In this document: in pieces, positions 1-45,169 of the stretch
Layout: every line of letters starts with the position of its first letter
How positions within the stretch are numbered: the stretch's first letter is position 1
Assembly (NCBI GenBank): GCA_030530785.1
Contig: JAUMUJ010000003.1
Coordinates: 68,203 to 113,371, forward strand
Source of the DNA: Moraxella sp.
GTDB lineage: Bacteria; Pseudomonadota; Gammaproteobacteria; Pseudomonadales; Moraxellaceae
DNA length: 45,169 nt
Direction of reading: 5' to 3'
Translations under genes and position numbers: made by a program
The notes under the pieces: model-generated
The model's database searches: none
What the model was told of the DNA's origin: nothing
The model's input: only the letters and a program-made list of their open reading frames with translations

Positions 1-1044
1 CAACGTTTCTTTGGTATCATCGCCCATCAGTACGGCATAATGAGCGGTTTTTGGGTTGGCTTCTAAGACAATCTTTAAGGTCATGGTCAAAGGCACAGAC
101 AACAGCATACCCACCACACCAAGAAGCCACCCCCAAAACAGCAACGATAAAAACACCATGAGCGTGGACAATCCTAAGTTTTTGCCCATGATTTTAGGCT
201 CAAGCAAGTTGCCGATGACGATATTGATGAGCAAAATCCCTACCATCACACTCGCCCCGATAGAAAAGCCATTTAACAAAAAGGCTTGCAGTACCACAGG
301 GATTGCCGCCATGACCGAGCCGATGTTTGGCACAAAATTGAGCAAAAAACACAAGGTCGCCCACAACACCGCATACTGCACGTCCAAGACCACAAGCAAC
401 GCCCACACGCACAACCCTGTAAATAGACTAATCAGAGCCTTTAACCCAAGATAGCGAATGACACTTTGCAAAATCAAGCTGACCTTATCATTATCAAAAC
501 CATCTTGTTTGTGATGACTAAGTACATACGCCAGTTTACTTCTAAAATCTTTGGCTTCAAAGAGCATAAACAGCACCAACAGCACCAACACAAACATACT
601 AGAAGCAAGGCTTGACACGCCCCCCATCAAGCTACTGGCAAACGAAAAAACCGACTTGGCGTTTAGATGCTCGGTGATGATGGCGGTATTAATTTCAAAA
701 GGCAGTTTCCATTTTTCTGCCAAAGCGGTCATCTCGTTTAGGCGGGTGAATAACAAACGTTCATACTCTGGTATGGAGCGAGTAAATTCAGTAATGGATA
801 GGTTAATTAGGTTACCCAAAAACCCAAGCCCAAGCGAGATGATAAAAAACAACACCAAAATCGCCACCCAGTGTGGCACTCTATGGCGAGTCAACAAGTT
901 AATGAGTGGCGAGCAGATGATGACAATAAATAATGCCGTCAAAAACTGCACAATCAGCGTAGACGCCAGCTTAATGCCTGCCACCACCACCACCAATGAT
1001 GCCATGCCCACCAAAAATTTAAACATCGAATCTTGTGAAGTCAT
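1..1044 (-). CDS. AI-2E family transporter (PerM/UPF0118), C-terminus beyond window
   Basis: The reverse strand is open for 348 codons from an ATG at 1044 to the window edge, so the C-terminus is missing. The protein is very hydrophobic, with an N-terminal pair of membrane segments, a roughly 70-residue less hydrophobic stretch and then a cluster of membrane helices. It contains the family-typical 'NFVPNIGS' and 'GNLLEPKIMGK' segments of the AI-2E exporter/PerM family. These are inner-membrane permeases; some members move AI-2 or other small solutes, but the substrate cannot be told from sequence. The gene is divergent from dusC, with about 80 bp between starts. Family assignment is firm, substrate unknown. 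Confidence 0.88.
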   Translation of the reverse strand, partial: MTSQDSMFKFLVGMASLVVVVAGIKLASTLIVQFLTALFIVIICSPLINLLTRHRVPHWVAILVLFFIISLGLGFLGNLINLSITEFTRSIPEYERLLFTRLNEMTALAEKWKLPFEINTAIITEHLNAKSVFSFASSLMGGVSSLASSMFVLVLLVLFMLFEAKDFRSKLAYVLSHHKQDGFDNDKVSLILQSVIRYLGLKALISLFTGLCVWALLVVLDVQYAVLWATLCFLLNFVPNIGSVMAAIPVVLQAFLLNGFSIGASVMVGILLINIVIGNLLEPKIMGKNLGLSTLMVFLSLLFWGWLLGVVGMLLSVPLTMTLKIVLEANPKTAHYAVLMGDDTKETL

Positions 1045-1125
1045 GATTTGCCCACATTGATATTTTTGCTTTAAAAGGCAAGATTTTGTACTATTATGTG
1101 TCATTTGTCAAACCAAAAATACGCC

Positions 1126-2097
1126 ATGCCATTTTCTCATTTTTTTAGCCACCCTGTTCGCCTGCTTGCCCCGATGGAAGGCTTGACCGACCCACTCATG
1201 AGACGAATTTTAACGCAGATTGCTCATGACTTGGGTCGCCCCTATGATTGGTCGGTGAGTGAGTTTATCCGTGTAACGCACTATCCTTTGCCCGCTCATG
1301 TGTTTTATAAACATGCACCAGAACTGCATACGGGTGGTCGCACAGCAAGTGGCACACCCATTCACATTCAGCTACTGGGCAACAACCCTGAGACGATGAG
1401 CCAAAGTGCGATAACGGCGGTGTCGCTTGGGGCGTGTGCGATAGATTTAAACTTTGGCTGTCCCGCCAAAACGGTCAATAACCACAAAGGTGGTTCGGTA
1501 CTGCTTGATGAGCCTGACACGATGTATGCCATCATCTGTGCGGTACGCAAGGCTGTCCCTGCTCACATTCCTGTGTCCGCCAAAATTCGCTTAGGTTATA
1601 CCGACATGGGTAAAATGCATGAAATTGGACAAGCGGTCAAATGTGCCAACGCAAGCTGGCTCACTGTCCATGCTCGCACCAAAACACAAGGTTACAAACC
1701 ACCTGCCCATTGGGATAAAATCGCTCCCTTTACCAAGCTTGGCTTGCCCGTCATTGCCAATGGTGAGATTTGGAACTCTGCTCATGCTCACGACTGCATA
1801 AACCAAGCGGGTACACCGCACCTTATGCTCGGGCGTGGGGCGGTAACTCGTCCCGACCTTGTGGCAAAGATTGATGACCCTAAGGCGGTGCTAAGCTGGG
1901 TGGAGTTAATCTCCCACCAAATCGCCTTTTTAAATGACCCCACCGACAACCAAAGCGGACTCATCGGTCGCTACAAACAGTGGCTGGGTATGCTTACCAA
2001 AGGTTATAAGCAAGCCGATAAGCTGTGGGACATCATCAAAAAAGAAAAAGACAAAGACCACATCGTCATGCAACTAAAACGCCATGTGAGCATTTAA
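1126..2097 (+). CDS. dusC: tRNA-dihydrouridine(16) synthase DusC
   Basis: FMN-dependent enzyme that reduces uridine to dihydrouridine in the tRNA D-loop. The N-terminal 'LLAPMEGLTDPLMRR' is the family FMN-binding loop, and 'NFGCPAKTV' carries the catalytic Cys (residue 112 from this start). 'KIRLGY', 'HARTK' and 'ANGEI' follow in the expected TIM-barrel order. The 'SEFIRVT' segment and the length near 320 residues fit DusC better than DusA or DusB. An in-frame ATG at 1096 would add 10 residues, but it overlaps a -10-like TACTATTAT, so the ATG at 1126 is preferred; neither has a clear ribosome-binding site. The gene stands alone between a divergent transporter and cysM. Confidence 0.9.
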   Translation: MPFSHFFSHPVRLLAPMEGLTDPLMRRILTQIAHDLGRPYDWSVSEFIRVTHYPLPAHVFYKHAPELHTGGRTASGTPIHIQLLGNNPETMSQSAITAVSLGACAIDLNFGCPAKTVNNHKGGSVLLDEPDTMYAIICAVRKAVPAHIPVSAKIRLGYTDMGKMHEIGQAVKCANASWLTVHARTKTQGYKPPAHWDKIAPFTKLGLPVIANGEIWNSAHAHDCINQAGTPHLMLGRGAVTRPDLVAKIDDPKAVLSWVELISHQIAFLNDPTDNQSGLIGRYKQWLGMLTKGYKQADKLWDIIKKEKDKDHIVMQLKRHVSI

Positions 2098-2148
2098 ACA
2101 GTCAGTCCAAAAGACCGCTTTGGTATTTTTGTTTGAGAAAAATACAGT

Positions 2149-2154
2149 TATAAT
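2149..2154 (+). promoter_or_regulatory. Probable cysM promoter -10 box
   Basis: A perfect TATAAT lies 26 bp before the cysM ATG. The best -35 candidate at the right distance is T-rich and weak. A small imperfect hairpin with a following T-rich stretch at about 2106-2131 may terminate dusC just upstream. Confidence 0.45.
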
Positions 2155-2180
2155 AACATCTTTTTTTAATTAGGATTATC

Positions 2181-3089
2181 ATGAGCAATTTTATTCATCA
2201 TGCCACCACGTTGCCCCATACTGTGGGGCATACGCCTTTGGTTCGCCTGACACGCCTTGCTAATGATGTCAATGCTGATATTTTTGCCAAGTTAGAAGGC
2301 AATAATCCCGCAGGCTCTGTCAAAGACCGTCCCGCCTTTAACATGATATATCAAGCCCAAAAACGTGGACAAATCAAGCAAGGCGATACCCTGATAGAAG
2401 CCACAAGTGGCAACACGGGCATTGCCCTTGCGATGGTGTCTGCCATGCTTGGTTATAAGATGACTCTCATCATGCCGTCTAATTCCACCCAAGAGCGTAA
2501 AGATGCCATGCGTGCCTATGGGGCGACACTCATTGAGGCAGAAAACATGGAAACCGCTCGGGATATGGCTCTTGCCATGCAAGCAAACGGAGACGGCATT
2601 GTCCTTGACCAATTTAACAATGACGACAACTGGCAAGCCCACTATCAAACCACCGCCCCCGAAATATGGGAACAGACGGGCGGACAGATTACCCATTTTG
2701 TCAGTAGCATGGGGACGACAGGCACGATTATGGGTGTCTCTCGCTACCTAAAAGAAAAAAATCCCAACATAAAAATCATCGGGTTGCAACCATCAGACGG
2801 CTCAAACATCGCAGGAATACGCCGTTGGGAAGAAGCCTACCTGCCCAAGATTTTTGATAAATCATGGGTGGATACGGTGATGGACATCAGCCAAACAGAC
2901 GCCGAACACTATATGCGGTCATTGGCACGCACGGAGGGGATATTTTGTGGGGTGTCAAGTGGCGGGGCAGGCTGGGCAAGTTACCAAATCGCCAAACAAA
3001 TCAAGGCGGCCGACCCAAAAGCGGTGATTGTCTTTATCGTCTGCGACAGGGGCGACAGATACTTATCTACGGGGCTGTTTGGGGTATAA
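2181..3089 (+). CDS. cysM: Cysteine synthase B (O-acetylserine sulfhydrylase B)
   Basis: PLP-dependent enzyme making cysteine from O-acetylserine and sulfide or thiosulfate, in the cytoplasm. 'NNPAGSVKDRPA' contains the Schiff-base Lys48, and 'TSGNTG' (75-80) is the phosphate/substrate-binding loop. 'GTTGTIMG' and 'GVSSGGA' are the PLP phosphate-binding and C-terminal loops. The short length (302 residues) and 'CDRGDRYLSTGLF' C-terminus are typical of CysM rather than CysK. It starts at an ATG 8 bp after a TAGGA-like site. It is followed by a decayed gene, so it is probably monocistronic. Confidence 0.95.
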   Translation: MSNFIHHATTLPHTVGHTPLVRLTRLANDVNADIFAKLEGNNPAGSVKDRPAFNMIYQAQKRGQIKQGDTLIEATSGNTGIALAMVSAMLGYKMTLIMPSNSTQERKDAMRAYGATLIEAENMETARDMALAMQANGDGIVLDQFNNDDNWQAHYQTTAPEIWEQTGGQITHFVSSMGTTGTIMGVSRYLKEKNPNIKIIGLQPSDGSNIAGIRRWEEAYLPKIFDKSWVDTVMDISQTDAEHYMRSLARTEGIFCGVSSGGAGWASYQIAKQIKAADPKAVIVFIVCDRGDRYLSTGLFGV

Positions 3090-3160
3090 AAGCAGGGTTA
3101 GATTTATGGTTTTGGGCGTGTTTACGCCCAATCATTATCTTGCCAAACATGGAGTTATTT

Positions 3161-3759
3161 ATGTTTTATCCATTTTTGCCGTTAAATCTTATACCAAAAT
3201 CGCCCTGTGCCTAGTTGGATTGGGTAGTTGTGCCTTTGTTCATGCCAATTATAGGTCATGGCGATGACCACGACATCCAAATCAAGACTGAACAAGGCGA
3301 CAAAGACACGCAGGCTTTTTTGTGTGAAGTTACCGCCCAAACGCACAATCCCAATGCCGACCGCATGATATATTGGTGTTAAAAATCTGCCGAGCAAGGC
3401 ATGGCAAAATCCCAATACCGCATGGGCGAGTTTTATTACACAGGTACAGGTGTAAACCAAGATTTTGACAAAGCACGTTATTGATTGGAGTTGTCCGCCA
3501 ATCAGGCTTTGCCTATGCCGAGCTAAACTTAGGCGTGCTGTATTATCAAGGCAACGGCGTGCCTGCGGTCTATTGGTATCAAAAATACACCAATCAAAAC
3601 AACCCAACCGCCCAACCATATCTAGGCAATCGCTATCCAAACGAGCAAGGCGTAAAACAAAGCGACAAATGAGCAAAGCATTAGTATCAAAAAGCCTGTG
3701 ATAATGGTGAGAACACCGCTTGCGATTATTTGAAAGAGCTTGCTCGGTTGAACCGCTAA
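3161..3759 (+). pseudogene. Decayed Sel1-like repeat secreted protein
   Basis: No intact frame remains, but reading across frames recovers one protein. First comes a signal peptide-like stretch ('KIALCLVGLGSCAFVHAN'), then an acidic segment. Next are Sel1-type repeats: 'KSAEQGMAKSQYRMG', 'YYTGTGVNQDFDKARY', 'AYAELNLGVLYYQGNGV', 'YQKACDNGENTACDYLKELA'. At least two frameshifts and several in-frame stops (TAA near 3380, TGA near 3482, TGA and TAG near 3670-3683) interrupt it; one stop replaces the Trp expected in a 'WYQKA' motif. Sel1 proteins are TPR-like periplasmic or secreted scaffolds. The 3' end at 3759 matches the natural end of a repeat domain, so the gene decayed in place rather than being truncated by an insertion. 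Confidence 0.7.
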
Positions 3760-3855
3760 GTATTAGGGTATTTTATCAAGAAAAATAATCCACGCCACCG
3801 CCAGTACACCACAGCTTTATCCAATTTGTGCAACCTGCCCAAACCGTGCATATCA

Positions 3856-3864
3856 TGCTATAAT
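3856..3864 (+). promoter_or_regulatory. Extended -10 promoter for the exonuclease gene
   Basis: TGCTATAAT forms an extended -10 element about 30 bp upstream of the ATG at 3893, with no good -35, as expected for extended -10 promoters. Confidence 0.5.
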
Positions 3865-3892
3865 TCTTATTTTAACCACAAAAGGACTACTT

Positions 3893-4648
3893 ATGACCGC
3901 CCCCATCTTAGTATTTGATATTGAAACCATTCCCGACCTTGCCACAGGGCGTGTGCTATATGGTATAGACACCCCCAATGATGATGACGCTTTGAGCGCC
4001 CTTATCGCCCTACGCCAAGCCGAAGCGGGTCATGATTTTATGCGTCTGCCCCTACATCAGGTGGCGTGTTTGTCGTTTTTGTGGGTGGAAAATGGGCAAT
4101 TTACCCTACGTTCGCTGTCGCTTGAAACCATGAGTGAAGCGGAAATTTTAAGCACCTTTTTAAGAGCCTTTACCAAAAAACCCACCATCGTCTCTTGGAA
4201 TGGGGCGAATTTTGACCTGCCTGTACTGCTGTATCGCATGACACACCACAAACTAAACGCCCATCTCATTACCAATGCAGGCGTGGGCAAGCACGATTAT
4301 CTTCATCGTTACAGCGAAAATCACATTGATTTGATGGACAAATTCAGCTTTGGGACGTGGGGTAACAAACAAAAACTAGACACCATCGCCAGTTTGTGCG
4401 GGTTTGCAGGCAAAGGCGATGTAGACGGCTCGCAAGTTGTGCCGATGGTCAAGCAAGGTCAATGGCAAAAACTGACCACCTATTGCGAAAGCGATGTACT
4501 AAATACTTGGTTGGTCTATCTAAGATGGCAAATGCTCACCAGCAAGACCAATCCTGTGGTTTTTGATGAACAAATTCGCCAAAGCACCGCATTCATTAAC
4601 ACCCTAACCAACCCAGATGGCACGCCCCGCCACCCCAGATTTTTATAA
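3893..4648 (+). CDS. Predicted 3'-5' exonuclease, PolB-exonuclease-like (PF10108 type)
   Basis: DEDDy-superfamily exonuclease, 251 residues. Motif I is 'VFDIETIPD' with Asp9 and Glu11. Motif II is 'WNGANFDLPVL' with Asp108. Motif III is 'YCESDVLNTW' with Tyr197 and Asp201, giving the YxxxD pattern. The size and motif spacing match the stand-alone DNA polymerase B exonuclease-like family, presumed to trim DNA or RNA 3' ends; the biological role is not established. The gene is preceded by an extended -10 promoter and followed by a hairpin shared with the opposite strand. Confidence 0.85.
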   Translation: MTAPILVFDIETIPDLATGRVLYGIDTPNDDDALSALIALRQAEAGHDFMRLPLHQVACLSFLWVENGQFTLRSLSLETMSEAEILSTFLRAFTKKPTIVSWNGANFDLPVLLYRMTHHKLNAHLITNAGVGKHDYLHRYSENHIDLMDKFSFGTWGNKQKLDTIASLCGFAGKGDVDGSQVVPMVKQGQWQKLTTYCESDVLNTWLVYLRWQMLTSKTNPVVFDEQIRQSTAFINTLTNPDGTPRHPRFL

Positions 4649-4653
4649 AATAA

Positions 4654-4678
4654 GGGCTTGTCATTGATAGACAAGCCC
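4654..4678 (-). terminator. Rho-independent terminator, minus strand
   Basis: A perfect 9-bp stem (GGGCTTGTC / GACAAGCCC, 7-nt loop). On the minus strand it is followed by a T-rich tract (TTATTTTATAAAAA); on the plus strand no T run follows. It includes the stop codon of the minus-strand ORF ending at 4661. Confidence 0.65.
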
Positions 4679-5023
4679 CCTAACAAATAACATATAAATC
4701 ACAAACAGCATGAATGCACTCATCACATACACATAAGCGTGCCATATTTTTGGCATATATGTGGCAAAGGTGGCATTTGTACTTTTTTGGGCAAGTTTAG
4801 CAAATAAACTACTGGCAAACCATTGCCACCATATGAAGCCACAGCACCCCAACGAATACCACAATTTCATAATCATCGCTCGCCACACTTTTTAGGTGAT
4901 GGGCATTTTGTTGAACCAAGTTCATCAGCATGGCAATGATGACCACCAAAATAAAATAAACCAGCGTGTATTGACGAAAACAGGCAATGACGGGAATCAA
5001 AAAAACTACCCAATACAAAATAC
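4661..5023 (-). pseudogene. Possible frameshifted small membrane protein
   Basis: Downstream of the TauE-like gene, two overlapping minus-strand frames are both strongly hydrophobic. One covers 4809-5018, usable only from TTG, with about three membrane segments. The other covers 4661-4888, ending in a long hydrophobic helix. An ATG at 5023 has a third frame reading 'MLYFVLG'. Joined by frameshifts around 5010 and 4830, they would give one membrane protein of about 115 residues that ends exactly in the terminator at 4654-4678. I do not recognise the family. It could also be two chance frames. Confidence 0.3.
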
Positions 5024-5041
5024 AGCATTGATGGTCTGGTC

Positions 5042-5809
5042 TTAATGGTGATGACCATGATGACTGTGGTCATGCCCTGCATGGCTCTGGTGCTCGTTGA
5101 GTGTGGCATGATGATGGTCATGACCATGCATGAAATGCATGGCAGTGGGCGATAACATGACAAATAGCCCCGAGACAAGCATGACCGCCCCACTAAATTT
5201 ACGCAGATTAACCGCCTTTACCTTAGCTTGCAACCACGACAATGCTCCACCTGTCAGTATCAACATGGGTAACGTCCCCACCCCAAACGCCAGCATAAAC
5301 AGCACACCCATGCCTGATGAACCTGTGGCAGAGACACTGACCGCCATCACCAACGCCCCATACACCAACCCGCAAGGCAACAGCCCCCACAAAAGACCTG
5401 CTGATAAGGCTTTTGGTATGCTGTTCATGGGTAGCACCTTTTGGCGAATGGGTGCTAAGGCATTCCACAGTCCCAGCCCTACTTTTTCTAGACGGTTTAA
5501 AAATGGCACACCCAGCATGAGCAAAGATGCAAACACCAATGCCAAACCAAGCACAATACGTGGCAGGGCGTTGTCGGTCAAAAATGGAGCCAACACCTCT
5601 TGCCCAAAGACAGTCGCCAACACCCCAAGTCCCATATAGCTTAAAATTCGCCCCACATGGTATGAGCCGATGAGTACCGCTCGTTTTTGTGAAGATAAGT
5701 CCTTAATAGAAATCCCAAATGCCGTAACAATACCACCACACATACCCATACAATGTGGCGACCCTAAAAGCCCCATCAACAAGGCAGGAGCTAATAATGT
5801 CATGCTCAT
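5042..5809 (-). CDS. TauE/SafE (DsbD_2-like) membrane protein with His-rich tail
   Basis: 255-residue inner-membrane protein with about six helices. The first helix region holds 'SPHCMGMCGG' (Cys20, Cys24) and a later helix holds 'GLLPCGLVYG', the hallmark of the UreH/DsbD_2-like branch of the sulfite exporter TauE/SafE superfamily. The C-terminal 30 residues are extremely His-rich (repeated HDHHH and HDHSHHGHHH), suggesting metal binding. It lies 11 bp downstream of ccoS; such proteins commonly accompany cbb3 oxidase maturation genes, so a role in copper or redox handling for oxidase assembly is likely but inferred. Start ATG 5809 is used because the conserved first helix begins there. Confidence 0.85.
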   Translation of the reverse strand: MSMTLLAPALLMGLLGSPHCMGMCGGIVTAFGISIKDLSSQKRAVLIGSYHVGRILSYMGLGVLATVFGQEVLAPFLTDNALPRIVLGLALVFASLLMLGVPFLNRLEKVGLGLWNALAPIRQKVLPMNSIPKALSAGLLWGLLPCGLVYGALVMAVSVSATGSSGMGVLFMLAFGVGTLPMLILTGGALSWLQAKVKAVNLRKFSGAVMLVSGLFVMLSPTAMHFMHGHDHHHATLNEHQSHAGHDHSHHGHHH

Positions 5810-5820
5810 ATTTTACTCTC

Positions 5821-6012
5821 TTATTTGTTGGTTGGTTCGTGAGAACTTGTGTTTTGTACTTGCCGTCTGGATTGACGGTCGTCTAGAATAATTTGGTCAG
5901 GTGCGTTATCCAAGTCTTCAAACTGGTTGGATTTGACGGCATAATAAATCGCCCAAATCGCCACCACAAATAACATCAGACTAAGCGGAATGAGCAGGTA
6001 GATACTAACCAT
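5821..6012 (-). CDS. ccoS: cbb3-type cytochrome oxidase assembly protein CcoS
   Basis: 63-residue protein with one N-terminal membrane helix ('YLLIPLSLMLFVVAIWAIYYA') followed by 'VKSNQFEDLD', the CcoS signature. CcoS helps insert heme and copper cofactors into cbb3 oxidase. ATG at 6012 follows an AAGGGA ribosome-binding site at about 7 bp. It is co-transcribed with the downstream TauE-like gene. The ccoNOPQ and ccoI genes are not in this window. Confidence 0.9.
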   Translation of the reverse strand: MVSIYLLIPLSLMLFVVAIWAIYYAVKSNQFEDLDNAPDQIILDDRQSRRQVQNTSSHEPTNK

Positions 6013-6030
6013 AAAGTCCCTTAGAAAATC

Positions 6031-6055
6031 ACCCTACTGATGGTAGGGTATTATA
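6031..6055 (-). promoter_or_regulatory. ccoS promoter -10 box with palindrome at the start site
   Basis: On the minus strand a perfect TATAAT (6050-6055) is immediately followed by a 7-bp inverted repeat, ACCCTAC-N5-GTAGGGT (6031-6049). The palindrome would span the transcription start and early leader of ccoS, and could be an operator or a 5' stabilising hairpin. No FNR box is evident. Confidence 0.45.
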
Positions 6056-6421
6056 ACATGATATCACATTTTTTGAGTTATTGTTTACACAAAACAAATC
6101 ACACCCGCCTATTATAAAACCAAAACCCAACAAAAACCACCAAAAGCCCCGAACAGCTTCGCAAAATCACATTGATTATCATGTAAAAATTTACCCACGT
6201 CTTTATTTTTGTAAAATTATTGGGCAAAATTTTAACAAAAAACCCCAAATACAACCATTCAGACAGTAAATCAACACCGTTTATCTTACTGTTTTTTAAA
6301 ACTACAATAACACAACAAATCCGCCACCATTTGCACAAGATTAACGCAACAATAAGTGTTAAAATTGCTAGCACAAATAATCACTTAGCTCACTTTTTTT
6401 TAAAGTTAAGAAGACCTGAAC
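6056..6421. other. AT-rich intergenic region between ccoS and a lipoprotein gene
   Basis: About 365 bp of AT-rich DNA between two divergent genes. Hydrophobic frames occur on both strands, but none has a convincing ribosome-binding site or recognisable family. It presumably holds the promoters of both genes. Confidence 0.4.
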
Positions 6422-6991
6422 ATGAAACGCCTGTGGACAAATTTACCCCATTTTTTACGCACCACTTCATGGCGTGCCACGACCTGTTGCGTGTCTTTGT
6501 GTCTGGTTCCTACCGTCGGGGTTTTTGTGTCAAGCTGTACCGACAGCCAAAACACCAAGCAGATTCATGCTCTGCACCACGCTCCTGACACCAGTTTTGC
6601 CCCTTTGCCAACCCTATCTGCCCCCAATCAAGTCGTCATTCAAGGGCAACAAAATGCCCTGATGCACTTTATGGCTCGCAAATGGCAACTAAAAAACATC
6701 AACCATATCCCCGTTGGCACAGATGTCATCATTGACTTAACCCACTTTGCCAAAGCACAAGGTCATGCCCACACCGATTGCGATGAGATTTTTTTTGAGT
6801 TTGACATCAGCAAAGCACTGTCGGGCAAGCTGACCATCATCAACCTAGAACGCAAAATTCACGAATGTACGCACGATGTGGGCGATAGCGTCATGCGGAT
6901 TTTGGGAGATTTACACAGTTTTTCTCATCATGACAACACCCTAACACTCATCAGCCTAAAAGACAAAATGGAACTGGTCGCCCTAAACTGA
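6422..6991 (+). CDS. META/HslJ-like lipoprotein
   Basis: 189 residues. The N-terminus is basic and hydrophobic and ends in 'VSSC' (Cys39), a plausible lipobox, so a lipid-anchored envelope protein is likely. The body resembles a META (DUF306) domain: 'RKWQLKNINHIPVG' at the start, a central segment with Cys in 'HTDCDEIFFEFD', an 'ECTHDVGDS' segment, then a terminal beta strand rich in Leu. The META match is by pattern only and moderate. It stands alone. ATG 6422 has only a weak AAGAAGA upstream. Confidence 0.65.
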   Translation: MKRLWTNLPHFLRTTSWRATTCCVSLCLVPTVGVFVSSCTDSQNTKQIHALHHAPDTSFAPLPTLSAPNQVVIQGQQNALMHFMARKWQLKNINHIPVGTDVIIDLTHFAKAQGHAHTDCDEIFFEFDISKALSGKLTIINLERKIHECTHDVGDSVMRILGDLHSFSHHDNTLTLISLKDKMELVALN

Positions 6992-7195
6992 CAATCTACC
7001 AAACTCTTTGATTATTTTTGCATCCAACACGCCAAAACTGTCGCTTGATTTATTAAGGCAGACAGCAGACCCCTTCATCACCACAACGCCACCAAAAAAT
7101 AAAGAACAAATTTTACCCATCAAATGACCGATTTTAGGGCGAAAATAGAGCAAATCATGGCACGGTATGGTGCAATTTGATGTGTTTTTAATCAT
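6983..7195 (-). CDS. Hypothetical small Cys-containing protein (doubtful)
   Basis: 70-residue minus-strand ORF with an ATG preceded by AGGA at 5 bp. It has four cysteines and one moderately hydrophobic stretch ('CSLFFGGVVVM'). Its 3' end overlaps the lipoprotein gene by 9 bp. I recognise no family. It may be real or a chance frame in a 333-bp intergenic stretch that otherwise holds only the promoter of the C13 peptidase gene. Confidence 0.25.
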   Translation of the reverse strand: MIKNTSNCTIPCHDLLYFRPKIGHLMGKICSLFFGGVVVMKGSAVCLNKSSDSFGVLDAKIIKEFGRLSV

Positions 7196-7240
7196 TTTTT
7201 CCTAAGATGATAAAAAAACAGTTGCGACAATGGGCATAGT

Positions 7241-7270
7241 TTGAGAAAATAGGTATCCAGAATGTATATT
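7241..7270 (+). promoter_or_regulatory. Likely promoter of the C13 peptidase gene
   Basis: TTGAGA, an 18-bp spacer and TATATT lie 55-84 bp before the start. They are followed by a small AGACA/TGTCT hairpin in the leader. Confidence 0.45.
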
Positions 7271-7324
7271 ATTTAGACAAGTTTCTGTCTTTAACCTTTC
7301 TGCCCAGACCAAAAAGAGCTTGCT

Positions 7325-8737
7325 TTGAGTTTATCATCGTTAAAAACCCAGTCCCTGCCCAGATTTTCACTCAACCTTGCCGCCAACATCATGGCAAGTT
7401 TACTCATGCTCATCGGCTCAATCAAAGCCTTTGAGTGGGTTAAGCCAAGCTTTGGGCAGTTTGTGCTACTTTGTATCTCGGCACTAAGTGCTAATGTCTT
7501 ATTTGCATGGCTGATGGCAGATACAGGCAGTCAGCTAAACAGACAAGGTCTTATCAGCTATCTGATTTGGCCTATGATCATGCTCATTGCAGGCATCATT
7601 TTATCCAAACGCTACCGAAACGACAGCCTGCTGTTTGTTCCTGCCATACTGTGGCTGACGGCGGATACTTTATTTATCCTGCTTCAAAGTGGCATTTCGT
7701 TCGTGGACATACAAGGCTGGCTACCCAGTTGGAGTTATGACATCATCTCGGTGCTGTTTGTTGTGTTGTTTGTGTGGCAAACGACATCTTTGTTATGGGT
7801 TTTTGCCAAAAAACTCGGCTGGCGATGGTGGGAGCAAGTCAGTATGCTCATCGGAGCGGTGGCAATGCTGTGGGTGTGGCAAAACAACGTCTCAGCTCAG
7901 CCTATTTTTAAAAAAACAAGCGACACCACCACCATCAGTGAAGCTGACTTTTATGCCCAGCCCTTAATTTTACAAGAAAAATTGTCTGAACTTGCCAAAA
8001 ATAACGAAGGAGTCAGCGACTGGTATTTTGTGGGAGTGGCAGGCTATGGCGGTCAAAATGTCTTTATGAGTGAAATCAGCGAAGCTCGCCAACTGTTTGA
8101 TGTGCGTTTTGGCACACAGGGCAAGTCCATCGCTCTCATCAATAACCCCGCCACATGGCAAACCGATCCCATCGCCAGCAAAACCAGTCTACAAAAAACC
8201 CTAGACCATGTAGGGCAAACAATGAACCCTAGCGAAGATGTACTGTTTTTGACCATCAGCTCACATGGAGCAGTGTCCGAAAGCGGAAAAATCTTGGGCG
8301 ATTTGGTGCTAGATAATGCCCCACTTGAACTTGATGACATTGACCCTGACTGGCTAAGACAAGCCCTAGACGACTCGGGCATACGTTGGCGAGTCATCGT
8401 CATCTCAGCGTGCTACTCTGGAACGTTTATAGACAAACTAAGCTCGCCGACCACCACCATCATCACCGCTTCACGAGCTGACCGTGCGTCCTTTGGTTGC
8501 CATGACGATGCTGATTTGACTTACTTTGGGCGGGCATTTTTTGCCGAAGCTCTGCGAGACACCACCAGCATAGAAGACGCTTTTAAGCAAGCCACCAAAC
8601 GCATTGCTGACCGTGAAGCCCTGATGGGATTTGCCCCAAGCGAACCACAAATGGTGTCAGGCAGTCTGATGAAAGGTGCTTTGCCCGAGTTTGAAAAAGC
8701 ATTATTTATCCAAGACAGCGTAACGCTCAACCACTAA
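7325..8737 (+). CDS. Membrane-anchored C13 family peptidase (legumain/caspase-like)
   Basis: 470 residues. The N-terminal ~185 residues hold about five membrane helices, and the C-terminal ~280 residues form a clan CD (C13, PF01650) peptidase domain. The catalytic dyad is visible as His314 in 'LTISSHGAV' and Cys363 in 'VISACYSGTF', each after a hydrophobic beta strand as in legumain and caspases. A later 'ITASRADRASFGC' segment matches the substrate-pocket loop. Its substrate is unknown. The frame begins at TTG 7325, 8 bp after an AGAG; the next in-frame ATG is 7391. It is convergent with lptG, the two stop codons overlapping. Confidence 0.85.
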   Translation: MSLSSLKTQSLPRFSLNLAANIMASLLMLIGSIKAFEWVKPSFGQFVLLCISALSANVLFAWLMADTGSQLNRQGLISYLIWPMIMLIAGIILSKRYRNDSLLFVPAILWLTADTLFILLQSGISFVDIQGWLPSWSYDIISVLFVVLFVWQTTSLLWVFAKKLGWRWWEQVSMLIGAVAMLWVWQNNVSAQPIFKKTSDTTTISEADFYAQPLILQEKLSELAKNNEGVSDWYFVGVAGYGGQNVFMSEISEARQLFDVRFGTQGKSIALINNPATWQTDPIASKTSLQKTLDHVGQTMNPSEDVLFLTISSHGAVSESGKILGDLVLDNAPLELDDIDPDWLRQALDDSGIRWRVIVISACYSGTFIDKLSSPTTTIITASRADRASFGCHDDADLTYFGRAFFAEALRDTTSIEDAFKQATKRIADREALMGFAPSEPQMVSGSLMKGALPEFEKALFIQDSVTLNH

Positions 8738-9816
8738 TGCCGTCTTTGTAAAAACCACACCCCAAACATGGCACTGATGATGATGGGCATGACCGCCATC
8801 ATCAGCGGTGATACGCCTGTGGCAAGTGCCACAAAACCCGACAAGTCTGTCAAATAGCTAAATAACAGCCCCGTCAATAATGCCATCACCACTCGCAATC
8901 CTAAGCCCTGTGAGCGAAGCGACCCAAACACAAACGATGATGCCACAAGTACCAGCGACAAAATGGCAAAGGGCGATAAGAGCTTTTGCCAAAAACTCAG
9001 CTCATGGCGAAGTGAGCGAGTACCTTGCTGTGCCATCAGTCTTTTATGAACGTATAAATCTGACAAAGACAAATCATCTGCATCTGTGGTTAAAAGATGC
9101 ACCTCTGTCGGAGCAATCGGCAAGTCAAGCTGACTTTTGTCTTGATGTTCACGCACCACGCCCGATGAGCCGATGGTAACTTGGCTGACATCGGTCAATT
9201 GCCAGACATAACCTGACGAGGCACCGCCCTGATAGTCGCCTGCTTGGGCGGTCAAGGCATACGTCAGGTTGGCATCGCTGTCCAAATGATAGCGTTTGGT
9301 TTGTCCCAGCTTGCCTTGATTGTCAGCATAGCTGATGTAGGTAATGTCCATGCCATCATCGCTTTGGCGCACCGCCCAATAGCCTTGCACTGAGATGCGT
9401 TGGGTATCAGGCAAATAACCTGCGATGGCGGATGCTTTTTGGTTGGTTTTTGGTAAGATGAATTGATTGATACCAAGCGACACCAACACAAACAAAAACG
9501 CAGGCATCATCGTCCAGCCGATAATCCGATACACGCTCACGCCCCCCGCCCGCATGACGACAAGCTCACTGTTACCTGCCAAAAGCCCAAGCCCGATGAC
9601 CGCCCCCAATAACGCCCCCGTAGGGATAAATTGCACCAAAAAATACGGCGAGCGATACAGAATAAATTTTAAAGCATCTATAAAAGTATAAGTGTCAGAT
9701 AAATTTTCAAGCTCTGACAGATAAGCAAACACCATCTGCAACAGCCACAGCCCAACCACCGCCCCAAGCATGGCAAACAGAGCAGATTTAATGACATAAC
9801 GTGCTAAAATCCCCAT
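8734..9816 (-). CDS. lptG: LPS export ABC transporter permease LptG
   Basis: 360-residue inner-membrane subunit of the LptB2FGC machine that pulls lipopolysaccharide from the inner membrane to the periplasmic bridge. It has N-terminal membrane helices ('SALFAMLGAVVGLWLLQMVFAYLSEL'), a periplasmic beta-jellyroll of about 150 residues and three C-terminal helices. The frame extends further upstream, but the conserved N-terminus 'MGILARYV' starts at 9816. This ATG overlaps the lptF stop by one base (TGATG), so translation is coupled. Confidence 0.95.
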   Translation of the reverse strand: MGILARYVIKSALFAMLGAVVGLWLLQMVFAYLSELENLSDTYTFIDALKFILYRSPYFLVQFIPTGALLGAVIGLGLLAGNSELVVMRAGGVSVYRIIGWTMMPAFLFVLVSLGINQFILPKTNQKASAIAGYLPDTQRISVQGYWAVRQSDDGMDITYISYADNQGKLGQTKRYHLDSDANLTYALTAQAGDYQGGASSGYVWQLTDVSQVTIGSSGVVREHQDKSQLDLPIAPTEVHLLTTDADDLSLSDLYVHKRLMAQQGTRSLRHELSFWQKLLSPFAILSLVLVASSFVFGSLRSQGLGLRVVMALLTGLLFSYLTDLSGFVALATGVSPLMMAVMPIIISAMFGVWFLQRRH

Positions 9817-11009
9817 CACAAAGCTCCTTTGATAGGCTGACGAGACAGGCGCAGTTTTGTCATCAAATACCCATGATGATTCAGATATACAGAAAATGCC
9901 ATCAACAATCCCACCGCCATCGGATAGACCCATACGCCTGCCTTACCTTTGGTGATGGTTTCTTTTAAAGAGATGAGTATTAGCACATTTGCCACAAAAA
10001 TAAAAATGGCAGGAATGAGCCTAAGCCATCTGCCCTGACGGGGTCGCACGGTGGCAAGTGGCGTGGCAAGTAACACAGCGATGATGATTAAAAACGGCAA
10101 AGACAGCCGATAACCCATCTCGGCATGAGCTTCATTATCAGTGCGTGTGGCAAGCTCGGTGGTGGGTACGCCTTCTATTTTCATGGTTTTGGGGTCTTTG
10201 CTTTGGGCGACCAAGCTGATACGATAACGACCAAACCCCACTTGGCTATATTCACGGGTTTGGCTATCCACTTCATATCGCCGTCCTTCGTGCAAATCCA
10301 AACGCATTACCCCATCATCGCTGTCCACTTGTGTGGCGGATTTGGCATAGATGATGGCATCTTTTTGACTGATGAGCACTTGGGGGATTTTGTCGGTCAA
10401 ATCGGTGGTTTGGGTGTCGCTTTGGTCGCTGATGTTGTCTTTTTTAGTGGGGGTTTCTATGAGTGAGCCTTTGCCATTCATGCTGATGACGATGACATCT
10501 TTTAGGTAGTCTTTGTTTTCACCCACTTCACCCACATACAGATGATAATCGCCACTGCTGATAAACTGCTTAGGGCGAATCAGCTCAAAAATTTCCACCA
10601 CCGACTGCTCTTGCCATAAGTTGGTCGCCTTTGATACACCCCACGGTTTGGCGATGAGCGTGATAAAACCTTGTATGACAAACACCGCCAACACAAGTGG
10701 CAATATATATCTTGACACCATGCCCCGACTGATGCCACCTGCATTTAATACCGCCATCTCATGGTCGGCATACAACCGCCCAAACACCAGCATTAAAGCA
10801 ATAAAAAATGACAACGGCAAAATCAGCTCCAAAAAGTACGGCAGATTATAACCGATAAGCGTCCACAATACACCAACATCAAGTCCTCCTTCGGCAGCAA
10901 TGCCAAAATAACGTATCAGGCGACCCCCCAACAGCACCACCACCAAAAACCCCAACACTAAGGCGGTGGTGGTCGCCACTTGGCTCATCATATAACGGCG
11001 TAAAATCAC
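9816..11009 (-). CDS. lptF: LPS export ABC transporter permease LptF
   Basis: 397-residue partner of LptG. It begins 'MILRRYMMSQ', matching the family N-terminus, from a GTG codon at 11009 with GGAAAT upstream, so the GTG start is well supported. Six membrane helices flank a large periplasmic beta-jellyroll domain. An insertion-like polar stretch at about 195-215, rich in Asp, Thr and Gln, lengthens the periplasmic domain. It is the first gene of the lptF-lptG operon. A TATAAT at 11038-11043 (minus strand) is the likely -10. Confidence 0.95.
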   Translation of the reverse strand: MILRRYMMSQVATTTALVLGFLVVVLLGGRLIRYFGIAAEGGLDVGVLWTLIGYNLPYFLELILPLSFFIALMLVFGRLYADHEMAVLNAGGISRGMVSRYILPLVLAVFVIQGFITLIAKPWGVSKATNLWQEQSVVEIFELIRPKQFISSGDYHLYVGEVGENKDYLKDVIVISMNGKGSLIETPTKKDNISDQSDTQTTDLTDKIPQVLISQKDAIIYAKSATQVDSDDGVMRLDLHEGRRYEVDSQTREYSQVGFGRYRISLVAQSKDPKTMKIEGVPTTELATRTDNEAHAEMGYRLSLPFLIIIAVLLATPLATVRPRQGRWLRLIPAIFIFVANVLILISLKETITKGKAGVWVYPMAVGLLMAFSVYLNHHGYLMTKLRLSRQPIKGAL

Positions 11010-11037
11010 AACGCATTTCCAACAAAATAAATCATTT

Positions 11038-11043
11038 ATTATA
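11038..11043 (-). promoter_or_regulatory. lptF promoter -10 box
   Basis: Perfect TATAAT on the minus strand, 29 bp before the GTG start; the -35 region is poor. Confidence 0.4.
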
Positions 11044-11301
11044 ACAAATTCTACTGGATTTTTAAAAAACTAAAAACCACTGCATCTGCAATGAAACGGT
11101 TTGTTGCTTGGAAATTTTAGTCAAGCCAAAAGCCACCCCATTTGATGCCATGCCTGCTATCGTTGCATAAGATGATGGCCTTTTTGGCAGTGCCAGATGA
11201 GAACTGAGTGCAAGTTTGCTTGATGATTGGTTACCTGTTCGCCTGTGAAGTCCAGATTTTGGGCGAAAAGTTGATGCGCCCACATTTTAAGCCACAGTAA
11301 A
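11044..11301. other. Gap between the accessory island and lptF
   Basis: A 73-codon minus-strand frame starting from GTG (11062-11283) is the only ORF. It is rich in Ser, Lys and Ala and matches nothing I know. There is no ribosome-binding site. I treat it as non-coding or a remnant. Confidence 0.35.
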
Positions 11302-11325
11302 AACATCGCTTAAATAAGCGATGTT
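11302..11325 (-). terminator. Hairpin terminator after the immunity-like gene
   Basis: Perfect 10-bp stem AACATCGCTT / AAGCGATGTT with a 4-nt loop. It lies 6 bp past the stop of the minus-strand gene at 11332, and TTTTA follows on the minus strand. Confidence 0.65.
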
Positions 11326-11331
11326 CTATGA

Positions 11332-11805
11332 TTAATAATCAGAATAACTTTGCAAAATTTTTGCTTGATGCGGGGGGTTATCCCAACCAAAAACAACATT
11401 GTTTGCATCAAAATTACCCATACTCACCATACCAATGCTTTCATCTTCATCTTTTTCAAAGATGTTGTAGAAAACAAGTTCATCTTTTTCATTATAAAAT
11501 TCAGATTTAAGTTTTTGATTTGGTACAATCCAATGGTTTTTTTTGTATTGAACCAAAACCAATTCACTACCAACTCTACGATAGTCTTCAAACCCATCTT
11601 CTGTATATTTACGCATACCAATAATGGTGGTATGGTCTGCACCAAATACTATATCAGCAATATGTTTTCCGTTATGGTCATATTCAGAAATCTCATCTTG
11701 AATAACATTGGAATTGTTATCCAATACCAAAACACGATAACCCATACCATCATTATGATAATGAATTTGAGTGTGGTTATCATATTCAATTTTTTCAACT
11801 TGCAT
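11332..11805 (-). CDS. Acidic soluble protein, candidate immunity protein
   Basis: 157 residues, no signal peptide, rich in Asp, Glu and Asn. Repeated short beta-type segments ('YRVLVLDNNSNVIQDEISEYDHNGKHI', 'KLKSEFYNEKDELVFYNIF') recall MORN/YwqK-like antitoxin repeats only loosely. The start ATG has an ideal GGAGGT ribosome-binding site. It directly follows, in the same orientation, a frameshifted gene for a small secreted protein, an arrangement typical of effector then immunity gene. I do not recognise a family; the function is inferred from context only. Confidence 0.6.
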   Translation of the reverse strand: MQVEKIEYDNHTQIHYHNDGMGYRVLVLDNNSNVIQDEISEYDHNGKHIADIVFGADHTTIIGMRKYTEDGFEDYRRVGSELVLVQYKKNHWIVPNQKLKSEFYNEKDELVFYNIFEKDEDESIGMVSMGNFDANNVVFGWDNPPHQAKILQSYSDY

Positions 11806-11848
11806 AATTTACCTCCGTTATTCACCAATTTCTGCTAAAACACTTTTT

Positions 11849-12262
11849 TCAGGTTTTTTGGGCGAAAACTTGGTCTCTTAACTTTCTGGCTTCAGCAGAA
11901 ACATACTTTTCACACTTGGATAAGGTAGCTTCTGTAATGTATTGCCCCAAATCTTTTCTTTCTTTATTGTACCTACCAATATGACCTTGATAAGTACCGT
12001 GTCCCTGCGGGTGTGAAGCAGTATTGTATTTTGGGGTACAATTTATGAATGCCTCTGTGTAAATCATAAAATCTATGCTTTACAATTTTTACTTGACTAT
12101 CCGCTTTGTCTGTATAAACCCTGCATTCTTGAGCTGTTTTCTCTTTTGCAGACTTTGATGTTGCTGAACTTTTTTTGGGTTGGCATAAACATTTGTTGCA
12201 CTAATCAAAGAAATTACGATTACCATACATATGTTGGTTAATTTATATGTAAAATTTGACAT
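11849..12262 (-). pseudogene. Frameshifted small secreted protein, toxin-like
   Basis: An ATG at 12262 with an AGAAGG site opens a clear signal peptide ('ICMVIVISLISATNVYA'). The frame then breaks at a run of seven A's (12170-12176); one more A restores a frame reading 'SSATSKSAKEKTAQECRVYTDKADSQ'. A second shift near 12065 leads into the 72-codon C-terminal frame with 'YNTASHPQGHGTYQGHIGRY' and two Cys. The reconstructed protein would be about 135 residues, exported by Sec, with a compact His/Gly-rich C-terminal domain. I cannot name the domain. The downstream gene looks like an immunity protein. The homopolymer shift could be a sequencing error, but the second is not in a homopolymer. Confidence 0.55.
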
Positions 12263-12605
12263 TCTTACCTTCTTAGGATTTTAATTAAAAACGATTATTT
12301 TGATAATCACAAGAGATTTTTTGTAAATAAAAATTTACTCGCAAACCACCTTAACACCCCACCCGCCTGACAAATCTTAGCCTTTACATCGCCGTCCAAA
12401 CAACATAATAGGACACAGTTTATCCATCAGCGTTTTGCACTTGATGACTAAGGTTCATTAACCACAAGCCATCAAGTCAGCGTATATGGTAAGTGATTTT
12501 ACCGCTGAACAGACGGCATTTTATTTTGGTAAAAAAAGCAGTATCCCCATGCCAAAGCCCAAAAAATATGCTACACTTAACCATTCATTTTTTAAGGAGA
12601 CTGAT
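12263..12605. other. Intergenic region upstream of pepA
   Basis: Carries the divergent promoters of pepA (a -10-like TATGCT at 12567) and of the minus-strand secreted gene. A near-palindrome GATTAT-N4-ATAATC at 12293-12308 resembles half of a Fur box. No gene is evident; the pepA frame is open upstream to 12486, but the conserved start is later. Confidence 0.35.
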
Positions 12606-14093
12606 ATGTCCAAACTTCCTTTTAGCCTGAGTGTCGCCCCCACCTTTAAACCCAAAAAAAGCAAAAATCCGCCCCATTTGGTGCTATTTGCCGACAAAGA
12701 TGGCAACATTTTGGGCAATTTGGACGGCGATTATTTAGAACGTGCCAACGCCCTGATTAAGGCATCAAACTTTCAAGGCTCGCTTGGCGACACAGTCAGC
12801 GACCACGCCCTAGATGGCGAAAATCCCGCCTTGACCATCATCGGGGTCGGTGCGACAGACAAACTGGCAAACCAAATCCAAAAACTGGGCAAACCCACCT
12901 ATAACACCATCAAATCTACCAAAAAAGCGGTGATTTTGTGGGGCGATACCATCTGCCAAAAGCACTTTGGGCAGTTTGTGCTAAGCCTACTAAACGCCAG
13001 CTATCGCTTTGATTATAAAAGCGAAAAATCAGCCAAAGACACCATCAGCCAAATCAGCTTTATCAACAACCAAGCCGACAACGATTACCAAAGCGTGTTG
13101 GATTTAACCCAAGCGACCTTTATCGGACAAAGTCTGGCTCGCACCCTTGCCAACGAAGCCCCCAACATCTGCACTCCAAGCCACATCGCCAAAGTCGCCA
13201 AACAGCTTGGCAAGGATTATGCCGACCGTGTTAATGTCAATGTACTTGGCGAAAAAGAGATGAGTAAGCTGGGCATGGGTTGTTTTTTGGCGGTGTCCAA
13301 AGGCTCAGAGCAAGAAGGTCAGCTGGTGGTCATTGAGTATTTTGGCAAATCAGGCAAAAGCAAAAAAGCCAAACTCAAAAACCCCATCGCTCTTGTGGGT
13401 AAAGGCATTACCTTTGATACAGGCGGTATCTCCTTAAAGCCATCTGCTGGCATGGACGAGATGAAGTTTGACATGGGTGGGTCGGCAGGTATGCTTGGCA
13501 CGATTAAGGCGGTGTGCGAAGCTGGGCTTGACCTTGACATCGTGGTGGTGCTTGCTTGTGCCGAAAATATGCCATCAGGCAGAGCCACCCGCCCCGGTGA
13601 TGTGGCAGTCGCCATGAATGGCATGACGGTTGAGATTTTAAACACCGATGCCGAAGGTCGCCTTGTGCTGTGCGATGCGTTGTGCTACGTCCAAGATGTT
13701 TATCAGCCTGCCACCATCATTGACAGTGCCACCTTGACAGGGGCGTGCGTGATTGCGTTGGGGTCGGTGCGTTCAGGACTGTACAGCAACGATGAAGACA
13801 CCCTATTTGCCCTACAACAAGCTGGCGAAACATCAGGCGACCTAGTGTGGCAAATGCCCCTAGATGATGCTTATGATGCCCAACTAAAATCACCCATCGC
13901 TGACGTACAAAACATCGGAGGACGAGAAGCAGGGTCGGTAACGGCAAGCTGTTTTTTACAACGCTTTATCAAAGACGGTCAAGCATGGGCTCACCTAGAC
14001 ATCGCAGGCACGGCATGGGTCAGTGGCGAAAATAAAGGAGCAACAGGTCGCCCCGTTCCGCTACTGATGAGCTATCTTAATGCCCAACAATAA
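12606..14093 (+). CDS. pepA: Leucyl aminopeptidase (M17, PepA)
   Basis: 495-residue cytosolic metallo-aminopeptidase that removes N-terminal residues from peptides; PepA homologues also bind DNA in some bacteria. The M17 signature 'NTDAEGRL' lies at 346-353, and 'GKGITFDTGG' with the metal-binding Lys266 and Asp comes before it. 'MKFDMGGSAGM' and 'TLTGACVIALG' are also conserved. Although the frame is open from 12486, the start at 12606 has AAGGAG 7 bp upstream and gives a normal length. It is normally divergent from lptF; here the two are separated by the accessory pair at 11332-12262. Confidence 0.96.
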   Translation: MSKLPFSLSVAPTFKPKKSKNPPHLVLFADKDGNILGNLDGDYLERANALIKASNFQGSLGDTVSDHALDGENPALTIIGVGATDKLANQIQKLGKPTYNTIKSTKKAVILWGDTICQKHFGQFVLSLLNASYRFDYKSEKSAKDTISQISFINNQADNDYQSVLDLTQATFIGQSLARTLANEAPNICTPSHIAKVAKQLGKDYADRVNVNVLGEKEMSKLGMGCFLAVSKGSEQEGQLVVIEYFGKSGKSKKAKLKNPIALVGKGITFDTGGISLKPSAGMDEMKFDMGGSAGMLGTIKAVCEAGLDLDIVVVLACAENMPSGRATRPGDVAVAMNGMTVEILNTDAEGRLVLCDALCYVQDVYQPATIIDSATLTGACVIALGSVRSGLYSNDEDTLFALQQAGETSGDLVWQMPLDDAYDAQLKSPIADVQNIGGREAGSVTASCFLQRFIKDGQAWAHLDIAGTAWVSGENKGATGRPVPLLMSYLNAQQ

Positions 14094-14104
14094 CCCAACA
14101 CAAA

Positions 14105-14132
14105 AACAGCCATAATCTTATGGCTGTTTTTT
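14105..14132 (+). terminator. Bidirectional terminator of pepA and the barrel gene
   Basis: 10-bp stem AACAGCCATA / TATGGCTGTT with a 4-nt loop, then TTTTTT on the plus strand; the opposite side has an A tract, so it can also serve the minus-strand gene ending at 14153. Confidence 0.85.
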
Positions 14133-14152
14133 GGTAACATTGGTGGCAATGA

Positions 14153-14701
14153 TTAGAACGCCAAGTGAGCTCCCACACCCCACACATTGGCATCTGAACC
14201 AAGATAGTTGTAGGTGGCTTCCACGCCAAAGTTATTGGTTGGCTTAAAGCCCACACCCACACCGCCTGCCAAACTGGTATCATCTGTCTCATAGCGATAT
14301 GAATTACTGCCAACGCTCTTATCTTCTACTTCGGTTCTTGCCACACCCAATTTGCCTTTGACATAGACGGGGGTATTTACAAACTGGTGCTGATACGTGC
14401 CATAGATGCCGTAGGTTTTGGCTTTTAGTTCATACTCACTGCCACGATAAACGTATTTATCGCTTTCAGAGCCTTGATATTCAGCCTCAATGCCGAAATT
14501 TTGGTCAAAGTTATAACCACCGTACACCCCATAAGCGGTCAAATCGCCGTTATGACCCACGATTTTATCAATGTCAAATTGACCTGCTTTTACCCCGATA
14601 TAAGCCTGACCTGCCTGACCATAACTGATGGCTGCACTGGCACTTAGGGCAAGGATAGAAGTGGTGGCTACGGCTAGGATTGCTTTTACTAATGCTTTCA
14701 T
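14153..14701 (-). CDS. Small outer-membrane beta-barrel protein (porin family, OmpX/Ail-like)
   Basis: 182 residues. A signal peptide ends at about 'ALSASA'. The rest alternates polar and aromatic beta strands ('AYIGVKAGQFDI', 'YGVYGGYNFDQNFGIEAEYQG', 'YGIYGTYQHQF') and ends in Phe, as expected for BAM-inserted eight-stranded barrels. The frame is open 8 codons further upstream, but ATG 14701 has GGAGAG at 6 bp and begins the basic signal peptide. It is probably a surface-exposed OMP; the ligand is unknown. Confidence 0.85.
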   Translation of the reverse strand: MKALVKAILAVATTSILALSASAAISYGQAGQAYIGVKAGQFDIDKIVGHNGDLTAYGVYGGYNFDQNFGIEAEYQGSESDKYVYRGSEYELKAKTYGIYGTYQHQFVNTPVYVKGKLGVARTEVEDKSVGSNSYRYETDDTSLAGGVGVGFKPTNNFGVEATYNYLGSDANVWGVGAHLAF

Positions 14702-15108
14702 GTGTTCTCTCCGATAGTGGTGCAAGCACCGTTTATGAATGATGGTAAACCATCTTGTTGATGTGTTAATAGTAACAAAATATTTCTTAAAAAGTGTGCT
14801 TGTTTATGGCAAGCTGTGTAAAGTTTTGCAAAAATCGTAACATAAACGCTTAAAAATCAATCACTTTATCACCATCATCATCTCAATGTTGTAAAATCAG
14901 CCAATTTTTACGCAAAAATTACCCAAATCGCCTGATTTCGCCTAAAATCGCCTGCTGTTTTGGCTTGATTTTTATCAAAATATGTTTAAAAATAACCATT
15001 TTTGGCAAAACTTTTAGCCCATTTGCTCAAAAATCCCGAATGTTTGACATTTTTTGTTACAAATACCGTCCTTTGTGAATGGCTTGGTTACACTTTTTAG
15101 GATAAGTT
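14702..15108. other. Intergenic region between the barrel gene and gph
   Basis: About 400 bp of AT-rich DNA between divergent genes. It contains repeated ATTTTT/CAAAAAT and CGCCTGATTT-like words (14926-14956) but no ORF or RNA gene I can recognise. Confidence 0.35.
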
Positions 15109-15771
15109 ATGGAAAAATCGCTCATCATCTTTGACCTAGACGGCACGCTCATTGACAGCGTGCCTGATTTGGCGGACGGCGTGGACAAAATGCTCGCTCA
15201 TTTTGACAAGCCCCCTGCTGGCGTGGAGCGTGTGCGAAGCTGGGTGGGTAATGGCTCTACCAAACTCGTAGAGCGGGCGTTGGTGTGGGCAAAACTACCC
15301 CTTGATAATTTGCACCACGCCCATGAGCTGTTTTTGGCAGAATATGCCACCTGTCAAGGCAAAACAACAGAATATGATGGCGTAACAGATGGCTTAAACC
15401 GCTTATCAGCACAAGGCTTGACGCTTGCCCTTTGCACCAATAAACCTGCTCAGTTTTTGCCCGACATTTTAGCAAACATGGGCTGGGAGAACGCTTTTGC
15501 CTGCGTCATCGGAGGCGACAGCCTACCCACCAAAAAGCCCGACCCTGCCCCACTTTTGCACATTTGCAACACACTTGGCGTGAACACCTCGCAAGTGGTG
15601 ATGGTGGGCGACTCAAAAAATGACATCTTGGCAGGACAAAACGCAGGGATAACCGCCCTTGCTCTAACCTATGGCTATAACTATGGAGAGCCGATAGTGG
15701 ACAGTTGCCCTGATGGGGTGTTTGGTGGATTTGGGGATTTGGTTGATTTTATTTTAACGCATTACCAATAA
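15109..15771 (+). CDS. gph: Phosphoglycolate phosphatase, HAD superfamily
   Basis: 220 residues. HAD motif I 'FDLDGTL' gives nucleophile Asp9 and general acid Asp11; motif II 'LCTNKP', motif III Lys in 'KKPDP', and motif IV 'VGDSKND' are all present. The cap domain is type C1, as in Gph. It dephosphorylates 2-phosphoglycolate arising from DNA repair or oxygenation side reactions. ATG follows AGGATAAGTT. Confidence 0.9.
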   Translation: MEKSLIIFDLDGTLIDSVPDLADGVDKMLAHFDKPPAGVERVRSWVGNGSTKLVERALVWAKLPLDNLHHAHELFLAEYATCQGKTTEYDGVTDGLNRLSAQGLTLALCTNKPAQFLPDILANMGWENAFACVIGGDSLPTKKPDPAPLLHICNTLGVNTSQVVMVGDSKNDILAGQNAGITALALTYGYNYGEPIVDSCPDGVFGGFGDLVDFILTHYQ

Positions 15772-15775
15772 GACG

Positions 15776-15805
15776 GATTGATGATTTTTACCACAAATCT
15801 CAATC
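15776..15805. terminator. Hairpin between convergent gph and C39 genes
   Basis: GATTGA-T-GATTT / AAATC-TCAATC stem of 11 bp with one bulge and a 7-nt loop, in the 54-bp convergent gap. There is no clean T run. Confidence 0.4.
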
Positions 15806-15825
15806 GCCCAACCCGACATTAAGAT

Positions 15826-16464
15826 TTACAAAAATCGCCTAAACAATACAGGACTTTGTTTTAATAGCGTTTGGGTATCCTGTACGGCGGTAAAATCCTT
15901 ATCACTCATCTGTTTTTGGTGGTCAGTGGTGGGCAGTATGAGCAAAACTTTACCTGACGTGTTGTCATCGTTGGTAAGCCAAATTTTTTCAAATTGCTTT
16001 TTGGTAAGCGTGCGATTACCCCAACTGCTGTCTGACAGATAAACGTTGTATTTATCAATGGCTCGCACCACACTAAAATGGTCGCTCCGTTTGTGATTGA
16101 CATAGATGATGGCAGGAATTTTAAGTTTGGCAAGCGTGTCATAATCCATTGTCATGCCACGAGCGGTATAGCCGTATTTTTCACTGACCTGTGCCAAATC
16201 CAAAAATGATGCCATCACATCATCTAATGCCATGTCGTCCAAAATCTCACGTTCGCTTTTTGGGGTTTGATAAAAGTACGTTAAAATGGTGGATAAAGAT
16301 GACGCACCGCATGAATAATCCACGTCTTGCTTGGTGAGCTTACTGTCTTTGATGTCTTTCCAAGTGGTTTTTGTACTAAGGAGGCTTGGTGTGTGCCAAT
16401 CAGCATGAGCATATGTCGCCATGATGATTGATGTCATCAGTCCAATTTTTAAAAAATGTGTCAT
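15826..16464 (-). CDS. Stand-alone periplasmic C39 family cysteine peptidase
   Basis: 212 residues. A Sec signal peptide ('FLKIGLMTSIIMATYAHA') is followed by a C39 peptidase domain with the full catalytic set: Gln46 six residues before Cys52 ('KQDVDYSCGASSL'), His129 in 'SDHFSVV', and Asp145 in 'YLSDSSWGN'. C39 enzymes cut after double-glycine-type leaders, but are usually the N-terminal cytoplasmic domain of an ABC exporter; here there is no ABC part and the enzyme would act in the periplasm. It follows the barrel gene with one base between stop and start. Two precursors upstream carry matching GA leaders. Similar periplasmic C39 proteins occur in Acinetobacter 'fil' clusters, to my memory, unverified. 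Confidence 0.9.
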   Translation of the reverse strand: MTHFLKIGLMTSIIMATYAHADWHTPSLLSTKTTWKDIKDSKLTKQDVDYSCGASSLSTILTYFYQTPKSEREILDDMALDDVMASFLDLAQVSEKYGYTARGMTMDYDTLAKLKIPAIIYVNHKRSDHFSVVRAIDKYNVYLSDSSWGNRTLTKKQFEKIWLTNDDNTSGKVLLILPTTDHQKQMSDKDFTAVQDTQTLLKQSPVLFRRFL

Positions 16465-16465
16465 G

Positions 16466-17413
16466 TCAGTTGGCGGTGTCTGATTTGTTTTGGCGGTATT
16501 TTTGGGATAGAGGTGGTGGCAATGCTCCTAGTTTGGTTGTCAATCCCACTGATAGCGTACTACCGCCATCGCCAGAGATGGGTGTGCGAACATTGGCAGT
16601 TAGGTTGCTTCTGGCATTAAGTGCATAAGCAAGCCCTAGATTTAGCGTGGTTTGGGTGCTGTTATTTTCTAATCTACCCAGCTCATTTTTATCCGCCCAT
16701 TTATGACGCACGCCCACACCGCCTGTCAGCGTGATGTCAGGATTGACCGCAAAACCCACCGAACCGCTTAGTGTGGCGGTGTCCCCCAAATCCATACGAT
16801 TGCCTGCATTGGTCTCACGTTTTGCCCGATATTGATAAGCCCCTGTCAAACTCAGCACGATGGGGTCATTGACCGTGTAGGTGGTAAAGCCAACCAGTGC
16901 CGATGTGCCGCTTTCGTGTTTTAATCCTTGTGTGTTATCATGGACGGACAATTCACCAAAAATCAAACTGTCTGGTAATTTGGCGTGATTTTTGGTGGTT
17001 TGGTATTGGGTGCTAAGGCTGATGTCTTGTAAATATGTGTCTTTATTACTGGTAAGTTCTGACCCATTTTGATGGCGTGCATTGCGATATATGCCATTGC
17101 CTTTAACACCAATTTCAAGTTTATCACTCACACCATAGCGTAAGCCCAGCCCCATGATTATGCTGTCGGTGTTGGTGTTACTCTCACCGATGGACGGCAA
17201 ATAGGCAGTGCGACCGTTGCCTAAATCCACCACATCAAATCCTTGTGTGGTGCTTGATGATTTGTGATGATTATAATAGCTAACATCAGTATCTAGCCTA
17301 AAACGTTTTTTATCCGCCAACAAATCATCAACGGTTAAAGGTAAGTCGGCGTGGGCGACAATTGGCAGAACAGTCAAACATGACAGCAAAGTCAATTTCT
17401 TAATAAAAATCAT
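16466..17413 (-). CDS. Outer-membrane beta-barrel protein, partner of the C39 peptidase
   Basis: 315 residues. A signal peptide ends 'LPIVAHA', followed by a conserved-looking 'DLPLTVDDLLADKKRFRLDTDVSYY' start and a long series of amphipathic beta strands alternating with polar turns ('GLGLRYGVSDKLEIGVKGNGIYR', 'LSLTGAYQYRAKR', 'TLTGGVGVRHKW'). This looks like a transporter/usher-type OM barrel of about 12 strands. The ATG overlaps the stop of the 93-residue membrane protein (ATGA), with AGGAAG upstream, so translation is coupled. Position between membrane protein and protease suggests it moves or displays the processed peptide; this is inference. Confidence 0.75.
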   Translation of the reverse strand: MIFIKKLTLLSCLTVLPIVAHADLPLTVDDLLADKKRFRLDTDVSYYNHHKSSSTTQGFDVVDLGNGRTAYLPSIGESNTNTDSIIMGLGLRYGVSDKLEIGVKGNGIYRNARHQNGSELTSNKDTYLQDISLSTQYQTTKNHAKLPDSLIFGELSVHDNTQGLKHESGTSALVGFTTYTVNDPIVLSLTGAYQYRAKRETNAGNRMDLGDTATLSGSVGFAVNPDITLTGGVGVRHKWADKNELGRLENNSTQTTLNLGLAYALNARSNLTANVRTPISGDGGSTLSVGLTTKLGALPPPLSQKYRQNKSDTAN

Positions 17414-17691
17414 TTTGTCTTCCTAAGTCTGTCTATAAGAACAAGAACCATTGACGAAAATATACTTATCAACATACTGGTAATAAACAACTCTCCCCAA
17501 ATAATTGGAAATTTTTTTATAAAAAAAACCAATAAAAAAAATAACAATCCCACATGGTATATGATGGAAAACAAAATAAAGTATACTAAAATAAATGGTA
17601 AGTTGATTTCCCTATCTTTATCCATAATAAAATGAACAATGCGACCACCAAATATCATAATCAATAAATTTATTATTAGATTATCATCCAT
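17410..17691 (-). CDS. Small inner-membrane protein, operon member
   Basis: 93 residues with three hydrophobic segments and a basic C-terminus ('LIDRLRKTK'). ATG 17691 has a strong GGGAG site. The stop overlaps the ATG of the barrel gene. No family recognised. It is a candidate immunity or accessory protein of the secreted-peptide system. Confidence 0.65.
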   Translation of the reverse strand: MDDNLIINLLIMIFGGRIVHFIMDKDREINLPFILVYFILFSIIYHVGLLFFLLVFFIKKFPIIWGELFITSMLISIFSSMVLVLIDRLRKTK

Positions 17692-17731
17692 TATTTACTC
17701 CCAGATTACCGTATTTACTGAGTTAGTTCTT

Positions 17732-18289
17732 TTATTTGTTAAGGTTTTTGACATCAAGTTGAAAGTATGGCTTAAAGACACCTTTCAATCTAATCTTAAC
17801 CAAAAATGTCCTGTGGTGTTTATCTATTATTTTTTGCATAAACATTGTACCAAAATTACGTATTGGAGACAACTTAACACTGTATATTGTTGATTTATTG
17901 ATGATGATATGACTTTTATTATTTTGTACCGGTAGAAAAAAAGCAATATCATAATCATCAATAACAAAATGATGGTAACCATCCTTTGTAAGATGAGCAT
18001 ACCCAATAGTAACTGTCTTACTGCATTCTTGTAAGCAGACTTCTGATTGTACTGAAATATCATCCATGACTGTTTCTTTTAAGCACTCTTTAACTCTTAT
18101 AATTATTTCAATACAAAAAAATAAAATCAATATTGATATAATATAATTTCTATAAAAATCATAGTAAATACACCAAAAACACAAAAATAGTATCAGCAAT
18201 AAAAAAATTCCATAATAATTTTTTTTATAATACATCTTTCTGATACCAGAATAAATCTCTGGAATAAACTCTAAAATAAATAACCACAT
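17732..18289 (-). CDS. Membrane protein downstream of precursor 1, candidate immunity
   Basis: About 185 residues from ATG 18289 (205 from GTG 18349). Three membrane segments lie in the first ~80 residues ('MWLFILEFI', 'YGIFLLLILFLCFWCIYY', 'YIISILILFFCIEIII'), followed by a ~110-residue soluble domain. The GTG start would make the 13-bp hairpin at 18309-18340 coding, so I prefer 18289, although no good ribosome-binding site is seen at either. The DNA is much more AT-rich than the housekeeping genes around it, a sign of foreign origin. No family recognised. Placement directly after a bacteriocin-like precursor suggests immunity. Confidence 0.6.
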   Translation of the reverse strand: MWLFILEFIPEIYSGIRKMYYKKNYYGIFLLLILFLCFWCIYYDFYRNYIISILILFFCIEIIIRVKECLKETVMDDISVQSEVCLQECSKTVTIGYAHLTKDGYHHFVIDDYDIAFFLPVQNNKSHIIINKSTIYSVKLSPIRNFGTMFMQKIIDKHHRTFLVKIRLKGVFKPYFQLDVKNLNK

Positions 18290-18308
18290 AATAAAAATAT
18301 CAATTAAG

Positions 18309-18340
18309 TTGTCAGTTGAACAAAAACGTTCAACTGACAA
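18309..18340 (-). terminator. Strong intercistronic hairpin after precursor 1
   Basis: Perfect 13-bp inverted repeat TTGTCAGTTGAAC / GTTCAACTGACAA with a 6-nt loop, 32 bp past the precursor 1 stop. No long T run follows, so it may attenuate transcription or protect the precursor mRNA 3' end. Confidence 0.6.
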
Positions 18341-18371
18341 ACATAGCACACTTACTTATACCAATCAAAAA

Positions 18372-18755
18372 CTACCTTTTATTCCAAAGATTGCGTGTCC
18401 GATGTTGCCAAATCTGAACATTATGGCTATTTGCGTTTAGCCATCTTGCCCCAGCATACATTGCTGGTATGCCATATCTTACTCCATAAATGAATACAGC
18501 AGGATGAATGGCGGCCCCCTCCGTCTCTTTCATCTCCTTATCAGTCATGGCAACGGCTTGCAAATTCTCTACATCACCAAAGGCAAAAGATAAATCCGCC
18601 TGTGCAGTAGTAGGCAAGGTGGATTGTTGAGACACATCAAGCAAGATGTCAGGTTGTATATCAACGCTAGGTGTGTTATAATTAACATTAGTCTCTGCAA
18701 ATGCAGGGACGATGGCTACGGTAGCAGTCAGTGCTAGGATTGATAGTTTTTTCAT
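18372..18755 (-). CDS. Bacteriocin-like precursor 1: Sec signal + double-glycine leader + 46-residue peptide
   Basis: 127 residues. Residues 1-20 are a Sec signal peptide ending 'PAFA'. Residues 21-69 are a low-complexity spacer ending 'DLSFAFGDVENLQAVA'. Residues 70-81, 'MTDKEMKETEGA', fit the double-glycine consensus LSxxELxxIxGG at every key position (M/T/E/M/T/G/A). Cleavage after Ala81 would release a basic, aromatic 46-residue peptide containing 'FIYGVRYGIPAMYAGARW' and a C-terminus rich in Arg, His and Trp. The frame runs upstream to 18908, but ATG 18755 has AGGA 8 bp away and starts the signal peptide. Homologous to precursor 2 through the leader only. A role as secreted antimicrobial or signalling peptide is inferred. 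Confidence 0.8.
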   Translation of the reverse strand: MKKLSILALTATVAIVPAFAETNVNYNTPSVDIQPDILLDVSQQSTLPTTAQADLSFAFGDVENLQAVAMTDKEMKETEGAAIHPAVFIYGVRYGIPAMYAGARWLNANSHNVQIWQHRTRNLWNKR

Positions 18756-18788
18756 AACATTTTTCCTATGTTTTGAGATTATAAAGAA

Positions 18789-18864
18789 CCATCGGTCTAA
18801 GCCGATAGCTAATAACCACACTGAGATGATGATGGGTAAGATTATCGTCTTGGTGTTGGTTATT
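18789..18864 (-). promoter_or_regulatory. Structured mRNA leader of precursor 1
   Basis: Two stems form in the minus-strand RNA: CTATCGG/CCGATGG at 18789-18808, and AATAACC/GGTTATT closing 18811-18864. Stems at equivalent positions, with changed bases but preserved pairing (G-U wobbles), occur before precursor 2. Confidence 0.5.
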
Positions 18865-18869
18865 TTTTG

Positions 18870-18898
18870 ATTATAATAATAACAACTGTACCTGTCAA
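18870..18898 (-). promoter_or_regulatory. Consensus sigma-70 promoter of precursor 1
   Basis: On the minus strand: TTGACA (18893-18898), 17-bp spacer, TATAAT (18870-18875). Both boxes and the spacing are perfect consensus. The start site would give a leader of about 110 nt. Confidence 0.8.
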
Positions 18899-18982
18899 GT
18901 ATCATCAATCCATAAAATCAGTTTTTTTAATGAATAAAAGTTATCTCTATCATAAATATAAGTAATGATATAACATTTTTAT

Positions 18983-19048
18983 TCACCGATAGCTTAATGC
19001 TTCTGCCAAATGAGCCACACCCACACGCTCCGCCCCTGCTAGGTCGGC
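18983..19048 (-). pseudogene. Duplicate 3' end of comM (21 codons plus stop)
   Basis: The minus strand encodes the last 21 residues of ComM ('ADLAGAERVGVAHLAEALSY' plus Arg) and a stop. It matches 61 of 66 bases of the true comM end at 20182-20247, and every difference is synonymous, including TGA for TAA. Homology stops abruptly at 19049. It is a recombination scar from a related comM allele. Confidence 0.85.
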
Positions 19049-19154
19049 ATTCAAAACTAATCACCATTAAGAGGTAGCTTTTCATATACACACCAACAAT
19101 GCTAACAAATTATCGACTGCAAGGGATTGGCGTAGTAGATAGTGAGCGTTTTTA

Positions 19155-19427
19155 TCAAATACCCTGTGGTTTGGTAAGTTTTTTGATTATACTTATTATT
19201 ACAGCACACATAAAAGCAGATATTAAAAAAATCCCAAATGTTATTACAAATTCTGTTATGGTGTTTAATTCTGAATCTATATGATGCTTGACTACATACA
19301 AACCAAAAAATAACCAACCAATCATGATATAACCGCCAAATCTTTTTATATATTTTTTTGGTATTATTTCATAATACACCGATAAAAAGATACCCAATAA
19401 TAAGGCAATTTGATAGGATTTCTGCAT
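19155..19427 (-). CDS. Small membrane protein downstream of precursor 2, candidate immunity
   Basis: 90 residues with three hydrophobic segments ('IALLLGIFLSVYYEII', 'YIMIGWLFFGLYVV', 'FGIFLISAFMCAVIISII') and a basic C-terminus. ATG 19427 has an AGG at 8 bp. It follows precursor 2 after a hairpin and precedes the comM remnant, so it belongs to the precursor 2 module. Size and topology are typical of class II bacteriocin immunity proteins; the family was not recognised. Confidence 0.6.
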   Translation of the reverse strand: MQKSYQIALLLGIFLSVYYEIIPKKYIKRFGGYIMIGWLFFGLYVVKHHIDSELNTITEFVITFGIFLISAFMCAVIISIIKKLTKPQGI

Positions 19428-19438
19428 AGTATTAACCT

Positions 19439-19480
19439 AAAAGCCACACTCTTACTTTATAAAAACAGAGTATGACTTTT
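19439..19480 (-). terminator. Intercistronic hairpin after precursor 2
   Basis: 14-bp stem with two positions that pair only as G-U and only in the minus-strand RNA (19439-19452 with 19467-19480), with TTTT at its 3' end. It lies 14 bp past the precursor 2 stop, as for precursor 1. Confidence 0.55.
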
Positions 19481-19493
19481 ATCATGATAAACC

Positions 19494-19999
19494 TTAATAA
19501 TTTATCTGACTTAATCTTTGTTCGGTCGCTGATAATACTGCACCGAGACGGCTTGCTATATAGTGTTGAGTGGGTGTTGGCACAGTCTTTTTAACAGCTC
19601 CTGCGTATGCCCCACCCATTGCACCCACACCCACATGAAAAGCGTGTGTATACGGATTGTAATCACCACCCGCAACAACACCACCGAGATATTCCCAATT
19701 TGCAATATTAGCTCCCATTAACGTACCTCTACCCGCCAAAGAAGTATTGATTGAGACCAGTGAAAACGCCCCCTCCGTCTCTTTCATCTCCTTATCAGTC
19801 ATGGCAACGGCTTGCAGATTTTTATGTCATTAAAGGCAAAAGATAGGTCGCTTTGTGGAACTGTGGCAGAAACAGTTGTTTGGGATAATGGGGCAGATTG
19901 AGTACCTACACTCGGTGTGTTATAATAAGCAGTCATCCCTGCAAACGCAGGAGTGATGGCTAAGGTGGCACACAGTGCTAGGATTGAGAGTTTTTTCAT
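19494..19999 (-). pseudogene. Bacteriocin-like precursor 2, split by a one-base deletion
   Basis: The N-terminal frame (from ATG 19999) gives a signal peptide ending 'TPAFA' and a spacer ending 'DLSFAFNDIK', then reads out of frame to a TGA that overlaps the ATG of the second frame. The second frame resumes with 'MTDKEMKETEGA', identical to precursor 1, followed by a 90-residue Gly/Ala-rich peptide ('GGVVAGGDY', 'VGVGAMGGAYAGAV') of class II bacteriocin style. Restoring one A in the run of five at about 19829-19833 would rejoin the frames as 'DIKNLQAVAMTDKE', matching precursor 1. The lesion could be a mutation, phase variation or a sequencing error. Confidence 0.75.
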
Positions 20000-20030
20000 G
20001 ACATTTTCTATGTTTTAAGGTTATGAAAAA

Positions 20031-20112
20031 CCATCAGTTCATACCGATGGCTGACAAATGCCCAAAACAACAGCAGGTGAGATGGTTGTTGGTTTGGGTG
20101 TTTTTTATTATA
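20031..20112 (-). promoter_or_regulatory. Structured leader and -10 box of precursor 2
   Basis: The minus-strand RNA has a CCATCGG/CTGATGG stem (20031-20050) and a second stem closed by CCCAAA/TTTGGG (20061-20098), preceded by TATAAT at 20107-20112. No good -35 is seen 16-18 bp further up, unlike precursor 1. Confidence 0.5.
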
Positions 20113-20181
20113 CACAGGTGTTTACTGGTTTGTGTGTTTTTATGTACGTCCTATGTAAGAACGTTTGATGGTTCTGATGTG

Positions 20182-21675
20182 TTAGCGATAACTTAATGCT
20201 TCTGCCAAATGAGCCACGCCCACACGCTCCGCCCCTGCCAGGTCGGCGATGGTGCGAGCCACCCTTAACACCCGATGATAACTTCTGGCGGACAGATTGA
20301 GTCGTGATTGGGCGGTGGCAAGAAGCTGTTTTTCGGCTGCACCAAGCGGTATGTGCGTGTCAATTTCGCTCGGGGTCAGCTCACTGTTGGGCTTGCCTTG
20401 ACGGTTTAGGGCGACATTTCTGGCACGCACGACACGTTCACGCACCACACAAGATGGCTCACCTTGTGGGGCGTTTTGTAGGTCGTCTATCGGCATGGCA
20501 GGCACATGGATATGCAAATCAATGCGATCAAGCAGAGGTCCTGAGATTTTGTCCTGATAACGGCGAACCTGCTCACTCGTACAGCGACAACGGTTGGACG
20601 GGTCGCCATGATAGCCACACGGACACGGATTCATCGCTCCCACCAGCTGAAAATTGGCAGGATAGGCTACTTGGGCATTGGCTCGGCTGATGACAATCTC
20701 TTTGGATTCAAGTGGCTGACGCATGACTTCTAAGGTTTTACGGTTAAATTCGGGCAATTCATCAAGAAACAACACCCCCTGATGAGCCAAACTAATCTCA
20801 CCAGGTTTAGGACGTGAGCCACCCCCTGACAACGCCACCGCCGATACCGTGTGATGAACTTGGCGAAACGGTCGCACACCAAAGTCATAAGGCAAGCCTG
20901 CCACCGAATACACGCTTGCCACTTCTAGGGCCTCATCATCGGTCAAAGGCGGTAAAATGCTCGGCAGTCGGCTTGCCATCAGGGTTTTGCCCGAACCGGG
21001 GGAACCCTTAAACAGCATAGAATGCCCACCTGTGGCACAGATTTCTAAGGCTCGGCGGGCGTGATGTTGCCCTTTGACATCAGACAAGTCAAGCGGATAA
21101 GTTGCCATCGTTTTGGCAGTCGGCATGATGGTCGGGGTCAGTCTGTCATCAAGGTTACCACCATTGATGGCGTTAAGATGACGGCACACTTGGGACAGAT
21201 TATCTGCCCCCAACACACAAATGTCCGCCACTTGCACCGCCTCACTTGCGTTTATCTTCGGCAAAATAAGTGTCCGATCACCGCCTTTTAAGGCACGAGC
21301 CACCGACAGAGAGCCTGTGATACCACGCAAATCACCATTTAGGGCAAGCTCGCCTGCCAGCTCAAATTTGTCCAAAACACTTTCATCAATCTGCCCGCTT
21401 GCTGTCAAAATCCCTATGGCGATGGGCAAATCAAGTCTAGCCCCGTCCTTTGGCAAATCGGCAGGGGCAAGATTAATCGTAATACGGCGATTGGGAAAAT
21501 CAAAACCGCTATTGATGATGGCAGAACGAACACGGTCTTTACTCTCACGCACAGAGGCTTCGGGCAAACCCACCATCGTCAAAGCAGGCAAACCTTGTGA
21601 AATATGAACCTCCACCGTAACAGGCAGGGCAATCAGACCGATGACAGAACGGGTATGAATTTGGGCAAAGGACAT
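20182..21675 (-). CDS. comM: YifB/ComM family Mg-chelatase-like AAA+ ATPase
   Basis: 497 residues. An N-terminal Lon-like domain is followed by a Mg-chelatase AAA+ core with Walker A 'GSPGSGKT' (224-231), Walker B 'GVLFLDELPEF', and the Cys-rich 'NPCPCGYHGD' insertion typical of YifB. It ends in the helical 'RTIADLAGAERVGVAHLAEALSYR'. ComM is a branch-migration helicase that extends heteroduplex during natural transformation. In Acinetobacter comM is a known site for resistance islands. Here the 3' end borders the secreted-peptide locus and a second copy of its last 66 bp lies inside that locus. Confidence 0.95.
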   Translation of the reverse strand: MSFAQIHTRSVIGLIALPVTVEVHISQGLPALTMVGLPEASVRESKDRVRSAIINSGFDFPNRRITINLAPADLPKDGARLDLPIAIGILTASGQIDESVLDKFELAGELALNGDLRGITGSLSVARALKGGDRTLILPKINASEAVQVADICVLGADNLSQVCRHLNAINGGNLDDRLTPTIMPTAKTMATYPLDLSDVKGQHHARRALEICATGGHSMLFKGSPGSGKTLMASRLPSILPPLTDDEALEVASVYSVAGLPYDFGVRPFRQVHHTVSAVALSGGGSRPKPGEISLAHQGVLFLDELPEFNRKTLEVMRQPLESKEIVISRANAQVAYPANFQLVGAMNPCPCGYHGDPSNRCRCTSEQVRRYQDKISGPLLDRIDLHIHVPAMPIDDLQNAPQGEPSCVVRERVVRARNVALNRQGKPNSELTPSEIDTHIPLGAAEKQLLATAQSRLNLSARSYHRVLRVARTIADLAGAERVGVAHLAEALSYR

Positions 21676-21737
21676 GATTTTTTCTTAAAAACAATAAAAT
21701 TGGTTCAATTTAATCACAAATAACAACAAAACCACCT

Positions 21738-22433
21738 TTATTTATATTCAAAAGGCTCAAACGTTTCATCTCTTTTATTAAAAGGAATTGTCTTATCAAT
21801 CAATGTGTTAAATTCATCATCATCTAATAGTGCCCAATAGCCATCATTGTCTTTGATGAACTCTTTTTGATAAACATCATTTAAGCAGTTAATTTGGCTG
21901 GGCGTTAAATAAGGACTGTGCGTGCGTAATTGTGCCAATAAATGCTCTTTTAGAGTGTCTGGGTCGCCCTGCTCGCCAATCAGCACCACTTCAAGCATTT
22001 TATACACCATGAATTCTTGCAGATTTTTTGCCACAAATTCACTGTCGCCATTATGACAAATTCTGACCACCTGTGGCTCGCTGTGTTTGTCATGCTCATA
22101 ATAAAAAGCATAAACATCGCCATTGCCACAGTGGGCAAATATCACTAGGCGATTTTGATAATCCGACTTTAAATAATACCAATCACCATCATCTTGGCTG
22201 GGTAAAAATTCTTTGGCATGAGCAATCATCTCATCGGGCAAATACACTTCGCACCCATCAGACACCAATAAAAAAGGCGGGTTTTGTGCCAATGTTGGAA
22301 ACACGTCTGCATACCAATCTGGCACGCCAGTTTGCGTGTCTAGCATACCATCTTTGGCAAGCTGTTTATATAAACTTGGCAAGGTTACTTGATGGGTTTG
22401 CTCCAAATAATCCATGTACTGTAAATAATTCAT
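21738..22433 (-). CDS. SMI1/KNR4 (SUKH) family protein
   Basis: 231 residues, cytosolic, acidic. 'PPFLLVSDGCEVYLPDEMI' and 'GDWYYLKSDYQNRLVIFAHCGNGDVYAFYY' are the core of the SUKH fold. A C-terminal half with 'DGYWALLDDDEFNTLID' follows. SUKH proteins are often immunity proteins of polymorphic toxin systems, but many are stand-alone. No toxin gene is adjacent: it sits 17 bp after a CHMI-like gene in what looks like a rapA operon. Function undetermined. Confidence 0.8.
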   Translation of the reverse strand: MNYLQYMDYLEQTHQVTLPSLYKQLAKDGMLDTQTGVPDWYADVFPTLAQNPPFLLVSDGCEVYLPDEMIAHAKEFLPSQDDGDWYYLKSDYQNRLVIFAHCGNGDVYAFYYEHDKHSEPQVVRICHNGDSEFVAKNLQEFMVYKMLEVVLIGEQGDPDTLKEHLLAQLRTHSPYLTPSQINCLNDVYQKEFIKDNDGYWALLDDDEFNTLIDKTIPFNKRDETFEPFEYK

Positions 22434-22449
22434 GGTTTTCTCTGTTGGA

Positions 22450-22806
22450 TTAAATTATCGCTTTTTGATAGACGTTTGACAGTTCGGTCAAATTGATGGC
22501 GTATTGGACATTTTGGTGGGTTTTACCAATTTCGCTTTGTAGCACACTCATCACACGCCTGACCAAATCCTCCTTGATGTCATCGGTGCGACCTGCCATC
22601 ATCGCCAAATGTGCCACCACAAAATGCTCACCGTCATCACCCCCAAAGCCAATCAAACTTTGCTCGCTATGATACAAGCACGTCTTAATGTCTTTGGATT
22701 TGGCAAATTGACCACTGTCAAACAAGACGGTGTTTAACTTTAAAAGCAAATCCGCTTCGTTAGCGACTGCTAAATCTTTGGATAATTCTAAGGTCAGATG
22801 TGGCAT
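22450..22806 (-). CDS. 5-carboxymethyl-2-hydroxymuconate isomerase (CHMI)-like tautomerase
   Basis: 118 residues beginning 'MPHLTLELS', so after Met removal Pro would be the catalytic base of the tautomerase superfamily. 'HFVVAHLAMMAGRTDDIKEDLVRRVMSVL' matches the CHMI core. No homoprotocatechuate pathway genes are nearby, so the physiological substrate is uncertain. It lies 9 bp downstream of rapA. Confidence 0.8.
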   Translation of the reverse strand: MPHLTLELSKDLAVANEADLLLKLNTVLFDSGQFAKSKDIKTCLYHSEQSLIGFGGDDGEHFVVAHLAMMAGRTDDIKEDLVRRVMSVLQSEIGKTHQNVQYAINLTELSNVYQKAII

Positions 22807-22815
22807 AAACGCTCC

Positions 22816-25671
22816 TTATTGGTTGGGTTTGACCGCCACCAGCACACGTACACTGTCAGGCACAAGCGACAGATGAGCAAAGGCGGACAGACCTTGTTCT
22901 TTCATGTCAATCAGGGCTTTAATTTCATCATCACGCACGTTAGGGTTAATCGTTTGTAGGCGTGTCAAGCGACCGATTTCTCTGTCCAAATGCTCAGCAA
23001 ACTGCACACTTGCGGTATGTCCGATGTCAGCAAGCTGACCGCCTGCGGACGTTTTGGCACTTTGGGCAAGCTCACCGATGAGAGCTTGGCGGGCTTTGAT
23101 GACTTGGCGGGCTTTGGCTTTTTCAAGCCGTTCAATGAGTGGTAACAGTTTGTCGGTGGTGGCGATGTTGGTCAAATTACTGCCATTTTCGGCAAGCAGT
23201 ACCCGAATGACCTGCTTGGGCAGATAAGCAGATAAGTTCAGATGAGCAGGGGCGATGACCTCTACCCTAAACTGACTTTCTACCATGAGTGTGCCTTGGG
23301 GTATGGCGGACGAACGGAGCATGGCAACTTGGGTGTTACCAAACGTGCCTGATTTGACCGTCTCAATGATGGATGTGATGAGCGGGTGTTCTAGGGTCAT
23401 ATAAGCGATGTCTTCACGAACTAGGGCTTGGGTGCGGTCAAAAGTCAAGGTCATGCCATTTTCGTCAATGGGCAAACCCTCCACTCCTGTGCCTTCGGTC
23501 TCACTGCCATCAATGGGATGAATGACCCATGAACCGTCTCTTTGCACACTATAATCCAGCCCTGTCGCTTCTAGATAATGCTCCAAAAATCTTGGCAAAA
23601 TCGGTGTATTATCAAGCTCACGCATGGCTTCGCTGATACGTTCTGCCACTGTGGGGCGACATGAGTTGTATTCTAGCAGACGGTCTCGCCCTGCTTGCAA
23701 TTCAGCTTCTAGTTGTGTACGCAATGCCGTTGCATCTGCCACCAGCTCGGCAAACTCATCGGGCGTGCCTTGTCCTTCTAATAGGGGCTTTAAGTCGGCG
23801 ATAAAATGCTCTTGTACCGTTTGAGCGGTGGGACTGATTTGATTAAAAATGTTTAAGGCGTGGTCATACCAGTGATACAGTCGCTCTTGGGCGGTATTCA
23901 TGACAAAAGGGACGTGCAGGACAATTTGTCCTGTTTGCCCGATACGGTCAAGTCGTCCGATACGTTGCTCTAAGGTATCAGGATTGGCAGGCAAATCAAA
24001 CAACACCAAGTCTTGGGCAAATTGAAAATTTCGCCCCTCTGACCCAATTTCGCTACACAGCAAAATCTGAGCCCCATGCGTGTCCGCAAAATACGTCGCC
24101 GCTTGGTCTCTTTCTAACAAATTCATCTGCTCGGTAAAAATGGCGGTCTTAATACCTGCGTGCAAACGCAACACCGCTTCTAGGCTTTCAATGGTCGCCC
24201 CCGAACGTGCGATAAGCAGTACTTTTTTGTGCTTTAAAGGTTCTTTTAAAAGATGAATGAGCCAGTTGACTCGTGGGTCGGCTTCCAGCCATGAGCCATC
24301 AGAAAAACGCTCTTCGCCCCACAGTTGTTCACGCAATTTACCGTTAGTGTAGGGAGTGTTTTGCCACGCTGTTGGCAAAGGTAGCGGATAAGGAATGCTG
24401 GTACGCCCAAAAAAGCCTTGCACACTATCACGAGTGTTGCGAAACAACACACGCCCTGTGCCGTGTCGGTCTAAGAGTTCGCTAAGTACAAATTGGCGGG
24501 TGCGGTCATTGTCGTTAATGTCAGCAAGTTTGCCCGCATCAAGCCCAATCAGCCCTGCCATCGCTTGGATTTGTTTGTCGCTTAACAACTCATTATCCAT
24601 AAGTACCGTTGCTACGCTTGCCACGTCCGAAAAGCTGTCTTGGCTTGCTAAAAAATCATCCAAATCATCAAAACGATGCGGGTCAAGCAGTCGCAGGCGA
24701 GCAAAATGACTCTCCACCCCAAGCTGTTCAGGCGTTGCGGTTAAAAGTAGCACGCCCTTGATGACTTGGGCAAGACTCTCTACCAGCTCGTATTTGTCGT
24801 TACCGCCCACATCGCTGTCCCAAGCCAGATGATGAGCCTCGTCCACCACAAGCAAATCAAAGCCCGATGCATAGGTTTGCTCATAAAGGTCAGCATGGTC
24901 AAGCAACAGCTCAATACTGGCGATGATAAGATGTTCGGTGTCAAAGACGTTCTCATCAGGGTTGTGTTCTTTGATAGATGCTGTCCGCACTAGGTCAAAG
25001 ATGGCAAAATCTAGGTTAAATCGGCGTTTTAGCTCAATCATCCATTGATATTGCAAGCTGTCAGGCACAAGGATAAGCACCCGTTTTGCCCGGGCCGTGA
25101 TGAGCTGTTGATGGACGATAAGCCCTGCTTCTATCGTCTTGCCAAGCCCCACCTCATCAGCCAGTAGCACTCGGGGAGCTAGGCGTTTACCGACCTCGTG
25201 GGCGATGTACAGCTGATGGTTGATGATGTCCACCCTTGCCCCAATCAGCCCACGCAAAGGGTGGCGTGAATGTATGGCAGACAATCTTAGCACATCTTGG
25301 CGAACATCGTACCATTCGTGATTCTCAATACGTCCAGCGAGCAGTCGCTCTAAGGGTTTGGCAAGCGTGATGTTCGCCCCAAGTCGTGTTTCCATGAGTG
25401 TTTTACCACAGGTCAGATGGTATTTCATCACACTGGCAATCTCTTCACACTCTGCCACAACAAACTCATTGCCGTCTTGGTCTTTGATGGTGTCCCCCAC
25501 CCCAAACACCACCCGAGATAATAAGGCGGACGCTTTGGCATAGACACGAGTTTCTTGGCTTTGGGGGAATAGGACGTGAACAGAGCGTTCGTCCATGTCA
25601 ATGACCACCCCCAGACCCAAACTACTTTCGGTATCGGAGAGATAACGCTGACCGATGGCAAATTGATTCAT
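22816..25671 (-). CDS. rapA: RNA polymerase-associated protein RapA (Swi2/Snf2 ATPase)
   Basis: 951 residues. N-terminal Tudor-like domains ('FAIGQRYLSDTESSLGLG', then a beta-rich region) precede the Swi2/Snf2 core with Walker A 'DEVGLGKT' (172-179), 'DEAHH', 'LLTATPEQ', and C-terminal helicase motifs 'EIGSEGRNFQFAQ' and 'RIGRLDRIGQ'. RapA recycles stalled RNA polymerase after termination. Length and domain order are normal. It heads a likely operon with the CHMI-like and SUKH genes. Confidence 0.95.
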   Translation of the reverse strand: MNQFAIGQRYLSDTESSLGLGVVIDMDERSVHVLFPQSQETRVYAKASALLSRVVFGVGDTIKDQDGNEFVVAECEEIASVMKYHLTCGKTLMETRLGANITLAKPLERLLAGRIENHEWYDVRQDVLRLSAIHSRHPLRGLIGARVDIINHQLYIAHEVGKRLAPRVLLADEVGLGKTIEAGLIVHQQLITARAKRVLILVPDSLQYQWMIELKRRFNLDFAIFDLVRTASIKEHNPDENVFDTEHLIIASIELLLDHADLYEQTYASGFDLLVVDEAHHLAWDSDVGGNDKYELVESLAQVIKGVLLLTATPEQLGVESHFARLRLLDPHRFDDLDDFLASQDSFSDVASVATVLMDNELLSDKQIQAMAGLIGLDAGKLADINDNDRTRQFVLSELLDRHGTGRVLFRNTRDSVQGFFGRTSIPYPLPLPTAWQNTPYTNGKLREQLWGEERFSDGSWLEADPRVNWLIHLLKEPLKHKKVLLIARSGATIESLEAVLRLHAGIKTAIFTEQMNLLERDQAATYFADTHGAQILLCSEIGSEGRNFQFAQDLVLFDLPANPDTLEQRIGRLDRIGQTGQIVLHVPFVMNTAQERLYHWYDHALNIFNQISPTAQTVQEHFIADLKPLLEGQGTPDEFAELVADATALRTQLEAELQAGRDRLLEYNSCRPTVAERISEAMRELDNTPILPRFLEHYLEATGLDYSVQRDGSWVIHPIDGSETEGTGVEGLPIDENGMTLTFDRTQALVREDIAYMTLEHPLITSIIETVKSGTFGNTQVAMLRSSAIPQGTLMVESQFRVEVIAPAHLNLSAYLPKQVIRVLLAENGSNLTNIATTDKLLPLIERLEKAKARQVIKARQALIGELAQSAKTSAGGQLADIGHTASVQFAEHLDREIGRLTRLQTINPNVRDDEIKALIDMKEQGLSAFAHLSLVPDSVRVLVAVKPNQ

Positions 25672-25752
25672 GTGTAACCTTAGGCTTATTTTTATGTGAA
25701 ACTCTTTATTTTACTAAAAATGACAAATTTTTACACTTAAATTTTTGGGCTT

Positions 25753-25783
25753 TTGTCAAGTTTTTAAGCTGGTGTGTTATACT
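25753..25783 (+). promoter_or_regulatory. Promoter of the 2-hydroxyacid dehydrogenase gene
   Basis: TTGTCA, 19-bp spacer and an extended -10 TGTTATACT, 20 bp before the ATG. The long spacer is offset by the extended -10. Confidence 0.4.
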
Positions 25784-25803
25784 GTCGTCTTTTGGAAACC
25801 ATC

Positions 25804-26739
25804 ATGAAAGCGGTATTTTTAGACCAAGCCACTTTTTCTTGTGAAGTTCGTCTCACCACCCCCGATGGCGTGCGTGAATTTATCTGTTTTGACAGCACCC
25901 CAAACAACCCCGACATCATCGCAGAACGCACCCATGATGCTGACATCATCATCGTCAATAAAGTCATCATTGGTCGTGATGTCATCGCTCGCCTGCCCAA
26001 GCTAAAACTCATACAGCTCACCGCCACAGGCATGGACAATGTGGACAAATCCGCCTGCGATGAGTTTGGTGTTTTATTATATAACGTGGTGGGCTACTCT
26101 ACCGATAGCGTACCAGAGCATACTTTCATGCTCATGCTATCCGCCATGCGAGCGGTCAAGACTTATCATACCCAAGCCACCGATGGCACATGGCAAGCAA
26201 GTGGCAAGTTTTGTCTGCTAGACACGCCAATTTTGGATTTGGCAGGCAAGACGCTTGGCATTATCGGCAAAGGGGCTATCGGGCAAAAGGTCGGGCGTAT
26301 CGCCACCGCTTTTGGCATGACAGTATTGTATGCCGAACGTCAAGGCAAACCACCCAGAGACGACAGCCACACCGCCTTTGATGACGTGCTGGCACGCTCT
26401 GATGTGATTAGCCTCAATTGCCCGCTCACTGCCGATACCCACCATCTTATCAATGATGCCACCATCGCCAAGATGACAAAACGCCCACTCATCATCAATG
26501 TCGCCCGAGGAGCGGTGGTGGACAGTCATGCCATCGTACAGGCATTGGCAGATGATAAGATTTTAGGTTATGCCACCGATGTGCTAGAACAAGAACCCCC
26601 TACCGATGAGCCATTGTTTGCCCTAAAAGACCACCCCAGAGTACTCATCACGCCCCACAACGCATGGGGAAGTTTAAATGCCCAACAGCGTATGTGGGAC
26701 ATCGTCTGCCATCAAGTGTCTGATTTTATCAAAAAATAA
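25804..26739 (+). CDS. D-2-hydroxyacid dehydrogenase (glycerate dehydrogenase-like)
   Basis: 311 residues. The Rossmann motif 'GIIGKGAIGQKV' binds NAD(P), and catalytic Arg in 'VNVARGAVVD', Glu in 'DVLEQEPP' and His in 'ITPHNAWGS' are all present in order. 'AERQGKPPRDD' after the Rossmann fold and the overall pattern resemble hydroxypyruvate/glycerate dehydrogenases (HprA). The exact substrate cannot be fixed by eye. ATG 25804 is chosen because the conserved 'MKAVFLDQ' begins there, although the frame opens at 25774. Confidence 0.88.
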   Translation: MKAVFLDQATFSCEVRLTTPDGVREFICFDSTPNNPDIIAERTHDADIIIVNKVIIGRDVIARLPKLKLIQLTATGMDNVDKSACDEFGVLLYNVVGYSTDSVPEHTFMLMLSAMRAVKTYHTQATDGTWQASGKFCLLDTPILDLAGKTLGIIGKGAIGQKVGRIATAFGMTVLYAERQGKPPRDDSHTAFDDVLARSDVISLNCPLTADTHHLINDATIAKMTKRPLIINVARGAVVDSHAIVQALADDKILGYATDVLEQEPPTDEPLFALKDHPRVLITPHNAWGSLNAQQRMWDIVCHQVSDFIKK

Positions 26740-26750
26740 AGACAAATAAA

Positions 26751-26779
26751 AAAGCATTGGGATTGCCAATGCTTTTTTT
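26751..26779. terminator. Bidirectional terminator
   Basis: AAAGCATTGG / CCAATGCTTT with a 5-nt loop and a run of seven T's on the plus strand, A's on the other side; shared by the dehydrogenase and the minus-strand regulator gene. Confidence 0.85.
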
Positions 26780-26786
26780 GATGGGT

Positions 26787-27521
26787 TTAGATGTTTTGGA
26801 TTTTTTCACGAAGCATGGGCAGATGACGGCGAGAGACCGCCAATGTCTCACTCATGCCACGAAAACGCACCTGATACTGACCGCTGTCCACCGTCTCCAA
26901 CAAATCCAAATAATCAAGATTTATCAACGCATTACGATGAATGCGGAACATTACCCCATCAAACTCTTGTTCTAAGTCTTTTAAGGTTTCATCAATCAGT
27001 ACCATGCCATTTTTGTGGCGGACTTTGACGTACTTTTGGTCGGCAGTAAAATAATACACATCCGTCAAAGCAATGAGTTCCACGCCCCGATGTGTGCGAG
27101 CGGCGATGTACTGTCGTGGACGAGCGGTTTTGCCTTCTTTGATGTTTAAGGCGGTCTGCTGAGCAGCATTTAGACGACAGGCTTTTTCTAAGGCGACTTT
27201 GAGGTCATTTTGATTGACAGGGATAAGCAGATAATCCACCGCTCCTGATTTTAAGGCAGTTAAAGTAGACGTGATGTCATCAAGACCAGAAAACACCAAT
27301 GCAGGCGGGTTATGGAACTCACGGGTCAGCACCTGATAAAACTCATGCACATTTGGGGCATGGGCACTCAATAGCACCACGTCAGGCTGACGCACCTTAA
27401 TCTCTGGGACAATCTCATCAAGTCGCTCCAATTGAGCGGTTACTTCATGCCCAAGACTCTCCACCAAGCCTGCTAAATGCTTACGCACGGCTAATTCAGA
27501 ATCACAAATGATGACTTGCAT
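26787..27521 (-). CDS. AlgR-type LytTR response regulator with degenerate receiver
   Basis: 244 residues from ATG 27521. The C-terminal LytTR DNA-binding domain is intact ('YIAARTHRGVELIALTDVYYF', 'FRIHRNALIN', 'LAVSRRHLPMLREKI'). The N-terminal receiver is altered: 'PDVVLLSAHAP' has Ser52 where the phosphoacceptor Asp should be, 'DYLLIPV' has Ile for the conserved Lys, and the first acidic pair is reduced to 'CDSE'. It should therefore act without phosphorylation. As in Pseudomonas algR, the gene is divergent from argH, but no algZ/fimS kinase gene is present. AlgR homologues control pili and surface polysaccharide; targets here are unknown. Confidence 0.85.
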   Translation of the reverse strand: MQVIICDSELAVRKHLAGLVESLGHEVTAQLERLDEIVPEIKVRQPDVVLLSAHAPNVHEFYQVLTREFHNPPALVFSGLDDITSTLTALKSGAVDYLLIPVNQNDLKVALEKACRLNAAQQTALNIKEGKTARPRQYIAARTHRGVELIALTDVYYFTADQKYVKVRHKNGMVLIDETLKDLEQEFDGVMFRIHRNALINLDYLDLLETVDSGQYQVRFRGMSETLAVSRRHLPMLREKIQNI

Positions 27522-28116
27522 ATAAAACACCTAATTTAATCAATTTGGTTTTAAGTAGATTGCCCGCAGGACACTTTAAAACACATTCAATGACCATGTT
27601 CGCTGTGAATATTTAGTTGCTGATGATGACAAATCAAGCCAAATGCAAAACACTTGTTATCATGTTTACAAAAAAACCAACGAAACACACCACAAAACCG
27701 ATAAAGTCAATAAAAATAGACCTTTAATGGTTTGGTTAAAAATAATACTGTGTAACGTAACAGTATCATCTATAACCTTTTTTGCACCGCTCGGTTACAA
27801 TTTTAATTTTGACCACCTTACAAAGGGCGATAAACTTCCGATGTATGGTTATATTTTACTTCATGCAATAATCATACCTTTTTTTTAAAAAAAAGCAAAT
27901 ATTTTTAAAAAACTTTACAAACTGATGAAAAAATAGACATTTTTTCTGACGATATTTGGCAGTCATTCCTAGATAAATGGCGATTCTACCAACTTTTATC
28001 GCAAAAAAACAAAAGCCACCCCAATAAAAAAAACACAAAACCCCACCCAAAAAATACTCTCAAATGCGTGTGTCAATTTGTGATAAAATAGTGCAAATTT
28101 TTGTTGAGAGCATCAT
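27522..28116. other. Long intergenic region between the regulator and argH
   Basis: 595 bp, AT-rich with many A and T runs. A plus-strand frame (27643-27888) with a hydrophobic middle has no ribosome-binding site or family; I do not call it. Nothing resembling an algZ kinase remnant is seen. A -10-like TAAAAT about 30 bp before argH may be its promoter. Confidence 0.4.
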
Positions 28117-29508
28117 ATGACCACCACCCAAACCGCCCAAATGTGGGGCGGACGCTTTACCGAAGCCACCGACCGTTTTGTCGCTGAATTTACCGCATCG
28201 GTCAATTTTGACAAACGCATGGCAAACCAAGACATCGCCGGCTCCATCGCCCATGCCACCATGCTTGGTGAGTGTGGCATCATCACACCCGATGAAAGCC
28301 GTCAAATCGTGGACGGACTGACCCAAATCAAAGGTGAGATTGAGCGTGGCGAATTTGAATGGCGTGTAGAATTAGAAGACGTTCATATGAATGTGGAGAG
28401 CCGTCTGACTGCCCTAATTGGCGATGTCGGCAAAAAACTACACACAGGGCGTAGTCGTAACGACCAAGTGGCGACCGACATTCGCCTATATTTAAGAGAT
28501 GAAACCGACAAAATCATCGGTTTGATTGGCAAATTACAACACGGTCTGCTTGATTTGGCAAGCAAACACACGCACACCATCATGCCAGGTTTTACGCATT
28601 TACAGACCGCTCAGCCTGTGAGTTTTGCTCATCATGTCATGGCGTGGTTTGAGATGCTTAGCCGTGATGGTGAACGTTTTGCTCAAACTCGCACACGCAT
28701 TAACCAAATGCCACTAGGCTCGGCAGCTCTGGCGGGGACAACTTATCCCATTGACCGCACGATAACCGCTCGCCTGCTTGGTTTTGATGGTATTTGTCAA
28801 AACTCACTGGACGCTGTCTCCGACCGTGATTTTGCCATTGAATTTACCGCCAATGCATCTATCCTTATGATGCACCTATCTCGCATGAGCGAAGAGCTGA
28901 TTTTGTGGATGAGTGCCCAGTTTGGCTTTATCCATATCCCTGACCGCTTTTGTACAGGTAGCTCCATCATGCCCCAAAAGAAGAACCCTGACGTGCCTGA
29001 GCTTGTGCGTGGCAAGAGTGCCCGTGTGTTTGGACAGCTGACCACCTTACTGACACTCATGAAAAATCAGCCCTTAGCGTATAACAAGGACAATCAAGAA
29101 GATAAAGAGCCACTCTTTGACTGCGTGGATACATTGACAGGCTCACTCATCGCCTTTGCTGACATGCTACCCAACATCACGCCAAATGCAGACAATATGC
29201 GTACTGCCACCATGAAAGGCTACGCCACAGCGACAGATTTGGCGGATTATCTGGTTAAAAAAGGCTTGCCGTTTCGTGATGCTCATGAAGTGGTCGGCTC
29301 AGCGGTAGCACTTGGCGTGTCAAAAGGCGTGGATTTAAGTGAGCTTAGCCTTGATGAGTTACAAGGATTTAGCCCACTCATCGGCGATGATGTCTTTGAC
29401 TGCCTAACCTTAGAAGGCTCACTAAACGCCCGCAATCATATCGGGGGTACCGCCCCAGAGCAGGTGTTACAGGCGATTGAGCGGGGTCGTGGTCGGATTA
29501 AAGGCTAA
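28117..29508 (+). CDS. argH: Argininosuccinate lyase
   Basis: 463 residues; final step of arginine synthesis, splitting argininosuccinate to arginine and fumarate. The fumarase/aspartase superfamily signature '[12 protein letters not shown]' with the catalytic Ser is present, as are '[13 protein letters not shown]', 'HLQTAQPV' and the N-terminal 'MWGGRF'. Full length. Preceded by GAGAG at about 8 bp. Followed by a long hairpin before the toxin-antitoxin pair. Confidence 0.97.
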
Positions 29509-29526
29509 TTAAAGAGCGATTGAACC

Positions 29527-29581
29527 ATTACCCCAATTTGGCATATTCATCATCAAAAAGATGTGCTAAAATTGGGGTAAT
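29527..29581 (+). terminator. Hairpin between argH and vapB-like gene (terminator and/or operator)
   Basis: 13-bp perfect inverted repeat ATTACCCCAATTT / AAATTGGGGTAAT, with an inner CATC-AAAAA-GATG stem, followed by ATTTTT. It probably terminates argH. It also lies just before the antitoxin gene, so an autoregulatory operator role is possible. Confidence 0.6.
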
Positions 29582-29601
29582 ATTTTTAATAAGGATAAGC
29601 C

Positions 29602-29814
29602 ATGACAACACTTACCCTGCATATTCCTGACGATTTATCCAAACAAGCTCGTGAAATTGGACTGTTAAATGAGCAATCCATATTACAAGCCTTTCGCCAA
29701 TTCCTTGACCAAAAACAGCCCAAACAACGCACGCTTGGCGGAGCAGAAGGCTTGGTAAGCTATATGGCGGACGATTTTAATGAGCCGTTAGATGAATTTG
29801 GGGATTATATGTGA
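29602..29814 (+). CDS. VapB-type antitoxin
   Basis: 70 residues. The N-terminal half resembles a small DNA-binding/dimerisation motif ('LTLHIPDDLSKQAREIGL'), and the C-terminal half has the acidic toxin-binding tail 'DDFNEPLDEFGDYM' seen in antitoxins paired with PIN toxins. Its stop overlaps the toxin ATG. AAGGA lies 9 bp upstream of the start. Confidence 0.8.
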   Translation: MTTLTLHIPDDLSKQAREIGLLNEQSILQAFRQFLDQKQPKQRTLGGAEGLVSYMADDFNEPLDEFGDYM

Positions 29815-30203
29815 TGCATGGTTATTTGTTAGACACTCAAGCGATTATATGGCTATTGAGTAAACCTGATAAACTATCCAATAAAGCCAAACAAATCATT
29901 CAAAATCCCAATAATCCCCTATATTACAGCCTACTTAGCATGAATGAAATTGCCATTAAAACAAGTATTGGCAAACTTATCATTGATGACAATTGGCAAG
30001 ATATTTTTGAAAAACTATTGGCACAAAAAGACATTGCAAAATTAGACATGACATGGGATATGATAAAAATTTTACAAAACCTGCCTTTTTATCATAAAGA
30101 CCCCTTTGATAGAATGCTAATATCTCACGCAATCGCCAATGACCTTGCTTTTATCAGCTCTGATAAGCATTGTGCCAATTATGATTTAATGGTGGTTTGG
30201 TAA
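29814..30203 (+). CDS. PIN-domain toxin (VapC family)
   Basis: 129 residues. PIN acidic residues are visible in 'LLDTQAIIWLL' (first Asp), 'SMNEIAIK' (Glu), 'DPFDRMLISHA' (Asp) and a final 'SSDKHCANY'. These enzymes are Mg-dependent RNases that cut tRNA or rRNA and are neutralised by the upstream antitoxin. The start is ATG 29814, overlapping the antitoxin stop by one base (TGATG); a GTG three bases earlier is also in frame. Confidence 0.88.
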   Translation: MHGYLLDTQAIIWLLSKPDKLSNKAKQIIQNPNNPLYYSLLSMNEIAIKTSIGKLIIDDNWQDIFEKLLAQKDIAKLDMTWDMIKILQNLPFYHKDPFDRMLISHAIANDLAFISSDKHCANYDLMVVW

Positions 30204-30282
30204 TTTAGCATTTAAAGGATAAAATATAATTGTTAAAATGTACAAATTCAACACCCATATTTAAATATTGAGAACAACAACA

Positions 30283-30918
30283 ATGATTGATTTTAATGTT
30301 TTATTAGCATTTATGGGTGCGGTGGTGCTATTTTTATCAACCCCTGGTCCTGTAACGGTCATGGTGGTTAATAACAGCTCAAAGCAGGGATTTTTGGCGG
30401 GATTTGCCACCATTGCAGGGACGAATATTGCATCATTGGCATTGATTGCGGTGTCGTTTTTGGTATTATATGGCGTATTTGCGGTGAGCGAACATCTTTT
30501 GACATGGCGGCTTACCTTGTTTGGCTCGCTGTATTTGCTGTATTTTGCCATACAGATGATTAAAGACAATTTTTATGCCAAAACCTTATCATTAAATAAC
30601 GCTGATAATACCCAAAAGACATTGTCAGTTTATTTTAAACAAGGGTTTTTGGTGGGTATCAGCAACCCAAAAGACGTGCTGTTTTTTATGGCGTTTTTTC
30701 CTTTGTTTTTTAATGTCAGTAATAACATCGGCATTGCCATGATAATCTTAACTCTGATATGGGTAATTTTGGATTATGGCATTTTGTCATTATACAGCAT
30801 GATATTTGCTAAAATCAAAAATCAAACCTTTATTGCATGGGTAGGCAGATTGTCAGGTTTGGTGTTGTTAATGTTGGCGGTATTTGGCGTGGTTAAAACA
30901 CTTGGGGTGTTGGCTTGA
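30283..30918 (+). CDS. LysE/RhtB family amino-acid exporter
   Basis: 211 residues, six membrane helices. 'FLSTPGPVTVMVVNNSSKQGFLAGFATIAGT' is the family N-terminal signature, and 'KQGFLVGISNPKDVLFFMAFFPLF' is the second conserved repeat. Exports amino acids or related metabolites; substrate unknown. The frame opens at a TTG 15 bp upstream, but ATG 30283 fits the family start. Confidence 0.88.
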   Translation: MIDFNVLLAFMGAVVLFLSTPGPVTVMVVNNSSKQGFLAGFATIAGTNIASLALIAVSFLVLYGVFAVSEHLLTWRLTLFGSLYLLYFAIQMIKDNFYAKTLSLNNADNTQKTLSVYFKQGFLVGISNPKDVLFFMAFFPLFFNVSNNIGIAMIILTLIWVILDYGILSLYSMIFAKIKNQTFIAWVGRLSGLVLLMLAVFGVVKTLGVLA

Positions 30919-31014
30919 TGACAAATCAAATAATGCCTTGCAATTACCCCTGATTTTTTATAAACTGACAACCCCAAATCCGCTATAATACCTTTTTATC
31001 ATTTGGAAAAAATC

Positions 31015-31305
31015 ATGGAAATCTTTAACCCCAAAGCCAACTTGGTCTTTTGTCGTAAATACCAACAAAACCTACCCAAACTGCCTGCACCCCCTTTCCC
31101 CAATGCCAAAGGACAAGAGATTTACGACACCGTCTCGGCTAAGGCATGGAGTGAGTGGCTAGAACTACAAACCATGCTTATCAACGAAAAGCACCTTAGT
31201 ATGGTGGACAAAGATGCCAAAAAATTCATCGCCGAGCAACGTGAGTTATTCCTAGACAACGGCGATTATGAACGCCCCGCAGGGTTTAGACCCAAAGACA
31301 GCTAA
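31015..31305 (+). CDS. yggX: Fe(2+)-trafficking / oxidative damage protection protein YggX
   Basis: 96 residues. '[21 protein letters not shown]' with the conserved Cys, '[17 protein letters not shown]' and '[16 protein letters not shown]' are all diagnostic. It protects iron-sulfur clusters from oxidants. ATG 31015 is used because the protein normally begins there. Confidence 0.95.
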
Positions 31306-31332
31306 AAAATCGGACGTGATGTCCGATTTTTT
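31304..31332. terminator. Bidirectional terminator of yggX and sstT
   Basis: AAAAAATCGGAC / GTCCGATTTTTT, 12-bp stem with a 5-nt loop and T run on both strands. Confidence 0.9.
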
Positions 31333-31334
31333 GT

Positions 31335-32549
31335 TTATGAACGGGCGTATTTGGGGTCGGCAGCTGCCGTAAACAAAATGTCCGTTGATGAGTTGAGTGC
31401 CGTCTCTGCTGAGTCTTGTATGACACTGATGATTACCCCAATGGCAACCACTTGCATGGCAACTTCATTAGAGATGTTAAATAAGCCACAAGCCAGCGGA
31501 ATGAGCAGTAATGAACCACCTGGTACGCCCGACGCTCCACAAGCACTGACCGCACCCACAACAGCCAACAATAACGCCGAGCCAAAGCTGACATCTATTC
31601 CAAGCGTATGCACCGCCGCCAACGTCAGCACATTGATGGTGATGGCAGCACCCGCCATATTGATGGTCGCCCCAAGTGGAATGCTGACCGAATAGGTGCT
31701 TTCATTTAAGCCCAATTTTTTAGCAAGATTCATGTTTACGGGGATATTTGCTGCCGATGAACGGGTAAAAAATGCCGTAACGCCCGACTCTCGCAAGCAG
31801 GTCAGCACCAAAGGATAAGGATTTTTGCCCGTTTTTAACAGTACGATGATGGGATTGGCGATCAGTGCCACAAACGCCATACAGCCGACCAACACCACCA
31901 AAAGCTGACCGTAGCCTTTTAATGCATCAAAACCTGTCTCGGCCACCGTGCTTGCCACCAAACCCAAAATACCAAAAGGAGCAATGGCGATAATCCAACG
32001 CACCACATGAGTAGTCGCCCCCGCCAAATCCACCACCACCTGACGGGTGGTGTCTGTCGCTCCACGCAGGGCAAACCCCACCAAAATTGCCCACATCAAA
32101 ATACCCATATAATTGGCATTTGCCAAAGCAGTAATGGGGTTAGCCACCAAATTCATCACAAGATTGGTCAGCACTTCTTTTAGGTCTTGGGGAGCGGACT
32201 GCTCGGTGGTACTTTGGGTTGCCAGACCGATGATTTCTGTGGGAAACACAAAACTTGCCACCACCGCTGTCAATGCCGCCAAAAACGTACCGACAATGTA
32301 CAGCACCAACACCGATTTAATCTGTGGCTTGCCGTCCGTTGCCTTATAACCTGCAATGGCAGACATGACCAAACAAAACACAAGTACGGGAGCAACCGCC
32401 TTTAATGCCCCAACAAACACATCGCCCAAAATGCCCAAACTCATGCCCACATCAGGCACAAGCCACCCTGTTAATACACCCAAAATCAGCCCAAGCACGA
32501 TGAGCGGTACCACGCCTACCCTAAGATAAGCATCTATCACATTACGCAT
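31335..32549 (-). CDS. sstT: Serine/threonine:Na+ symporter SstT
   Basis: 404 residues, dicarboxylate/amino acid:cation symporter (DAACS) family. '[15 protein letters not shown]' is the hairpin 1 Ser-rich motif, '[16 protein letters not shown]' the TM7 cation motif, and '[11 protein letters not shown]' the hairpin 2 motif; these match SstT. Inner-membrane uptake of serine and threonine driven by sodium. Confidence 0.93.
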
Positions 32550-32669
32550 AATCTCGCCTTAACAACAGTTATCATAAAAAACGGGTTAATTTTACAATAT
32601 TGTTGCTTGATAATGTCAAGTTTTATCATAATTTTACAAAAATAAGGACATTTTGGCGTTTTAGCTGGG

Positions 32670-33287
32670 TTATTTTAATTTTGCACGGTATTTTACCACC
32701 GCCGTCCCACCCAAACCAACATCGTCTATCGTCCAACGCAGGGCTTTGTATTGGGCAAGGGGCAGGTTTTGTATCTGACCGCCGACATTGACCCGAATGG
32801 GCATACGCACAAAGCGATTACCGTCCACGCTGGCACTGGCGTGCTGCGGCACAACCCCACCCACCAGTTCAAGCCCATCAGCGATGCTGAGCGTTACGTC
32901 CATTTTACGCACTCGGTCGCCTGTGTTGGTAAACAGACCTTGATATTCTAGCACATCGCCTGATTTGACGGGCGTACTGGCATTAACAGGAACGAGCGTC
33001 TCCACGCCATTTTCGCTTTTAACAACAAAAGCATTCACCACCGTGATAAAATCCGATGTGCTTGCAGGGACTGATGAAGGGTTGGCAGAGATGGTGGCTG
33101 GCACATTGGTCATGGTTGCCGATGAAGCATTGGTTGGTGGCATTACTGATGGCACATTGGTATTTAAGGTGGGGGCATTGGGCTTGGCGTTGGTGTTAGC
33201 AGTATAACTGACGGTATCTGCTGGATTTGGGAGCATGGCACACGCTGACACACCAAACATTAACACAACAAGGGGCAAATAACGCAT
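32670..33287 (-). CDS. DUF11-like lipoprotein
   Basis: 205 residues. Lipobox 'GVSAC' (Cys16) is followed by a ~60-residue linker rich in Asn, Pro, Thr, Ser and Ala. The C-terminal beta-rich domain ('VKSGDVLEYQGLFTNTGDRVRKMDVTLSIADGLELV') resembles the DUF11 repeat domain of surface proteins. An envelope-anchored protein of unknown role. Monocistronic. Confidence 0.7.
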   Translation of the reverse strand: MRYLPLVVLMFGVSACAMLPNPADTVSYTANTNAKPNAPTLNTNVPSVMPPTNASSATMTNVPATISANPSSVPASTSDFITVVNAFVVKSENGVETLVPVNASTPVKSGDVLEYQGLFTNTGDRVRKMDVTLSIADGLELVGGVVPQHASASVDGNRFVRMPIRVNVGGQIQNLPLAQYKALRWTIDDVGLGGTAVVKYRAKLK

Positions 33288-33440
33288 GATTGTTTTCCTA
33301 AATAATGACTGGTCAATAAAAGGTTAATTATCATACCACGAAAAATTAAAAGTTTCGTTAAGCGTCCGTTTATTTATGTTAAAGGCGGGTATTTTTGGAC
33401 GTTTAGTGGTACAATTCATCTTTTGACCAATCAAGCCATC

Positions 33441-34715
33441 ATGAACCCAAGCACCATTCATCAGTTTCGCCACGCCCTGCCCTACATTAACACCCACAGG
33501 GGCAAAACCTTTGTCATCATGCTAAGTAGTGAGACGGTGGACAGTCCTTATTTTACCACCATCACCCAAGACATCGCCCTACTGCACAGCTTAGGCATTC
33601 GCTTAGTCATCGTGCATGGGGCAAGACGGCAAATTGATGATGCTCTACATCAGGCAAACATCGCCACCGAATTTTATGATGGCGTGCGTATCACTCCCTC
33701 CCACGCCATGCCCATCATCACATCGGCGGTAGGCGACATTCGTCTAAAACTAGAAAGCCAGTTTTGTGGAGGGCTTGCCAACACGCCTTTATTTGGCTCA
33801 AACATCACCACCATCGGCGGGAATTTTGTGAGTGCCAAACCCTTTGGCGTGCGTGATGGCGTGGATTATCACCTGACAGGAGAAGTTCGCCGAGTGGACA
33901 AAACCGCCATCGCTCACAACCTTAGCCATCTCATCATCATCAGCCCGCTTGGGTTTTCTCTGACGGGCGAGCTTTATAATCTGGAAGCCTTTGATGTGGC
34001 AAAATCGGTCGCCATCGCCTTAAATGCCGACAAACTCATCGTCTTTGGTCAAGAACAAGGCATTTTTGATAACGACATACTCATCAAAGAGATGACCGCC
34101 AAACAAGCCCAAGCCCACCCCATGCACGCCACTCCCGCCCTAAAAAACGCCATCGGAGCGTGTCTTTCTGGCGTATCACGGGTACATCTTATCAGCCATC
34201 ACGATGATGGGGCATTATTAAAAGAGCTGTTCACCACCGATGGCTTTGGCACAATGATAAGCCAAGACCCCTATGACACCATACGCCAAGCTGTCGCCCA
34301 TGACGTGATGGGCATCATGTCGCTCATTAAGCCCCTAGAAGATGAAGGGATTTTAATTCCCCGCCCAAAAGAGCGACTAGAAGCAGAGATAGACGATTTT
34401 TGTGTGATAGAGCGAGACGGCAAAATCTTAGGCTGTGCTTGCTTATACGACTTAGGCAAAGACGATGGCGAGATTGCCAGTATTGCCATAGACCCCGCCT
34501 ACCGAAGTGGTGAGCGGGGGGCAAATTTATTAAAATTCATAGAAAATAAAGCCCGCACACTGGGTAAGACCCGCCTATTTGCCCTGACCACCCGCACTTT
34601 GCATTGGTTTATGGAGCAAGGCTTTTGTGAGACCACACCAGAGAGCCTGCCGCCAAAGCGTTATGAAAAATGGCATAATGGGCGAAATTCTAAGGTGCTA
34701 GTAAAAATACTTTAA
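33441..34715 (+). CDS. argA: N-acetylglutamate synthase (amino-acid N-acetyltransferase)
   Basis: 424 residues; first step of arginine synthesis. An N-terminal amino-acid-kinase-like domain ('FRHALPYINTHRGKTFVIML', 'VIVHGARRQID') is fused to a C-terminal GNAT domain ('ASIAIDPAYRSGERGANLL', 'ALTTRTLHWFMEQGF'), the classical ArgA architecture. An upstream TTG (33423) is in frame, but the ATG at 33441 starts the conserved sequence. A lipoprotein gene follows at 18 bp. Confidence 0.95.
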   Translation: MNPSTIHQFRHALPYINTHRGKTFVIMLSSETVDSPYFTTITQDIALLHSLGIRLVIVHGARRQIDDALHQANIATEFYDGVRITPSHAMPIITSAVGDIRLKLESQFCGGLANTPLFGSNITTIGGNFVSAKPFGVRDGVDYHLTGEVRRVDKTAIAHNLSHLIIISPLGFSLTGELYNLEAFDVAKSVAIALNADKLIVFGQEQGIFDNDILIKEMTAKQAQAHPMHATPALKNAIGACLSGVSRVHLISHHDDGALLKELFTTDGFGTMISQDPYDTIRQAVAHDVMGIMSLIKPLEDEGILIPRPKERLEAEIDDFCVIERDGKILGCACLYDLGKDDGEIASIAIDPAYRSGERGANLLKFIENKARTLGKTRLFALTTRTLHWFMEQGFCETTPESLPPKRYEKWHNGRNSKVLVKIL

Positions 34716-34733
34716 CAACATGGTAAAACACTC

Positions 34734-35324
34734 ATGAAACACGCTGTCTTATTGATTTTATTGATGGGTTTGACCGCCTGCGACCATCAAGCCACCGAAC
34801 ACAACCTAAGCCAACATCAGCCATCAACCACCGAACAAGCCCCCAGCGATGACCCGCACCATCTGACCGCCTTAATGAATGAGCTTAATGCCCATCAAGC
34901 CCCTGATGACATACCCGACATCAAACCCATCATCACACCAGACGGCAAAACCCAGATAGATTGGTCGCTCATCCACACCAAAACCACTCGGGCGGACGTG
35001 GCAACTTATGATTATCCCATCGCCCTTAACAGCAGTGCCGTCAAAAACTATGCCCAAGCCCATAACATTACGGATAAAGAAGCCCAACACAGCATCGTCA
35101 TCGGCATGGCAAGTCCTGAAGTGCTAGGTAAGGTGCTAGACCAATTAAAAGACGGCAAATATCTGTCCCATCGCCTAACGGACGGGGCGGACATGATGCT
35201 CATCATCACGACCACATCTGATGTCGTAGCAGATAAAGCAGAATATGTGTTTGCTGATAGTTTTGGCAAGGGATTGGTATTGCCTGTGGTGATTGAGCCA
35301 ACACCGCCCAAACCATCATCTTAA
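34734..35324 (+). CDS. Hypothetical lipoprotein downstream of argA
   Basis: 196 residues. Lipobox 'GLTAC' (Cys16), then an acidic, His- and Gln-rich linker and a folded domain from about residue 60 ('DIKPIITPDGKTQIDWSLIHTK'). No family recognised. It is probably co-transcribed with argA. Confidence 0.7.
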   Translation: MKHAVLLILLMGLTACDHQATEHNLSQHQPSTTEQAPSDDPHHLTALMNELNAHQAPDDIPDIKPIITPDGKTQIDWSLIHTKTTRADVATYDYPIALNSSAVKNYAQAHNITDKEAQHSIVIGMASPEVLGKVLDQLKDGKYLSHRLTDGADMMLIITTTSDVVADKAEYVFADSFGKGLVLPVVIEPTPPKPSS

Positions 35325-35360
35325 CTGACAGATTAAGGTTTGACATGGACGGAGAGTTTT

Positions 35361-35772
35361 ATGAAACAAAAGCTTGAGCATGTATTTTTAGCGGCGCTGT
35401 TGGTATGTATATGCATCACATTGTCATCATGTAATTCGGGTTTCCCAAGATTAAAGGCAGATGAATCGGATCTGCCTGACAATGAGATCAGTAAATATAT
35501 CTGGCAGGTTTATCCTAATAATCCTACTAATTTTAAATACATCATTGAGAAAAAATTGAATAAAAACTACTCAAAAGAAAATATTAAAAAACTGTATCCG
35601 AATTGGGCATGAAGTGCAGGAATGAGAATGACATATGCTCCTATGAGGGCATTGTCAGGCAGGAGACTGTGATTCATGGGAAAAGCATCATGGTGCATTT
35701 AAATTTTATATTACCATAGATGCGGCAAAAGGTTTAGATTCGTTTTCCAGCCAGCGATTAGGCGTGGAGTAA
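35361..35772 (+). pseudogene. Decayed lipoprotein gene
   Basis: ATG 35361 with GGAGAG opens an 83-codon frame with a lipobox ('ITLSSC') and a mixed charged domain, ending at TGA 35610. Beyond it, other frames continue the same kind of protein: 'KCRNENDICSYEG', then 'HCQAGDCDSWEKHHGAFKFY' and 'TIDAAKGLDSFSSQRLGVE' to a stop at 35772. Two frameshifts thus appear to break a ~135-residue four-Cys lipoprotein. The first 83 codons may still be translated. Family not recognised. Confidence 0.5.
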
Positions 35773-35795
35773 TTTAATTAAAAAGGAGAGAGAAG

Positions 35796-35933
35796 ATGGG
35801 TGATCAAAAGCCTCAATACAGGACAGTCAAGTCCCAACAAGGCGACCCAATGGAGCAAAACCACCAAAATCCAGATGAGTTTATCTCAACCCCAAGAATT
35901 ACCGTTATTGGTCATCATCAATCAGACAGATGA
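35796..35933 (+). CDS. Short ORF, possibly a truncated gene start
   Basis: 45 codons, 'MGDQKPQYRTVKSQQGDPME' then a hydrophilic stretch ending 'ITVIGHHQSDR'. A strong AAGGAGAG lies 8 bp upstream. It has no hydrophobic core, so it may be the surviving N-terminus of a longer lost protein. Following DNA (to about 36140) holds no other gene I can see. Confidence 0.35.
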   Translation: MGDQKPQYRTVKSQQGDPMEQNHQNPDEFISTPRITVIGHHQSDR

Positions 35934-36141
35934 ATTGCCTTTAAAAGCACGAAATTAGCAAATGCCAACAAAATTTTAACCATCACTTAAAAGGTTAAGC
36001 GGTGAGTTCCATTGTGTTAGCTTGTGGAGTTTTTGTAAGACCATTTGTGCGGTCATAAATGACAAAAACTTATAAAATAGGAATAAAACACCGAATTTAT
36101 CCATGGGTAGGTTTGGGTTGTTTTTTGGAGAGAAAGCACTG

Positions 36142-36741
36142 ATGAACATTTATTGCCTATGTTTTGACGATTATGAAACCTTAGATTATATGGGGGCGGT
36201 AGAATTTTTGTACCGCTTACCTGATGCCACGCTACATTATGTGTCGGAACATGGCGGACCAATTTATAGCAAACAAGGCTTTGCCATAGATACCAAGCCC
36301 ATGCCCGCACCGACAGCCAATGATGTCTTGCTTGTGGTTGGTGGATCTTTGGTTGATGATAAAGCCTTTATCAGTCGCTTGGGGGTATGGGTTGACGCTG
36401 CGGGTATTGTGTTGTCAGTCTGCACAGGTTCGGCACTCATCGCCAAAACAGGCAGGCTAGACCACCACCGTGCCACCACCAACAAAAAAGCATGGCAATG
36501 GGTCATCTCCCAAAGCACAAACGTAAACTGGATAAGTCATGCTCGCTGGGTACATGACGGTAAATTTTATACATCGTCGGGCGTATCAGCGGGCATGGAC
36601 ATGACACTGGGCTTTATCGCTGATATGGCAGGCATTGACACCGCTCACGACATCGCTCGGCATTGCGAATATCTTTGGCAAAATGACCCCAGCAAAGACG
36701 ATTTTGCACCGTTTTATTTTAATAAAAAAACCCAACACTAA
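36142..36741 (+). CDS. DJ-1/PfpI family protein
   Basis: 199 residues. 'LDYMGAVEFLYRL' carries the conserved Glu and 'LSVCTGSALIAKTG' the nucleophile-elbow Cys94. 'RATTNKKAW' and 'TSSGVSAGMDMTLGFIADMAG' are typical of the DJ-1/PfpI subgroup related to AraC-type regulators' amidase domain, here without a DNA-binding domain. The specific activity is unknown. ATG 36142 has GGAGAG at about 9 bp; the longer frame from 36103 lacks a site. Confidence 0.85.
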   Translation: MNIYCLCFDDYETLDYMGAVEFLYRLPDATLHYVSEHGGPIYSKQGFAIDTKPMPAPTANDVLLVVGGSLVDDKAFISRLGVWVDAAGIVLSVCTGSALIAKTGRLDHHRATTNKKAWQWVISQSTNVNWISHARWVHDGKFYTSSGVSAGMDMTLGFIADMAGIDTAHDIARHCEYLWQNDPSKDDFAPFYFNKKTQH

Positions 36742-36752
36742 GTTGGGTTTTT
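36727..36752. terminator. Bidirectional terminator of the PfpI and fumarase genes
   Basis: AAAACCCAAC / GTTGGGTTTTT hairpin with a 5-nt loop; the stop of the PfpI-family gene lies in the loop. Confidence 0.85.
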
Positions 36753-36756
36753 GTCA

Positions 36757-38283
36757 TTAGGCTTCAATTACGGGGATTTTACCGATTTTGGCTTGCCAGA
36801 TTTTTGGGGCGGTGGCGTGTACCGATACGCCATTGCTGTCCACCGCCACCGTTACGGGCATGTCTTTGACTTCAAATTCATAAATCGCTTCCATACCAAG
36901 CTCAGGGAAAGCGACCACTTTGGCATTTTTGATGGCTTTGGATACCAAATATGCCGAACCGCCCACCGCCATGAGATACACCGCTTTATTATCAGCGATG
37001 GCTTCACAAGCGATTTTACCACGCTCGGATTTACCAATCATGCCCAAAAGACCTGTTTGTTCTAGCATTTGACGGGTAAATTTATCCATGCGAGTGGCGG
37101 TTGTCGGCCCTGCTGGCCCCACCACTTCATCACGCACAGGATCCACAGGTCCCACGTAGTAGATGAGCTTATTGGTGAAATCCACAGGCAGGGTTTCGCC
37201 ATTATTTAGCATGTCAGTCATGCGTTTGTGAGCAGCGTCTCGCCCTGTGTAGATTTTACCGCTTAGTAGTAGCACATCACCCGTTTGCCACGTCGCCACC
37301 TCTTCTTTGGTCAAGGTGTCCACATTGACACGCTTACCACTATCAGGGTTATAAGTAATGTCAGGATACACGTCCATGCTTGGCGGTTCCAGGTTCACCG
37401 CTCCTGTGCCGTCCAGCACAAATTCCACGTGGCGGGTGGCGGCACAATTTGGTATCATCGCCACAGGCTTAGATGCAGCGTGCGTGGGATAATCCAAAAT
37501 CTTCACATCCAGCACGGTGGTAAGCCCACCCAGACCCTGAGCCCCGATGCCCAGTGCGTTTACCTTTTCAAAAAGCTCCAAACGCAAACTTTCGGTGGCA
37601 GACAGCTCTGCCCCGCTTTCGGCTTTGGCTTTTAGTTCATGAATGTCAATGTGGCTCATGAGACTCTCTTTGGCAAGCAGTGTCGCCTTTTCGGGCGTAC
37701 CGCCGATACCAATGCCCAAAATACCTGGTGGACACCACCCCGCCCCCATCTCTGGCACGGTTTTTAATACCCAATCTACAATGCTGTCAGATGGGTTTAG
37801 CATGGCAAGTTTGGATTTGTTTTCGCTACCGCCCCCTTTGGCAGCACAGGTAACCTCCACCTTGTCGCCCGCTACGATTTCCATATGAATGACCGCAGGG
37901 GTGTTGTCTTTGGTGTTCACCCGTTTGCCCGCAGGGTCGGCAAGCACAGACGCTCGCAGGGTGTTATCGGGGTGGTTATAGGCACGGCGAACACCTTCAT
38001 TGACCATATCTGCCACACTCATGTCGGACTCCCACGTTACGTTCATGCCCACTTTTAGGAACACGGTCGCAATCCCTGTGTCTTGGCAAATCGGGCGTTT
38101 GCCTTCGGCACACATACGGCTGTTTACCAAAATCTGAGTCATGGCATCACGGGCAGCGGGATTTTCCTCACGCTCTAAGGCTTCGGACACAGCCTTAATA
38201 AAATCGGCAGGGTGATAGTAGCTGATGTACTGAAATGCGTCTGCAATGGACTGGATAAAGTCGTCTTTTTTGATGACAGTCAT
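36757..38283 (-). CDS. fumA: Class I fumarate hydratase (4Fe-4S)
   Basis: 508 residues. TCA cycle enzyme converting fumarate to malate. Cluster-ligand Cys are seen in 'RPICQDTGIA', 'PNCAATRH' and 'GWCPPGILGIGIGGT'. 'GPTTATRMDKF' and 'VGGSAYLVSKAIK' belong to the beta domain. The two-domain single-chain form is the FumA/FumB type. The ribosome-binding site GGAG abuts the ATG at 38289, so the second ATG at 38283 is the better start. A Fur-box-like site lies upstream. The oxygen-sensitive class makes iron control sensible. Confidence 0.92.
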   Translation of the reverse strand: MTVIKKDDFIQSIADAFQYISYYHPADFIKAVSEALEREENPAARDAMTQILVNSRMCAEGKRPICQDTGIATVFLKVGMNVTWESDMSVADMVNEGVRRAYNHPDNTLRASVLADPAGKRVNTKDNTPAVIHMEIVAGDKVEVTCAAKGGGSENKSKLAMLNPSDSIVDWVLKTVPEMGAGWCPPGILGIGIGGTPEKATLLAKESLMSHIDIHELKAKAESGAELSATESLRLELFEKVNALGIGAQGLGGLTTVLDVKILDYPTHAASKPVAMIPNCAATRHVEFVLDGTGAVNLEPPSMDVYPDITYNPDSGKRVNVDTLTKEEVATWQTGDVLLLSGKIYTGRDAAHKRMTDMLNNGETLPVDFTNKLIYYVGPVDPVRDEVVGPAGPTTATRMDKFTRQMLEQTGLLGMIGKSERGKIACEAIADNKAVYLMAVGGSAYLVSKAIKNAKVVAFPELGMEAIYEFEVKDMPVTVAVDSNGVSVHATAPKIWQAKIGKIPVIEA

Positions 38284-38344
38284 GGTCATCTCCTTGTGGC
38301 TGGCTAAAAATCTGGCTAAATTTAAATGCTACAAAAGCGATGTC

Positions 38345-38353
38345 ATTGTAGCA
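38345..38353 (-). promoter_or_regulatory. Extended -10 promoter of fumA
   Basis: TGCTACAAT on the minus strand, about 60 bp before the start codon, with a weak -35. Confidence 0.4.
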
Positions 38354-38412
38354 TAAATCCCAAATCTTTAAAACACACTCTGAGATTTATGTCCACCGCC
38401 AAATCACAAAAT

Positions 38413-38425
38413 GAGAATGATTATC
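38413..38425. promoter_or_regulatory. Fur-box-like site upstream of fumA
   Basis: GAGAATGATTATC matches the GATAATGATTATC core at 12 of 13 bases. It lies about 130 bp before the fumA start and some 60 bp above the -10, so its effect (repression, activation or an upstream promoter) is open. Confidence 0.5.
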
Positions 38426-38453
38426 TTAAAATAACACAAACGACCATTAACCT

Positions 38454-39608
38454 TTATGATGACACAAACCCAAAATCGCCCTTTTTATGACCCGATTCTT
38501 TATATTCAATCTCGTCAATGTGGGTTAATTCTGCCAATGTCATCTCTTTATCCGCTTTTGTGTCTTTGTCAATGGATTTTAAATAGGCATTGCATTTATC
38601 TATGGACAGTTTACCAAATTGATATTCAGCAATCAGTCGTCCACGTCTTAACAGAGCGTGGTCAATGTTCATTAAATCAGCATTAAAAGTACAAATAAAC
38701 TGACATTCTAACACGTCTGATAATATTCCATCTGCGATGTTTAAAATCACGCCCACCACGTCTGTTTGATTACCACCGCCCACACGCTCGGCAATATAAT
38801 TTTCGCAATCTTCTAATACCAAGACCGAATTTTTTTGTTCAATGAGCATACTCATGAATTCAGGTTTGGCAAGCTCGCCAATCATGTTGTTTGGTACAAA
38901 GATAAAATCTTTATCAGGAATTTGGGCGGTTAGCCATTTGATATAATTGGTTTTTCCTGTCCCTGCCAAGCCGTGTAATAATACCACGCCTTTTTTACTT
39001 TGGCTTAGCTCATCTTTAATCTTAGTATGCACAGGTAAAAAATCATCATTATACATCGTATGCAAATCTAAGGCATAAGGCTTAATACCTTGATGCTTAA
39101 AAACCAAATCCCGACCTTCTTTTAAAAGTAATAAAATTTTACTGTCTTTTGAAACATACTTTTCTAAATATTCATTAAAAAAAGCACGGATATTGTTTAA
39201 AGAGTTTTTATCTCTCGGGTCATAGTAGATATGCTCCACTCTTAAAAAACCAGCATCAAAGATTGTCTTGTCATATTCATTACTTAAATCTTCACTGGTC
39301 AGTATGAATAGACCATATTGTTCATAAAAATAACAGGCTTCATTTTCATAAAAATGCTGGTTATTTTTGTCAAATGCCACAGGGTAATAATCGGTACATT
39401 TTATAAAATCGGTCAATCGCTCTTTTTTAATGACCATATCATTAAAATCCACTCTGGGCATGAGCGATGATAATAGCTGATAATAAGGGTTATCATAAGT
39501 TGTAACTTCCTTATCTAAATCTTGTGAAATAATCTGATAATGATTATTTATATAGCTTTCATTAAATACCTTTTGTGGGTAATAATATTTTGACGTTAAA
39601 ATTTTCAT
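38454..39608 (-). CDS. AAA family ATPase, orphan
   Basis: 384 residues. An N-terminal ~200-residue region without known motifs precedes an AAA core: Walker A 'GLAGTGKT' (213-220), Walker B 'SVLVLEDCE', sensor 'ICTFNADLMNID' and arginine-finger-like 'LLRRGRL', similar in outline to BCS1-like AAA proteins. The partner and substrate are unknown. ATG 39608 is preferred over the GTG just before it. Confidence 0.75.
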   Translation of the reverse strand: MKILTSKYYYPQKVFNESYINNHYQIISQDLDKEVTTYDNPYYQLLSSLMPRVDFNDMVIKKERLTDFIKCTDYYPVAFDKNNQHFYENEACYFYEQYGLFILTSEDLSNEYDKTIFDAGFLRVEHIYYDPRDKNSLNNIRAFFNEYLEKYVSKDSKILLLLKEGRDLVFKHQGIKPYALDLHTMYNDDFLPVHTKIKDELSQSKKGVVLLHGLAGTGKTNYIKWLTAQIPDKDFIFVPNNMIGELAKPEFMSMLIEQKNSVLVLEDCENYIAERVGGGNQTDVVGVILNIADGILSDVLECQFICTFNADLMNIDHALLRRGRLIAEYQFGKLSIDKCNAYLKSIDKDTKADKEMTLAELTHIDEIEYKESGHKKGDFGFVSS

Positions 39609-39664
39609 CACAAAACCATTTTGATAAATTCATTGTATTATAACACAATCCTTTCTAAAAACAA

Positions 39665-40423
39665 TCATTGACCGCCGATTATCTTTAAACATTCACTTGC
39701 CATCATCATGCCCACGCTTGCCGTTACCGTTACTGCCGAGCCATAACCTCCACAGTTTAGTCCGCTTTGGCAGGCATTGGCAAGTTTTAAGGGTTCAGAC
39801 GAATAGACACATTTCATGCCAAACTTTTCTTTTAGAGATTTATTGATGTTTTTATCCCTAAGGTTTTGACGCAATTTGGCAAGCAGGGGGTCTTGATAGA
39901 CATCTTTTAAATCACCAACCTTGATGTGTAAAGGGTCAATTTTACCCCCTACCCCACCTGAAATGATGAGTTTGATTTTATTAAATCGGCAATATAGGGC
40001 GATTGCCAATTTGGCATTCATGTCGTCTGTACAATCTAATATCACAAGCGGTCTTTTTTTGGCTTTATGGTCTTTTATCATCTCGGTGTTTAGCAATAAC
40101 TCATGGACATTGTCAGGTGTGATAAATTCATCAATGGCGTTAATTTTGATATTAGGATTGACACCTATCGCTCGTTTTGCCATCTCACCAATTTTGGATT
40201 CGCCAAAAGTGTCAGTTAGAGCAGGCAGTTGGCGATTGACATTGCTCTCCACCAATACATCCATGTCAATGAGCGTCAGCTCCCCCACGCCAGTACGAGC
40301 AAGGGCTTCGGTCGCCCACGACCCCACGCCACCAATGCCAATAATATACACATGAGCGTTGGTAAATTTATCAAAATTGTCTTGATACAGCGTGCGTGTG
40401 CCTATAAATCTGCGGTCGGTCAT
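39665..40423 (-). CDS. tcdA: tRNA threonylcarbamoyladenosine dehydratase TcdA
   Basis: 252 residues, ThiF/E1-like. Nucleotide loop 'GIGGVGS' (29-35), 'DMDVLVESNVNRQLPAL', 'LDCTDDMNAKLAIALYC' and Cys-containing 'ANACQSGLNCGGYGS' near the end match TcdA (CsdL/YgdL). It cyclises t6A37 to ct6A in tRNA using ATP. The start lies 14 bp after the TatD-family gene, so the two are probably an operon. Confidence 0.92.
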   Translation of the reverse strand: MTDRRFIGTRTLYQDNFDKFTNAHVYIIGIGGVGSWATEALARTGVGELTLIDMDVLVESNVNRQLPALTDTFGESKIGEMAKRAIGVNPNIKINAIDEFITPDNVHELLLNTEMIKDHKAKKRPLVILDCTDDMNAKLAIALYCRFNKIKLIISGGVGGKIDPLHIKVGDLKDVYQDPLLAKLRQNLRDKNINKSLKEKFGMKCVYSSEPLKLANACQSGLNCGGYGSAVTVTASVGMMMASECLKIIGGQ

Positions 40424-40437
40424 GGCTTGCCTTTTAT

Positions 40438-41262
40438 TTAAAGATAGCTAAAATTGGTTCTAAAAGCATCATTACTGTTTTGCCAAATCTGATATGCCAA
40501 CATCTCTTTATCCATATTAAATAACACTGATAATTCGTCTAAGACATAAATCAAATTTTTTGGCTCATTAATAAATTGGGCAGGAATGGGGTTCATATCA
40601 GGGCAGTCAGTCTCAATCACAAAGGCAGATATGCCAATTTTATCAAATACCGTTTTTACCGCTCGGCGTAACTTTTTGGCATTTGGATTGGCGATTTGCC
40701 CTGTGATGCCGATTTTAAAACCCAATTTGGCAAAATGCAATGCTTCATTTTCGCCACCACTAAAACTGTGAGCAATACCACCTTGATTGTGGGCATTATA
40801 TTTTTGTTCTTTTAATAGCCTAATGGTATCAGCATGTGATTTACGAATGTGTAATAAAATGGGCAAATCATAGGTTTTTGATAAGCCGATTTGCTCTATA
40901 AAAAATCGGCATTGTTTGTTATAAATGTCCGCCCATTTTAATTCATCAGAATAAGTGTCAAGCCCTATCTCACCGATGGCAATGTTGGGGTAAGTTTTTA
41001 GATAATCATCCAAAATACCCAAATCATCATCGCTGTGGTCTTGGATATATAATGGGTGCAACCCACACGCCAAATGGTGCTTGATTGGATAATGGTCATC
41101 GGCATATACCTTAATCTGTCTCATTCTGTCAAAATACTTTGCCAAATAACCAATTAGCACCACATGACGCACGCCATGATAAAAAGCAGTGTGATTATAA
41201 TCATCACGCTCATCATCATATTCAGGCACATCAAAATGAGTGTGGGTGTCAAATAAATACAT
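40438..41262 (-). CDS. TatD family hydrolase
   Basis: 274 residues. Metal-binding 'FDTHTHFD' at the N-terminus, 'CGLHPLYI', 'AIGEIGLDTY' (Glu), 'ILLHIRKSHADT' (His), 'AHSFSGG' and 'IETDCPDMNP' (Asp) give a complete TatD amidohydrolase set. These enzymes are Mg-dependent DNases or related hydrolases. It starts 3 bp after the upstream gene's stop. Confidence 0.9.
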   Translation of the reverse strand: MYLFDTHTHFDVPEYDDERDDYNHTAFYHGVRHVVLIGYLAKYFDRMRQIKVYADDHYPIKHHLACGLHPLYIQDHSDDDLGILDDYLKTYPNIAIGEIGLDTYSDELKWADIYNKQCRFFIEQIGLSKTYDLPILLHIRKSHADTIRLLKEQKYNAHNQGGIAHSFSGGENEALHFAKLGFKIGITGQIANPNAKKLRRAVKTVFDKIGISAFVIETDCPDMNPIPAQFINEPKNLIYVLDELSVLFNMDKEMLAYQIWQNSNDAFRTNFSYL

Positions 41263-41265
41263 GGC

Positions 41266-42060
41266 TTAGTTGAGATACTTTTCTTGGACAATGCCTGTTA
41301 AATCCGCATACCTGATGATAAACTCTGGCATTCCCATTTCATAAGGAGCAATCTCATCAGGCTGATACAAAAACTTAATGCCATCTTTGGTAAAAATAAA
41401 GTTCTTTGTTAAAAAAAATCGCCATTTTTTTTCGTGTTCTTTAACATTAACCCCACCTTTTTTTAAAGCGGTGTGAAATTTATCTTTAATGATGACAGAC
41501 AATGTTTCTTTTTGATTGGGTATTAAAATATCATCTAGGGTTAATTGACGTTGTTGTTTAATATCAAACACATAATAATAAATACTCCCCGTCCCCCGTG
41601 AATCAAATTGATAAAACTCACTGATAGAGAATAACTCTAAATCCCCACGATGACCCAAATAGTTAGGTCGTGATGAAATGTCAATTAACGGCAAATAATG
41701 ACCGCCCTTATCTTTAATGAGTTTTTTGTGTTCATTGATAAGGTTTTTTTCAGACTGCCTTAAAAAATCTGTCAGCTCTTTATCGCTGGGGGCAGTGATT
41801 TTGGTAAATTCTTTATATAATAAATCCTGTGCTGTGTTGGCATCTGTGCTAGCAAAAACACTCAGTACGCTTTTATTGATGGTGTGCTGAACCCATAAGT
41901 CATTACTGCTAATCAGCCCATAGTTAATCGCAGGGCAAGTTTGACCGCACAATTTATTAAAATCATTGCCTGTATTGATGTATTTGGACTCTACATAAAA
42001 ATGGTTGGCAAGGGCGGGCAAACACCCTACCCATAGGACTAATGCTAAAAAATATCTCAT
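41266..42060 (-). CDS. Periplasmic DUF3298 (RsiV-like) protein
   Basis: 264 residues with signal peptide ('FLALVLWVGCLPALA'). A Cys pair 'LCGQTC' follows, and the C-terminal region 'FTKDGIKFLYQPDEIAPYEMGMPEFIIRYADL' fits the DUF3298/RsiV pattern. Such proteins bind lysozyme or peptidoglycan-related ligands in some bacteria; the role here is unknown. Confidence 0.75.
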   Translation of the reverse strand: MRYFLALVLWVGCLPALANHFYVESKYINTGNDFNKLCGQTCPAINYGLISSNDLWVQHTINKSVLSVFASTDANTAQDLLYKEFTKITAPSDKELTDFLRQSEKNLINEHKKLIKDKGGHYLPLIDISSRPNYLGHRGDLELFSISEFYQFDSRGTGSIYYYVFDIKQQRQLTLDDILIPNQKETLSVIIKDKFHTALKKGGVNVKEHEKKWRFFLTKNFIFTKDGIKFLYQPDEIAPYEMGMPEFIIRYADLTGIVQEKYLN

Positions 42061-42074
42061 GATTCATCAGGCGA

Positions 42075-42161
42075 TTACTGGGATTTATTTGGACTGCTTC
42101 GCCGTATCAGCAATAACAATCCAATGATTGTCGCCCATTTTAGCATGGTGGATTTTTTCAT
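42075..42161 (-). CDS. Possible 28-residue membrane peptide
   Basis: ATG 42161, 10 bp past the uvrA stop, with AAAGG at 7 bp. It encodes 'MKKSTMLKWATIIGLLLLIR' plus a polar tail: one hydrophobic helix with basic ends. The size is typical of overlooked small membrane proteins. It would be co-transcribed with uvrA. Confidence 0.4.
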   Translation of the reverse strand: MKKSTMLKWATIIGLLLLIRRSSPNKSQ

Positions 42162-42170
42162 GGCAAGCCT

Positions 42171-45035
42171 TTAACGACAAAGTAACGGTTTTAAAAACCG
42201 ACCTGTATGCGACCTTTCATCTTCCGCCACCTCTTCTGGCGTGCCTGTGGCAATAATCTGTCCTCCGCCATCGCCACCTTCGTAGCCCAAATCCACGATG
42301 TGATCAGCGGTCTTTATCACGTCCAAGTTATGCTCAATGACCACCACCGTATTACCCTTGTCTCTAAGGGTGTGTAAGATGTCAAGCAGTTTGGCGATGT
42401 CATGAAAATGCAACCCTGTGGTTGGTTCATCTAGGATATACAAGGTCTGCCCCGTATCTCGCTTGGCAAGCTCTTTGGCAAGTTTCACCCGTTGGGCTTC
42501 GCCCCCTGATAGGGTCGTGGCAGATTGTCCGAGTGTGATGTAACCTAGCCCCACCTGCATCAGAGCTTCTAGCTTGCGATGAATGGCAGGGATTGGCTCA
42601 AAAAACGCCAACGCATCTTCCACCGTCATGCCCAGCACGTCTGAGATGGATTTGCCCTTATAATGGACTTCTAGGGTTTCACGATTGTAACGACTGCCAT
42701 GACAGACATCGCACGGCACATACATATCAGGCAAAAAGTGCATTTCTACCTTTATCATGCCGTCCCCTTGGCAGGCTTCACAGCGACCGCCCTTGACATT
42801 AAAGCTAAACCGACCCACCTTGTAGCCTCTCGCCCGAGCTTCGGGGGTTTGGGTAAATAGGTCTCTGATGAGCGTAAACACGCCCGTATAAGTGGCAGGG
42901 TTTGAGCGTGGTGTGCGACCGATTGGGCTTTGGTCTATGTCCACCATTTTATCAAGATGTTCAAGCCCTGTGATTTTGTCATAAGGTTCTGGCACAAGCG
43001 TGGTTGCGTTATTTAGGTGTGTGGCAGACAGTGGCATGAGCGTGCGGTTAATGAGCGTGGATTTGCCCGAACCTGATACGCCTGTGATACAGGTCATCAC
43101 ACCGATTGGGATAGACAGATTGACATTTTTTAAATTATTGCCTCTCGCTCCATCTAGGCGGACATATAACGGTTCGGTAACGGTTTTTTTGCCTTTTTTA
43201 ATCTCACCCATCTTAGCAGTATGACGAACAGCAGGAATGGCAATGGATTTTTTACCCGACAAATATTGCCCTGTTAATGAGTTCTCATTTTTGGCAATCT
43301 CGTCTGCCGTTCCTGTGGCAACCACACACCCACCATGTACGCCCGCCCCCACACCAATATCAATGATGTGGTCAGCGGTGCGAATGGCATCTTCGTCATG
43401 CTCCACAACAATGACAGTATTACCCAAATCCCGTAGGTGCGTCAGCGTAGATAATAAGCGGTCGTTGTCCCGTTGGTGCAAACCGATAGACGGCTCATCT
43501 AGCACATACATGACCCCCATCAGCCCCGCCCCAATTTGGCTTGCCAGCCTGATGCGTTGGGCTTCCCCGCCCGACAAGGTCTCAGCAGAGCGGGCAAGGG
43601 TCAAATATTCAAGCCCAACTTTGGTCAAAAAACCCAAGCGTTCACGAATTTCCTTAAAAATCTTATCTGCCACTTCGCCTTTGTGTCCACCGATGTGCAA
43701 GTTTTCATAATACTGCCACGCCTCGCCAATCGGCAGATGAATGATGTCGCCCACGCCACGACCATCCACTTTGACATTGCGAGCAATGTCATTTAAACGC
43801 ACGCCATGACAGGCATTACACGTCGTGTCGGACAGATATTGAGCAAGCTCATCTCGCACGATATTACTTGTGGTGCTATGATAACGGCGTTCCAAATACG
43901 GCAAAATCCCCTCAAATGGCACGGTTTTGGTACTTTTGCGACCACGCTCATCGGTAAAATTAAAGGTGAGTTTTTCCTTGCCTGAGCCATTTAAGATGAT
44001 GTTTTGCTCTTTTTTGGTCAAGTCTTGCCACGGTTTATCCATATCAATGCCAAAATGCATACAAACCGTTGTCAATAGCCCAAAATAATAGGCATGGCGT
44101 TTGTCCCAGCCGTGTATCGCTCCTTGATTTAAGGATTTGGCAGGCTCGGTAACGATACGTTCGGCACTAAAATACTGACGTTTACCAAGCCCATCACAAG
44201 ACGGACACGCCCCCGCAGGATTGTTAAAACTAAACAAGCGTGGCTCTAACTCGCTCACCGCTCTGTCGCAGGCAGGGCAAGAATGTTTGGCAGACAGCAC
44301 CATCTCACTCTCATCGTCCATGTTGTGCAAGATGGCAATATCTAAACCCAGTCGGAGTGCGGTCTCTAAACTCTCAGCAAGGCGATTACCCAAATCATCT
44401 CGCACCTTAAATCTATCTACCACCACGTCTATGGTATGTTTGTGCGTTTTGGCAAGGGTTGGCAATTCGTCCATGTCATATACCATGCCGTCAATGCGAA
44501 CTTTGGTAAAGCCCTGTGCTTGTAGACTCTCTAACAAGGCGATATGCTCACCCTTACGCTCACGCACAACAGGAGCAAGGAGCATAAGACGGGTGCCGTC
44601 AGGTTTGGCAAGAATGTCGTCCACCATTTCACTCACCGTCTGGGCAACCATCGGCAAACCATGCTCTGGGCAATGGGGCGTACCGACACGAGCAAATAAA
44701 AGTCTCAAATAATCATACACTTCGGTAATCGTGCCGACCGTTGAGCGAGGGTTGTGGTTGGTTGATTTTTGTTCAATAGCAATGGCAGGCGACAAGCCCT
44801 CAATGCTGTCCACATCAGGTTTTTCCATTTGTGATAGGAATTGGCGAGCATAAGCGGACAGACTCTCTACATAGCGTCTTTGCCCTTCGGCATACAGCGT
44901 ATCAAACGCAAGCGATGATTTGCCCGAACCTGACAATCCCGTAATCACGACCAATTTATCTCGTGGAATGTCCACGTTAATGTCTTTTAAGTTATGGGTT
45001 TTTGCCCCTTTGATGCTGATAAACTCGTGTGCCAT
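42171..45035 (-). CDS. uvrA: UvrABC system protein A
   Basis: 954 residues, full-length. Walker A 'GLSGSGKS' (33-40) and 'GVSGSGKST' in the second half, two ABC signatures ('LSGGEAQR'), and two zinc fingers ('CPACDRA...CPSCDG' and 'CEACQGD...CDVCHG') match UvrA, the damage-recognition ATPase of nucleotide excision repair. No LexA-type box is seen upstream, consistent with Moraxellaceae lacking a classical LexA regulon. Confidence 0.97.
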
Positions 45036-45105
45036 GATTTGTCTTTTAATTTTGATGATATAATCGCTTGATGATGGGGATAAAAATCTTTTTTTAAAGT
45101 CGCAA

Positions 45106-45133
45106 AACCCCCACCATCTGGCAGGGGCTTTGT
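45106..45133. terminator. GC-rich hairpin upstream of uvrA
   Basis: CCCCCACC / GGCAGGGG-type stem (with G-U pairs) followed by T-rich sequence on both sides. It probably terminates a gene beyond the right edge of the window. Confidence 0.45.
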
Positions 45134-45169
45134 TTGACTTTTTGGGTTGTTTGTTAAGACAATCTAATC

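What the first reader, a model, noticed from the sequence alone, without database searches (positions are those of the whole stretch)
15826..20150. Candidate secreted-peptide system: Sec-exported double-glycine precursors matured by a periplasmic C39 protease
One minus-strand cluster holds two precursors with Sec signal plus a double-glycine leader, small membrane proteins, an outer-membrane barrel and a C39 peptidase with its own Sec signal. In known double-glycine systems (class II bacteriocins, microcins such as colicin V, Caulobacter Cdz), a C39 domain fused to an ABC exporter cleaves the leader in the cytoplasm during export. Here the leader comes after a Sec signal and a ~50-residue spacer, the protease has no ABC domain, and no ABC exporter is present. 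This implies a different route: Sec export, periplasmic cleavage after GA, then release or display through the barrel. It could be an antibacterial, contact or signalling system.
Basis: partly seen in the sequence, partly recalled or inferred. Interest (0 to 1): 0.92.

Follow-up and report, generated by a model that had tools for sequence, protein, structure and literature searches.

The report
Sec-exported bacteriocin-like peptides with immunity cassettes
A Moraxella gene cluster appears to export small bacteriocin-like peptides in two steps, first across the inner membrane and then, after trimming in the periplasm, through an outer-membrane channel, and related bacteria carry the same machinery with interchangeable peptide-plus-protection gene pairs.

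Summary
The cluster is real. One precursor (18372-18755) is intact: Sec signal, conserved DLSFAF box, canonical double-glycine-type site (MTDKEMKETEGA), 46-residue cationic core. The other (19494-19999) is split between two reading frames. The C39 protein (15826-16464) has its own Sec signal and is the only C39 match in the held genome; the adjacent barrel belongs to the FapF family. Its claim that known C39 systems are all ABC-fused is wrong: Pseudomonas FapD/FapF and the Neisseria nap island (2025) use this pair, and window proteins match what I take to be NapP, NapF and a further nap-island protein. What looks new is the organisation: relatives carry up to seven leaders in one locus, mostly followed by variable cores and a downstream, usually membrane-type, gene. 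All 11 homologous downstream-gene pairs accompany homologous cores (0 of 5000 shuffles), as expected of peptide and immunity. Similar sets sit on Acinetobacter and Campylobacter plasmids. I file it as a new variant of the NapP/NapF-FapD/FapF kind. Cleavage, export, killing and immunity remain untested.

The parts
18372..18755 (-). Intact precursor, 127 aa: Sec-type signal, spacer with DLSFAF box, site MTDKEMKETEGA (leader 18513-18755), 46-aa core (18375-18512)
   Evidence: leader 63-73% identical to eight leaders of relatives
19799..19999 (-). Leader part of the first precursor (Sec-type signal, spacer, DLSFAF box), ends in a stop before the site
   Evidence: 80% identical over 114 nt to the second leader region
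19494..19802 (-). Site and 90-aa core of the first precursor, in another frame than its leader
19155..19427 (-). 90-aa membrane-type ORF 67 nt after core 1, candidate immunity gene, 27% GC
   Evidence: position and composition only; no homologous core/ORF pair found
18987..19048 (-). 62-nt copy of the 3' end of the upstream gene (comM, name recalled) between the two cassettes, probable insertion or duplication scar
   Evidence: 95% identical to 20186-20247
17732..18289 (-). 185-aa membrane-type protein (205 aa from an earlier GTG), candidate immunity to core 2, 26% GC over 17732-18349
   Evidence: 32% over 184 aa to the gene after a homologous core in L034, E 7e-30
17410..17691 (-). 93-aa membrane-type protein, probable orphan immunity-type gene, 25.5% GC
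   Evidence: 37% over 91 aa to a protein of the presumed gonococcal nap island; also L036 and L059
16466..17413 (-). Outer-membrane barrel of the FapF/NapF family with Sec-type signal
   Evidence: profile best match FapF 5o67, E 6.4e-6; presumed NapF fragment 30% over 182 aa
15826..16464 (-). Periplasm-directed C39 peptidase, NapP/FapD type, no ABC domain
18756..18860 (-). Conserved 5' region before the second leader (a similar one lies at 20000-20104 before the first)
   Evidence: aligned with upstream regions of relatives' leaders

Best explanation
A bacteriocin-like secretion locus of the NapP/NapF-FapD/FapF kind, organised as exchangeable cassettes. Precursors cross the inner membrane by Sec. 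In the periplasm the C39 peptidase cuts after Gly-Ala at a canonical double-glycine-type site, and the conserved DLSFAF box upstream may be a docking element for the peptidase or the barrel. The freed cationic core leaves through the FapF-like barrel and acts on related bacteria, probably at the inner membrane. The gene after each core is its immunity protein. The conserved upstream region and leader let cores and immunity genes be swapped. Shown by sequence: leader anatomy, protease and barrel families, co-occurrence, core/downstream-gene co-inheritance. Inferred: Sec use, cleavage, channel passage, killing, immunity, swapping.
For: Of 28 leaders with at least 34 aa before the site, 26 end GA and 23 hold D[LM]x[FY]AF exactly (the search pattern itself required G then A, E, V or G). 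Leader and C39 co-occur in the genus. Barrel profile matches FapF; C39 profile matches the peptidase of PCAT-type exporters. All 11 homologous downstream-ORF pairs accompany homologous cores, and 0 of 5000 shuffles reach this. 29 of 32 cores have a net positive charge, Gly+Ala median is 34%, and downstream genes are AT-rich (Moraxella mean 28% GC against 44% for leaders). 26 of 31 downstream ORFs have a predicted membrane segment (the selection rule favoured such ORFs when ORFs overlapped). The 6.3-kb mobilizable plasmid pTR11_4 holds barrel pieces at both record ends, a precursor, a membrane-type ORF and C39. Two Campylobacter plasmids inspected have a Sec+GG protein near the C39 gene. Flanking genes differ between loci.
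Against: No cleavage, secretion, killing or immunity data. Of 57 homologous-core pairs at E<1e-5, 46 lack a detectably homologous downstream ORF; many of these are Gly-rich cores compared without composition correction. One M. bovoculi core (L037_5657) is 85% identical over 40 aa to a core in L139, yet the ORFs after them are not detectably homologous. The window's first precursor is out of frame and its 93-aa gene has no core beside it, so this copy may be half decayed. Core 1's downstream gene has no homologous pair. Gonococcal mNaps did not inhibit competitors (PMC11798529).
Confidence: 0.7

Rival explanations
1. A sibling-lysis (autolysis) peptide system, as proposed for the gonococcal nap island: the peptides act on the producer population in stationary phase rather than on competitors.
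For: Homology to genes of the presumed nap island; the nap paper reports autolysis and no killing of competitors (PMC11798529, sections 5 and 9 and passages read).
Against: Variable cores with matched downstream genes, multi-leader arrays and plasmid-borne sets look like competition between strains; no Sec/box leader was detected in three gonococcal stretches.
Confidence: 0.15
2. A Fap-like surface fibre or adhesin system whose substrates assemble outside the cell.
For: Protease and barrel are FapD/FapF relatives.
Against: Nothing in the cluster matched a Fap subunit family; core N+Q median 7.5% against the N/Q-rich repeats described for FapC in PMC5557850; NCBIfam FapD and FapF scores are far below cut-off (66.6 of 330; 16 of 700).
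Confidence: 0.07
3. A peptide signalling system using small secreted peptides, with the membrane proteins as receptors.
For: Small secreted cores next to membrane-type proteins.
Against: No kinase or regulator family matched the cluster's ORFs; up to seven different leaders in one genome would be unusual for signalling.
Confidence: 0.05

Closest known systems
Neisseria gonorrhoeae nap island (NapP, NapF, Nap peptides; PMC11798529)
   Same: Homologous C39 (38% over 145 aa), barrel (30% over 182 aa) and a membrane-type protein (37% over 91 aa); a gonococcal segment is 61% identical over 31 aa to a Moraxella core end and its next gene weakly resembles the Moraxella next gene.
   Different: No Sec/box leader was detected in the gonococcal stretches; Moraxella has full leaders, multi-leader arrays and core-linked downstream genes. 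That L169 is the nap island is my inference from its C39, barrel and a neighbouring gene recognised as hisS.
Pseudomonas Fap amyloid system (FapD, FapF; PMC5557850, PMC6173800)
   Same: Periplasmic C39 peptidase and FapF-type barrel export Sec-delivered substrates; fapD/fapF homologues occur together in five additional phyla (PMC6173800, passages read).
   Different: Fap substrates are amyloid subunits and lack canonical C39 sites according to PMC5557850; here the sites are canonical and the cores small.
Class II microcins and the M. catarrhalis Mcb bacteriocin (PMC2761928, passages read)
   Same: Double-glycine-type leader, small peptide, adjacent immunity gene.
   Different: Those are exported by an ABC transporter bearing the C39 peptidase; here the peptidase is free and Sec-exported.
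Polymorphic toxin systems (PMC3482391, passages read)
   Same: Constant N-terminus, variable C-terminus, linked immunity-type gene, orphan cassettes.
   Different: The passages read do not list a Sec plus double-glycine plus periplasmic C39 route; many cores here are short Gly-rich peptides, and those tested match no Pfam family above its cut-off.
Acinetobacter Fil putative pilus system (FilB)
   Same: Standalone periplasm-directed C39 peptidase; two Sec-signal proteins with a GQ-type site lie next to such a C39 match in L045.
   Different: Those neighbouring proteins are long (295 aa); the window C39 scores 58.2 against FilB's cut-off of 475.

Membership tests
nap-type (NapP/NapF) peptide export | C39 peptidase homologous to NapP, without ABC domain | tested here: met
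   38% over 145 aa to the presumed NapP; 212 aa, C39 domain only
nap-type (NapP/NapF) peptide export | FapF-related barrel homologous to NapF | tested here: met
   30% over 182 aa, E 2e-22, to the open part of the presumed NapF; FapF best in PDB
nap-type (NapP/NapF) peptide export | Small cationic peptides with a GG-type site | tested here: met
   46-aa core, net charge +6, site ETEGA
nap-type (NapP/NapF) peptide export | Promotes autolysis in stationary phase | not testable with these tools
   needs experiments
Fap functional amyloid system | Amyloid subunits FapB/FapC with N/Q-rich repeats | tested here: not met
   core N+Q median 7.5%, window cores 9 and 15%; no Fap subunit match
Fap functional amyloid system | FapD and FapF at curated family level | tested here: not met
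   66.6 of 330 bits and 16 of 700 bits
Class II microcin / PCAT export | C39 domain fused to an ABC exporter | tested here: not met
   only C39 match in the held genome is the 212-aa protein; genome about 87% complete
Class II microcin / PCAT export | Double-glycine-type leader | tested here: met
   MTDKEMKETEGA has hydrophobic -12 and -7, Thr -4, GA -2/-1; consensus positions recalled
Polymorphic toxin system | Constant N-terminus with variable C-terminus | tested here: met
Polymorphic toxin system | Cognate immunity gene linked to each toxin | tested here: inconclusive
   co-inheritance shown for 11 pairs, not seen for 46 of 57 core pairs; protection not tested
Polymorphic toxin system | Toxic C-terminal domain | not testable with these tools
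   no Pfam match above cut-off for 11 precursors or core-bearing ORFs of relatives (3 of the 11 with weak sub-cut-off hits) nor for the window precursor
Acinetobacter Fil pilus system | FilB at curated family level | tested here: not met
   58.2 of 475 bits

The most novel reading that the evidence does not exclude
A widespread, unnamed class of polymorphic Sec-dependent double-glycine bacteriocins delivered by FapD/FapF-type machinery in Moraxella, Psychrobacter, Acinetobacter, Campylobacter and others, with a two-part leader (DLSFAF-type box in the Moraxellaceae, plus GG-type site) and swappable core-immunity cassettes. The gonococcal nap island would be a worn-down relative: one gonococcal segment with 16 aa after a GG (the published mNapB length) aligns to the end of a Moraxella core, and an ORF with 36 aa after a GA (the published mNapA length) is homologous to the window's 93-aa membrane protein. 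Some published 'cleavage sites' could then lie inside a core or an immunity gene.
Probability: 0.45. Interest if true: 0.86.

Novelty: new variant of a known kind. Interest (0 to 1): 0.7.

Why it matters
The substrate motif of periplasmic C39 proteases is open: the Fap paper says FapD's target remains unclear. Here more than twenty leaders with a canonical site and a second conserved box accompany such a protease, so recognition can be tested directly. If the downstream genes are immunity proteins, this is a bacteriocin delivery route that uses Sec and an amyloid-type exporter instead of an ABC exporter, found on chromosomes and plasmids and apparently reshuffled as cassettes. It would also call for a second look at the nap peptide boundaries used in published synthetic-peptide work.

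Tried and rejected
Rejected: a C39-bearing ABC exporter elsewhere in the genome (none found; ABC exporters without C39 were not searched for). Rejected: filing as Fap or Fil (curated scores far below cut-off; composition). Led nowhere: Pfam on precursors and downstream ORFs and NCBIfam on the window's proteins (no precursor or small ORF above a cut-off); the window precursor against plasmids (no match, although Acinetobacter plasmids hold distant precursors); a leader profile against three gonococcal stretches (nothing significant); a paper on bovine eye bacteria for Moraxella antagonism (passages: about other genera inhibiting Moraxella); a simple upstream inverted-repeat scan (short and not consistent). 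My first core/downstream count took the longest nearby ORF and sometimes picked the barrel or C39; I replaced it by a nearest-ORF rule, chosen, which for L033_5539 still picked a wrong-looking 56-aa ORF. Cores under 20 aa (two) were dropped; one of 32 cores had no ORF of 50 aa or more.
Full report
What is there. On the minus strand between 20182-21675 (comM) and 15109-15771 (a HAD-type phosphatase gene, other strand) lie, in reading order: a first precursor split over two frames (19494-19999), a 90-aa membrane-type ORF (19155-19427), a 62-nt copy of the comM 3' end (18987-19048, 95% identical to 20186-20247), an intact 127-aa precursor (18372-18755), a 185-aa membrane-type protein (17732-18289), a 93-aa one (17410-17691), a barrel (16466-17413) and the C39 protein (15826-16464). 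The names comM and HAD phosphatase are recalled from the sequences; no call named them. The held genome has one C39 match.

The leader. The intact precursor begins MKKLSILALTATVAIVPAFA, a typical Sec signal by pattern, then a spacer with DLSFAF and the site MTDKEMKETEGA. The site fits the classical double-glycine consensus (hydrophobic at -12 and -7, E at -8, GA at -2/-1; consensus recalled). The eight leaders of relatives aligned with it are 63-73% identical to it. Of 28 leaders with at least 34 aa before the site, from the 22 loci searched, 26 end GA, one GV, one GE, and 23 have the exact D[LM]x[FY]AF box (the regular expression required G then A, E, V or G, so the GA share is partly built in). 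The five exceptions are the four Acinetobacter plasmid leaders, which have a diverged box, and one distant genome (L131). In the intact window gene, signal, box and site are all in one open frame.

The machinery. The C39 profile matches the PCAT-type exporter peptidase (E 3.8e-7); the printed alignment puts the window's Cys52, His129 and Asp145 opposite conserved Cys, His and Asp there. The barrel profile's best solved matches are the four FapF sequences (best E 6.4e-6). In the genus, 10 of 22 genomes match the C39 alignment, 9 over nearly the whole model and one as a 25-aa remnant. The leader profile matches 15 of 249 family genomes, nine of them in the genus. Eight of 22 genus genomes have both, one leader only (G015, a 31-position leader fragment beside a barrel ORF of only 135 aa), one C39 only (G004), 12 neither. 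Fisher p is 2.4e-4, uncorrected for kinship. Named carriers of the C39 gene are M. caprae, M. oculi, M. bovoculi, M. cuniculi, M. macacae, Psychrobacter phenylpyruvicus and three Moraxella assemblies without species name.

The cassettes. Relatives carry up to seven leaders in one locus (G005). In 22 oriented loci I collected 32 cores of at least 20 aa, 31 with a downstream ORF of at least 50 aa; two cores under 20 aa were dropped. There were 11 homologous downstream-ORF pairs among 465, and all 11 belong to homologous cores; shuffling gave a mean of 1.36 and a maximum of 8, and none of 5000 reached 11. Some pairs come from close strains, so they are not independent, but others cross genera: one core family and its two-helix, Cys-rich downstream protein occur in three genomes of the genus that I take to be Psychrobacter and in an Acinetobacter plasmid. 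On the other side, 46 of 57 homologous-core pairs have no detectably homologous downstream ORF, and one M. bovoculi core (L037_5657) that is 85% identical to a core in L139 is followed by an ORF not detectably homologous to the one there. For the window, core 2 and its 185-aa neighbour are matched by L034 (cores 53% over 38 aa; neighbours 32% over 184 aa). Downstream genes average 28% GC in the Moraxella loci against 44% for leaders and 47% for cores, a mosaic expected of exchanged cassettes. The 93-aa gene before the barrel matches a gonococcal protein, L036 and L059; in L036 its relative follows a core of a kind not seen in the window, so here it is probably an orphan. Several copies in relatives are also broken or lack a leader in frame (for example L033 at 3036, L034 at 8697, L037 at 6548).

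Plasmids and distant relatives. The C39 matches 153 plasmid records, all below 60% identity; 15 were listed and I inspected six. Acinetobacter sp. TR11 plasmid pTR11_4 (6.3 kb, mobilizable) has barrel pieces at both record ends, a precursor, a three-helix ORF and C39. The Acinetobacter plasmid has three leader-bearing precursors, one ending in a His-rich domain. The two Campylobacter plasmids have a Sec-signal protein with a KGG site near the C39 gene and, before it, a gene that looks like a barrel to the eye but has no Pfam match in the one tested; no immunity gene was identified there. A Tistrella plasmid has a protein with a similar site beside its C39 gene. Among 369 class genomes, 46 match the C39 alignment at E<=1e-10. 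Of the more distant loci inspected, L129, L131, L133, L137 and L138 show a Sec+site protein; others (L128, L130, L132, L134, L136) showed none by my pattern.

The nap island. In a gonococcal chromosome filed among plasmids three free C39 genes match at about E 1e-40. The one beside a gene I recognise as hisS is taken to be NapP, because the paper gives histidyl-tRNA synthase as a flank (PMC11798529, section 5 read). Window C39 against it: 38% over 145 aa. Window barrel against the open part of the barrel there: 30% over 182 aa. A gonococcal segment ends NGMRGVAVGAVAGG plus 16 aa and is 61% identical over 31 aa to a Moraxella core end (E 0.003 for that single comparison; 6e-8 to another core), and the next genes resemble each other weakly (E 2e-5). 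The published mature lengths for NapB (16) and NapA (36) equal the residues after a GG in that segment and after a GA in the ORF homologous to the window's 93-aa protein. I found no length match for NapC (31). A Sec/box leader was not detected there.

How it most likely works. Sec export, periplasmic trimming after Gly-Ala by the C39 protein, exit through the FapF-like barrel, action on related cells that lack the downstream gene. Only anatomy, homology and co-inheritance are shown; every biochemical step is inferred.

What is known and what may be new. Periplasmic C39 with a FapF-type barrel is known (PMC5557850, PMC6173800: passages read; PMC11798529: passages and sections 5 and 9). The M. 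catarrhalis Mcb bacteriocin uses an ABC exporter (PMC2761928, passages). The polymorphic-toxin survey (PMC3482391, passages) does not mention this route in what I read. Searches, over an open-access library, listed no paper that by title or abstract start describes this Moraxella locus or Sec plus double-glycine cassette arrays; several listings were capped, subscription papers are mostly missing and bioRxiv is not held as a library.

Verdict.

Noticed in passing
L169:4306-4509 (presumed gonococcal nap island): Gonococcal segment resembling the C-terminal end of Moraxella cores, with 16 aa after a GG as published for mNapB; the published cleavage site may lie inside a core.
   Followed up: partly
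window 18987-19048 and 20186-20247: A 62-nt duplicate of the 3' end of the comM-like gene lies between the two cassettes, as if a cassette had been inserted or duplicated there.
   Followed up: partly
L160 (pTR11_4, Acinetobacter sp. TR11): A 6.3-kb mobilizable plasmid carries what looks like a minimal set: barrel (in two pieces at the record ends), precursor, membrane-type ORF, C39.
   Followed up: partly
L163 and L171 (Campylobacter plasmids): C39 gene with a barrel-like gene before it and, nearby, a Sec-signal protein with a KGG site; 47 Campylobacter plasmid records matched the C39, two inspected.
   Followed up: partly
L161:6325-6789 and L035 (oriented) 9342-9671: Some cores share a hydrophobic start (VAPLVAxG..GGRFI) and end in a His-rich domain; the L161 one has no Pfam match above cut-off. 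Perhaps enzyme-type toxins.
   Followed up: partly
L139, L140, L141, L129-L131: A further secreted helical protein of a recurring kind often sits beside the C39 gene or the cassettes.
   Followed up: no
window 14153-14725: An OmpA-like small barrel gene (Pfam OMP_b-brl E 7e-19) beyond the HAD-type gene; probably unrelated.
   Followed up: no
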